A stretch of DNA of 64,000 nt from Sphagnum magellanicum (Eukaryota > Streptophyta > Sphagnopsida > Sphagnales > Sphagnaceae): assembly GCA_021904315.1 (NCBI GenBank), contig CM038920.1, positions 18,166,001 to 18,230,000 on the forward strand, in the 5' to 3' direction. Of this stretch, positions 1 to 64,000 are shown piece by piece; positions within the stretch are counted from its first letter, which is position 1, and the number at the start of each line of letters is the position of its first letter. The notes under the pieces are model-generated. The model saw nothing but the letters and a program-made list of their open reading frames with translations, was not told where the DNA came from and ran no database searches. A program made the translations under genes and the position numbers.

Positions 1-1140
1 TACTACTATAATACTTCCATAATCTTCCCAAGTGATGGGAAAGTTGTGGTTTTAAGCAAAATGCTTTGTGTGGACAAATTGACTTTGAAATTTGTGTTAA
101 AGGGCGAGTGGATCCCAAGGATGCTAAGTAATTCTTTTTGGTTTTGACAAATCGACTTTGAAATGGTGTTACTAGTGGAAGTGAATTCTCAAGCATGCAA
201 AGAATGTGCTCTGTCTATATAGCATTGCCAAAGTCATTATTTACCGAAATCACAAATAGGTAGTAGAAGTTTGCCAAATTAGAAAACTTATTATATTCCA
301 CATTAAAAGAACAATTTTAAAACTTAAAATTGGACATTGCTAGAAACTAGTAGATACTACCTTTCATTGGTTTTTGAAAACTAAATTATTTTAAGTGGTA
401 CTCAGAGGTGTGTTTTTGGACACTGTTATGGTCGGACATCCAGAAACATGGATCAGCCATTAAATGGAGAGGGTAACTAAAATAGAAGGCTATTGAACAC
501 ATCTTCATGGTGGCAAAGAGGAGCCAGCCAGCAGGATCTATCCATGAAGGAAGGTAGTTTTTTTTGTTTTGTAGTTATGAGATCCACCAAACTGGGATGC
601 TTGAGATCATGTTCTTTGGTGTCTTTGGAAACCTCTCGACAAGGAGGGGTGCATGGGCTTGGTTCCATGACGTTTGGACTTGTGGTGCAAAAGTTCTTGA
701 ATATTGAATGATTTCTTCACTGAAAATTAAATTAAACCGTAGCTGAAAATTTCAGAGGAATTGGAATGTGCCTTTTGTATTGTTGGAAAGATCTTGATGA
801 GCAGGATTTAATGAAATTTATTTAGTAAGGTTTGGATTCAGAATGTGGGAGATATTGATTTTTAGGTGATTTCTGCCGCTGAAAATTCAAATAAATCCCA
901 AAAAACCAGGTTTTGGAAGGAAAAATCAGTTGAGGATGTGGTAACACTTGGGCCAACGGCACAGGCCACACTAGTAGGAACTATGGACAAGATAACCAGC
1001 CAGAGGGTGCTGGCATAAACATATGTTCGGAGATGTTTGGCAATTCCTTTCATTTTCATTTTATGCACACATCTCCATAAAGTGTCCAAATAAGGCACCA
1101 AAATGGGGAAACCCAACATGGGCTTCCCAAATCAAACACA
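1..1140. other. AT-rich intergenic DNA, no gene seen
   Basis: Only short open frames occur on either strand, with no recognisable protein motif, splice-framed exon or RNA gene. I see nothing here beyond low-complexity AT-rich DNA. Confidence 0.5.
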
Positions 1141-1149
1141 ACATTTTTT

Positions 1150-1680
1150 TATCAACTATGGGCTGCCCGCCAAGGCGCTATGCTATGGGCTATCTGGACT
1201 AGGGGCTATGGGCTACAAGAGTTTGCCATATGGATATTGGCTATGTGGCTATTGTGTATTGGTCAGATGGTTACCCGGCTATGGCTAGTTGGCTATGGTA
1301 TTGGCTATATGGTCATTAGTTATATGGTTATTTGTTATGGGTATTGGCTATGCATTTTGCTTATTGCTTATTGGGTATTGGTTATATGGTTATTGTTATG
1401 GTTATTGGTTATACTGTTAGGGTTTGGTTTTTTGGGTTTAACTTTAGGATCTAAATATTAAGGTTTAAAAGTTGAGGTTTTAAGGTTTCATTTTTAGGCT
1501 TTAGGTTTGGGACACAAGGTTTTAGGGTTAACTTTCAAGGTTAGGTTTGGCGTTTTAGGGTTTAAGGTTAAGGTAGGTTTTATGTAGGTTTGAATGTTTA
1601 GTTTCTAGGGTTTAAGAAAAGGGATTTTATGGCTTAGGTTCAAGGTTAAGCTTTCTCAAGTATGATATAATTTTTAAGGT
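1150..1680. repeat. Degenerate GGCTAT-type and TTTAGGTTTAGG-type repeat tract
   Basis: The first part (about 1150-1400) is a decayed array of the word GGCTAT(GG/TT). It flows into about 280 bp of degenerate TTAGGTTT/TTTAGGG words resembling eroded plant telomere repeat. The short hydrophobic open frames in this tract are by-products of the repeat and are not genes. Confidence 0.6.
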
Positions 1681-2854
1681 TTTGGGTTAAAGTCATGGTT
1701 TATGCTTGTGTTAAATATTGGAGTTAAAAATCAAGATATGTAGTTAAGATTAAGAGACACAACCATGGACTAAGGATCATGATGAATTAACTTTAGGAAA
1801 ATTGTTGTTTTAAGTCCATGTTTTTTGTAATCACAAGTTTAAAACTATTTTAAGTTCTAATATAAACTCCTCCTTTGATGTAATGCTTAAACTTCTAGCC
1901 ACCTTCAAGTTGTTGATTTTGAACCTCTTTTTCTATTGATTATTAATTTCCATCTTACCTATTGATAAAACATCTCGAAACTTGGAGGTCGAGGTGAAGC
2001 AGCATGCCATTATTGCCATGTTCTTAGATTGGCTATACAACATCGTTACCTTGGTCATCGTCCATTCACCATCACTTGCAAATGGTCTAGAGTTTATGAA
2101 TGCAAAGAGGTTAGGTTTAAAACCTTTAGGCTTAGGGGAGATAGAAGTAAGAATAGGTGTCTTAAAGTGGAATACGGGTACACCATCTATCATACTTTGG
2201 CATTTTTTTAAAACATTTCTTGAAGCATGTCCATCTATAACCTTCAGATGTTCTAACATCTCATCGCACTACATTGTTGTTTGGTTTGAACCCTATTCAT
2301 TAAATTCATTATTTTCATTTCATTCAAGGTATCATATAAGTAATGTTTCCATGTCTTTTTGCAAACACATAATTTAAATAAAACTTCTGGTAATCAACAT
2401 ACATCAATCGCCACACAACATTAATGAATCAATTGAGTGATTTGTTGTATGTTGCAAAATGCAATGTATACTTGATGTGACCATGGTGTTAAAGTGGAAA
2501 GATTCCATTATTTCCTTAAGACTTTATTTTTCTTAATTGCCTTTGTGTTTTATAATAAAACAATTTTAGATTGTTGTGTTTTATTCTAATTTTCACTCTC
2601 CATGACCTTTGTGATTGCCATGAGGTTTACCATCCCTTCAATCATGCACAAAAGCCATACACATTCAAACTCTTACACCATGGTTGTCACAATGTCTAGG
2701 CGTTTGTCAAGATGTGATGCATCCATTTGGATGTTACACTACCTAATCTCATGTTAGAATAGGTCCACATATGCAACATAGGTCAATGCTCACATTGGGT
2801 TGCCCAAGATAAGGTTTATTGAAATTAAAATTCATGATGTTTGGTTGGCCTAAA
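1681..2854. other. Intergenic DNA, no gene seen
   Basis: AT-rich sequence. The longest open frame (1982-2377, plus strand) overlaps an equally long antisense frame. It shows no family motif, so I do not call it a gene. Confidence 0.5.
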
Positions 2855-3086
2855 CACTATGGCGATTAAAATGACATTCAATGACCATAGGCACCCAACA
2901 ACCAAAATAGTTTTAGTCACCATAAGCATTGGCAATTGTAATTGTTTCATTTGTCATAAGCACCTAATGACCAAAATTATCTTGATCACCATAGGCACCC
3001 AATGATCGAAACTATTTTGGTCAACAACTATTTCAATTGTTGGAGATTTTAGTCACCACACAAGAACCAATGCCTAAATTATAGTG
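2855..3086. repeat. Short repeat-bearing segment with CACTAT...ATAGTG ends
   Basis: The segment starts CACTATGG and ends TTATAGTG. Inside are two or three diverged copies of a roughly 50-bp unit built on 'accataggcacccaatgacc'. It could be a small CACTA-like non-autonomous element. The flanking triplets (AAA and ATT) do not match, so the boundaries are a guess. A related but more diverged tract lies around 20170-20420. Confidence 0.3.
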
Positions 3087-6000
3087 ATTGAAAATATAGT
3101 TTTTCAAAGTTTTGAGGGCAAATTTTTGTTTTTTTAGATTAAAAAGTTATGAAAATCGAGGAAATTTCTTGTTTCAAATATAAATTCAACCAAATTTCTT
3201 ATATTTTGGCTAAAGTTTACCAAAAAGTTGTTTGAAAAAATGTGGAAGGTTTTCATTTGTATCAAAAGTATTGTTTCAAAAGAATATTTATTGATTCTAT
3301 TCCATTATTTGATGTGTATGACTTTTTTATCGGAGCATTTAGTATCTTGAGATGGAGCCATGGATCTTCCAACATGTCAAAATATGGGCGAGAAATAGTT
3401 TGCGGACATGAAATGATGGGATGTATGTTATTGTTTTTTTCCTTAACATGTGCATAAAGATAATCACAATATCAATGCAAGTGAATCAACTTTTGTGAAA
3501 TTCTAATTATGTTCAATAAAATCCTAATATTACTCAAATTTCAAAAATAATCACACATGACATCATGATTCCTTGGCAAGATGTCATTTTATTAAATCAA
3601 AAAGTCCAAAACACATCACTTTTGATAATTCATTATGCACCACCTATAAATAATTTATGGTCACCTTTGGTAACACTCCTTAGGCTCGATTCTTTCAATT
3701 ACCATTCAATCATGGCCAATCATTTAGGCCCGTTGCCAAAATCTGTGCATGTAGGGGATTGAGGGCAATCAAAATTGGCTTAGGTCCATGCTTGATTCAT
3801 TTCAAGTGGGTGGTTTAATATAAAACCCCTATTTTTTTCATTGTCAATACTTTCTTCTTTAACATGTGAGGACTTTATTTTCTTCCAATAATTGGTGCTA
3901 CACATGTGGAAAAAAGTGGGATCCTTTTGAAAGGCTACAAAGTTCATAATGCCATTTGTGAAAATGATGTGTACTGGACTTCATTATTGAATCTATGGAG
4001 GACCCCGAGGTGAAAACATGGTCAAATGAGCTAAGGGCACCAAGGTAAAAGTCAATTTTCAAGGACTACACATGACATGTGTCATTTTTGTGTTGGTTTA
4101 TGAATTTAAAATTTATATTTAAGGTCACCCCTTTTAACACTACATTTTAGATATAAATACATTTTGACTAAAAAAATGATTTTATTAAATGTATATTTTG
4201 CATTCATGCCCTCTATCACATAAACATGAATAACTTTTGTTAAAGGCACATTTTCAAAATCCATAATTTTCAAGCTCAAAGGCACTTTTGAACCAAATGT
4301 GTTCAAGTTAGTTACAAAAACAATTTTCATTAGTTCAAGTCTTTTTTCCCTTTTAATCATCAATGTTAAAATCCTCTCCAATTTTCAAAAGGTGCACATT
4401 TGGTAGAAAAAAAGGATGTATGAAAAACCAAAAACCATCTACTTTCAAGGTTTGAATGCTTTGAACATGCAATTTTTTAAAAATTTGGGTCAAACTTTGA
4501 GCATGTAAACTTGCAATTAATGGAAAATATTCCAAAAAAATTATGATAAGTTAAACTATTATGCTTCACTTGTGATCTTTCAAACATACAAAATATAGTT
4601 TTAAGGAGTGTCCACTCACTTGGGTGGTTCCTTTGACTACATTTCTACCCCCCAACCCTTTTTATATTATTAATGAACCCTAATGACTATAAGTGAACTT
4701 GGAAGATCCCAATTTTATTAGATTTCACATAGATTTAAAAGATTCCAACACTCGATAGATTAGCATTGTAATTGGATACTATTTATAGGGCAACATGACG
4801 CACAATGAAGACCATAGGATAGTAATAAAGGGACATGGGGTGAAGGGAAAATGATATGATGTAGAACTTGAAGCCTTTCAAGATCCAACCATGCTAGCAA
4901 ATGTGGATGGCAAAACATGCCCTAGCCATGGACATGTACACATTATGTTCCAACTATGTGTGGTGGTGCCATATTGACAAGAAATGGCCATTGGTTTGGC
5001 ATGAAAATCATTGCAAGAATAATTTGCCCTAATTTATGAGATGCTTAAATGCATAAATGAAAGAATGCATGTTGAAGGTGCATACAACAATGATATGGAG
5101 CCTAATTTTTGTCAAAAACCAAGTGCCAAGTTTGACTATGGCATGAATGGTGTATGCGAAGATCGTGCTTGAGGTTTAGGTCAATTGGAGGACCATTCTA
5201 GGCCATTAAGGGACTAATGTGCTTATGTATTGAACACAAATGGTTCCACCACATTTCCATATTGTTCTTTAATTGATACCACTAAAGTTTATTGCACTCA
5301 TTCAATGGTGGTTGCGGAACCACATGGTAGTCAAGTTTTAATTCCCATAGTCATCGATCAAATTGTTGAAAGCCCATGGGATCAAAGTCCCATTCATTCA
5401 CGTGGGGCAACATCTCTATCAATTTCAAGCATAAATGACACCATGGATGAAACCCAAAGGTTTGAAAGGAAATGGAGGTGAACTTGGAAGTTGGGGTTCA
5501 AGTGGCATCATATGATCCATTTGACATGAGAGATGCCAAACAAAGCAAATGGAAGGGGCAAGCACACATACACCACCTCTATATTTTAGGGAAGTAAACA
5601 TAAAGGTTAAGCTTCCCAAGGAAGTTATTTCCATTTTATTACAAATAGTGGGCAAAAAAATATAGGGTGCAATCTATTGAAAATAAATAAATTTTATGAT
5701 TTATTTAAATGTAAGTAAATAGGGTGTCAATAATTCATTTTGAAAATATTTTGAGAATATATAAAAATATATTTAAAATTTGTTAAAAATGTGACATTAG
5801 TTCATAGCATATTAAAAAATATCCTTTTGTTTTAGGTGCTTCCTAAAATATACTAGGAGTGACCTTGACCTCGAGGGGTTGAGATTGCATAACATGCTTT
5901 TGATTCATTGTTGGGGACAATGCAAGCCACACTACGTGAGGTGGAGTTGGAGCGCAATTCATTGTGTGAAGAAGTACACAAGATGCAAATAAAGGTCAAG

Positions 6001-9000
6001 GATCTAAAATGTGAGGTGTTGGAAGTAGAAACAAGGAATTGAAATGGAAAAAAAAAATTTCAATTCCATGTTTCAAACACTATCATCAAATTTTGAATGA
6101 CATGAAGGAACAATATAAAAAAGATGCTTAAGTGTTCCCCAAGGCAACCCAACTATCTTTTTAAAAAATGCAATAACATGCATTTTGGGCACATTTTGGG
6201 CTACGCATGTGGAGATGGAGCTAGTGCACATTGAAGTACATTCACAAAATAAGGAGTTAAGGGTGCACCCTTAGTAAAGACTTTGATGATTGTTTATTTT
6301 GAAAGATTCTAGGAATATATTAAGAATATTCCATTTGTAAGTTGCAAAAAGTCATAAAAAAATCCTTTAAACTCAAAAATATGTTACATTATACTTTTAT
6401 GTGAATATGTGTTTTTAGAGTCTTTTCAAAATTATGTCATTTTCAAGTCCTTTAAGAGTCATTTACAAGTTTTTTCAAGTAATAAAAGCATTGTAAAACA
6501 CTAGTTACAATGATTAATTAATGTTTTTGAGAATTCAAATTTCATTAGATTCATTTCAAATTATTACACATGTTTCCACCATATATTAAAAACATTACCA
6601 TCAAAACATATAAAAGAAAGGTGCAATAATATTAATATATATTTTAACATGAAAACATGAAAAACAAAAAATTGGTTACAATTCCTATGGCTCTATTATA
6701 TTGTGAGTGTACCTTAGAATACTGTGATGACCACAAATTTCAATCACATGGTTTAACATCATGGCCCAAGATATTTGTTTTCAAATAATTTACTAAAGAT
6801 GTAGGATATTGGAAACATAAACTGGCCAACACACCTTAAACTTGGATGGGAATATTTCACTACCACTTTCATAAAGATGGGTTAATTCCTTTAGCTTGCA
6901 CCTCGACCATTCACTAAAAGTGGGGACCAATGCATTATTTGTTGCAACTTGTATGTATAGAAGGAACACATGGGTGTTTCCATGGTATGGTGTACACACT
7001 TCGTGTCAAAATTAAAAGTACATATAGTATTAGAAGTAGTAACATGTAAAATTTCACTCACTTTGAATTCTCTTAGAAATCACATTCAATTGATTTGGGA
7101 TTTAAAAATAAAACCAATCATATCAACCATGAATGTGAAATTGATTCATAATTGTATCTTCATGTAAATGTATACTAATAATTTTATAAATCTTATTTAA
7201 AACACCTTGTGTGATAGTAGAGCTTATCAATTTTCATTAATCTAAAATTTCCACTTTATTTTTGTAGAATGATAAAAACAACATCTTTAATGGAAAAACA
7301 TTTTATAACTTAAAAAATTATAATCATCAACATTACAATAACCTAATGTACTATTGAATATTTTCATATCATTTAATGTAAACTTCTTAACTTAATGACA
7401 TTGAAATTTTTGATGTAGAAGATTATTCATTATGGTGGTCTCTTTGTATGTGCAAAGTTTCATGCACAAATTCCCATTAAAACTAGCATTTTTAGTTCTT
7501 TTCTTACATTGCAATGTTTGTGACACACTGTTGCAAATTAAAAACGTACTCCAATGGGTGCAAACATGATACAATGAACCAATGGGATTATTGTAAAAAA
7601 GGAACGATGCTTTTTTCCCCAAAAAAACTTTTTCATATGAATGAATTTTTAAACATTTTTTTTGCAACTTGTTATAATAAATGCTTATAGTTGTCCAAGT
7701 ACATGACATTTTTTTTTCTTTATCATTTTTTAATTTTATAAATTTCAAAAAATGTCTTGATTCCTTGTAAATTTAGTGTTTCATTTTTTTAAATGATAAT
7801 AATTTCAAATCATAACCAATTTCTATTTTTCTACATTTTTATGCTTTCTTGTATAATAAACTACAACTTTTTTTAACACATCATGTACATTTTACCCCAT
7901 TTATGTTTGGCAAAAAACTTTTGAAGTTTTAAAATTTTGGATTAATTTTGGAATGTCCATTGAATTTTTAAAGTTTTACAATTCCACATATCTTAGGGTA
8001 TGAGTGCTTTCTTAATGTGGTTAATAGGTCTTTATCCTCTTAATTATATTTCCCATCAAATGTGTTTTATTATATGAATCCTTTTAATAGCCCTTTGCAA
8101 AATTGACTCCTGTCATACATGTTATTCACTTTTAGAAGTCTTAAATCAAAACTTAAACTTAAAATTTCATCAAATAAATTTTTGGTTTGAATTCCTTGAC
8201 ATTTGTATGAATGAAAAAAAAAACCTTGCCATGATTACCATGGTTTTAAATGGCAAAACATAAATATTTATCCAATTTTGGTTGTTTTTTTTTACGGTCT
8301 AATGCCTTTTTTGGTTCGTTGGATTGTGATTGCATTCTAATTGGCAATTGAATTGTTGATATGTGCACCAATTTCAGAACATTATGACAGTTTAAGATGT
8401 TATCCACCTTTCATTGAATATTTCCATCAAAGAACCTCCTCCAAATATTTCTAGAGATCTACATAAAAAATGTGTTGCAATGAAAAATGTCAAATTAAGA
8501 CTATTTTTTGTTTACACCATACCATGTGGAAATACCCACATGGCAATTGGGCACTTGTCCACACATGTACCATCTGTAATGTTTAATGATGTTGATGGTG
8601 GCAAGAGGGGATCTCCATAATGTAAGGCTCCATTCCATTGTCGTATATATGCACAATTTAGCCTTCAAGTTGCCATGTTGAAACATTGGGAATATAATCA
8701 ATATAACACACCTAATCGACCTCAAGCATGGGGTGCAAACATGCGATGGAGTTGATAGGTGGGCATGTCATTTATTGCATTTGGGAGTTAATACGACAAA
8801 TGGCAATTGGATGAATCCCATATTCAATAAGCATGTGAGGGCTTATACCCCACACCCACCAATGCCAAACGTAGATGGTTTTACCAAATATTCCTAGGGT
8901 AGTTTAACCCAATGACCAACAATTTTTTTGTATTTGGTCCAAACCCATGTGGACAATGTAGTGATTTATTAGTCAAGGAGACCAATAATTCTTGACACTT

Positions 9001-10249
9001 GAAGGATGAAACAACAATTGCACTTTTAGCTAAAACCTTGTTGCACATGGTCATTGTCATTGATGAGATAAATAATGTTATTAGGTTGGATGTGATTTTA
9101 CATGAGGTGAACATTGGCAACAAAGTCCATCACTTCAACAATTTCAACCAACTTTTCAAACACAATTTGGAGAAAGTAGTAATGGAAAACATAGAGATTC
9201 TTGGGTTTAAGGTGTGGAGGATTTGACATAGGTATCAAACACATCAAATGTACATAACATCTCCAACCCATTAGCAAAAATATGTACATTTCAATTGTCA
9301 TATTTATGAATGGCACATAATGGGCAAACAAAATGTTTCTTTAATTGATGTAGTGGTTGTGATAACTTATATGCAATAAATTTAAATACATTTTTTTAAA
9401 TCAGTTTAGGGTTTTGAAATGACATTGTGATTAGAAAAATCATCATTGCACACAATGCACATAATACATCTTTACAACATACATATTTGTATATGCCATA
9501 TTTTCAACATTTAACTTTCGGTTGAACCAAATTTTAAATCTTAATTACATTGATAAATGGAATAGATCACATATTTGGTGAAATAATGTCCAAAATCAAA
9601 TGGCAAAAAAATTATTTACACAAAACATACAATTCATACAAAACTTATAGACCTTCATGTGGATAGGAATATAACTAATTTTTTGCATATTATCTAGTGG
9701 TTAACCCCTTTAAATAAGATGAGATTGCAATGCTTTAGTGATTTTAAGTGTGGAAACACAACCAATTACAAGATTGGTATTTTGGGGTTGTTGTTCATGA
9801 TAGTCACTATTGTTTGTTGCATCTCCACCATCGTCACTAATATTGATGTCCTCATCATCACCATTGCATCATTCTTTTGCTTTTGAAATGTTTGTCCTAC
9901 ACAAGGTCATGATGATATTCCATTGGGCACTTGTTTTGTCACAATTCATTTGGTGGGATGTTGTTCATCAATAACCAAGATGTCATCCTTATGTGATTAA
10001 TCATAATCATGTTCACCTACAAAAACCATTGTTGTTTTATCAATGGGCATTTTACTTTAAGCAACTCATTGTGTAGATGCATTTCAAATATGTGGATGAA
10101 GATGGTTGATGAAAGTAGCCACCACAACCCATATTGACACCACTTGGGGTTAAAGATGTGTTTGACATCATAGGTAGTTAGATTGGTGTGTGGTCAAAAT
10201 TGAAATCATCTTGTGCTAATGAAGTTTCAATTTCACAAATGGGCATTCG
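3087..10249. other. Long AT-rich intergenic stretch
   Basis: No gene, RNA or intact transposon was recognised. The only protein-like shard is at about 5923-6043 (plus strand), an open stretch rich in E, K, L and V with heptad-like spacing (a possible coiled coil). It ends in a stop and has no partner exon. It may be a retrotransposon gag relic, but nothing proves that. Confidence 0.45.
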
Positions 10250-10385
10250 TTGATGACTAACTTGGGGTTCAATGATATAAGTGGTGGGGATAGCTTGGGG
10301 TTCAATGATATAAGTGGTGAGGATAGCTTGGGGTTCAACAATATAAATGGTGACTAACTTGGGGTTCAACGATACAAGTGGGTAT
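10250..10385. repeat. 33-bp tandem repeat, about 4 copies
   Basis: The word 'cttggggttcaa' recurs at 10261, 10294, 10327 and 10358, giving a 33-bp period with a slightly shortened last unit. Read on the minus strand the unit gives an 11-residue repeat around 'YIIEPQA'. I take that as a consequence of the period being a multiple of three and not as a protein. Confidence 0.8.
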
Positions 10386-11443
10386 GTGGGAGTACATGGT
10401 TTGTGGAACCTATTGATTGCAAGTGTGTGATTTCATCATGGACCATTGGGACATGTACAATTCTGTGGTGGATGCATGGGGGCTTCAACTTGTTGTTCAA
10501 TGGATCTATTTAAAATGGGGAATTCCACATGTGGTGAAACATTGTTGGGTGGCATGCTAGTGTTTATATTCCCATTGTCAAACCATATTCATTCCCAAGT
10601 GCTAACATTAGACAACAACCTTGAGAACGAAAGGTCTTCCGATGCTTCATTAGCTAAAAATTCAAAAGGGTCATGTTGACCTCATCATCTTCATATACGG
10701 GTATAAGCAAGATAAAGTGAACAACTTGATTACCTTGTCAAAATTGGAACAAGTAGATTTAAAATATGAATAAAACCCATTATAGAATTGTGAAACATTG
10801 AATGTTTTCATTTCAATGACTAAATATGATATATGTTTACCCTAATGTGCATTGATTTTCATATTTCAAATTATAAAAGTAGGTTTTAAGTAGTTTTTCA
10901 AAATACAAGTAACTTTTGACGTTTATTTTTCACTATGGGCTTTTGGTTTCAAGTAGGTGTCGAGTAGGTTTTTACAAAAAGGAAATAGATTTTGTTTTCA
11001 ATGACTTGCTAAAACATATGTTGATTTTCATTTCCTAACTTATTACATATGAATTTCATTATTTTTCTAATCAAAAAGTGGGGTTGAACACATATTTTTT
11101 AGTTGGTTTCAAATGTATTTTTTAATCTATTTTAAAAATTCATTTACTTTTAATTTTCTTAGATTTAGATTCTTATAAACTTAATAGAGCCAACTAATGT
11201 TGCTTGACACATACTTTCACTTAATTTGATGTCACTTTATGGTAGTTATATGAAAGAGTCAAGGTTAAAGTGGAGATGTTTATTTTTTTGGTATATTTTA
11301 TTTTGCCTTGGCCCATAACATTAAAGGGTTTTCCTCTAATTTATTACCATCATCTTCATTTTGGTTGACCTCAAACATAAAGTCTTCAAACAACATATTT
11401 TTCTTATACTAGGCATTGGGGTTAACATTGAGTCATTTTCCCA
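10386..11443. other. Intergenic DNA, no gene seen
   Basis: AT-rich sequence with scattered short open frames lacking any recognisable motif. Confidence 0.5.
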
Positions 11444-11689
11444 CACTAATACAAATCATGATTTGTTGAAAGGTTCAAGTTAATTAATGGACATGTACAT
11501 TTTGATTAAAAGGCTAGGGGTTTAAATGAAACATGTATTTTTTGATTGATCAACTTGACTTAATGGTTTATTTGATTAAATAAATCTAGTCAAATTGTAC
11601 AACCTTAGTCAAAATGGCCAATGGCCTTTAGTCAAATGGAGCATTTAATCAAAATGGTTAATGATTATTAGTCAAATGCAACATGGTTT

Positions 11690-11905
11690 GTTACCTTATG
11701 TATCTACTTCTTACCTATTCACCCACCTATTTACCTTCCTACTTACTTACCTACATATATTTATTTATACCTTTTCACCTACCTACCTACCTACCTACTT
11801 ACCTTTTTTATTTTTTTCACTTTTGTATAACCTACTTATTTACTTACCCACCTACCAACTACATATTGCCAACCTACCTATCCACCCACTTACCTACCTA
11901 AGTTT
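11690..11905. repeat. (ACCT)n microsatellite
   Basis: Imperfect CCTA/ACCT repeats about 210 bp long. Tyr/Leu/Pro-rich open frames here are repeat artefacts. Confidence 0.85.
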
Positions 11906-12670
11906 AGCCATTAAATGTAATCACTATGTTGAACCACTATGTTTAACCATTAAATTTAACCATTAGGTTTATTCAAATTTTAGTCAAATTTTAAGCATTA
12001 AGTTTAAACACTAAGTGTAGTCATTATGTTTGGCCATTAAATTTAGCCTAAGTTGAGCCATTAAATTTGGCCACTAAATTTAGCCTAATTTTAAGTGTTA
12101 AGTATAACCATTAGGTATAGCCTAAGTTTAACCATCAAATTTACCCACTAAGTTTAACCATTAATTATAATTTATGTTTAGTCACTATGTTTAACCAAGG
12201 TTTAATCATTAGATTTAGCCATTAGGTTTAGCCTATATTTAGCCATTATGTTTAGTTAGAGTTTAATCATTATGTTTTGACACAAGATTTAACCACTAAA
12301 TTTAATTTAAGTTTAACCATTATGTTTAATCAAACTTTGGTCATTATGTTTTTCCACAAGATTTAACCATTAGATTTAGCCACTAGATTTAATCAAAGTT
12401 TAATCATTATGTTTAGCCATTAAATTTAGCCACTTTGTTTAACATAATCTTAGTCATTATGTTTAATTAAGGTTTAATCATTATGTGTAACCAAGGTTTA
12501 ATCATTTTTTGTAGTCATTAAATTTAACCATTAAGTTCACTTTAAATTTAGCCATTAGATTTAGCCAATATGTTTAGGCATTAGATTTACCCATTAGGTT
12601 TAGCCAAATTTTAATCATGAATTTTAACCATTAAGTTTATCAACTAGGTTTAACCAAGGTTTAGTCACTA
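11905..12670. repeat. Degenerate array of TTTAACCAT / TTTAGCCATTA words
   Basis: Dozens of diverged copies of a word near 10-12 bp. The same word fills the core of element Y (22150-23790), which ties Z and Y to one family. Confidence 0.75.
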
Positions 12671-12730
12671 TGTTTAGTGATGTGAACTAAACGTGTGAAA
12701 TAAAATACTTGACAAAAATTAAAGACATTT

Positions 12731-12803
12731 GATGGTGTAGTTTAATGGTAAAGATTTGGTTTATCATTGTGGAGGTTTGGGGTTCAATTCTTTATATTGC
12801 AAC
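12731..12803 (+). ncRNA. tRNA-like pol III module inside element Z
   Basis: A-box-like 'ggtgtagtttaatggtaaag' is followed at SINE/tRNA spacing by a B-box-like GGTTCAATTC at 12781-12790. It is not a functional tRNA: stems do not pair convincingly. Sister modules with the same 'tgtggaggt' plus B-box arrangement occur in the other CACTA-like elements here. Confidence 0.45.
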
Positions 12804-12950
12804 CTATGTGCATGCTTAGAAGATTAGGGTGAATAAGTTAGATTGGGAAAGTTTGGTGAGGTTAGGTTGGGTTAGGTAGCCTAAGTTAGGCTAAGCTAGC
12901 ACCTACCTACCTACCTAAATGTCTTTTTTTGACCTACCTACACTTATTTA

Positions 12951-13715
12951 AGGTGAAAACACACTAAAGGTGAATCACTTTTGTTCAACAAAGGTGATGT
13001 ATAACAAGTATTATAATACATAGTAAACTAAAATGTTAATGGCATAACAAAATTTTTGAATTCAAAATTCATTTTAAATCAAAATTAATTTTGATCCAAT
13101 AGTTAAATGAAAAGGATTGGATAAAATCAATGTACATAGAATATATAACTTATAGTTTTTCAATAGCCATAGGGCTTCATGTTTATGCTTCATGAAACAT
13201 TAACAAACAAAAGAAAATTAAAAAAATAATACAGTGCCCATCTATAAGATCTCCTCCTCTTTGATAGGGTAGTGGGTTTTTCCTAAAAGTAGGATATTAT
13301 TATGCATTCATTATTAAACAAATGCAAAAAGACACATTTTTTGAATGGAGTTTCATCCAAAAACTTTAAATTTTTAAATTGTCATGGATTTAATTGATGT
13401 ATATCAATATCATACACCATAAGAAAATTCACCCAAGAATTCCATCCATAACCTTAGTTTTGAAGTATATATTCAAAATTTCAAACTCTATGACAAGTAT
13501 TATTTTGTAATGAATATATTCCATACGTTCAAAATTTTCAATTTTTATTGAATTTTTCAAAATAATTGAGTAGATGAAGTTTAAAACTAATCAAATATAC
13601 TTAAAAGAAGCAAAAATAATTCAAGATATAATGTCCATACATTGCCAAAAAAATTAATTATAAAAAGATTATATGTGTGACTACAATTTTGGGGGGGCTT
13701 AGTGTGCTTTCACCT
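12951..13715. mobile_element. MITE family A, copy 1 (nested in Z)
   Basis: The left end is AGGTGAAAACACACTAA. The right end is its near-perfect inverted copy (TTAGTGTGCTTTCACCT). The flanks read TTTA on both sides, a possible 4-bp duplication, or TTA if the ends are offset by one base. No coding capacity. A shorter sister copy sits in WRKY intron 2 (33141-33633), with matching blocks near each end such as 'aatgtacatagaat'. Confidence 0.75.
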
Positions 13716-14864
13716 TTTACTACCTATTTACCTACTTACCAAACTACTTATTAATTTTAAAAATAATAATCTCGAAAATGATTTTAATAATTTAGGTATA
13801 AATTTGACTAGTCAAATAGTCAATCACTTTATCAATCAAAACGATAAGGTCCAAATTGACTACCTAGTCATGTTGGTAGGTATAAGTTGACTTGTTTAAA
13901 TTCATAAGGTGATTTTTTTCATGCTTGTCATTTTGGGTATTTTTTTTCTAAAAGACTCAGTGAAAAAAAACCATGAATTGTAATAATGACAAGAACTTGT
14001 TCTTAGTGTAAATATACAGAAAATCCTTCACCCACTTTAACATGAATTGGTTTCACATTTTGGTTTGGACAAATGAATGTGAATTCCAATTCCATTCACA
14101 CTATGACATAGAACACACGTGTGCCAAAATGTGATGGGTAATGGGTGTAAATGTGTGTGCACTAATTCCAATCAAATCCCACCATTCATGTGGGAGCAAG
14201 TTGGGGTCTTCAATTGATGGGTGTCAAAAAAAGGCCCTCAATTTTCAACAAAGTCAACAAAGTCCTATAAAGCTTGGGCATAGGTCATCAGGCTATTAAT
14301 GTTTTTTTGTAACACATGGTTGAGTCCTTCCTTGGCATTTACATCATCATGGAGTTGAGCTTCAACTAATAAGTATAGATTGAAAAAGGCTTCTACATAA
14401 TGTAGGTTGATCATCGACATTTTCCATCGATGGTAAAATTGTTATTTGATTGCATTTGTAAGGCTCAATGGTGATGAAAATAGTTGATCTATAATGATAA
14501 GACATGTTCTAATGTTTTCATGACAAGCCATGCTTCTCCATGCAAGGTTGTTTGTCATCAAATGCTTTCAATGTCATTAAAATCGGTTTCACTATGTGCA
14601 CAAAGTTGGCACAAGTATCCCAAAATTTGTCCTTCCTTATGTTGGTTCAAACATATCTTGCCTTGGTGAGGAACTTGTGTCCATGGGTGTTACACAGTGT
14701 GTTGACAAAAGTTGTCCATCCAAGGTTGATGAAAGTTTGTTCAACAATAGGTTTCATCTTCAACAATCGTTCAATCATTAAGAAATTAGTTACAAAGCAT
14801 GTCTTAGTAGGGTTTTGAAACATTAGGTTGGTTTTGTCACAACAAAAAATTGCAAGTGATACAT

Positions 14865-15877
14865 CACAACACCAAAACGTGTCTTTCATGATTTGGACAT
14901 TTACGACTAATGTTCTAATAAAGTCATGTCCTTAGTCATATACTTTACTCAAATTTGTGATTACATTGCAATTATATTATGACTACATGACTAGATTAAG
15001 ACTATTTTATGACTACATTATGACTACATGATTAGCCTACATATATTAATAAACTATCTATGTTAGTAGTTGAACTAAATGTAGCTATCTACTAGCTATT
15101 TATTAGCTACCTATAAAGTAGCTAGTACCTATGGGCTAGTACTACCTATTATCTACCTACCTACTATGTAGTACATATGTACCTAACTACTTACCTATTA
15201 GGTATAGGTAATACATACCTACCTATTTACCTACCTACTAAATAGGTAGTATGTACTTACCTACCTACTACCTACTTACTACTACCTCTAGGTACTACTT
15301 ACCTATTACCTATTAAGCTAGGTACTTACTAGGTTATTAGGTAGGTTCTAAGTTTTTAGGTAAATACCTAGGTACTTAACTTATAAAGTAGGTTAGAAAA
15401 AAATGTTTATAAAAATATGGTGACAATTTTTGTGATGTAAAAATCATGTGGTGCAATGGTTAAGTGAGGGTTAAGGATTTCTTCTTTGAATGTGGAGGTG
15501 AAGGGTTCAAGTCCTCACACTTGCAACTTAGTGAACTAGCCTAACTAGATTAGCTTCTTAGTTAAGTTAACTTACATTCCTAACATATAGGCTAGGTTTT
15601 TAGCCTTTATACCATGTGTCTACATGGCATGGGTGGAGAACATATTTATTTTATATTTAATGAATTATATCCAATGGCCATAATTTATGGATCTCATCAA
15701 GCATTGATGATTTCCATGACTTTATAATCACAAAGGTCATAGTTGCAAATTGTCTTGTGACTAAGTATCCTAAATGACATGTCCTATTCGACTACATAGT
15801 CATGTAGTCATAGATGTCTTCCATGACTAACAATCTAATCATAAATCAAGTCGCAAAAGATAGCTTTTCTTGTAGTG
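14865..15877. mobile_element. Non-autonomous CACTA-like element 'W' with TSD CAT
   Basis: The right end, reverse-complemented, is CACTACAAGAAAAGC, a typical plant CACTA terminus. The left end is CACAACACCAAAACG. Both ends are flanked by CAT (14862-14864 and 15878-15880), the 3-bp duplication expected of CACTA transposition. The insertion splits hAT remnant A, whose reading resumes on the other side. The interior holds tGACTACAt subterminal words in both orientations, a CCTA/TAGG tract (about 15100-15380) and a tRNA-like module. No transposase. Confidence 0.8.
15448..15528 (+). ncRNA. tRNA-like pol III module inside element W
   Basis: A-box-like 'tggtgcaatggttaagtg' with a good B box GGTTCAAGTCC at 15504-15514. 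Reading past the B box it ends 'ttgcaac', as in the module of Z. It is SINE-head-like, not a canonical tRNA. Confidence 0.5.
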
Positions 15878-16077
15878 CATGGTGTTAATTACCATATGAA
15901 AGAAACAATAATTTTTGCCCTTTCCACAATATGCTTCACCTAGGTTTCTATCCCCTAATCTTTTAATAGTAGGTTCAAACAATGAGCTACACAACCTTGA
16001 AAATATAGGATTGGAAAATGATGGATTATAAAATTAACTGCATTTTGCATGTTGGGTTTATGATTCACTTTTGATGC

Positions 16078-18073
16078 CACAATGGTCATTTATGCAAAGT
16101 GCATTGTGTTTAAATGCCTATAGTGAATAACATGATTTTGAATTTGTCAATCTAAAATTGGTAATACATTAACATGATGATCATGAACACATTTGTAAAA
16201 CTATATTTTGAAAAAATGTATTCATTATCAATAGTGGACTTTTGAAGTTCAAAAATATAAACTAGTTGGTTGATTATATTGTTAACAAATTGAAGAAGTC
16301 ATATTAAATTACATTCCAAAATGTTTTAGAGTGATTAAAACTTCTTCAAAAAATGAAATAATAAAATTATGTGCAAAATCTTTTTCTTTAAAGCCTTAAC
16401 CAAATGATAATTATGAACTTTTGATAGGTCAAAATTGGACTTTATTTCAAAAGTCCTTTTGAAATAAATTTTTTGTTGTTTAAAAAAAAAAAAATGTTTA
16501 ATCAACATATTTTGAAAATCTTTACATTGACCTTAATTCATATGGACTTTATGGGTATTCTTTTCAAGATTTCACTAGATGAATTCATGTCCTATGCAAC
16601 CACTTATTAAACAACTAGTGATCCTCAACAATTAAATAAACAATTATGAACCATATTTGTAACTATTTAGCTTATGTGGCAATATGTGTAATTGCAATCT
16701 AGTGGTTATTACAACTAATGGATTAATGGAATGAACGTTTAACATAATGTGATCACGTATTCAATTTTATATACTCTCAAGCTAAAAATGTAAAGTTGTT
16801 AAAATGACTAACCAACAATAATAACTATGACATTATGATATTGCGTATGATATTGAAAGGATTTGGTATTCTATGTAACTACCTATTAAACAAATTATAA
16901 TATTATTTAAGATCTTTGATGTAGAAAATTAATGTCCATCACTTTACATTTAACATGTGCAATTTTGCCACATGGTGTAAATATGTAATCAAATTAACAT
17001 AATTATAGTCATAACTTAATTGTATATTGTGAATTTATCAAAAATGTAAATAATAATTGACATCATACATCATAAAATATAATTTAACATGCACATTCAT
17101 ATTTTTTTTCATAAGTCATTTTGTAATGGGAATAATCATGTATGCATTACATGAAAACACATGTGTATATGAAGTTCATGTGGAATCATTTTTTAGGGAT
17201 TCATAAAAATGTTATATTTTAGTTTTTTATTTTTACAAATGGCATGCATCCAGGTACAAAGGTTTAATCAATGATAATTAAATTTATTTTAAAAAATTAA
17301 ATCATGTGATATGTATGTGTATGTTTATAGTTAAAGATTTTACATTGAAATTTTTGAAATAAATATTTTAAATTGATATAATATATTTACATCTAAAAAT
17401 TTGAAATTACAAATTTTTTATAGAAGTATGGAATTAAGAATATGGATTAAATTTAGTTCAAAATTTTAATTTTATTTAAATTTATGACCCAAAATATTAA
17501 ATCAGTTTAATTAAATTATTAAAAAATTCAAAATATAAATATTAAATATTAAATATTAAAATGAATTAAAAATTAAAAATTATATTTTATTTATAACTAA
17601 GATCAGAATTTTAAAACATTAAATTTGAATATCGAATTAAAAATATTTATTAAAATAAATTATAATTATGTAATTAAAATGTGAAATTCATTTATTATAA
17701 ACTTACATAATTAAATAATGATATGAATATGCATAAGATTTGAAATATGCATGTTTATATTTATGCGATGACATAATATATCACAAATTGAAATATTGGT
17801 TAAATAATTAAGGAGTTGGTTTGTGGCCATGGAGATGAAGGTTCAATTCCTTCTGATGACATTTTAAACTTGGTTTTAAATGACTACAATATGACTACAT
17901 GGTGTTATAAATGACTATAACATGACTACATGTGTCATGAATGACTATAAAATGACTACATACTTTTATTTATCCATGTGAACATTACACATAGTTGTTT
18001 TGGACACAACTTGACACATGTTATGTTGAATTGCTTAAGCAAGTTGTCTGGCACAACTTTAATGACCATAGTG
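16078..18073. mobile_element. Probable CACTA-like element 'W-prime'
   Basis: Left end CACAATGGTCATTTATG and right end (reverse complement) CACTATGGTCATTAAAG form inverted repeats. The right subterminal region (17880-17960) has the same GACTACA words as element W. The flanking triplets (TGC, GTT) do not match, so limits are uncertain. It lies between the two hAT transposase blocks. The interior is very AT-rich, contains a tRNA-like module and has no coding capacity. Confidence 0.4.
17795..17860 (+). ncRNA. tRNA-like pol III module inside W-prime
   Basis: 'ggttaaataattaaggag' stands at A-box position and GGTTCAATTCC (17840-17850) is the B box, preceded by 'catggagatgaa'. Same layout as the modules of W, X, Y and Z. 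Confidence 0.4.
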
Positions 18074-18703
18074 GTTTAATCCAAAATGATTATAAATCTA
18101 GTTGTAAACATAGTTATTTTTTTCTCAAATCCTACTAGTGTTTCCAAGTGACATCCACCATGACAAATAACATCAACGATTTTTGATATAGGTTTTAACT
18201 TAGGTTTAAGAGGTTTCATTGGTGGTTGAACATTTGGTAGTGAAAGATTACAATATTGAAAATTTGAAATTAACAACCATGTCCATTTGATCATTGATTA
18301 AAAACTTGCTATGGATTTGTATGGAATTTTTATTTGCCAAAAATGAACCTCTCAACCATGCATTCACCATGTTCGAAAAATTGTCTATATAAATATGTAC
18401 AATGTTGTCCATTCCAATGGTTTCAATGTATCTAGCCAAGGCATTTCATATGTAGTGGGCATTTTAACATTTTTGTTGTTTTGTCAATGACACCTAAAAA
18501 TACATCCCCATTAAGATAGGTAAACATCATGTTCAACAATTAACATGTTATAGCATTGTCCCAACCATTAGGACAAATGTTTGTTCCACACTTGTGAATG
18601 GAATTCCACATCCTTTCAATAACAAGTTTGGACGTGTCAACGTTGGATCGTTTCAACAAACTTGTGTGTAATTCATGGTAAGATACATGGGGGCTTATAG
18701 TAG

Positions 18704-19767
18704 CACTATTATAACTCATGGTTTATTTGATTGGAAAATTAAACAAAAAAACCAATCATTTTGACATTTCATCAATTTGATCACAAGTTTAATCATATTA
18801 GACAAGTTGATTTGAACATGTCCAACTTGACTAGTGGTTTTTTTGATTGACCATAAAATGGTCTTTTTGACTAATCAAATTAGACAAAAAATTGGGCAGC
18901 CAATAAAATTTAATTAAAAAATAGTTCAATTTTTAAATATAAAAAAAAATAGATAAATACATAATAAGTACCCACCCACCCACCCACCCACCCACCCACC
19001 ATGGCCTCCTACCTACCTATCCACAACCCACCTAAATACTATACATTTACACACATGTATAAGGTATATATATGAATATACATATTCCAAATGACATAAG
19101 TTGGTAAGGGGGATTGAACCTTGGTCTCCTTGGTTCCACACCAAATGTCTTGGCCATCAAACCACCACATCACTTTGTAAAATAATATGTTACCAAATGG
19201 ATTTAACATATTTCCTTGAATTTCAATGAAATTTTTGATCAATGTGTACAATGACATTTGAATTTCAATTTTTTTCATAAGTAGGTAAATAGGTACCTAA
19301 TTAGGTAGATCATAGGTACACATGCCTACCTACCTATGTTTTTGATGTACATACCTACTTATGTAAAATATAGGTAAGTATGTAAGTAGATAATAGGTGG
19401 GTAGGTAGGTAGGTAGGTAGGTAGGACATATTTGGTTAGTAGGTATGAAGGACGTAGGTAGGTGTATGTTAGGTAAGTAGGTAGGTGGGTAGCCTAGTAG
19501 GCATAACAAATAGGCTATCTAATTAAATTAATATAGCCAATTTGACTAAGCCATGGGCATCTTGATGGACCATTTTAAAAACTTGTCCCTTTTGATTAAA
19601 TTTATGATTTAAAATTTGGTCAAAATGGTCACTTTACTCAAAAAACCAACCAAAAGAATCATGTGTCTTTCATGCCGCATGCCCTTAGTCAAAGTGAACA
19701 TCCTTTTGGTCAATGAGGACATTTTAATCAATTGAAATATTTTGAAAAGCCATGATTTTTAGTAGTG
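18704..19767. mobile_element. Non-autonomous CACTA-like element 'X' with TSD TAG
   Basis: The left end is CACTATTATAACTCATGG. The right end, reverse-complemented, is CACTACTAAAAATCATGG. Both are flanked by TAG (18701-18703 and 19768-19770). The insertion interrupts hAT remnant B. The core holds a pure (CCCA)n run at about 18970-19000, TAGG-type repeats at 19390-19490 and a minus-strand tRNA-like module. Words of the AGTCAAA/TTTGACT type crowd both subterminal regions, as expected for transposase binding sites. Confidence 0.85.
19098..19173 (-). ncRNA. tRNA-like pol III module inside element X (minus)
   Basis: On the minus strand an A-box-like 'tggtttgatggccaag' is followed by B box GGTTCAATCC (19111-19120). 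It is the best tRNA look-alike of the series but is embedded in a transposon and lacks clear acceptor pairing. Confidence 0.5.
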
Positions 19768-19900
19768 TAGGTTCAAGATTTTTGTATAAGTAGTGAAGTT
19801 GTTTTCATAGCTTTTAAAAACATTAGGTGTCATGCAACAATGAAAGGGATGTCCATTTTATAAAAAATAGTTGCCCATTTAAACTTGTCCAACAAGTTTT

Positions 19901-21736
19901 TTTTGTTGAGTTTAATCTTTATTGTGATGAAACTTGTCAAAAGGTTCAAACATCATGATTTGTGGGTCTATTAAGACCTTCTATGTTATTTGTAGTTGGG
20001 GTGCAAATTTGAACCCCTTCCACTTGAGATATCAAAGCAAATTCTCCTTCCATTGAAGGGTTCAACATTTCAACTTGCCACGTTTTTTTGGTAATCCATT
20101 AGGGATTAGTACAACCACATCATGTAATGGTCAAAAAATAATTCCCCCACAAGTGGCAAATAAAATTGAAATTGTACCTTGGGTGTTCTAATTTAGACTT
20201 TAAAATTGGTCATGATAGAATTGATGACCAAAATTGTTCAATCACAATTTTGGTAATCAAAACTATTTAGTTGCCAACGTTTTAGTCACCGTAATTCTAA
20301 TAATTGAAATTTTGATTGAACAATTTTGATTGCCAACATTATGACAACTGAATAGATTTGGTTATGAAAACGATGTCAACTAAATTTATCAAATTTGGCT
20401 ACCAAGCATTTAAAGGTAGACCAAGTGAAAGAAAAAATTGTTTGCATTTAACATAATGGATGAAAGTAACACATCTAGACAAACATTAATGGGACAACAA
20501 ACATAAAATGGGTGTATCTTGTCATTTCTAACAACCTTGCCCTACACAAATTAAACCTTTAAATTTTCAAAAAAAATTCTAGATTTTGACAAGTTGGTTT
20601 TTGGAAATTCAAAATAATATTTAAATTTAGACAATTTGATATTTGGATTTTCAAAATAGTTTTTTGATGTGGACAAATTGGTCATTAGATTTCCAAACCA
20701 TTTTTTGGATTTCATGAACTTGTTCATCAAATTTCCATAAAACTAATTTGGACTTCATGAATTGGCCAATGAATTTCCACATTGATTTTTCAAACTTGAC
20801 TCCACATACTTTATTTCATAACAACAAAACCAAAAAAGGCCATCTATGACCACACAATTGAGTCGTAGACCTACCCAATGGATTTCAAATCCCGCAAGGG
20901 ACAATAGTAAAACAAATAAAAAATATGTGAATAAAAATATAAGGTGCAATATATTGGTTGTTGGGTAAAGGTTATAAGTTAATTAGTTAAAAAATAGGGC
21001 GGACTTTATTCAAATAATCAATTTAATTATAATGTAGGGTATGAAATAATTTGAAATAATGTATTATAATTAATATAGGGTGGCTTTAATATGTATATAT
21101 TAGAAAATTAAATAATAATAGGGTGATAAAAAATAGGTTGAATAATTATCTAATTCCCCCCTAAAAATGGTCATTTGACACACGTAGATCTCAAACTTTA
21201 CATTAAGTGTCCCCCATGTGTTTCAAGTTCAAGTTTAAACCTATAAAATTTACTATTTAGGTTTGAAATTCGAATAATTACCCATACAACCCAAACAAAA
21301 CAAAAATTATTCTACCATAAGGTAAAAACACAGTCAAAGGAATCATTGAAGTGAATGGACATTCTTTAAAAATTGCAATTTTTGATATTTGAAATATCAC
21401 AAGGGAAACATAATAGTTTGGATTGTCATAAATGTTTTTGGAATATTTTCCATGAATTGTAAAGTTTCTCAAAGCTTGACACAAATAAAAAATGTTTTTA
21501 CATGTTCAAAGCATTTAAACTTTGACAATTCATAGTTTTTACTTTTTTCAAACATTTTTTTTTCTATTAAATGTGCACCATTCCTTTTGAAAATTGGAGA
21601 GGATTTTAACATTTATGATCAGAAGGTCAAAAAAATTGAATTAATGAATTTTTTTAATAACTGATTTGAACACATTTCATTCAACGTGTTTTTGCCTTTA
21701 AAAATTATGAATTTTGAAAATATGGCTTTAACAAAA
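19901..21736. other. Intergenic or decayed TE DNA, no gene seen
   Basis: May include the N-terminal part of hAT remnant B, but no BED zinc finger is recognisable. 20170-20420 holds loosely repeated words around 'gaccaaaattgttcaatcac'. Confidence 0.4.
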
Positions 21737-24700
21737 CATTAGTAGAATTCCTATGTTTTGAAATTTGATTAAATGAATTTTTTTTTCTTAGAAAGCCAAG
21801 GGCTTGAATGATAATGGGTATCTTTTGACTAATCAATTTGATTAGAGTGACTGATTTAACAATTAGTCAAATTGGACTTTAAAATACCATTTAATCAAAT
21901 TGGTTAATGGTTTGGTCAATAAGACAACCTAATTTAGTCAAATTGGCAAGTTCCCTAATTAATAAGGTCACCTATTATACTCAATCAATAGGGTTAACTA
22001 AGTAAGCCTAGTCAAAATGGCCAATGGCCTAATAAAAAAGGCCAATTACAAATTCCAATATTAATTGGGTATCTTGACATTACATTTAACATTTTGACTA
22101 TGTTTGATCAATTTTTAAAAAGTTGAAAAATGTAAAAGTTAGCTAATCATAATTAAATGAATCATGACCAAATTAATTATGATTAAACTAATTATATATA
22201 TATATGGTTTATCTAACTATGGTTAAATTGATTATATTGAAATCAATTATGGCTTAATTACCTATGAAAAAACTAATTAAAATTAAAACTAACCATAACC
22301 AATCTAACCATGGTCAATTTAATCATGTTTAATTAACCATAGTTTGTTTAGTTGTATATGTTTAAACCATGGCTAGTTTAACTATATTTAATTTAACCAT
22401 GATTCATTTATTCATAATTAATTGTTTCATCATTTTTTTGGCCATATTTAATTTAATTCTGACCAATTTAACCATAAAAATAAATTAACAATTATAAATA
22501 GTTTAACCATTGTCAATTTAATAATAGTCGGTTTAGCCTTAATAAATTTAACCATGATAATTAATTTAACCATTCTTAGTTGGGCCATTATTGGTTTTCC
22601 CATAATGAATTTAACCATGGTTACTATAAACATAACTAAATTAGTTATATTTATTTTTTACATATTATTGTTTTACCCTAATAAATTTAACCATAATTAA
22701 TAGACCCTTAAAATATTTATTCATTGTTCAATTTAGGCATATTAAATTTATTAATGGTTAATTTAACCAAATTTATTCATTCATAGTTTGTTTTAACCAT
22801 TTTTAGTTTAACCATGTTTAATTTTTCCATAATTATTTTAACCATTTTGATTTTAGCCATAATTATTTCATTCATGTTTATTTTAGCCATAATTAATTTT
22901 TTCATAATTTATTTTTCCATAAAATATTTATTCATTAGTTAGTTTAGCCATATTAACTTTATTAGTGGTTAGTTTAATCAAATTTATTTATTCATGGTTA
23001 GTTTAACCATTTCTAGTTTAGGCATGGTTAATTTTGCCATAATTATTTTAACCATTTTGATTTTAGCCATAATTATTTCATTCATATTATTTTAGCCATA
23101 ATTAATTTATGCATAGTTGGTTTAACCATAAAATATTTATTCATTGGTTAATTTAGCCATATAAACTTTATTCATGGTTAGTTTAGCCACAATTGGTTTA
23201 ACCATAAAATATTGATTCTTTAGTTAATTTGGCCATATTTATTTTACTTATGGTTAGTTTAATCATATTTAATGAATTCATGGTTAGTTCAGCCATTTCT
23301 AGGTTAGTCATAAAATATTTATTCATTAGTAAATTTAACCATGGTTGGTTTAGCCGTAAAATATTTATTCATTGGTTAGTTTGGCCATATTTACTTTACT
23401 TATGGTTAATTTAACCATATTTATTGTATTCATGGTTATTTTTAGCCATTTTTGGTTGTGCCATGGTTGGTCTAGCCATAAAATATTTATTCATTAATTA
23501 ACTTGGCCTTATTTACTTTTTTCATGTTTAATTTCACCATATTGTTTTACTCATGGTTAATTTTACCAATTTTAATTTAACCCTAGTTGGTTTTTCCATA
23601 ATTATTTTACCCAAAATTAATTTAGTCATTATTTATTTAACCATTATTTATTTAGATATGGTTAATTGAACCACAATTAATTTAATCATGGTTATTTTTT
23701 CAAAATTATTTTAAATTTTTGGTTGGTTTAACCATTATTAGTTTAATAATCAATAATTTTTCCATAATTAAATTTTCGTATGTTAAAATAGCCACCTATT
23801 TAACTTATGTAATGTAAGTATGTGGTTAAATAGCTTAAATATAATTAGCTTATATGTAGATGTATTTATTTATACATACCTTACCTAAACCCTACCTATA
23901 TTCCACCTATTTACTTGTATTTTAGCCTATAGGTAACCTAATTATATAGGTGAAGGTAGGCCAATTATATACCTATGATAAATTATTAGTTAATTAACTA
24001 ATTATTGACCTAAAATACACTAATGAATGTGTAATTAAATAGTTAAGTATTAATTATTACGAATACATTGTTGATAATATATAATGAATTAGGTCAAATT
24101 TGTAAAGATTGATCATAATTTGGTTGTAATTATTAATTATAATTAAATAACTAGACATTAATTATTACTAATTTTTATTTCAAGTTAATTAACATACATA
24201 TTTACCTACCTCTTTATTTATTTATGTATTTTACTTAGTTATTTAAGAATAATGTTGTGTGAACTAAAAGGCTCTAGTGTTGTGTGGAGATGAAAATGTT
24301 TATCCCTACTAAAAATTTGTCTCATATTGTTAATCATCTTTTTCCAAATGATGAACAATATAAATAGATGCACCATAAGCATTCAAGACACAAAAAATAT
24401 TTCAAAAAGGAAGGCCACTTGGGATGAACCAATTGAAAAGGCTCAACCTTAAAGGCCAAATGCAAAATGAAATAAGATTTTCCTACCTAGGTCATGTAAG
24501 TGTAGGCTTAATCTAAATGGTGTACATTTAAGCCTTGTAAAAGTCATAGCTTAGGTTGCCTTAACCTACTTGAAGCTTTTATACCTAGTTGTTAATTATA
24601 GGCTTGTAGACCTAGGCCTAGGAGTTTAGGTTGTAGGTTCCTAAACATAGGGACTTTAGAAGTAGGTATCTAATTTTAGGCTTAATTTAGGTTGCTTAGG

Positions 24701-25094
24701 TTCTATCCATGTGGCATAGTCTAATCGCCAATGTTTAAATGCCATGTGGCATAGCCTAGGTGGCCAATGTTTAAATGTCATGTGGCATAGCCTAGGTGGC
24801 TAATGTTTAAATGCCACATGGCATTTGCCTAATCAAAATGGTGTTTGATTAGTCAAAAAATCATTTGACTGTTGTATTGACTAGTCAAAATGACTAATCA
24901 AAAGTACTAGTTGAAATGACTTAGTAAAAAATGCCCACCTATGCTTGGTCAAAAAGCACACGGCCTAGTCATAATGGATAGGTTCAAAATGACTTGTCCA
25001 AAAAATGACTAAAAGGCTTTTTTCATGCCTTCCCAAAATGGGTCTTTTTTGACAAAAAATTTCTAGTAAAACAAATTTAGGAATTTTAGTAGTG
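21737..25094. mobile_element. Non-autonomous CACTA-like element 'Y' with TSD AAA
   Basis: The left end is CATTAGTAGAATTCCTA. The right end, reverse-complemented, is CACTACTAAAATTCCTA. The flanks are AAA on both sides (21734-21736, 25095-25097), although AAA is weak evidence in AT-rich DNA. Subterminal words of the AGTCAAAATGG type lie at 21830-22040 and 24830-25060. The core is a 1.6-kb low-complexity array plus a decayed tRNA-like module at 24248-24310. No transposase gene is present. Confidence 0.7.
22150..23790. repeat. 1.6-kb degenerate array of TTTAACCAT / TTTAGCCAT words
   Basis: Several dozen diverged copies of the same short word, often in 'ggttaatttaaccat' context, with some partial palindromes. 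The same word forms the core of element Z. Confidence 0.8.
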
Positions 25095-27883
25095 AAAGTT
25101 GTTCATATTTATATAATAGAGGTTATGAATTACATGTGTCTTGCAATCCTTGGAAAAAGATTTTTACCTTGGGGCCCTTAGTTCCTTTTACAAATTTGTC
25201 ACACCATATATGAATTGTGAATTTGCAATTAAATTATGAAGTGAATTATAGACCTCACATCACTATTGAAGTTCAAAAAAATACACAATGAACCAAAATC
25301 AATCATAATTAAGTTGACAAATGGACTACAAACCCCTACATAGTTTTAGATGTTCATATAAGGTCCCAAGTCCCCAAAACATTGGATCAATCACAAATAA
25401 TCATATTGGACTATAAACCTTTTAAAAAAATTCAAAGTTCAAATGGGGACCCAATAGGGGTTGTAAAGTCATAATGAAGTTGCAAAATAAGCTACAAACC
25501 CCTAGAGGTATGCTCAAGGCCAAATAAAAACTATTCATTCGCTAAAATCAATCCTAATTTGATGAACTCAATTGAACTACATAGTTCTACAAACTTGTTC
25601 AAATTCAACTAAGAAGGCAATAAATTGAAATCAATCATAATCAATTGCCATATAATTTTACATAATTTTACATTGTTGATTAATGATAAGTACCCAATAA
25701 GTCACAATTAAAAATAAAAAAAACATTACCAATTGAGTTTTAGATGTCTATAGACTTATTCAAGGTCATTGATTAAATACACAATGAACTAAAATCAATC
25801 ATAATCAAGTTATTGATATCAAAATGCAAGTGTTGTTTGAAAGACCACTTTGGAAATCCTTGGACTACAATTGTGCATTGGTAAGAAGCATTGTAACATT
25901 TCATAATGTTTTAAAGCATTTCATTACATGTACTCACCCACAACCTTATGCCAACCTTAGTTTACTTAAATTGACAAAAATGCCACATCAATGACCACTG
26001 ACGGGTTCATAGGCAATTTTTAAAAAATATGTTCAATCACAAATGCATCCATTAGAGGAAAAAATAAACAACCCAAGTATTTAGACTATTTGTTCATAGC
26101 TATGGGGACATTTTGGGGTACAAGCCAATATAAGTTCCATCATTTATGAACAAAAAACAAGGTTTTTTTTTTTTTTGGGGCCCAAAAAGGTTTTTTATTT
26201 TTGGTCTTGAAGGCTCTTAATCATATACTTCAAAGATTCTTTAAAATGAAAATCTTTTAAGGTGTACCATTCATAATGAAAAGGACCTAGTCTTTAAGCA
26301 AGTTTTCCCTAATATTTTTATCCCTGTCAATATTAAATAATAAATTAATTAATGAATTATCAAACATTTTGTAATACAATATCTAAGACTATCATATTTT
26401 TAAATTTTATCAATATTACTCACTTTGTGTCCTGGATATGATAAAATAGGACTAGGTCAAAGAGTGAAAAAAAAAACACAGATACTGTGACCAAAATTTA
26501 ATACACTTAAAAAAATGTAAACCTTTTAAACCATCCACAAATTTTTAAGGTGTCAACCAAAAAATTTAGTAACAGGTACTAAGTGTAGAAATCGGTTATA
26601 ATGTTATTTCAAACCAATAGTATAGGACAAGAATTTTGTTTGGCAAAACAAGTGGTGGAATAAGTTTAAATTTTTCATTGTTTAGTTTTGGTTTAATGGC
26701 TAGTTACTATTTAAACTTAGCTAGGTACATGTTGGATAAAACAGTTGAATTTTTGAACTTGTATATAGACTTATAAGAGACATGGATGATGATTATTTTC
26801 TTATTTGTTCATATTTCATTTTTATTTTTTCTATGAATAATAAAAATAAAAATTTCTATTTCTAAGTTTTGATTACAATAGTTTTTCGACATCTAAATTT
26901 TTTGAAAACAATGAACTTGTAGGCTGTTGTGTAAACTTGTTTATACAAGCACATTTCAATTTTAAAGAAAAAATTAAAAATTAATTTAAAAAATCTACAT
27001 TTAGTGGGAAAAATGTAAGAATCCCATTAACATAGGGTTCAAAAAAACTCACAAACTTTCTGGCAAGGTGAAAGTAGGAAAAAATGAACCAAACAATGTA
27101 TGGATAGTCCTTAAAAATTGTTTTTTGAAAATTTGAAAAATCACCATGGGAACATATATCAAAAAATTTGTTTTATTTTTGAAATAATTTTTTATATAGT
27201 TTTCAAAGTTGCATCTACAAAATTTTCATGAAAATTCACCATGTTTCAAGAATCTTTTTATATGTTTAAAACACTTAGGAAAAACATGTAGCCAAATGAT
27301 TTAAAAAAAATAAAAGTCCTTTTTCTTTATTAAATGTTCACCAATTGCTTCAATCTTTTTGTGAACTTTAGTATATTCCATAAAAAGGGATCCACATTTT
27401 AAAAATAAGAATACATATACCTTTTAAAATTTTAATACTCGAACATTTTTAAACATTATTATAGTTTTGAATTTATAATCATGGTTCAAAATAATTTTAT
27501 AAATTTGACTATAATGTAAGGCTTGATACAAAAAAATTTGAGTTTTTATCATGTTATACATCATAAATTTGGCCTCAAATTTGATATTTAGTTTTTAAAA
27601 CTATGTGAAAAATGTAGTATAAACTAATAGAAAATTGCAATGTGGAAAATGCAATCCTTGGAAAGGAGTTTAATTTTGTTACAATTGGTTCTTTTTTTCA
27701 TGCTTTCATTTGCCAACAAATGAAAAATGAACACAAATAGAGTAAAAAAGGTTTCCAAAACTTAAATTATTAAATACATTGACTTGTAGATTATCGAAAA
27801 AAATAAAAAACCTACCAACATTGGTTTTTTAAGGTCCCAAAACCTAAAAATAAAATATTTGTTTTTGTTTCCTTAACCATTCT
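25095..27883. other. AT-rich intergenic DNA, no gene seen
   Basis: No open frame of note, no motif. Includes a T-run at about 26163-26175. Confidence 0.5.
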
Positions 27884-29345
27884 TTGAGGTGGTTCTTAAT
27901 GGTACCACCCAAGGATGCTTTCATTTGTGTCCTAGTCCACCCAAGGAAATACTTTGTTCGCAAGTTACTTAGTGTGGGATCTTTTGGTGGTTCTATCGGT
28001 CATCTAGTTCATCGTCAAGCCATTCTTCCTGCATTTTCAGGTAGGCTCAACCTCCCTTTTGTGGTTCGGACTATTGCCCTTGCATTCTTAAGGTGTTGGG
28101 CATTAATCACTCCTACATTTATCATTCATTTTCAATAGGATGATCACCTTATTCTTCTCAATGTAATGGCACATGTTGAAACTGACATTTCCCCATTCTA
28201 GATGGCATTACGAAATGTCCAAACCATGTTACCTTAAGGTGTCCATTTTCATGGCCCACCTTTTGAAAACTTAATGGTTTAGTTTTACCCTTGATTGTAA
28301 GTTTTTTTAATGGAACGTTTACATGAGTAGGAGTTTGCTTTCCTTTTAATAGACACTCTTTCAGATATTGCACAAGCAAGTCTTCGCTCATGTGCGAGTC
28401 CAGGGGCAAGTGCTTAGTTCTTAATTTGTTTTACCACACCAACATTTCATTTATCATTGATTCACTTTCTTACAACACTACATACTCATTTTGGTTTGCC
28501 ACATCTTATAGTTGCACACCTTTTATGATGTTAATGTGTCATACCACTAACGATTTAGATACCCATTTGTGTTAGTGTCCTTATAGGAATGAACATATAA
28601 TAGCCCATGACACATTTCAGGATACTGTTGCAACTATTATTTTGGAAAGTGGAACACATGTTCAGAGGAGGTCTCCCCCCTTTTCCCTCACCACATTCGA
28701 CAACGAATGGATATTTTTATTATTAGAGACAACTTCCATATTTTGATGGACATTGTCATTGTTAATTCAACTCACACAAATATGGTGCAATGAACATTGA
28801 CAACAATAGCACATGTAGCAACAATGGTTGCTCAGGAAAAGGCACGATCCTATGTTAATAAACAATAGGTGATGATTTCATTCCCTTTGTTATTAAAACA
28901 TATGGGTGTTTTCATTCTTGTTTTGATACATTTTGGATGGGTGCAGTTTTTTTAAGGTGTAACAAAATATTGTGACGTCACTTTCTCTACCTTTTTTACT
29001 TAGTTCTTTTTACTATGTAAAAACACATTTATGGATGATTATGATGGAATCTAATAATTTAATAATTTAAAATAGGATTGTAATAAGGATTAGGCCCTTT
29101 TTGTCTTGTGTGGCACACCTTAAAAGATTTTCACCTTGATCACTTGTGCATAGATCACTATTGCACATTATCAGTGGTCTTCTTTAATCCCCTCGAGGTT
29201 CATTTCTCATTATCAACAACATGTGTCCATAACCCTGTAGCATGCACAAATCATCGTGATTTTCAACGAACTACTACACTTGGTCGAGATTCCTCATCTT
29301 TTCCACACATCAAAGCTAATGCTATAGCCATAGCTAATCACTAGT
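27884..29345 (+). pseudogene. Probable non-LTR (LINE-type) retrotransposon ORF remnant
   Basis: Fragments in changing frames read in one direction: 27884-28138 ('HLVHRQAILPAF'), about 28360-28400 ('LSDIAQASLRSC'), 28534-28680 ('CHTTNDLDTHLC', 'AHDTFQDTVATI', 'ESGTHVQR') and 29270-29340 ('TLGRDSSSFPHI'). A Cys/His cluster followed by conserved His-Asp and Arg-rich stretches resembles the region behind the RT domain of plant LINE-like ORF2 proteins. No RT catalytic motif is left, so the family call is inference. Confidence 0.35.
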
Positions 29346-30275
29346 CAATTTGTGATAGATGACAATTTTTTTGTCTTAAGTTTTCTTTGTTATCATTGAT
29401 TATCATTTCATAGCCTTGGATCATATTTGCATAGGATTTTTTTTTCCTAATTTTTTTGTTGATTGTTGGCTTTCATTTTTTTTTCTTTGAGTTGTGTTTA
29501 CTTGTACTTTGACAGATGGGTTGCCATTGTTGGTTTTTTATTTAGGGTTTTTCTTGTTTGCTAGCAACTTACAAAGATACATCTCAAGTTGGAGAAAAAA
29601 CTATAATCTGGTCCCATCACCCCAAATTGGTTAATGATTCAAAAAGGACTTTTCAAAGAACATCCAATAAAATAATATATTCACAACCTTTTACAATATC
29701 TTAATATTCTATTTTCATGAACGTGCAAAAAAGAAAAAACACTTTATTCATGTAATATTCTAAACATTATAAAATTCCAAAATTCCTTTAAAGTACTTTT
29801 TTTTCTCTTTTCTTTTGGTTAGACGCTTGTACATTATAGAGCACGTGGCAAAACACTGACCCAATACTAAGTAACATCTTTTACATCATTTAGACCACCA
29901 TGAATTCATCAATTGGAATTTTCACTCGTTCTCCCCGACCGGGGACTTTGAAATAAAGGCTTTCCCTGCTGGGAGTTCTGCATGGTATGCTCGTGAACTA
30001 GGCAGTCTTGGAATCATGATCTGCACTAGTAGTAGTTGCAATCTTCACACACTTGTATGTAAGAATCATATATGCACAGGGAGAGAGAGAGAGATCACTA
30101 GTTAGCTGCGGTTCAAAAGAATCTGATGGGGAGCTCCAGAAATTTTTACTAACAACAGTTTGCTTTTGCTGAACTAGCTAATAATTTCAACCATTAAAGT
30201 TTATGCTTTGGGTTCTTGTATAATTTATACAACATTGATCTGCAAGATGAGTTGCTGGTGCATCTATGCTTGCTG
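29346..30275. other. 5' flank of the WRKY gene
   Basis: Composition shifts toward higher GC from about 29900, which probably marks the start of the gene's regulatory region. A (GA)n run lies at about 30080-30096. No transcription start can be fixed from sequence. Confidence 0.4.
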
Positions 30276-30430
30276 TTGACTGTTCAAATTGTGACTGAAT
30301 TTGATTAATTCATTTGCATCCATTGTTGTTGTTGACTGTTCAGATTGCCACTGAATTTGATGAATTCATTTGCATCCATTGTTGTTGTCGACTATTCAAA
30401 TTGCGACTGAATTTGATTAATTCACTTGGT
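30276..30430 (+). promoter_or_regulatory. 56-bp tandem triplication carrying W-boxes upstream of WRKY
   Basis: Three copies start at 30276, 30332 and 30388 (the last partial), an exact 56-bp period. Copies 1 and 2 begin with TTGACTGTTC, which contains the W-box core TTGAC(T) bound by WRKY proteins. Copy 3 has TCGACT. The array ends about 470 bp before the start codon. A (TTC)n tract at about 30525-30562 lies between and is probably in the 5' UTR. Confidence 0.6.
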
Positions 30431-30903
30431 TTTTAGAAATCGTGTGCTAGTGTGATTTTTGAATATTCTTCTTTCCTTGTCATAACTAGTCTACAATTGG
30501 ATGGCTCATGATGAGATTTGCAAGCTTCTTCTTCTACTTCTTCTTCTTCTTCTTCTTCTTCCACTTGTGTTTGGTAATTGGATGCAGTCGGTAGTACTAA
30601 TCAGCCCGTGAGTTCTAGATCAGCAGCCTGAAATCATTCTGTAGTGCCACTTATTATAATTCCTAGTAAACAAGAGATTGCATTGAAGAGAAGAAACTAA
30701 TTTTTGCAAAGAGTACTTGACGAGACAGCTGACGATCCGGTTCATGTTTCACATCTTCTAATTGCTGCCAAATATATATAGGTCCCGCTGAAAAGAGTTT
30801 TGCTTCTTCTCTCTTGTTTTTTGGAATCAGTTTGTAATCAGCCATTGTTGGAAGAGATTAGGTGCCTGAAATATATCAAGCTGCAGTGATCTAGCTAGTG
30901 CTC

Positions 30904-33900
30904 ATGAAAATTGGGAAATACCTAAGCCAAGGGATGAAGAGAATGGGGGGGGGAGACTGGGAATCAATCCAGTACGTAGAGAAGATCCAAGAGATGTTGA
31001 GTAGGGCCATAAGAGACCAAGAGGATATGTGGAAGATACTTCTATCGACGTGCAGTACTCCTGCTGATAAGTTGGGAGAAAATGCTGGAACTTCTCAATT
31101 TGGTGATCAGGTGCAGCAACAGCTGGAAGCAGGCTGCAACCAGCAGGAGCAGCAGCAGCAGCAAACTACTTGCAGCCAGGAGTTAGTTCCAGAAAGGATT
31201 TTGAGGCCTCTGATGGGTAAGATTGAGAATTCATTAGACTGGTGCCACCTTGCCCTTTGTCGACTCAAAGAGATCAGTACTACTACAGCCCAATCTCCTG
31301 CATCCGCAACACGAATACAGCAGCAGGCCTGCGCAACGTCCATGCCCAGGAGGTACCCCAATCTGCAGGCCATTTCCAACCTCACATTACTTCACGCGCC
31401 CTTGAGTGCGGTTGGAATTCCGAGAAGGACAGAGGACTCAGCAGGCTCGCAAGACAGGGATTTTCCCATGAGCCAGTTCCTGGGTAACTACTCGCGAGGA
31501 ACCAGCTCGGCTGGAACCCGAGCTGACCAATCAGGTACTATTCAAGAATCCTTCCTGCTCATGATCAGAGAGCACTGAATGTGCCAGTTCTTCCTGCTCT
31601 AGATCTTCCGGCTAAATTTAAAGAAGAAGAAATTGGCAGCCCCTATAGCTGCAGTATTAGCTCGCCAATGTTGGCCGACATCGACGTTCATCTAAAGGAA
31701 GACGCTAAGCATGGTCGGAGTCACGACTAGCGATCAATTGTATCCTGCAAGTCCGAAGTCTTTGCAGTGCAAGAGCTGGACCGTGCAAAGGACTTGGCGG
31801 TGATCCAGAATTCCAGATATCTTGCTGACTGTAGTTGGTGATTCTTCCTTAGGCTTCATCAGCTCTCCAGATTAAATTGCAAGTGATTAATAGTGGGTGT
31901 CAAACCTGTGCTTATCTCGACACAGATTAGCGCTAATGAGAAAAGTGAAAATCAGCACCCATTGCTAGGGGTACACATGGTTGGCTTGGAGTGTTTGCTA
32001 TGAGAGTAGTGCTGATTCAAAAACGATAACGGTGAGGTCGTTTTCTGGATCAGCACCGATTTCTTAGAGCGTCTCCTGGCACTTTACTACCTTGCATTTT
32101 GCTTAGTTTCTCAACTTTCGCATGACTTTCACCAGGTTTGGCATAAGCAATAGGATAAGCAAGAATATAAACGGTTGATGGGTAGCGGAAGCCTCAAAAC
32201 TAATATGAAGGATAGAACCAGAGGGCTGATGACTCACTGGCATAGTCCATTCTGGAACTCTGTCGGGTTCAAACCTAGTGGTGTGCAGGTGAAACTCCTG
32301 CCAGCCCTCTGCTAATGAGCTTGACTTGGGGGTGCCAACAGCTTGTCAGGTCAAGGTCTGCTGTGGTGCTTCAAAAAAAAATTAAATGAAGGATGATCTC
32401 CTCGTATTGGTTTCTTTCGAGTAGTATTGATCGGAATAAGCGATCGTTTCAAAGACATAAACAAAGGTTTGACACCAACTGTTATAACAAAAGCCGATCA
32501 AATGTTTTACAGTAGTGTATAATTAATTACATGATGCGGCATGTGCAGCAAATGGTGAGACTGTACCTGGGCTAGATCGGTCGTTGAGCATGCTAGCTCC
32601 CGACTTGGAACCCATTCAAGGACAGAATTTCAAAGGGATGATGAATCCGGAACTAGGACTAATGGGAACCGATGACTGGCCCGAGCTTCAGGTCGATTCA
32701 GCCATGGAGCACATCGGGGCTGCAGCCCCACTAGCTGGTCAGTGCAATAAGTTGGTGCACAAGCCAGTGGAGCAGCAGCAGCAGGTCTGCACGTCGGAAG
32801 CCTTTCCTCGAAGCTTATCCTCCAACATGGTCCATCTCAAAATTAGGGCTGACGAGAGCGACCTTAGCTGTGCTATTCAAGACGACAACGATGACGACGA
32901 CGCTCCGGGAAAGACCCCTAGAAGCATCTCCATGACGTTAAAACGCAGCGAAAGTCATCTGAAACGCGACAGGTAAACCGTCACATATACACATAAAGAG
33001 AGAGAGAGAGACGTTGACAATGTGCATAACAATTCCTACGGTTGCAAATAATTACCCTAAACCTGGTCAAAATTGCTACACAAGAAGCTAGCAGCTAGCT
33101 TGCAGGACTGAGGCTTTTCATTAGAGAGCTGCAACTATAGCGTGAAAGCGCACTAACGGTGAATCATTATTCACCCCCACAAAAATGATGTGTAATAAGT
33201 ATTATAGTATGCAATAAATTAAAATTAATAACATTTTTGGATATGCTAAACATAAGAAAAAAATTTAGAATTTGTATGATAATATTTTGAGATTTAAAGA
33301 TTATTTTGAATCAAAATTAATTTTTATCTAAAAATTAGATGAAAAAATTAAATAAAACTAATGTACATAGAATGTATAACTTATTGGTTTTCAATCATAA
33401 TAAGGTCTCATCTTTGTGATTCAAAACAAAATTATCAAATTTTTCTTCTTGAAAAAATAATGCAATGTTTATTTATATTAAAAATTCTCTTTGAAATAGT
33501 AGTGGTTTTTTTAAAGAAAATATTATTATACATTTATTGCTAAATAAAATTTTAAAACATATTTTTGTAATTGAAATAGTTTTAAATTTATTTGATATAT
33601 ATTGATATTGATCAGACTTAGTATGTTTTCACCTTACATTGAAAATATGCAAATTAATCAATGTCAAATATATAGCTAGAAAACATTAATGGAAAGCAAC
33701 TGTAATGATTGGTCCAGAGCACTCTAATGGGAAAATGCCCCACGTTTATCAAGTTTTCAGTCGACTATTTGAGATGAAAAAGTTTTATTTTTAAAAGTAG
33801 AAAATTTAGACCTTGGGTGATTCTGGAAATGCTCGCGTTTGTCGGATGTTTCAAAAGTCTTGGTCCAACAATCAAGGCATATACAACTTGTGTTACTCTT

Positions 33901-36335
33901 CAATGGTCCCTGGGGATCTTTTCTGCATTTCAGGAATCCTCAAAAAGGAGCGGGCTAATCATGTGCAAGAAACTTCTCTATAGGGAAAAGAGTGGAAACC
34001 TTTGACAAATTAAAGTTGAATTAACAAAACATAGAGAAAGCTCTCCAAGGGAATAGTGCGGCCAATATTTCAAAGCTTTATTCCGATTTTCCCATTGTAG
34101 AAACAACAGTTCATCATTGTATCTTCCGATTGTCATTTGACAAAACCATTTCATGTTTGCATAGGGGAAAATTCATTTTTTTTCTTTATGATCCAACATG
34201 GAATCTAAAAAAAAGTTTTTTTGTGAATAAACCTTCCTCCCTTTCAGAGCTTTCTCCCAAAACTACGGATAATCAACGAAGGTTTTCCATGGTGGCTGAG
34301 GTGAAACAAGCAACTCCGGCTATGGTCCAGAAAAGCTTGGTGCCCAAAGATATGTACGGTCGTGTGGTATACTTTGTGTCGACTCTCGTGTACAGAACCT
34401 GAACTTTGCTCACGACGACGTCGAGGGTTACAAGAAAAGAAACTTGAACTTCCCTTTTGAAACCTGGAACTCATGACCTGCCTGATTTTTATTTCCAGAG
34501 AAGCACCCGCTGCCGCAGATGGCGACGAAGCTGTACGGGAAGATGTGATGATAGCGTACCAACGTCTACGACCAGGCGTTGACACCAAGAAGGCGATTCC
34601 CCAAGATGGACACCGACGATGGAAGAAATACGGAAAGAAAAGCATTCGAAATGCAAACTTTTGCAGGTAAGGAAATTGATATCATCCATATTAGTACTAA
34701 AACTCTTGCCACTTTCTAATATGTGGCATTACCTAATGTAAATTTGTCACTTTAAGTGGCAGTAGGTAAGGCCTGAGGTCAGGGAAGTTACTAGAATAAA
34801 GGTGCATTCACACTTACTGTTAAGTCAGTGCTAAGTGAAATTCTAGGTGGCATCTTAGGTGACACCAAATGTTAAATGGGCGATTGTTTAATATTAAGTG
34901 AATGTTAATGTAACATAAAATCTTTGTGGTAAACAGGTTTAGGTTCTAATTGACTAGCTTGGTGTTAGGGGACTTAACACCAAATGTGAATGCACCTTAA
35001 GGGTCTTGGCCCAGGTGGCAGGCCAAGGGGGTCCCCGCATTCTGGTTAGGCCCTCGTCCCAGAGCCTTCCCAAGCAAAAAGCACCTGCCTCCCCTCATCA
35101 ATTTGTATGGATGAAAATTTCAGAATGAAATGTTCCTGTTTATACAAAAAAACCTAAGATCCCTCCGGTGTGTAGTAGAGTGAATCTTACCGTTTTAAGG
35201 TGCGCTCCAAATACACTATGAAATTTCTGGAAGTGCTTTACTGTAATCTGTGGCTAAATAAACAACACATATTGTACATTGTAATGAATGAAACCACAAA
35301 GTTTATCTCACACATGTGTCAAGAGCCATCGCTTTTTTGTGCAAAAAAACCACATTCTCTGGTATTTTGTATATGATCTTCTAGTTATTGTAGAGTCTTC
35401 TCGAGTGCAGCTCAGCTTCATTTCCATACAACTGCAGGCTGCTGATGAATTAATCGGTTGTTCATGTGGTGTGCTGTATATGTAACAGAGCATACTACAA
35501 GTGTAGTGTAAAGGAGTGCAATGCAAAGAAGACGGTGCAGCGCACAGACGCGGATCCGTCCCTCTTTGAAGTCACCTATTCTGGTACTCACACCTGCACC
35601 TCCATGAGCAAGAAACAAAAAAGATTCCAGCTGCCCCATGTGCCACCACCTGCGGCAGCTGCTGCAGCATGTCTAGCCGAAGTGTCTGATGATCTCATGG
35701 CACTGGACCATCCTGATGAATTATCCAAAATTACTGCAACGCCGGATCAAGCGGCAGCTGCACCAGCTGCCGGCCATGAGATGAAGCTCGAGCGAGAAAT
35801 GGCTTCAATAGCTATTGCTTCACGAATGAAAGACGGTGATCAGCAGGAGGTGGAGCTTGCAGGACCGCTAAAACCTCAAAATGGGGTCTCAATTTTATAT
35901 CTGCCATCGACAGCTACAGAAGAAGCAGCTGCTGTTGAAGACAAAGGACTGGCCACCGACATGACTGCAAAACGTTTCTCTAGTTTGCCAGAACTTGCTG
36001 CAGGACCATCCGGCAGGCATGATATTGCAGAGCCCACTAACAGCTCTGGCGCCGATCTGGAAAGCCTTGAAGCAATCTCGAGTGATTCTAGCATGCCAGG
36101 AAGCTGCTGTCATGATAATCAGAGTACTAGTGTAGACATGATCGATAGTTACATCTTGAACACCGTCACATCTAATATTGCTGGAGGTCTTACATTACAC
36201 GACTTAGAAGGATGTCCTGATCTTATACACCATGACCACTGGCAGCTAGTACACAATGCTGGTGATCAGGCTAACAATTTTCAGGATTCCTTGTTCGATT
36301 GGCCAGACCTGCTGATGGACAACAAGCTATTTTAA
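30904..36335 (+). CDS. WRKY transcription factor, group III-like, 4 exons, variant heptapeptide
   Basis: DNA-binding regulator acting in the nucleus. Exons: 30904-31534, 32549-32972, 34499-34666 and 35489-36335. All introns are GT-AG with phases 1, 2 and 2. The sum is 2070 nt, that is 689 codons plus stop, long for a group III WRKY. The WRKY domain straddles the last intron, which cuts the Arg codon just before 'AYYKC': the classical R-type intron position. The heptapeptide is WKKYGKK, where most family members have WRKYGQK. The zinc finger is C-x4-C-x23-H-x-C. The N-terminal exon has a Gln-rich run (about residues 75-96) and exon 2 a second short one plus an acidic run (DDNDDDD). The ATG at 30904 is the first Met of the frame. 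A later Met at residue 11 is possible. Introns carry a SINE (intron 1) and MITEs (introns 2 and 3). Confidence 0.88.
32214..32385 (+). mobile_element. tRNA-derived SINE in WRKY intron 1
   Basis: A-box TGGCATAGTCC, then B-box GGTTCAAACC, a short body and an A-rich tail ('caaaaaaaaattaa'). It is bounded by a perfect 9-bp duplication ATGAAGGAT (32205-32213 and 32386-32394). Same orientation as the host gene. Confidence 0.85.
33141..33633. mobile_element. MITE family A, copy 2, in WRKY intron 2
   Basis: The ends CGTGAAAGCGCACTAACGGTG and CTTAGTATGTTTTCACC are the same inverted termini as at 12951-13715. The bodies share blocks, but this copy is about 270 bp shorter. The target duplication is not clear. 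Confidence 0.75.
34800..34997. mobile_element. PIF/Harbinger-type (Tourist-like) MITE in WRKY intron 3
   Basis: A 198-bp element with 27-bp imperfect inverted termini (left AGGTGCATTCACACTTACTG, right mirror ACCAAATGTGAATGCACCT) and TAA on both sides (34797-34799, 34998-35000). A TWA target duplication is diagnostic of PIF/Harbinger. No coding capacity. Confidence 0.85.
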
Positions 36336-36899
36336 ATTTCACACTTGATCAAGCAACGCAAGGTTCACGGAGCACCCTTGTCCAGGTTGCGACCTAGTAT
36401 CATAGAATTCATGCTAATTTTTCAGGTGAATTATATGCATTCTGAGCATCACTGGACCCTAGTAGCTGGAGTACTAATTCCATCTTACTATGATTTGATA
36501 ACACAACGTCAACCCATCATATTGAATACTAGGTGCCATGAGCCGAATGAACTACTTCTCAAATTTAGAGGAATTCATATAACTAAGGCATGAAGTGTAA
36601 AAAAATGAGAAACGCATAATAATGTTGTATTGAAGGATCAAACCATGGAATACAAAACAAAGAAAAATGAACCCCCCATTTCACAAGAGGGTGAGAGGGC
36701 AACAAATAGAGCGCAATAAATAGCGTAAGCTAAACTAAAGGGATAGAGAAGAAAATCAACCACAAAATGCAAGAGCTAAGAATGTGATTTTATCTAGCAG
36801 GTAGATCATAAACTAAGGAAAATCACTATTGGGATTGACACCTGATCAAGAAAGGTTTTAATTTTAACACCCTTTATCAGTTCCAACAAGAGGATTATC
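36336..36899. other. WRKY 3' flank
   Basis: The 3' UTR and terminator should lie here, but no clear polyadenylation signal stands out. The copia element begins soon after. Confidence 0.35.
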
Positions 36900-38960
36900 A
36901 TGTCATCTTCTCCTTATGTTTGGCTTCAGAAAGACTACAAACTCCAAGATCATCTTTAAATTTCTCAAACTTCAACTTCCTAAAGGCTTGATCATGACAT
37001 CAGCAAGGTGATTTTGGGATGGAATGTGAACCAACTCAACCTTTTCATTTTCTAATTTCTCACGAATGTAATGATAATAAACTTTTATATGCTTCATATG
37101 CGCATGAAACACAAGATTTTTAACAATTTTCATGATGCTCTGATTGTCACAAAAGATCACAATAGGTTCAAATTTAAAATTTTGATTTCTTCGTACAATC
37201 TTCATAGCCAAGTACATTCTTTGGCACCTTCAGTAAGAGCACGGTACTTGGCTTCCATTGAAGAAAGAACAACAATGGGTTGTTTCTCCGAACATGTGAC
37301 AGCACTAGTCCCCATCTTGAACACATACCTATCGTTGAATGTCGATCATCGTTGTCTCTTGCCCAATCTGCATCAATGCCCCTCAAGCAAGTTACTAAAC
37401 CCTTTCGAATATATTATTCCAAAATTTGTAGTACCCTTCACATATGTGAAGGATACATCTAGATGGGCTTCTTGGGGAACGGCCATGTGACGACTCATAA
37501 CACCAAATGCAAAAATCAAGTTTGGGCAAGTATCAGTAAGGTAAATCAATTTATCCACCATGTGTTGGTAAAGAATGATGTCTACTACAAGAGTACATGT
37601 TTCATTAGCTAGCTTCAAATTTTCAATCATCGATACCTTGTGAGGATTACAATCTATAAAGCTAAATTCTTCTAACAATTTTCTAATGTACCTCCTTTGA
37701 ATAATCATTATCCCTTTTGGAAGATGCAAAAGCTTTACGGCTAAAAATAAACAAATGCATCAAGATCAGCCATTTTAGAAGCAAGCAATAGTTGTTTCAT
37801 TAACTAGATGATCTTCTTTGAATGGTTTCCGATCAATAGTAAATCATCTATGTAAAGGATTAATATGACAAATTTTTCATTTTCATGAAGAAAACAAAGA
37901 TTATGATATGCATTACTTCTTTGCAGTCCCTAAGACTTAAGGTAGGTATCTATTTTAGAGTACCATGCCCTTGGTGCCTGTTTAAGGCCATACAATGCTT
38001 TAAGCAAGCAACAAATTTTCCTATCGTTGCCAGGAGATGAAAAACCTTCAAGTTGTCGCATAAAGACCTTACGTAAGTCTTCGTTCAAGAAGGTTGTTTT
38101 CACATCTAAGTCAAAATTTTGCCAATTTGAATGAATAGCAAGTGCAACAATTGATTAGATTGTTCCCCATTTCACTAGGGGGTAAATGTTTCATCAAAAT
38201 TGATTCCTTCATTTTGTTGAAATCCCGAGCAACGAGCCAAGCCTTGAACTTATTTGTGGTGAACAAAGGCTTACGCCCAAATGTATGAAGATGACTCAAT
38301 TCAAGTTTGATACCTAAAAAATTTTCATAGGGAATTACTCTTTATTTCAACCTTGTAAGAGATTTATTGAACAAGTAAGTTGCAGTGTTGACTACTTCAA
38401 ACCATAGGTTTTTCGATAATTTAATCTTTAGCACCAGACTTCTTGTATGCTGAAACAATGTCCTGTTTTTCCTCTCCAATATTTCATTTTGTTGAGGAGT
38501 TTATGGTTGAATCAACTACCGTCGAATGCCCTACTCATGAAGGTAGGTGGTAAAAGAATGTAACATAAACTCCCCCCCCCCCCCCCCCCCACAATCAATC
38601 CTAAGGCACTATACTTTTTTTTCTATGAGGTTTTCTATCATTTGTTTGAAGACTTTGAATGTTAACAAGGCTTCATCTTTTCTTTTCAAAAAATACACCC
38701 ATGTGAAATGACTATAGTCATTTCTTAGGGTTATGAAGTACTTTGAACTAGATAAGGACGATACTAAAAGCGGACCACAAATATTCGTGTGTATGAGATC
38801 CAACACTCCTTTCGTTTGTTTTTTGCTTATTCTTGAAAACTTTTAGCATTGCTACCAACTCATCAAACAACCTTAACAAATTTCGAATAATTGTGGGAGT
38901 TCGGGTACTCCAATGACCCTGTTGTTGTTCGTCATGTAATGTAGTCCCTGGAAGTAGCTT
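36900..38960 (-). pseudogene. Decayed Ty1/copia retrotransposon pol (minus strand)
   Basis: Reading the minus strand from 38960 down gives a pre-integrase shard, then the integrase core start (38806-38609, 'LDLIHTNICGPL', 'YFITLRNDYSHFTWVYFLK'), the integrase end and the 'LSHLHTFGRKP' box (about 38300). RT follows: 'KFKAWLVARDFNK', '[20 protein letters not shown]', and catalytic YIDDLLLIG near 37850. RNase H ends it: 'GIDADWARDNDDR', 'DNQSIMKI', 'HIPSQNHLADVMIKPL' near 36972. Integrase-before-RT order identifies Ty1/copia. Stops and frameshifts abound, and sequence is missing between the integrase tail and RT. LTRs were not found. A 20-base poly-C tract lies at about 38571-38590. Confidence 0.9.
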
Positions 38961-40689
38961 TAAAAAGTAGTCTAAAAGACTACTAGCCAAAATTGACCAC
39001 ATTGGAGTAAGTATAGATCTCAAGAAATAGTTGCCAAAATTGTTGAAATTTCAACTTAATTATTAGGGCTTAAATTACGTTTACTTTTCATTCTTCAGGA
39101 ACTGTTTACTGCATCATGCTTACACCCAATTATTAAATAAAATCAATTTTAAACATATTTTGTGAAATAGCACTTGTGTTAATTACACATATGATTCCAT
39201 TAATGCTTGTACATTTATTAGAAAGTACAATATTGTTCTCTTCTGGAAAAAACTGAATTCTTATAAATTTTAGTTTTATGACTAACTGGTCGGCGATATC
39301 TGCAGCAGAGTCTACTTGACATGACGATTTTCCTGCCTGTGCACGCGAAGACGACCACCACTGACTGCGCTGCGTGGTCTCGATTTGCCCGGTCCCAGTC
39401 TGGTCAAGCACACAGCGAGCTAGTTTACATGGGGGCCACATGGCTGGGCTGTTTCTCTTGGAAAAGTTGGCACTACCCTACTGGGGCCTGTACAGCCTGC
39501 AGTATCTAGGTAACAACCAGTACTACAACACTTTCCTCGTGAGAATATCTGGTGTCTAGACATCTTTAATCCTGAATATAAAACTCAGTTCCCATATCAC
39601 TTTTTTCTGCAAACATTGCTCATGCATTTGGACCACAGGATATTATTATTATTATTGTTGTTAGTTTTCAGTCTTGGATTTAGCATCAAAAATTGATAAA
39701 CTTTCTGCAAACTTTTTGTCAATTTCATGATATATGCTGGGTTTTTAAACCCAAAAAGGGAACGAAATTTGTTGGCTTTTGAAGAAATGTTGTCACTTTC
39801 CTGTGCCCCCAAAATCTATCATTACTTTGGTGGCGTTTGGAGAAAACTATGAATAGAATTCTAAGAAATATCATCAATAAATGTTAAACCTACCTCGGGA
39901 TGCTCCCTGCCTACTCCTATGTCAGAACATTGAGAAAAAGACAATTTAGTTGAAATTTTCATGGTGAAGTTTTCCACAAATTCCTTTTTTTCTCCAAAAT
40001 TTGGTTTTTTTCCCAAAGACAAGGAGTTTGTGACAAACTATATTCCTTTTTTATTCTAAGGTCAACATTTTGTGAAACTTTTTCCCAAAAAAAAATGCTG
40101 ATTTGAAAATGGATTAAAAATAAGTATTAGGGTAATTAAAACATGGCACTAGAATATTTTGAAGGTCACACATGCAATCAATAATTGATGGGGATTTCCC
40201 TCCTAATTTCCTTGGTTTACAATTGTGGGTTAGTTGTCAAATTCCCTAATTTCATTTAAGAAAAAGAAAAAATTAAGGATTAAATGTTCTATGGGTATGG
40301 ATTGAATTGCATACATCAACCTTGTGGAAATTTTTGAATTAAAGGACTTTTGAACAAAAATTTTGCACAAAGGCCAGCTTTGTGTTTCTCCTTGATTTAA
40401 AATTTGGTTTAATATTTCTCCCATTTTCATTCATTTTGCCTAATGATCATCCATGATCCATGATTAAATTTTTCTTGAAATTTAATTGAATAACTTGGGG
40501 TTTCTAATTGACTTTTTTCTTCTAATGGATTTCATTTTGAACCCATTAGATAAACAAGTGTTTAATTCTTCTTTTGGTTGATTTAATATTAATATAGTTT
40601 TCAATGGTTTGATGTGCTTGATTAAATGAACTATTTTGTTTGAGTTCTTTCTACTTTCCCATTTTATGTTGGAATTTTTGTCCACTGCG
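38961..40689. other. Spacer between the copia and gypsy elements, with one exon-like island
   Basis: Mostly AT-rich. 39304-39509 is a GC-richer island, open for 62 codons from the Met at 39321, preceded by 'tctgcag' and followed by AG|GTAACA. It looks like a stranded exon ('MGATWLGCFSWKSWHY'). I do not recognise the protein and no neighbouring exon fits. Confidence 0.3.
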
Positions 40690-41052
40690 TCATGCCTGTA
40701 TGCATGGCCTCATACATGATGGCTAGTTATGGGCATGCCAATCATGCCTTTTAGGGTTAATGTACGCTTTTAGGGTTATTGTACGTTTTTAGGTTATTAT
40801 ACGTTATTAAGTGTTTTAGGGTTATGGCTTGTTTAAGGTTTCAGCTTGTTGGCGGTTATATAAAAAGCCAAGCTCTTCCCTTTTCTTGTTAGTTTTTCTA
40901 AAATTCCTTTGTTAAGGAAAGTTTCCTCCATAGTTAGACCGGATTTCTAAATGCTCATGGCGACTATTACACGGTCACTACATACATTACGTTTTCTTTC
41001 CTTCTTTGCAATTTACATACATTACGTTTTCTTTCTTTCTTTGCAATTTAAT
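40690..41052 (+). repeat. 5' LTR block
   Basis: Homologous along its length to 49809-50140. Starts TCATGCCTGTATGCATGG. A TATA box (TATATAAAAAG, about 40857-40867) fits a U3 promoter. The last part holds a local two-fold repeat of 'acatacattacgttttcttt'. The true LTR ends are uncertain, because the TG...CA borders and primer-binding site are not recognisable. Confidence 0.8.
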
Positions 41053-41870
41053 TTTAGAAAAACTATTTTCCATCACTTAATGTTGAAAGTGACAAATTTT
41101 TCTTGGCTTTGAGTTCTTGGGCTTTTTTTGCTATTGGTGTTGTTACTACTGGTGTAACTACTATTGGTGTTATTGTTGTTATTGCTACTGTCAGAGGGAA
41201 CTTGTGCTGTTATACTTATACCAACCAACAAAGCCAAGATAAAAGGAGTTGGGAAAAATGAAACCAAATGGGGGAATGACATATCTTAGAAATTTTTATT
41301 TTTATTTTATTTTATTTTTTATTTTTTATTTATTTAATTTTTTTTTTCTTTATTTTTTTTGTGCAAAGGCCTCCACCTCGAAGATTCTTAAAACTGGGTG
41401 CAGCGTCAAGTAAGAAGAAAAAAATAAAAATAAAAATTTTGCAACGTTGCAAGTTGCCGTGCCGTAAGCTACAACATCGTAAGTTGTAACGTCGTGATCT
41501 GTAGCGCGGCGTTCATCACATTGCCACCCGCCATCACCGTAGAACTCATGCATGCCTCACAACACCATGGTTGTCATGTTGCATCCACCATTACTACGGA
41601 GCTCATGGGTGTTTTATAACGCCATCCATCGCATCGCCGCCATCCGACTTTCGTCCAACGTTCGTCGAACTTTCGTCCAGCAACTTTAGTTCACAGACGT
41701 CCATCCATCGACATTTGTCCATCACCGTTCATATCTAATACTATATTCTTCAAACCATATCTAGTGCTATATATTGTTACAAAATTTTTGGGCATGGAAC
41801 AATAAAATGTCCTCGGATGATGAAAGCACTACCGTTCAGCCAAAGCGAAGGTATCAGCTACAAAATCACC
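41053..41870. other. Leader of the gypsy element
   Basis: An A/T-rich section is followed by 41440-41740, which is strikingly rich in CG dinucleotides ('cgcatcgccgccatccgac', 'cgttcgtcgaactttcgtcc') compared with its surroundings. No coding sequence recognised. 41105-41200 carries irregular TTGTTA/GGTGTTA repeats. Confidence 0.5.
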
Positions 41871-41874
41871 ATAT

Positions 41875-43200
41875 ATGCCTACTTTTACTCCATCACCCAT
41901 ATACACCATGGAGGTCAAAAGTTCCTTTGGGAGAATTGAGAAGTTCAACGGAAGGCCAGGTACCATTTCTTTGAGGGAATTCAAAGCAACTTTTTCAACT
42001 ATGATTTGTGAATTGGAGTTCAAGTATGGTGTTAATTACACTGAGGCATTCGCATTCAGACAACTAGCCCATTATGTGCACTATGAGGCATTGGATGTTT
42101 ACGAGTAACATTTTTCGAAGATTTTGGGCATCACTCAGATTCTCGATCCAGCTTATGCCATAGCCATTGCCATCGCCACCGCCTTTCAAGCTACACTACA
42201 AGCTACCATTACACATCATGGGACTATGCCTAATAATCTAAATCCAATACCTACTTTAATAAACCTTTATCCTAAAAAACCCATTAATGCTACCGCAAAC
42301 ATTCCTCCCACCATTGATGCACTAGTTTTTGTTAATCTAGTGGGGGAATTCTTTCGAGTTTTTGAGCTAGAATTTTTAGTTAAAAGTTTTGAAAAAAATT
42401 TGCAGCTTGCCACCTTCTTTCAACAAAAGGATGAAACCTTCAAAATGTTTTACAGGAGGTTTCTCAAACTTAAAAAGGATACTCAGAGCATCATAGACCT
42501 AAAAGCTGTCCATCAATATCTTCGTTCGTTGGAAGGTATTCCAACACTCCATGCGCAAGTTTTGCAACGGGTTTTTATAGAATTTAAAGACTCATACACT
42601 TTCTGGATGTGTACAACATTTTTGAAAAGTTGGAACTTACTCATGCACACTATGAGGCCTCCATCACATTCAAGGCCTCAATCTCCACCAGTTGCACCAA
42701 GTAGATCATCACATTATTCTTCAAGGCCTAAAGCAGTGGAATCGACTGCATTCATCTTAACTTCTTGCAAACTACTATGGTAATCCTTCCCACAAAGCCA
42801 ATGAATGCAACATTCCTTCTAAATATCTCTTTTGTGATTATTGTGGGAAAAAGGGACATCAGGAAGTTGGTTTTTTTTTGCCAAGTTCCTAGAACGAAAG
42901 CAACTCCGATCACCATGGCAAAATCTGCCATCATTTTTTGTTACCCCTCACACAAAAGCCAAGGCACCTTAACCTTCCACTTAGGCTTTCCCCACCAAAG
43001 GTAATTCCAGTAAGAATGCTAAGAAGAAGGAGCACAATGCCAACAAAAGGGAGGTGCTTCAAGCCCATGCCGCTCAAGTTCAAACTCTGCAAAATGAACT
43101 TGAATCATTAAAGGCCCAACTTGCTAATCTAAAAGGCAAGTCTTCCCAACCAACTAGTCATGCCCAACTTGTACAAGGTTCAAGATCATGGGAATAGCCT
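41875..43200 (+). pseudogene. gag remnant of the gypsy element
   Basis: Frame pieces 41875-42108 ('SFGRIEKFNGRPGTISLREF') and 42124-42783 ('TFFQQKDETFKMFYRRFLKL' region, Gag/retrotrans_gag-like) form the capsid part. At 42833-42870 a damaged zinc knuckle CDYCGKKGHQEVG keeps C-x2-C-x4-H but has lost the final Cys. A Glu/Leu/Gln-rich coiled-coil-like stretch follows at about 43040-43140. Several stops and frame changes. Confidence 0.65.
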
Positions 43201-43930
43201 CCTAGGTCGTTCTATGGCCTCTCACACAATGCCATGGTTGAAGAGTATGTTCTTTCCAATGCACACAATAGTCTCACACCAAAAATTGCCACTTTTTTTG
43301 GCCATCCTACTTTGCGGCACAAGAAGCTAATGTGGCACCCAAAGTTTTTGCCATTAGGTAGGTAATTCAGACTGATGGATTAGCATCAGGTTCAAGTCTT
43401 ATTACCAAGGTTAGAGGAGTTTGAACAGTCATGCAACAATCTTTTTATCCTCTCACACGAAAAAAAAATGCACCTTGTTGGCGAGGGGGGAGAAGATTAC
43501 TACACCACAAGCTGCTAGGGTATCAAATTTTCATGTCTTAGGAGTACATGTACATTAGGGAAACACACAATTTTCCACTGATCAACTTATGGAATGCCAA
43601 CTTCAAATGCATGAAATGGCGTAAAAGCTTATGAATACACCGTTGTTTAGTTTTCAAGCTTTAAAGCTAAACACCAGGGACATAATTGCAATACTAAAGG
43701 ATACCCTAAACACTACATCAAGTCTACCAATCCCTAATCCACATGCTACAGGGGTCCCATCTAACACCTTGGAGAGACACTCGATTGGCTCACGTGTTGT
43801 AGATGGCGTTTGTAATCTAGTCATTAGTTCTAGCATGGCTAAACTAGTGGGCTCTCCTACCTTTGATTCTACATTCACATATTAAAAAGGAGCTAAAAAC
43901 ACCTCATTTGTAGATTTATTACTCACCAAA
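43201..43930 (+). pseudogene. gag-protease linker of the gypsy element
   Basis: Partly open frames (for example 43631-43885) in the element's coding direction with no recognised domain. They probably belong to the same polyprotein. Confidence 0.4.
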
Positions 43931-43936
43931 GGCGTT

Positions 43937-44458
43937 GTGGATAGCCATTCTCTCCACAAAAACTTTCACTCATTTCCAAAGGTGATGCCTAATGAAAGAA
44001 CTTTCATCGCCACCGGAATTGCCATTGTCAACAATATTGAGTCAGCAATCCAGGTGGAAGGACATACACCCAAAGTGGTACTTCTTGATATAAGTGCCCA
44101 ACCAATGATTCTTAAAATATAATTCACCAAGAAGATGGGCATGTTCGACTCTAAACTACAGAAATCTATGTGGCAAATTTGCACCGCTAATGGGAACATA
44201 GAGGAGGTACTTGGGGAGAGCTTGGATTTGATTACATTTAAGTTTAATGAAGGTACAAATTAGGAGCTTTGCCTATAGGTCAAATGTTTAGTCACTAATG
44301 CCACCAGTTACGATGTGCTCATTGGGCAAGAGGCCTTATTTCCACCAAGTTTCACAATTGACAACTAGTTCGAGCATGCGTACTATCGACTAGATTGGGA
44401 GACTAATGGCCATCACCTAGGATACATACCCCTTGATTTACATGGGAACCATAAACCT
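43937..44458 (+). pseudogene. Aspartic protease remnant of the gypsy element
   Basis: 'VVLLDISAQPMIL' at about 44078-44113 stands where retroviral-type proteases have D-T/S-G-A. The catalytic Asp is present but the Gly of the triad is replaced (DIS). 'NATSYDVLIGQEAL' (about 44300) is the usual downstream strand, followed by a stretch ending 'LGYIPLDLHG' before the methyltransferase. Two in-frame stops. Confidence 0.7.
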
Positions 44459-44746
44459 ATGGCTTACCATTATATGTTCAAGGAAACACACACCATTTCC
44501 TACATCCAACAAGCTAGCCATGAGTGGATAGAGGGAGATGAAGAAGAGACAGCTTATGCCCAAGCTATTAAAAGCTTGAAGGTGATTCCTATTGACATTC
44601 AACACAAACCGGAGGTTTTACAGAGGTTCAAAGCAACCCACAAGCCCTTGTTCAAAGCTCTTTTTAATTTTGAGAACATGGAGAGCCATGGCGAACCGAT
44701 AAAATTAGTATTTCGTCAACTAATCACCTGGACACCACCTAAGGAG

Positions 44747-45700
44747 GGGATTACATTACTAAAGCTCTTTAGTGGTGCAAATCTCAAAGCCCTACTACAA
44801 TCAAGGATGGTGGTTCGGAGGTATTTTTCTACGTAGACATTGATCCTATTGCAAGGCAAGTGGCGACATCGAAAATGATGGAGTTCAAAGCCAAATTTCC
44901 ACAACAATTTGCAACCACCACATGGAAGGCCAATTTCACTTTCTTACCTTCTAACATACAACTAATTCAGAAAAAACATATGGAATTATTTGGCCCCATG
45001 GACCTCATCATTTCAAGTTGGGAGTGTCAAGGATTTTGAGTGGCTGGACTTGGAGAAGCTTTGAATGACACAAGATCCGATCTCTTCACAGGCATGGTAT
45101 GATTAATCACCTGGGCTCAATTCATTTCTCCTACACTTAGTTATGTAATTGGGAACACCTCTTCTCAGCTTGACTAAAGGGAAAAAGTCTAAGAACATTA
45201 CACATTGGTTAAACAATACCTTGGAAAGCCAATCCTTTTTGATGCAGCACAATGGAGTTCCTATGTGCACTGGCTGTACAATTGGTGGACCAACCTTGCA
45301 CCACTCTTAATTCTGCAGTTGGCTCTGAGATACACCATCAAAGACCCCAACCTGCAGGTTTCTCACATATTGGATGATCAGAACTTTTGCCAACCAGTTA
45401 CAAGGTAAGAAAAACCCCCCTTGGTTTCCTGTGAACATAATAGGAAAACCAAGAGGTGTTTGGCCCCCTTTTGTCTCCTTCCCAGGATCACACGCCTTTC
45501 AGGGAAATGGACCAAGCTTGGTGTACTGTCATGTTTCAGCCACTTGGGATGAAGTAGGCCTAAAAGAAAGAAAAAGGGCTATGGGGTTCCAAACTGACAC
45601 TACTAGTCACACCAAGGTGACTAGATTGGAACGTCATGTTCTACTGGGGAGAAGCATGGACTTGAACTCCCTTACAAGGTTATTGGTAACCTGTGTATTC
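44747..45700 (+). pseudogene. DNMT3/DRM-like C5-cytosine DNA methyltransferase domain captured in gypsy pol
   Basis: Motif I region 'GITLLKLFSGANLKALL' (44747) corresponds to the SAM-binding 'LFDGI.TG' of DNMT3/DRM enzymes. After a 1-nt frameshift in a T run (about 44823-44829) comes 'YVDIDPIARQV' (the acidic motif II turn). Motif IV 'LIISSWECQGF' (45007-45036) keeps the catalytic Cys (codon 45025-45027), with Glu in place of the usual preceding Pro. Then 'LNDTRSDLF', an E/N-containing motif VI-like 'YVIGNT', 'VHWLYNWWTNLAP' (equivalent of the 'AHRARYFWGN' box), 'ERKRAMGF' and 'RLERHVLLGRS' (45620-45656), the signature C-terminal motif IX/X of DNMT3-type enzymes. Motif order is the normal, not the DRM-rearranged, order. 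Four stops (TGA, TGA, TAA, TAA) and two frameshifts make it dead. It is collinear with protease upstream and RT downstream, so it is part of the element and not a later insertion. Confidence 0.82.
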
Positions 45701-46214
45701 TTTCAAATGTACACAACACCAACACTAATTCAATTAGCTTGTAATTCTAACGATGCGACCGCATGGCACCCTGACCAAATACACTTGCCTATCTTCAACA
45801 CTCTACACTTCACTCTTAATGTTAGGGGGGGAGGAAGTACCATGTAATTTGACTCAAGTTGTTTTTAATACACCTAGAGGTACATTAGCTTCTAGAAAAA
45901 TAATTATAACCTTCTATGAATCTGCATAGTTAGATAGTGGAAAAACCTAATACACCAAATTCTCCAAACACACTTTCCAACTCTATTCCATGTGTTTCCA
46001 ATTACCCTTTTATTATGGGAACTAGTTCACCAAGAAGAGGAGACACTAAGTCATAGACTTGTTAATTAAATATAATAATGTGTTCACATTCTCAATGAAA
46101 AACTTAGGTAGGTGTAAAACCATGCAATTTTTTATAGATCTTACAAATGAGGCACCCATCTATCGAAAGAGGCATAGGTTGAGTAAGCATGAATGGGAAC
46201 TAATAGATAAAAGA
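45700..46214 (+). pseudogene. Linker and N-terminal RT segment of the gypsy element
   Basis: 45720-46050 shows no recognised domain. From 46059 the frame 'MLIKYNNVFTFSMKNLGRC' continues through 'PIYRKRHRLSKHEWELIDK', the usual segment just before the RT palm in Ty3/gypsy pol. It is cut at about 46214. Confidence 0.6.
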
Positions 46215-47243
46215 TGTCGCAACCTTAGTTTTGGGCTTGCGACCAAAGCAAAAGGGTTACAAGGTTGCGAGCCAAAAGGAAGCCTGAGAATCAAGGCCGA
46301 GAAGAAGCCTGGGAGTCACATCACATACTCCCGGGAGTGTAAGAAAGTGTGAGGGAGTATGAAGAAGTGAACCTTCACACTCCTAAGGCAACTCCCACTT
46401 TGGGAGGATGAGTGCCGGTGGACTTCTGGAACTTCAAAGAGTGATTTCAGGGGTCAAAACTCAATGGCTTGTGGTGTTTCTTTATATCATTGGAAAGCTC
46501 TTAGAACACAAATATCTAAAATGAGCTCGCATTGCTCATTTGAACATTTGAAACACAAGTTATGGCCAAAAGAAGGGCCAAGAGTCAAATTGCCAATTTG
46601 ACTCCCGACTAGAAAAAGTCAAAAATCAACATGATTTACTTGATTGCAAAGGTCGTGTAACATACTGTTCGAAAGCTCTCAACAAGAACTACAACTTTGC
46701 TTTAGATCGTATCTCAATCCGAGGTTTGTTCGCAAAGTTATGGGGGTTCAAAGTTGCAGGAGTCCCAACTGACGCGATTTCGAGACTCTCACTCGGGAGT
46801 CCCAGGAGAGAAAAGTCATTTAGATGTGGGCTTTGTGGCCAGCCACAGAGTATACTATAAGGGGGAAGATGGTGGCTTCCCCCAAGTCCGGGCTGTGGTG
46901 AGTCTAATGTGTTTATGTTGCCCGTGGTTCATCCTAGCACCAAGGGTGCTCCAACTATGCACTAACCACTTTGTGTGGGTTATGTGTAGGCCCATGTGAG
47001 TGAGTGAAGCTTATCAACTCTTCCTAGTCCCATCCCGGAGCTCTAACACGCCCCTCTACCCCTCAAAGTGTTGTGAGCTAAGGAGCATGCCCTAACTCCT
47101 CCTTCTTCTGCTGTCTTCTACTTGGACTCACATTTGAGTCCTTCAAGGAGTTGGCAGTGTGTCAAAAGATGTAAAAAGTTTTATTAGGCTAGTCTCATTT
47201 AGCCATCAAGTTCTAATTTCACAATTGTTACAATAATGCTAAC
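46215..47243. mobile_element. About 1-kb insertion inside the RT domain (possible solo LTR)
   Basis: RT homology stops after 'ELIDK' at about 46214 and resumes at 47245 with 'KKDST' and then 'RMCGDYRPLN'. The intervening DNA starts TGTCGCAACC, is richer in GC and has no coding similarity. AAAAGA occurs just left (46209-46214) and at 47247-47252, a weak candidate target duplication in A-rich DNA. A TG start fits a solo LTR, but a matching CA end is not secure. Confidence 0.45.
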
Positions 47244-48026
47244 AAAAAAAGATTCAACTGGATTATAGACTAAAAAAAGGATGTGCGGGGATTATAGGCC
47301 TTTGAATTTGGTTACACCTCAGGACAGGTACCCCATCCCCATCCCTAAAGAACTGCTTGATAGCATTAGAGGCTCAAACATCTTCACAATTGTGGATCTA
47401 AGACAAGGCTTCAACCAGATTATGTTCATTACAAAAGATCGCAAAAAAATGGCATTCCATGGAAGCAACAAGTTGTGGGAATGGCTTGTGATGCCTTTTG
47501 GATTGAAGAATGCACCTGTTTTCTTTCAGCGAGTCATGGACCAGGTTCTCGAAGGGGCAAATTTCCTAAAATGCTACATAGATGACGTCATAGTGCATAA
47601 CAAAGGACTCATGTAGCACTTGGCTCATTTTGAGGAGTTATTCAAGAGGCTCCATGAAGTTAATATGTAGATCCATCCTAAATGTGTGAGTTTGTTGTCA
47701 CCTTAGTAGTCTACCTTGGACATAGAATTTTACCAAATAGTATTATGGTTCATTGGGCCAAAGTAATAGCCATTTTGGAAATGCCCAATCCTACTAATGT
47801 TCACACTTTGAAAAGTTTCATCAGACTATGTAATTACTATAGGATTTATGTCCAAGACTTCAGTACTATTGCTCATCCTCTTTATGCATTGTTAAAAAAG
47901 GATGTTGCTTGGACATGGAGTGAAGAAGTTCGAGAAGTTTTTAACACATTCAAGGAAAAGCTTTCAAAGTTCCCCATTCTAAGAAAACTTGATTTCAGTA
48001 AAGTTTTCATTCTACACATTGATTAA
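47244..48026 (+). pseudogene. Ty3/gypsy reverse transcriptase
   Basis: 'MCGDYRPLNLVTPQDRYPIP' opens the palm. 'FTIVDLRQGFNQI', 'MPFGLKNAPVFFQRVMDQVL' and the catalytic box YIDDVIV (about 47576-47596) follow, then the thumb ('LGHRILPNSI', 'SFIRLCNYYRIYVQDFS') to 48026. Stops split it at 47614 and 47668. Confidence 0.9.
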
Positions 48027-48420
48027 AGTGCTCTTGGTATTAGTGCTATTCTTGGCCAATTTGATGAGGAAGGCAAAGAATATGTTATCGCCTATGCATC
48101 CCAAAACAGCAATAAGGCTATGAATAACTAGTCTTCATACAAGGGGGAATGCCTTGTTGTTGTAGGGGCATCATACATTTCAAGCCCTATTTTTATGTTA
48201 CTGAGTTCACTTTATATACTGGCCACCAGCCTATCAAATGGTTGATGACCAATGACAAGCTTACTAGTACATTAGCTCATTGGGCGCTTATATTTCAAGA
48301 ATATGAATTCAAGGTTATTCACTAACGTGGTATTACACATCAAAATGTGAATACCATGTCGCGGAAACCCCTTGCTACTTTTGAAGATTTTTTAGAAGCT
48401 AGGCAAGACTTTGATTAAAT
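48027..48420 (+). pseudogene. RNase H of the gypsy element
   Basis: Begins just upstream at 'FILHID' (48006), with a stop directly after the Asp. 'ALGISAILGQFDEEGKEYVI', 'YKGECLVVV' and, near 48213-48370, 'QPIKWLMTNDKLTS', 'LAHWALIFQEYEF' and 'NVNTMSRKPL' follow the family order. Broken by at least three stops. Confidence 0.85.
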
Positions 48421-48493
48421 TCCAATATTACATGTATCTTATGCATCTAGTTATCTTGCACTACTACAATGTGACCTGGTTGAACATCCCATT

Positions 48494-49410
48494 GTGCATA
48501 TATGGGAAGACTTGGACACTCTAAGGTTTCTTCAACATGGGGAATATCTTCCCCAAGTTACATCAAGTCATTGGGATCACATACAATGTCCAAATACTAC
48601 TCATGGAGGGACAATCACCTTGTCCAATGCTTACCACAAGGCGAGAGAATGGTTCCTCCACCACATGAATGGTTTGGTCTTATTCAGAAGGTACACTCGG
48701 AGCTTGGATACTTTGGAGTTAAGCGTACTTATAACCTTTTTACTCCTCATTACCATTGGAGAGGTATGTATGCTCAAGTTCGAGATGTCATTGCTAAGTG
48801 TGAACAATGTGATAGAATGAAAATTTCCTTCCCCTTTCGATAGCTCACATTTTTTCCACTCCCTATTCAGGACATGTTTTATCACTGGTCATGTGATTTA
48901 GTTGCAGAGTTACCACAGACCTCCAAGGGTAATGTCTACATCATGATTATGATTGAGCATTTTTCAAAGTGGGTCGAACTTGTTGTGTTGCCGGACAAGT
49001 CATCACACAACACTAGCCATGTTTTCTTACAACAGGTCCTAAGTAGGTTTGGCGCTTGTGCTGAGTGCATTACTAATCAAGGATCAGAATTTAGAGGAAA
49101 ATTCCAAGACCTACTTGACCAATCGTTGGACTTCAAAAGACAGCTTCAAAAAACCAACATAGGTGGTAGTTACAAACCTAACGTGAGACAATTTGATGTT
49201 GGTGATTTTATGTATTTCCAACGACAACCTAATGATACTCCAGATTCTTTTTCCGATCACACTATTTTGAGGATTAAGGCGATTAGGCCTTCAAGTGTGT
49301 TAGAGTTGCAAGGAGCTAACGGATGCACAATTCATGATCACTCCAAAAATTATGCGCCCTACCACCTGCTGAATTTAGATCCTAACATCATCACGTCAAC
49401 TTGGATTCCT
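48494..49410 (+). pseudogene. Integrase of the gypsy element, internally deleted
   Basis: Zinc-binding part: 'KRTYNLFTPHYHWRGMYAQV' and 'CEQCDRMK' (to 48830). The first His position appears as Tyr. Core: 'DLVAELPQTSKGNVYIMIMI' supplies the first catalytic Asp. The second site reads ITNQGSEF (Asn in place of Asp). After 'FQDLLDQ' (about 49122) the frame jumps to 'SYKPNVRQFDVGDFMYFQRQ', so the part with the third catalytic residue (Glu) is deleted. The C-terminal barrel-like region runs to about 49400. Confidence 0.85.
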
Positions 49411-49425
49411 CCACTTGACTATCCA

Positions 49426-49560
49426 TGTCATGTATGTCAAAAGACAAAAGATGTTTATCAAATTTTGCTTTGCGATAATTATAATGGTGGATACCATTTA
49501 TTCTGTTTCAAATCGAAGCTCATTCAAGTTCCCGTTGGCATTTGGTATTGTTCATCATGT
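49426..49560 (+). pseudogene. PHD-finger-like module at the end of the gypsy integrase
   Basis: Residues fit Cys4-His-Cys3 spacing: C-x2-C (codons 49426, 49435), then 'LLCDNYNGGYHLFC' and 'GIWYCSSC' ending at 49560. The fourth ligand, normally Cys in 'CDxC', is Tyr here (CDNY). Eight-ligand PHD fingers read histone H3 tails. The module is in frame with the integrase C-terminus and precedes the stop at 49576, so it was the C-terminal domain of the polyprotein. One lost ligand fits decay of this copy. Confidence 0.75.
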
Positions 49561-49618
49561 TCTCCTGTAACACCCTGATTTTTTACTCAAACCATACCAC
49601 GCTTTTCCTAGCTCAAAT

Positions 49619-49629
49619 CTGGGGGGGGG
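49619..49629 (+). other. Candidate polypurine tract
   Basis: A run of nine G followed by A, just after the pol stop, is in the right place for plus-strand priming. The LTR start expected right behind it (about 49631) has no counterpart at the 5' end, so the call is tentative. Confidence 0.4.
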
Positions 49630-49682
49630 ATATATGAGAATTTCATTTTAGCCTCCTCTTGTGCATTACATATATATGTGCG

Positions 49683-50264
49683 TGCATCTCTTTTTAGTTG
49701 ATTAGTTTCTATCTTTGGCTAGTTTTAGTATTTTTGTTTAGTAGAATTTACTATGAATTTACACCTTTATGACACCGTATGTCATGACATTACACATCAT
49801 GACAATTGTCATGCCCATATGCATGGCCTCATACGTGACGACCAATTACGGGCATGCCAATCATGCCTTTTAGGGTTAATGTACACTCTTAGGGTTAATG
49901 TACGTTCTTAAATTATTGTATGCTATTAAGTGTTTTAGGGTTATGGCTTTTTAAGGGTTTCAACTTGTTGGTGGCTATGTAAAAGGCCAAGTTCTTCCCT
50001 TCTCTTGTTAGTTTTTCTAGAATTCTTTTGTCAGAAAGAATTTCTTCCATAGTTAGACTGGATTTCTAGATGTTCACGATGGCTATTACATGGTCACCAT
50101 TTACATACACTACGTTTTCTTTCCTTCTTTGTAATTTAATTGCATGCATCTATTTTTAGTTGATTAGTTTCTACCTTTGGGTAGTTTTAGTCTTTTTGTT
50201 TAGTAGAGTTTACTATGGATTTACACCCTTATGACATCGACATTACACATCACGACAATTGGTC
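49683..50264 (+). repeat. 3' LTR block flanked by a direct repeat (A-B-A' arrangement)
   Basis: Block B (49809-50140) matches the 5' LTR block. On each side is a copy of another 120-bp block: A at 49683-49808 and A' at 50145-50261 ('tttttagttgattagtttct' through 'cacgacaattg'). Only B is present at the 5' end. Either the 5' LTR is truncated, or the 3' side underwent a local duplication or LTR-LTR recombination. Confidence 0.75.
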
Positions 50265-52611
50265 TTTGTATTTTTTAAACAACTACATGAAATCATGAAT
50301 CAATAAAGTTATTCGTAAAGTCAAAAAAAGATGGCACCAGAACCCTTGTTTGGTCACATAGCGATAAGATTTCAAAAAACAGGAAAAATAAGGTGTACTG
50401 GGCTTCAACTGGGCATGAAACTTAGTTTAGCAGGAAATTTAGTGTTAAACTGAGTTTGCCCTGTCATTTTTTTTCTTGAACACCTTCAAATAATCAATGT
50501 TATATGTACTATAATTATAAATGTTCTGGAGCCTAGTCCATTTAATCTTGAGTCTCATACCCTTATTTAATAAAATTTCATGACTTTGCATACAACAACA
50601 AGGACAAGATGAAGTATCAAATGAAGGTTGCAACTCAGTCCCAATAAGGCATGACTTTATGGATAACTCTAATGTGCATCAAAACAAGTGTGAAATTTGC
50701 TTGAAAGTTGAAATGAAGGACAAGCTACTCATTCCTAAACTTGATAGTTTGCTTAAAGCACACAAGGCACAAAATCCAAAAGTTCATAGCCATTGGATAG
50801 AATTAAGTGTTTCTCTTCAATCCCAAAAGCCAATATGTGCAAAATGAATTAATTTACATTGCCATGGATTGTCCTTTAGATCTTGTTGGTACAAAAGTCC
50901 CCTAAACAAGATAAGAAAATTTGTCCAGTTTGTTGTTTTTTTCATTTGTTGGTCAAAGGTAAGGACTATGGGTCCAAGCATGGTAAATTAAATTTAAAAA
51001 TAGATTTGTTTAAAATCTTATTTTAAAATATGATATTTTCCAAAAAAACTCAACAAAGTATATTGGAAAGTTTTTTATGTTTCATTTTGAAAACATTTAC
51101 ACTTTCATTGGGTTTATAGTAAATTGACTATGAAATTTGAAGAACTTTAGTATAATAAAAGTAGGTAATAAGTATGAAATTGACAAATATTTTTTTCAAA
51201 CCTACTTTTACCCTACAAGCTAAATATACTTTGATTAATGTGAAAATATGAAAAGCCACAAGTACATTTTTTTTATCAACCAACATTGGTTGCAACAAGC
51301 TATCTAAAACTTATTTTGAAGTTAAATTTCCCCTTGGTGATGGCTCATGTGCAAGCAAGTTGGGAAAAATCTTCCAAGGATCCTATGGATGAATTGCAAG
51401 GCAAATTCCCAAACCATAAATTAATGTTTGCATTGGGTATGATTTATCCAAAATTTTGGTTTGGAAACCCTAATCTTGATTCCATTGGTGTTTGATTGTT
51501 ATCAAGGCTACTTATTACAAGCCTCACAAGGTGGGAAAAAATGGGGTATGGATGAATCAATCTTGAAGGAGGTTTTTAACATGAACCTTTACCACTGATT
51601 ATGGGCCAAGATTAATTTTTTTGTCTTCAAGCACAAGATTTCAAATTTTATAAAGTTGGTTAAGATAGCTTGTGTTCAAGTATTGGGGTTTGTGGAAGTT
51701 GAACATTGTTTTTTTGGTAATGGCATTCATGAAAAAAAACTTAAGGGATTGCTTGACATACCATTTGGATTTGTGCATTTGATTTTAAGCACAATAGTTC
51801 TACACATTTGGGAACTTCCAATTTGGAAAGGCCATCAACTTGTGGGGAGTGCAAAAGAATAATACTATGTTGATTCTTAAAAATAAGTGGTCCTTTATGA
51901 ATGGCAATTCTAGATTCTATTTTCCAGGTCCTTTGTTGGAGCACCTTATCTACAATGCATAATGCACATTTATAATGTATGAAAAACAAGTTGCGTAACC
52001 ACTTAAACACACACTTGGATCTATGCACCAGATTTTACAGTCAACATTTTTTCACCTTTCATTATTTCCCTTTTGAATAAGCCATTGCCAAGTGGTGAAA
52101 ATGCATAGTTGAAGCTTAATACCAAGCTTGCAAGTTTTTTTGGACAACAAATATTTTTGTGACAAATAAGAAGTATGCCACAATTTTGATGTGGCTTCAA
52201 AGTTGATATTATTTCTTGAGTTTTCGTTTTTTTTTTTTTTTTTTATATCCCTATTTTTAGATTTGGTATGGATGGAAGAGGTTTTAACTTGGCAAGAATT
52301 TTGTAATATGGATTATGCATGGAAGAAGCAGATGTTGAAATACATAAAAAATGCAATAATGGTTTCAAGTAAGCTCTTAACGTTTAGGGATTTTGTGTAA
52401 CTTTTAAACCTTGTTTGTAATTCTTTATGAATGTTTCCAAGCTTTCTTTTAAAAGCTTTGTTTTTTTTTTTTTTTTTTTGCATGTGTTATTCAATTTGAA
52501 AATCATGGTGTTTAACTTTAAGTACAACTCTTGCTTCTATTGCATCTTCAATTGAAACCCGGGGTTACTTTCTGTAACTAATTTTTTTCATGCCCATATT
52601 TTAATTGGTTT

Positions 52612-52682
52612 GGGTGCAGGTTGGGCCTTGAGTTGCAATGGGTAGCAGCCTTCTAAGGTTGGGTTCAAATCCACTTGAAGGT
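52612..52682 (+). ncRNA. tRNA/SINE-head-like motif
   Basis: GGTTCAAATCC (52662-52672) is a good B box, with 'tgggtgcaggttgggcc' upstream as a weak A box. No tail or target duplication was identified. Confidence 0.25.
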
Positions 52683-55600
52683 GATTAAGGTTTAAATAAT
52701 TTTAATTTGACTAATTTGAAATTTTCCTAAAACATTCAAATAACAAAAATTTAAGAAAGAATATATTGAAATTTCAAAATTAATTATTAATTATTAGACA
52801 AACGTGTGTTGTAGCTACCAAGGTACTATAATAACGTGTGTGATGTTGAATAGATGTCTAGATGGCAGAAACTAGAAACCAACCACAAATCATGGAACAA
52901 TCAATCCATATTGTCCCCAATGAAAGGAAAAGTGAAAAATAAAACCCATGAATTGTTGTCCAAAGTCTAGTATGATTCACCTTCTAAAGAACATATGTGA
53001 TGTCATATCTTTATGCTTTTTGGAACATCAATATGAACAATACTTCTCATGTATAAAGGACAAGTTCTTAGTCATGCCAATTTTGGTTAACATTATAGGG
53101 TTTTTAATTGATTGGGAACAACTTTCCCAAACATATTTGGGACATGAATGAGGATGCATCAACAATATTCAAAATAACCAAATGATCATGTTTGAAAAAT
53201 GGATGTCAAGCAAACTTGTAAGAGGACTTCAATTTGGGGAGTAGACCAAAGTTGAAAACTTAACTTAATACATGTGCTGAATTTATTTTGTACTTCTTTG
53301 TTTTTTTTGAAAAAGAAAGACCTCTAACATCATTTGGCCCTCACAAATATTTTTCAATAAATGATTATGTAAATGTGACCATCAATTACCTAACTCTACT
53401 CTCACTTTAATTGTGTATTGGATATGTTTATACTTCAGCCATCAATATCCCACTCCTCCTTTCACCATTGCTTCTGATGATGGAAAATGAAAAAGTTTTG
53501 TAGACAACAACACCCCTTGTACATCCCACCACCAAACAATCATCATCATCCACAACTTTTACAATTTATATGATAACTTGCTATTAGTGCCTTTAATGTG
53601 AGCTTGCAAGGACTGACTTGAACATAATACCAGTTCCCAAATGATCCAATATCAAAGGTAGGGTAGGGACAAAGCTGGACATAATGGTTTAAATGTCAAC
53701 AACATTTTAAGTGTGACAAGGTTCATTCACACAGGTCATGTATAGATAATAGGCCCCACATAAATAAATATGCACATTTTTCAATGCTCATGTACTTTAA
53801 TTCCCTACTTATTGTTAGCAAACCATATATTCTTTGGTGCTGCCATAATCTTTTGGCCAGGACCAACACCTGCCATCTCATAATATATGGTATGTGAACA
53901 GAAAACACATTTTCATTGATTTCATGTCCTCTACGTAACCATGGTGGTTACATATGAACTAATCATCCAAATGTATATACTATCTACCGACCTAGTACTC
54001 ACCAAACCCCTTACCTGATTATATATATAAGTAACCACTTGCAATACCTTCCAAATTAGCTATGACACTTACCCACTTCCATAGGTAATAGCTAATTACT
54101 TAGGTAGTGTGAGATGCAAGTAGCAGTAGAGAATGCATATGAAAAGTGGATATGATGGTACATTTTGCATAATCTTTGGTGTGGTTTGCCAATTTCAAAA
54201 ATAATTACCTCATTTTCAAGCCTAATTATCTCACTTCTTTTTTAATAATTTTTTTCTTCTTACTAATTTTTCTAATAATTATGTCACTCCTTCTCCATAT
54301 ATGGATAGGAAAAGACAAATTAACATGTGTTTTTTCATGTTCATGATATTTACACTACTTCAAATTTAATTTGACATTAGCATAAATAATCATGAATTAT
54401 TGAAAACCATATGGGAACATAATTTTTAAAAACTAAAAAAAAAGTTGATTGTCACTGATAGTTTGTAGCAGTGCAAAGCCCAACAAGTTTTTGATGGAGG
54501 AACAGGTGGCTTCATAGTCACCTGATGATTCTGTTTTTGACAAACATGGGTCTTTCGAAACAGGCCCAAGGTGAGTTTTTTTTTCCCCCTGAAGATAAGT
54601 TCAAGAGGCACCCACCAAAAAAATCAATGCAAAATATTTGTTAAATAATTAATACTTAAGATGGAGAGCCACTACCTATTCCTCTTACAGTAAGAGGTCG
54701 GTTACCTCATATAATTGCTTATTAATTAATTAATCTCAACCCGTAATGAATGTATTTATGAGTACTAAGTACCCTCAAATTCCAATGGGAATCCCTACCA
54801 TTACATATGCCCATAGTTGTTACTGTAGTTAGTACAAGAGTCCTACTCCAATCCTCCCCCACCCCGCCCCCTTCAAATTCAATCTGCCCTTTTGCCTCAT
54901 TTGTTTTGACCTTCGCATTTCTAGACCTGATTTGGGCATGTTACAGTTGCTGTGGGTACATGCTACAGAACACTTGACACATGCTCCTGGCATGTTATGA
55001 ACCCCTTTGTGACATAGGAGGTCATGGGTGCAAAACATAATAAGGTGAAAAAAAACAGGGCAAAGGCCAAACTAAGTGCAAAAAATTGCAGAACTACTCA
55101 TGTATCACATTGAATAGTTAAGAAGACAAATAGGTAAAGTTGAATATCAAAATAGTCCCCATGGCTTATTTCTTATAATCAATGCGAGTCATTCAAAAGG
55201 TCATCTTTGATGTGCAACATCCAATAGTTTCTATGAAATTGAATCCAGTTTTGAATTAAGGATATGGTTTTTAGGTTTGAATAAAAGTTTTGATGCAGAA
55301 CAATGTATGCATGTGAAAAATCATCACCGCCGTACAAATGATTTAAGTATGGATTATCCACATTTTTTCATTTTATTTTTTTTCCGTGTTTAGATTTTAT
55401 TTTTGATGGATAGTGGAAAAAAAAGTCCTAAAACCCTTATGACCTGAAAATGATACCTCAATTGTGAATGAGCCCATCTATTGTCACATCAACAACACTT
55501 AAAACACATTACATTTTCGAGAAACAAGCAATGACTTTCACCAGAATATAAAAATTACTTTTTGTTTCACTTCATTGCAATACAAAGTAATCCACAATAA

Positions 55601-55789
55601 CTTTGAAGAAAAAATATAAAATAATAGTGACAAAATATGTACATGATTGAATGTGAGAATCTTTTTTGAAAACTTAAATTCACATGTGATCGAAGTAAAA
55701 GAACTTTTTTCTTACACCATAAAAGAAATGTATTAAAAATTAAAATTTTACATGTGACCAGTAGTTTTGACATGTGCAATTCCTGTTGC

Positions 55790-56260
55790 ATGAATTGTTT
55801 GTTATGATCCTTTGTAAAGGTTGTTCTCTATTCTTCTTCTTCTTCTTCTTTTTGCAATGGTTACAATTATAATCGTGCATATTGTTTGTAATGATCACTT
55901 GTATGAGTTGTTTCTTTTCTTTTTCTTTGCAATCGTCACAATTATGGTTGTATGTATTATTATTTATCATTTCTCATGTGAGATTTTTCTTTCCATTTTT
56001 TTGGGGCAACAATCACAATTTTGGCTGCATGTATTACTCATTATTGTCACTTGTATAGAAGTTTTTCTTTTAGTTTCTTTTTTTTTTTCTTTTTTTTTCT
56101 GGTGGTTACCATTACAATCATATGTATTGTTCATTATGATTGCTTGCGATTTTTGTTTCTTTTGTCTCAACTACAATCACATATATTTTTTGTTATGATT
56201 GTTTGAAAGAGATTTTTTTTTCCCCTTGTTGCAACAATTGTAGTTACACATGTGGTCACA
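55790..56260. repeat. T-rich minisatellite, about 5 diverged units of roughly 60-95 bp
   Basis: Each unit runs 'tgtttgttatgat' ... T/C-rich run ... 'caatcacaattatgg/atcatatgt'. Further weaker units lie near 56480-56550. Length differences come from the poly-T/CTT runs. The 125-codon open frame over it is hydrophobic and repeat-derived. Confidence 0.65.
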
Positions 56261-57436
56261 AATATCATGTGTTAGGAATCACTGATATGAGCAAGGTTTT
56301 CTTTTCAAATTTCTAAAGTAGGTCCACAGGAAAAGATACCCAAGTATGTTTCGCATTAAAATGGCTATTGTTTTTTAAATGGATAGTAGCTTATTTTCAA
56401 GAGAACTACTAAAACCAGTGACCTAGGTAGTCATGAAATTTTGCCACAAAAAAACACACTGAAAATGAGACTTTTTTTCATGGTGATGGTCCCTTGTATT
56501 TTAGTTTTTTAGTGGTGGTTGGAGTTACAATCACCTGTATTGTCCATCACTCCTCAAAGAAGCTTGCTTGAAATATAAACCAAAGTTAGTTTTGATTGGA
56601 TGTAAGGGAATGCTCATCTACATTGATGACTATCATCCGCAATTTTCATGGTTACCCAACCTAGTAGGTTGCAAATTATGAAAGGGTCACAGGTCAGTCT
56701 ATTAACCAGGCTGCCCAAATCCAATCAAAAGGCTTCACATCATCAAGACTCCATTAAAAAGTCCATTGTGATGTGTACATGGAAAAACGCCTATAGGAAC
56801 GGATAATGAAAGCATTTTTGCTTCTGAAAAATAATATTCAAATAAACACACAATTCATTGGTGATTAGGAAATATGTGGTAGACCCTTTCACCTTCAAAT
56901 GAGAGCATAAAACATGGAACAGCCATGTCTTCATTTTCATAGCTAAAGTCTGAAGATGGATTTCATGTCAAGAAGCTCATTTGGAAGAAAATCTGTGAAC
57001 TTGCAAGAAGATTGGGCTAAGCTAAATTCCATATCTACTAAAAACTAGGCAACTAAAGAACCTTGGAAAACACATCCCATCTATCTTCAAGCTCTCGAGG
57101 ATGGTGAATCAACACATGGAATATTTATATCAATTCCTTCTTTATTCATTCCTTTGGGGTAAGATTATCTCCACCCAATTTCTCTTTGTTTAAATCTCAG
57201 CAATGTGGATCACATGAGGGACGGAAACTTATTTCATCACAAATTTTTAAAAATTGGCAGATGAACTCAGCACTGAGTGAGGTAGGAATGCATTTACCTA
57301 ATCATACCACCTCTCCACTATTACCTACTAACCATCCATTGGGAACTCACTGAGCTGAATGAAAGAAATTGTACCCAAATACTGGGTTTGAGTATCATAC
57401 AATTTCACATCAAGTGTGGGGGTCATAAAAATCTCA

Positions 57437-60400
57437 CTAAAACCCAGGAAGCACTGACAAATCAGCAATGCCCCGTGGAAGGTCAGCAATGCTTGCAAGT
57501 AGTGCCAATCTGTTCTTGCGCAAGTCTTCCTCCTCCTGCTCACAGACAGAAATTCCACACTTTGTTATTGGTTTTGTGTTTAGGGTTTAGGGTTAAGTCT
57601 CTACCCACTTTCAATCATTCAGAAATCACAATCTTGTATTTGCAGTGTGGCCAAAATGGGTCCGATTCCAATTCTACACCATGATTTCATCATACAATTC
57701 TCAGAGGTTTTGAAGCTTTGCCAAAGTAAAGTTTTTTAAAAAAAGATCAAATACATATTCACAGAAGATAACAGTGTAATACACACTGACCGCCATCACA
57801 AAGACATTGGTGAAGAAGGCTTCCAAGGGCTCGATCAACGCCTGTGAAGCTTCAACAAACACATCTATGCCTACCCCTGCTCCCATATCATCTCCCAGAA
57901 TCACATCAGCCATTCACTGCCCTTGTGGACCCTAAACCCTAAAACCTTGTTTATGGACACAGTATTAAGCAGCTTCAGCAGCACCTTAACAGTGATTCTA
58001 ATTTACTTCAAACTGCCAAATCTGGTAGTTAGCATGAAACCAACGAGAAGTTACAGATACCTGGATGCAGTTGTGATGCAGTAAGCTTGTAAGCACAGAA
58101 GAGGGTACTTTCTTCTGGTACTGCAAATAGAGCCTCATCCACCTGCAAAAACCCATGATTTGTCTTCAATTACTGAGTAAAGAAATGATTGAGATCCTCT
58201 TACATGCTTGAACCTATATGCTCCCCATGTTCAACAAGCTTGCAAGCAAACCTGCCATGAAGAATCCAGCTCTTTTCCTCGAACAATCCTGGTTGGGCGC
58301 GCATATGCAGCTACCACTTGACTCAATGCTTCTCCTTTAGCTAAGTCCTCCATCTGCAAATGTGATGGCATGCAGCATAACATCAATGACCAGTTCTACT
58401 GATCACCTAATAGAAGAAACTATAACAAGAAAATGCAGTATCAAAAATCTGATGTATTTCTGCTTCTGATGTAACTTCCAAAACAAACAAACCTCAGGAG
58501 CAAAGTGCTCATGGTAAGAATGGTGAGAATGCAGGAGTTGTAGAGCATTACTTGTGCCACAGAACAAGCAGCAAGAGTGGGCAACGTGCCTCTCTCAGAC
58601 AGCACTGAACGTACATATTCCACATTCGCTCCTCCATCAACCTATCACATGGACCCAAAGACCTTGAGAGCATTATGTAACTGATGCTTTACAGACTGAA
58701 AGAAATGTGCTGATAATTTGAGGAACCCAGCTTACTGACATGAACAACAAATTCCAAATCAAATGAACATTTTTTAAAGAGAGGTTCAGGACAAACCAGA
58801 AGTTGCTCCAGTCTTCGAGTTACAAAAGAAAGAACCTGCACACAGACATCCACAGCTGAATCATGTTCAATAGCTGCAGTCTATATCTTCTAGCCTCTGA
58901 TACCCAAAACTCATCTTCTAGTCTCTGATTAGTGCTTTTGGGAACTGGCTGCCACAAGGAGAACAACAGTGACAGAGATGCGTGCCAACTGACCTCTTCG
59001 AGAGTGGTGTCTGACACAGGCAGTGGTTGCACATTCGCTGCAACTTGCAAGGCCATGGCTAGGTCTAAATCCTTATTATTCCCCACCAGCGCTTGAACCT
59101 TCATACCGAGGCCACAGGTGTGCAAGAAAGTCAGAGTCTGAGATCTACTCAGCAACAGAGGACCATGTTCTCAGCAATTGGGCCCTCCCAGGATATCAAC
59201 AAGATGTATACAGACAAAACACTTTACTGCACATGGAGCTACGAGGTTTTAGGGTTTAGGGTTTAGGGTCAAGTGGAGGAGAGTACCAATGCATATGCAC
59301 TGCGACGTAAGCCAAATGGATCTGCCGCTGCCGTCGGTTGACAACCCACTGCAAATAATCCCACTAAGCTGTCTAACCTGGCTCCCTCCAAGAAAGATTG
59401 ATCGACAATCAATACAGAATCCATTGTCATCACTAGTCTCCAGTTGCTTATCCAAGTCATGTTCAAACAAGAAATACATGGGTGTAACACTTCTGACAAG
59501 AAATAGACTAAACCCTAAACCCTAAACCTGTTAGCAGACTCCACTAATCATGCAATTACACTCATGCTTATAAAAACAATTCACCTGTCTGCCACTGCCA
59601 AGAGGATCCCAGCATCAGTAGTTGGTAGAGAATCACCAGCAAACCGTGGTAATGTGCTCTCCAAGATAGCATCTGCCACCTAGGAGTTGCAGCAAGAACA
59701 GAATGTCAGCAGCACAGATTGATTATATTTAGGGTTTAGGGTTTTCTACAAATCATTGAGGGAACATCATGGCCAATTTTGATCAAACTTACATCAAGGG
59801 ACTGGCCTTCCCTGAGCGCATAGTGGCGACCCATGACGCCAGCAAGAGAAGTGAATTCTTTGACCATTGCTGTTGCAAGGTCAGTAACTGCCAGTGGAGC
59901 AGCTTTCTGCGCTGTTGCAAGACTGGCATTGTTGACTGCCAATGCAGTACCTAGTTGTTGCACCATGCTCTCAACTCTTTTGCTTTTGTCCAGCATTGAT
60001 CCAAGCTTCTCCTGCACAACAACAGAAAGTTTGCCTTGACACAGGTGGCAACATAAAGCAACAAAAGTTGCTACAACCTTCTGATGCTCCATCACCCAAA
60101 TACCAATTCTTCACACTGATCTAAAAGCTAAGCCTTAAATCCTAAACTCACCCTACCTCTACTTACAGAGTACCTGGAAAGTGATGCCCTGCAGTAAAGG
60201 ACGGAAATCTGCTAAAGATTTTGCTGTGTCTGCCTCATAGAAAAACTTGGCATCCTCATATCTTGCCCTGCACAACCCCAAAATATGCCATGGCACATTG
60301 AAGTTAGATGGCTTTTGTTGAGCTCCATTCACAAAGTATGAAATTGGGAGCATCAGCAGATTACTAGTTTTGTGTGGTTATTAGAATCTGCTACAGATAT

Positions 60401-63400
60401 CCAGGTATATACCCACTTACTTCGGCAGAAGTATAGAACCTTGGTTCTCAATTTTTTTGAAAAACCCCCAAAACCACCTTTCTAACCACCAGTTCATGAA
60501 ACCTGCTGGTTCTTGATGTTCCTGAGATAACTGCAACCAGCAGTTCTCTGATTTTGATTTTTACTCAAAAAACCAGAACCAATGGTTCTTTGATCCTGAA
60601 CTTTTTAAAGAACCGGAACCACTGGTTCTTTGATCCTGAACTTTTTAAAGAACCGGAACCACTGGTTCTTTGATCCTGAACTTTTTAAAGAACTGGAACC
60701 ACTGGTTATTTAAAAAATCAAATAACCAGACAACCCTGCAGATTACCCATACTCTTGTGAATTAGGAAGTAGATAGGATCCAGGATAAGGAATCAGGGTT
60801 CAGCACCAAAAAAACACATCTGTACCTTAGCACAGCTTCATTGCCTTTCCGGACAACTGCTTCCTCTATCTTTCCATTGGCCACCTGCAACAACCTCCCA
60901 CCCACTCAATTGAATATAGTTTTCATATGATACATTGATGATGAAAGGAAGGTTTAATCATTGCTGAGCAATCATGGACAATGTCACCAATTCTCACCGC
61001 AATGAAAGCTGGTAGCAGCTGACCATTCGTGACATCTACAACTGGAAAGTACCTCTGGTGCTTGCGCATCACCTGTCACACCACCCAGTGCACAACACAC
61101 ACCCTCCTTGGGCTACTCAGTGAACAGATTTGACTCAGAGCTTCCAAACCCTAAACACTAAACACACATGGGCTGAGCAACAAAGAGCACCTTCTTAGGA
61201 TGTGAGTGGTAATAATAATACAGACTTGACCATATAATACAGACTTCAACTGTTTCCTAGTTGGAAATCCTTGTCAACAGCAGTGACTTACTGTGGTTAG
61301 GACATCGGCAGGCAGCTTCAAGAATGCTTCATCAAAGTGGCCAAGCAGTGGCACTGGTGACTCCACCAAATTGGCCACCTGCAAAAAATCATTGTTGGAT
61401 TTTTCAAGTTTAGAACTGCATCAGTAAAAATGGGTTGAATCCCCAACAAAGTTTGAGCACTAGTTGATTGTGAAGAAACAAGAATATCTTTCATAAGAAT
61501 AGAGAAATCTCCATTCTCACAATGAAGAAAAAATACAGCAAGGTTAACACTTCTTCAAGAAACCACAGAAAGTTCCAAACCAGGAAAGAAAAAATAAACA
61601 AAAACAAAAAAAAAGAAACAAAAAACAGCAGTATGAACAATAGTGTCAGTGTCACACCTGTTCAGGGACCATCAACAGTAGTATGTATGAGTGACTTAAC
61701 TACCACAACTTCCCCACTGACTTCATCAGCTCCCTATGTTGGGTAAAGGCTAGCAAACAGCACCAACCTATGAACCCAAGTTTCTGCTGCAAATCTGGAA
61801 CTAATGGGAAGACTAGGCCATACTACTGGCTAGCAACAGACCGACAGAAAGGGAACAGCAGAACCTAAAGGAAAGGACAGCAGGGGAAAACAATGAACTA
61901 GTGAGCTTACAAGGAGCTCCCCACTTACCAGACTCTAAACAAAATCATTCTGAAAACTCCAAAAGCTGAAGTTCCCAAAAGGAAATTTTCTTTATTAAGC
62001 AACCCTCCAGTTCTCTTTAGAAGAAACTTTAAAGGATAGCATTTGATCTTCAGAAGGACAATAAGACTGACCATCTGAAAGACAAAACACCTCATACAAA
62101 TACAAAGCCTTGACAACCTGTAATTGACAATTGATAACCCCCAGCTTCACAGTAATTGAGATATTGGAATGAACATGAGGCATTCTAATCCTTTCAATAC
62201 CTGTGTACTCCGGTTGAGAGCATTTGTCAAAAATGTCACAGGACAAACCTTGAGGACTTTGTCTCACAGCTAGATCCAAGAAATTACAAGAGAAGCCTTT
62301 GGACATACAATTCAACTCACAAGATGTTCTTGTGAAGAAACAAGAAATGTACCTCTTCAAGCAGGCTACCTTGCGCCTCTGCAGGAATACAGCCATGTAC
62401 AGTGGCAGCCAATGAATTGCCTTTTGCCCATATAGCTTCTTTCCGTTCCTTCCAGTAATCACAACAGAAGCAAAACAATAAGAAGCAGGGGAGATATCAA
62501 CACATTGCACATGCTTCAAAAGAAAGAAGGATATAACCTGGAGATTAACCTGCATGCTGAGTACAATCCCTGCCTGCTTTGTTGCATCTTCATAGTCTTC
62601 TGCCCTTGCAACCTGGTTGAAAGGGGAAGACCAAAAAGTAAGTCTCTCCTCCCTGAAATATCACATTCCTCCTGTAGAAGACCTTCAAAAGAATGAGCAG
62701 GTTTAAAACCCTAAACCCTAAAACAACTAAAAACAGGTGTAAATGCACTACCTGAATGGTAGGTTGAAGTGAGTTGCGAAGCACTCGTGAGGATCGGCCA
62801 CTGCAAAATTGTCATCACCAACCGCCAACCAATGATTCCAGAGTTGCATGCACACATACCCAAGTGCACAAACATCAAGTTTGGTCTTCAATTCAGCCTA
62901 AGACGGAAAAAAGAAAAAAAAATTTGTCAATGTGACCTGGATCTACCATGAGCTGCATCCAGTCGGTCAGGGGAACAATCACCGCAGCAATACACCTAAT
63001 AAGTAGGCCTCGACTCTAAAGTAGGCCTAAACCCTAAACCATAAACCATAATTGCCAAAAGAAAGAGAGGAGAGAGTAACAAAGAGAGAGACCCATGATA
63101 CCTGAGGACACCTGCATAACTGAAGGGCACTACAACATCTCCGTGCAGAGCCAGCAGCCACCTGAGTGGCCGACTGTAGGCAGCCTGTCATAAAATTCAA
63201 CACTGACAAATCTCTCACCGAATCTCTCATCTAAACCCTAAACCCCAAAGTTACTGTATACCAGAAGCAACACAAAGGTGACGACAGTCGCTCTTCCTTG
63301 GTATCATTCCACATCAGTACATATGCACACAATGTTGTTTAGAAACACAATTGAGACACCTTATATGCACAATCACAGTCCCAACATGTCTCAAGCAATT

Positions 63401-64000
63401 CTACTTGTGACACCCCCATGCTTATTATGGATTTAGGGTTTAGGGTTAAGGGTTTATAATTGCCTGAGAGTTCCAACGCATGGTCTTGGGGAATGAAAGG
63501 TTGCCCAGAATTGTGGGGAGCTCCTCAACAAGCACCTGAATGAGAAAGGAGAGAAAAAAAAAGGGGGAAAATAAAACCCCGTGCTTGATTAAAACCTCTG
63601 GAGCAGAACAACTCCCTTCAAACCAACACAAACAGGCATGAACTAACTAGTCAGCACATTATGCAGGGTTGTTGTTGCTGAGCGTTGGATCCTCACCTGG
63701 ACTGACTGCTTGCCTTGTTCCTTCACCACTGCAAAAACATACTCCGTCTTCCCTGAATTACCCATGTCACCAACCAAGAAGTTTGTTCAGAACTGACCAA
63801 CATTTCCTAAGTCAGTATTGTAGACACAACTAGTCAGTAGCTGTGTTGACATAAGATCTAGAATCTTACCATCAGTCTTCACAAACATATCACCAAGCTG
63901 CACACCATTTTTCCTACAGAAACCCTCTGCAGCCTGCATACATCAAAACAATCACTAAGATAAACATTTTAGGAATGTGTCATATCTGCCATCAGACAAG
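57437..64000 (-). CDS. EDD1: Organellar glycyl-tRNA synthetase (bacterial-type alpha-beta fusion, EDD1-like), 3' part
   Basis: Charges glycine onto tRNA-Gly. The Arabidopsis EDD1 homologue is an alpha-beta fusion serving chloroplast and mitochondrion. Exons in transcript order: 63933-63870, 63752-63697, 63535-63464, 63184-63102, 62800-62752, 62612-62550, 62448-62353, 61378-61292, 61072-60998, 60884-60826, 60267-60174, 60011-59793, 59679-59585, 59377-59287, 59098-58994, 58835-58797, 58641-58552, 58353-58252, 58142-58061, 57876-57791, 57535-57437 (TAG). They total 1806 nt in one frame (601 codons plus stop). Beta-subunit hallmarks: '[10 protein letters not shown]', 'KTMRWNSQ', '[13 protein letters not shown]', '[13 protein letters not shown]', '[11 protein letters not shown]', '[13 protein letters not shown]', '[18 protein letters not shown]', '[10 protein letters not shown]', '[10 protein letters not shown]', '[11 protein letters not shown]' and the C-terminal '[10 protein letters not shown]'. 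The alpha domain and any transit peptide lie beyond the right edge. The intron after 63464 appears to have a GC donor. Acceptors at 62448 (GAAG) and 57876 were chosen by frame. Confidence 0.93.
57578..63455. repeat. Recurrent TTTAGGG/CCCTAAA tracts in GlyRS introns
   Basis: Two- to three-unit plant telomere-type tracts at about 57578-57594, 57930-57944, 59247-59269, 59512-59528, 59728-59744, 62706-62723, 63027-63040, 63232-63247 and 63429-63455, plus single units near 60139 and 61146. Both orientations occur, and all lie in introns. Confidence 0.85.
60585..60715. repeat. 40-bp tandem repeat, 3 copies, in a GlyRS intron
   Basis: 'ctttttaaagaac' recurs at 60601, 60641 and 60681, each followed by 'ggaaccactggtt'. 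It lies in the intron between exons 60826-60884 and 60174-60267. The unit contains short palindromes (GGTTCTTT...AAAGAACC). Confidence 0.85.

Follow-up and report, generated by a model that had tools for sequence, protein, structure and literature searches.

The window, i.e., the whole analyzed stretch of 64,000 nucleotides from the peat moss Sphagnum magellanicum, contains a decayed copy of a Ty3/gypsy retrotransposon. The features of this copy are the following:

about 40.69-50.26 kb, plus strand: whole element, Ty3/gypsy, decayed copy
40687..41015, plus strand: left repeat A1, homologous to repeat A of the relatives (self-BLAST); its start and a TATA-like box were assigned by eye
41824..42877, plus strand: gag pieces in open frames, with a zinc-knuckle-like stretch at 42770-42877 (tblastn, 75% to the zinc-knuckle stretch of a relative)
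43967..44416, plus strand: aspartic protease (PR), decayed (tblastn, 77%, E 5e-80)
44687..45721, plus strand: DNMT3-type C5-cytosine methyltransferase domain (DNMT), decayed, with stops and frame changes (tblastn, motif strings)
46215..47164, strand not given: nested insertion of 950 bp with TG...CA ends and 5-bp direct repeats AAAGA
47165..47756, plus strand: reverse transcriptase (RT), with its first residues at 46170-46226, ahead of the nested insertion
47904..48415, plus strand: RNase H (RH; tblastn, 72-75%)
48634..49140, plus strand: integrase (INT), H2C2 and part of the rve core (Pfam, tblastn)
49162..49575, plus strand: integrase C-terminal region (49162-49413) and PHD finger (49414-49575)
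49630..49804, plus strand: repeat B1 (BLAST to repeat B of a relative, 81.6%)
49807..50138, plus strand: repeat A2 (self-BLAST and BLAST to relatives)
50141..50257, plus strand: repeat B2 and right end of the element, ...GACA (BLAST; end by eye)

Self-BLAST aligned A1 (40689-41015) with 49808-50138 at 85.6% identity. The RT was also recognized by Pfam (PF00078, E 1.3e-16 on 47269-47616), and so was the PHD finger (PF00628, E 1.6e-6). The RT lies as far downstream as 47.2 kb because of the nested insertion, which is probably a solo LTR of another element; the tblastn match of the RT (47131-47756) extends with its first bases into this insertion. The window integrase was not found from query residue 171 on by tblastn with a relative, and the first part of repeat B2 was not found by BLAST. 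Pfam listed no zinc knuckle in the frame of a relative, and the relatives' protease matched PF13975 close to the cut-off. To the left of the element, decayed Ty1/copia-like polyprotein pieces were seen by eye on the minus strand (37930-39050).

A first-pass annotation, made from the sequence alone, had proposed that this element carries its own DNMT3/DRM-like cytosine methyltransferase at 44747-45700. These bounds were nearly correct, although the domain begins about 60 bp earlier. The quoted methyltransferase motifs are present on the plus strand, spread across frames that are broken by stops. With an undecayed relative as tblastn query, the domain was found at 44687-45721 in three pieces with 70-78% amino acid identity (E 3e-107 and 4e-51). 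The Ty3/gypsy element was thereby confirmed to contain a C5-cytosine methyltransferase domain, in decayed form, with PR and RT on either side. Read on the frame of the relative, it contains 5 stops; the Cys of motif IV is kept, motif VI reads GNT for ENT and has lost its Glu, and Arg residues of motif VIII are lost. Together with the frame changes and the partly missing integrase core, this bears out that the window copy is dead, as had been assumed. The broken pieces alone had no methyltransferase match in a Pfam search, and so the claim is not decidable from the window by itself.

The region 44700-45700 was then compared with the moss's own genome, where, itself aside, it matched 39 places along almost its full length with 85-86% identity; 40 of the 481 candidates were scored. 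The relatives are less decayed than the window copy. In two of seven excised relatives PR, DNMT and RT are encoded in one frame of 1331 amino acids that fills the excised stretch. These two frames matched the Pfam profile PF00145 at E 5e-9 and 8.6e-9, and a third frame did so at 2.7e-6; in four frames from relatives the scores were 27.5, 35.4, 35.7 and 36.5 bits (E 2.7e-6 to 5e-9), the curated cut-off being 22 bits. Thus, the profile check that had been proposed gave matches in the relatives, but not in the window pieces alone. In one 9.9-kb copy a single frame of 2379 amino acids encodes gag (with a zinc-knuckle-like stretch recognized by eye), PR, DNMT, RT, RNase H, integrase and a terminal PHD finger, so that the predicted intact relatives do exist. 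The Ty3/gypsy domain order PR-RT-RH-INT with an rve integrase is present, among solved structures the family profile matches Ty3 Gag-Pol best, and further matches of the profile are to PHD fingers in histone readers, e.g., KDM5 and CHD4. The tblastn results with the relative and the PF00145 matches of the relatives uphold the claim of a Ty3/gypsy element with its own predicted C5 methyltransferase, and chance is excluded as the source of the resemblance.

Family members that pass directly from protease to RT had been named beforehand as evidence against the claim. They were looked for with the RT as genome query in place of the DNMT, in order to avoid selecting for the DNMT. Out of 482 candidates the 40 best RT matches were considered, and 39 of them have DNMT sequence upstream, as the domain in 37 cases and only as its 3' end in 2. 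A listed DNMT match lay upstream on the same strand in 32 of the 40, and in 25 of these the spacing was 468-472 bp. For the other eight, 1.6-1.7 kb upstream of the RT were examined, and a whole or nearly whole DNMT domain was seen in five, the 3' end in two and none in one. In addition, the genome was searched with PF00145 (123 of 387 candidates scored), and every listed match was above the cut-off. The element DNMT was resembled by 27 of 30 excised loci, the remainder being L031, L034 and L046.

Selection was analyzed with 11 copies, i.e., ten 9.9-kb loci and L004, out of the 39 relatives. Read in one frame, the DNMT had a pN/pS of 0.31 (bootstrap 0.19-0.52), and for the same copies the values were 0.32 for RT plus RH, 0.31 for gag, 0.25 for integrase and 0.37 for protease. 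Off-frame controls of the DNMT gave higher values, 0.54 (0.37-0.76) and 0.87 (0.45-1.62), with intervals that overlap that of the true frame. A stop was present in the DNMT of 6 of the 11 copies, and in RT or RH of 5. Against the window copy, dN/dS was 0.39 for DNMT, 0.28 for RT and 0.23 for RH, i.e., the DNMT was less constrained than the RT. A constraint on the DNMT similar to that on the other domains is likely, and, because of the overlapping intervals and the stops, it falls short of proof from the 11 copies alone.

Ten copies were read at both ends. The order was A-internal-B-A-B in seven and A-internal-B in three, and, thus, the layout is not that of plain long terminal repeats, but that of split direct (DIRS-like) repeats. 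All ten copies start with TGTC, nine end with GACA and one with AACA. A 4-bp target duplication was exact in eight copies and agreed in 3 of 4 bases in two; at the ends of the window copy none was visible. The inner B-A junction read GACA-GC-TGTC in six of seven copies and GACA-AT-TGTC in one, as it also does in the window. Within a copy the repeats A1/A2 and B1/B2 were nearly identical (joint K2P 0.002-0.031, seven copies), showing that both pairs are renewed at transposition, as LTRs are. The family is therefore young and has transposed recently. For the window copy the K2P values were 0.168 for A and 0.123 for B. No tyrosine recombinase was found by Pfam in the frame of a relative; rve and H2C2 were found instead. 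The genome contains 89 A-B junctions, and a control with the reversed pattern gave 0. Six of them, chosen among the mismatch-free junctions away from listed RT matches, were inspected, and three were 3' ends of B-A-B, while L075 was cut short. The other two, L074 and L073 (contigs C16 and C6), are solo A-B units, which correspond to solo LTRs; L074 has an exact 4-bp duplication and L073 lacks an exact one. Solo A-B copies could result from recombination between the A repeats, and A-internal-B copies from recombination between the B repeats.

The decay of the window copy was analyzed by comparison with one young copy. C-to-T differences were found at 32% of CG sites (84/265), 40% of CHG sites (177/447) and 14% of CHH sites (336/2344), and T-to-C differences at 6% (223/3623). 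C-to-T change at CG and CHG is the mark of plant methylation by MET1 and CMT, and the window copy probably underwent ordinary silencing by its host. The first-pass annotation had considered that the element could have altered host silencing; the influence visible in this decay runs the other way, from host to element, the decay being that expected of host CG and CHG methylation. It gives neither support for methylation by the element-encoded enzyme nor grounds to exclude it. The CpG observed/expected ratios, 0.32-0.37 in five copies versus 0.20 in the window's first 30 kb, give no support for self-methylation.

Next, the class of the methyltransferase is considered. A DNMT-only profile, built from eight proteins, was compared with solved structures. 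It scored up to 51.5 bits with DNMT3A, 31 with HhaI, 14-17 with DNMT2 and 10 with DNMT1/CMT; with DRM it reached up to 32 bits (4onj, presumably a DRM), and 24 bits with the chains named DRM2. The motif order of the element DNMT is I...X, unrearranged. By profile and motif order, the predicted enzyme is of DNMT3 type and not DRM, and of the double label "DNMT3/DRM-like" only the first half stood (51.5 bits versus 32 for DRM, and no rearranged motif order). An origin from a DRM was rejected, because the element lacks the rearranged order (VI-X before I-IV) of the host DRMs, which was seen by eye in the host genes L031, L034 and L061. One further host gene is MET1-like, again by eye, and no DNMT3 of the host was found among these host genes identified by eye (three DRMs and one MET1-like).

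All 75 aligned rows in which the active site was inspected, 71 from elements and 4 from the outgroup, have both the catalytic Cys (motif IV) and EN (motif VI); only rows with an uninterrupted domain of at least 270 amino acids had been admitted, a choice that favors kept residues. The first Arg of motif VIII was invariant in 31 rows. The residue before the catalytic Cys was more variable: of the 71 element rows, 40 have Pro there, 28 have Glu and 3 have some other residue, with at least 8 changes on the tree. In the family of the window the motif was ECQ, with Glu for Pro, in 12 of 12 copies, window included. With the Cys retained, the lack of this Pro does not decide the matter.

The same genome contains a second Gypsy family with a DNMT (L030, L032, L033 and L060, on contigs C14, C18 and C8). 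Its layout is gag, PR-DNMT, a stop, RT-RH-INT and a partial PHD finger, in broken frames. Its DNMT has the motifs PCQ (GWPCQ) and ENV, scores 47.5 bits with PF00145 and shares 41-42% amino acid identity with that of the first family (42% over 330 amino acids). A protein search with the polyprotein DNMT of the first family yielded at least 33 proteins; named among the matches listed were Haematococcus lacustris (two), Monoraphidium neglectum and the record Chrzof1, presumably Chromochloris. Of the 33 listed matches, 31 have the DNMT behind RNase H and P0001 has it behind the protease; no neighbor was detected for P0032. The search with the second family (8000 candidates scored) yielded at least 62 proteins, and the matches listed included 20 from Marchantia polymorpha, 2 from Calypogeia fissa and 1 each from Sphagnum troendelagicum, S. 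fallax and Closterium sp. NIES-54; records from single organisms could be contaminants. Among the matches listed, 47 of the 61 proteins that this search added had a protease stretch ahead of the DNMT. In neither protein search was a cellular DNMT3 recognized, or a protein named Klebsormidium present, among the matches listed.

Several of these proteins deserve mention on their own. P0127-P0130, P0132-P0136, P0138, P0158 and others are annotated Marchantia polymorpha proteins (e.g., Mp_4g09160 and Mp_8g17980) that are DNMT-carrying retroelement polyproteins or gene models on them. P0183, from the charophyte alga record Closterium sp. NIES-54, is a zinc knuckle-PR-DNMT protein with ECQ. P0097, a DNMT protein of 329 amino acids and no neighboring domains, lies on a very long branch beside the element family.

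For the DNMT tree, 86 rows with an unbroken domain of 270 amino acids or more were thinned to 71 at 88% identity. The long-branched P0097 and P0031 were left out of the resulting 69-row tree; with both included, the base of the quick tree did not resolve. In the careful tree the 69 element rows grouped together against the outgroups, which comprised only one partial DNMT3A and three DRMs, with a support of 99/98. The 33 RH-DNMT-INT rows formed one clade (99/99), and the architecture needs a single change. The other 36 element rows were one side of a quick-tree branch with support 80, and as a putative single clade they were not rejected (p-AU 0.162). The RT tree and the integrase tree, both without outgroup, agreed in keeping the two moss families together: in the former, nine PR-DNMT-RT rows, some of them fragments showing RT alone, formed a clade (100), and in the latter the two families were sisters (96). 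One predicted methyltransferase family is common to Gypsy elements of Sphagnum, Marchantia, Calypogeia, Closterium and chlorophytes, in two alternative Pol positions. The gene may have been captured once and then shifted within Pol, or related genes may have been captured on two occasions.

Taken together, the best explanation, with a probability of about 0.82, is that the window contains a dead copy of a still young S. magellanicum Ty3/gypsy family, in which a DNMT3-type cytosine-5 methyltransferase is a regular Gag-Pol domain between PR and RT. A broader reading is tentative and has slightly less than an even chance. According to it, one deep lineage of green Gypsy elements, of chlorophytes, a charophyte, liverworts and mosses, would have carried a single DNMT3-type gene through most of green plant history and would have moved it once between PR-DNMT-RT and RH-DNMT-INT. 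This lineage would combine a PHD-finger integrase with split direct repeats, tolerate Glu for the near-universal Pro and methylate its own new copies.

How the element might profit can be outlined as follows. The predicted active-site residues are kept, the domain is fixed in the family and transposition has been recent. The methyltransferase would be made and packaged with Pol, and the protease would cut it out of the polyprotein. The released enzyme would place methyl groups on cDNA of the element or on DNA that has just been integrated. The PHD finger may tether the integrase to chromatin, and new copies would enter already marked as methylated self. The price would be lower expression, and the gain would be persistence without stronger defence or damage to the host. 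The chain as a whole, from packaging with Pol through methylation of the element's own DNA and PHD-tethered integration to persistence, falls somewhat short of being probable. Self-methylation is not evidently protective, as the decay of the window copy at CG and CHG resembles that of silenced repeats in plants.

The domain could also be kept for a non-catalytic job, i.e., nucleic acid binding or the spacing or scaffolding of Pol, with ECQ reflecting a loss of activity. The 28 of 71 element rows with Glu before the Cys, against 40 with Pro and 3 with neither, and the at least 8 changes at this site would fit such a role, but Cys and EN are constant in all 75 rows, which were picked unbroken and thus favor kept residues, and 31 rows all share the first Arg of motif VIII; a scaffold would have no need for the catalytic Cys, and this role appears unlikely. 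Slightly less likely still, the enzyme may methylate RNA, either that of the element or a primer tRNA, instead of DNA. An RNA target is raised for SymbioLINE-Dnmt in the available parts of de Mendoza et al. (PMC5890265), but the profile is nearer to DNMT3 (51 bits) than to the tRNA methyltransferase DNMT2 (14-17 bits). Equally improbable is an action mainly in trans on the host genome and not on the element, which could disturb host silencing or dampen competitors. The high copy number (481 candidates, 40 scored) would be in line with it, and effects on the host methylome are discussed for Symbiodinium in the same text, but the signature of the window copy is the ordinary plant CG and CHG pattern. 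That a fragment of a host DNMT landed as an isolated insertion in one dead element and is foreign to the family is hardly conceivable: the decay of the window copy and the lack of a Pfam methyltransferase match for its pieces alone are all that would suggest it, and it is refuted by the RT-based search, by the uninterrupted polyprotein frame and by the same domain order in the second moss family and in the Marchantia proteins P0134 and P0158.

A regular methyltransferase domain in a Gypsy family poses a paradox, because methylation silences plant retrotransposons, and yet the element keeps such an enzyme, probably under selection. With the occurrence in land plants and with annotated proteins of Marchantia polymorpha, a tractable model, among the matches (20 of the 62 listed), the role of the enzyme in the element comes within reach of direct tests. 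Natural variants for enzymology are offered by the two sites in Pol and by the recurrent switches between Pro and Glu beside the catalytic Cys. There is also a hazard for annotation, as the UniRef labels of the element proteins P0128 and P0152 are DNA (cytosine-5)-methyltransferase.

The kind of element as such is already known. Its source is de Mendoza 2018 (PMC5890265), and the available passages describe cases from the charophyte alga Klebsormidium nitens and from dinoflagellates; two earlier studies are cited there that noted DNMTs linked to reverse transcriptase and that may touch on green algae. According to the same passages, SymbioDIRS-Dnmt3 enzymes methylated CG in yeast, and methylation of the cDNA was proposed, while no methylation was seen in yeast with the KnitGypsy DNMT in isolation, a result that the authors regarded as inconclusive. 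A study of 2025 (PMC12344493), in the part available, repeats the finding for streptophytes and dinoflagellates and names LTR Copia and DIRS families. The available passages of PMC6453930 (Yaari et al. 2019) and PMC8616336 contain no mention of such elements, and no report of DNMT-carrying retroelements in mosses, liverworts or chlorophytes was found in the PMC literature covered, which includes a minority of the subscription-journal papers and no preprints. The first-pass annotation had contrasted the algal cases with vascular plants. A vascular plant as host was rejected, the host being a moss, and this framing falls away. Compared with the published cases, methyltransferase-bearing parasitic elements are now seen in a land plant with recent insertions, and they are not confined to the algae in which they were first described, but include liverworts and a moss.

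The closest known system, compared by description, is KnitGypsy-Dnmt3. Like the moss element, it is a Gypsy element with an unrearranged DNMT3-type enzyme in the Pol frame, DIRS-like repeats and purifying selection, and the legend of Fig. 4c in PMC5890265 describes the K. nitens element as having DIRS-arranged repeats and Gypsy domains. In contrast, the host of the moss element is a land plant, and the PHD finger and the 4-bp target duplications were shown for the moss element; the word PHD is absent from the portion of text of PMC5890265 that was examined. SymbioDIRS-Dnmt3 and SymbioLINE-Dnmt, as portrayed in that portion, share with the moss kind a DNMT inside the coding region of a retrotransposon and the coexistence of differing Pol domain orders, but they are a DIRS element with tyrosine recombinase and a LINE, respectively, whereas the moss element has an rve-type integrase and a Gypsy RT. 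With DIRS-type elements in general (A-coding-B-A-B in PMC5890265) it has the A-internal-B-A-B order of repeats in common, but it differs in its TG...CA ends, its 4-bp target duplications and the tyrosine recombinase, which was not found. The plant DNMT3/DRM genes, as presented in the available passages of PMC6453930, belong to the same DNMT3 superclass, but the DRMs are rearranged and the element is not. Relative to the literature covered, the occurrence in land plants, the wider distribution, the two positions in Pol and the PHD-finger integrase appear to be new.
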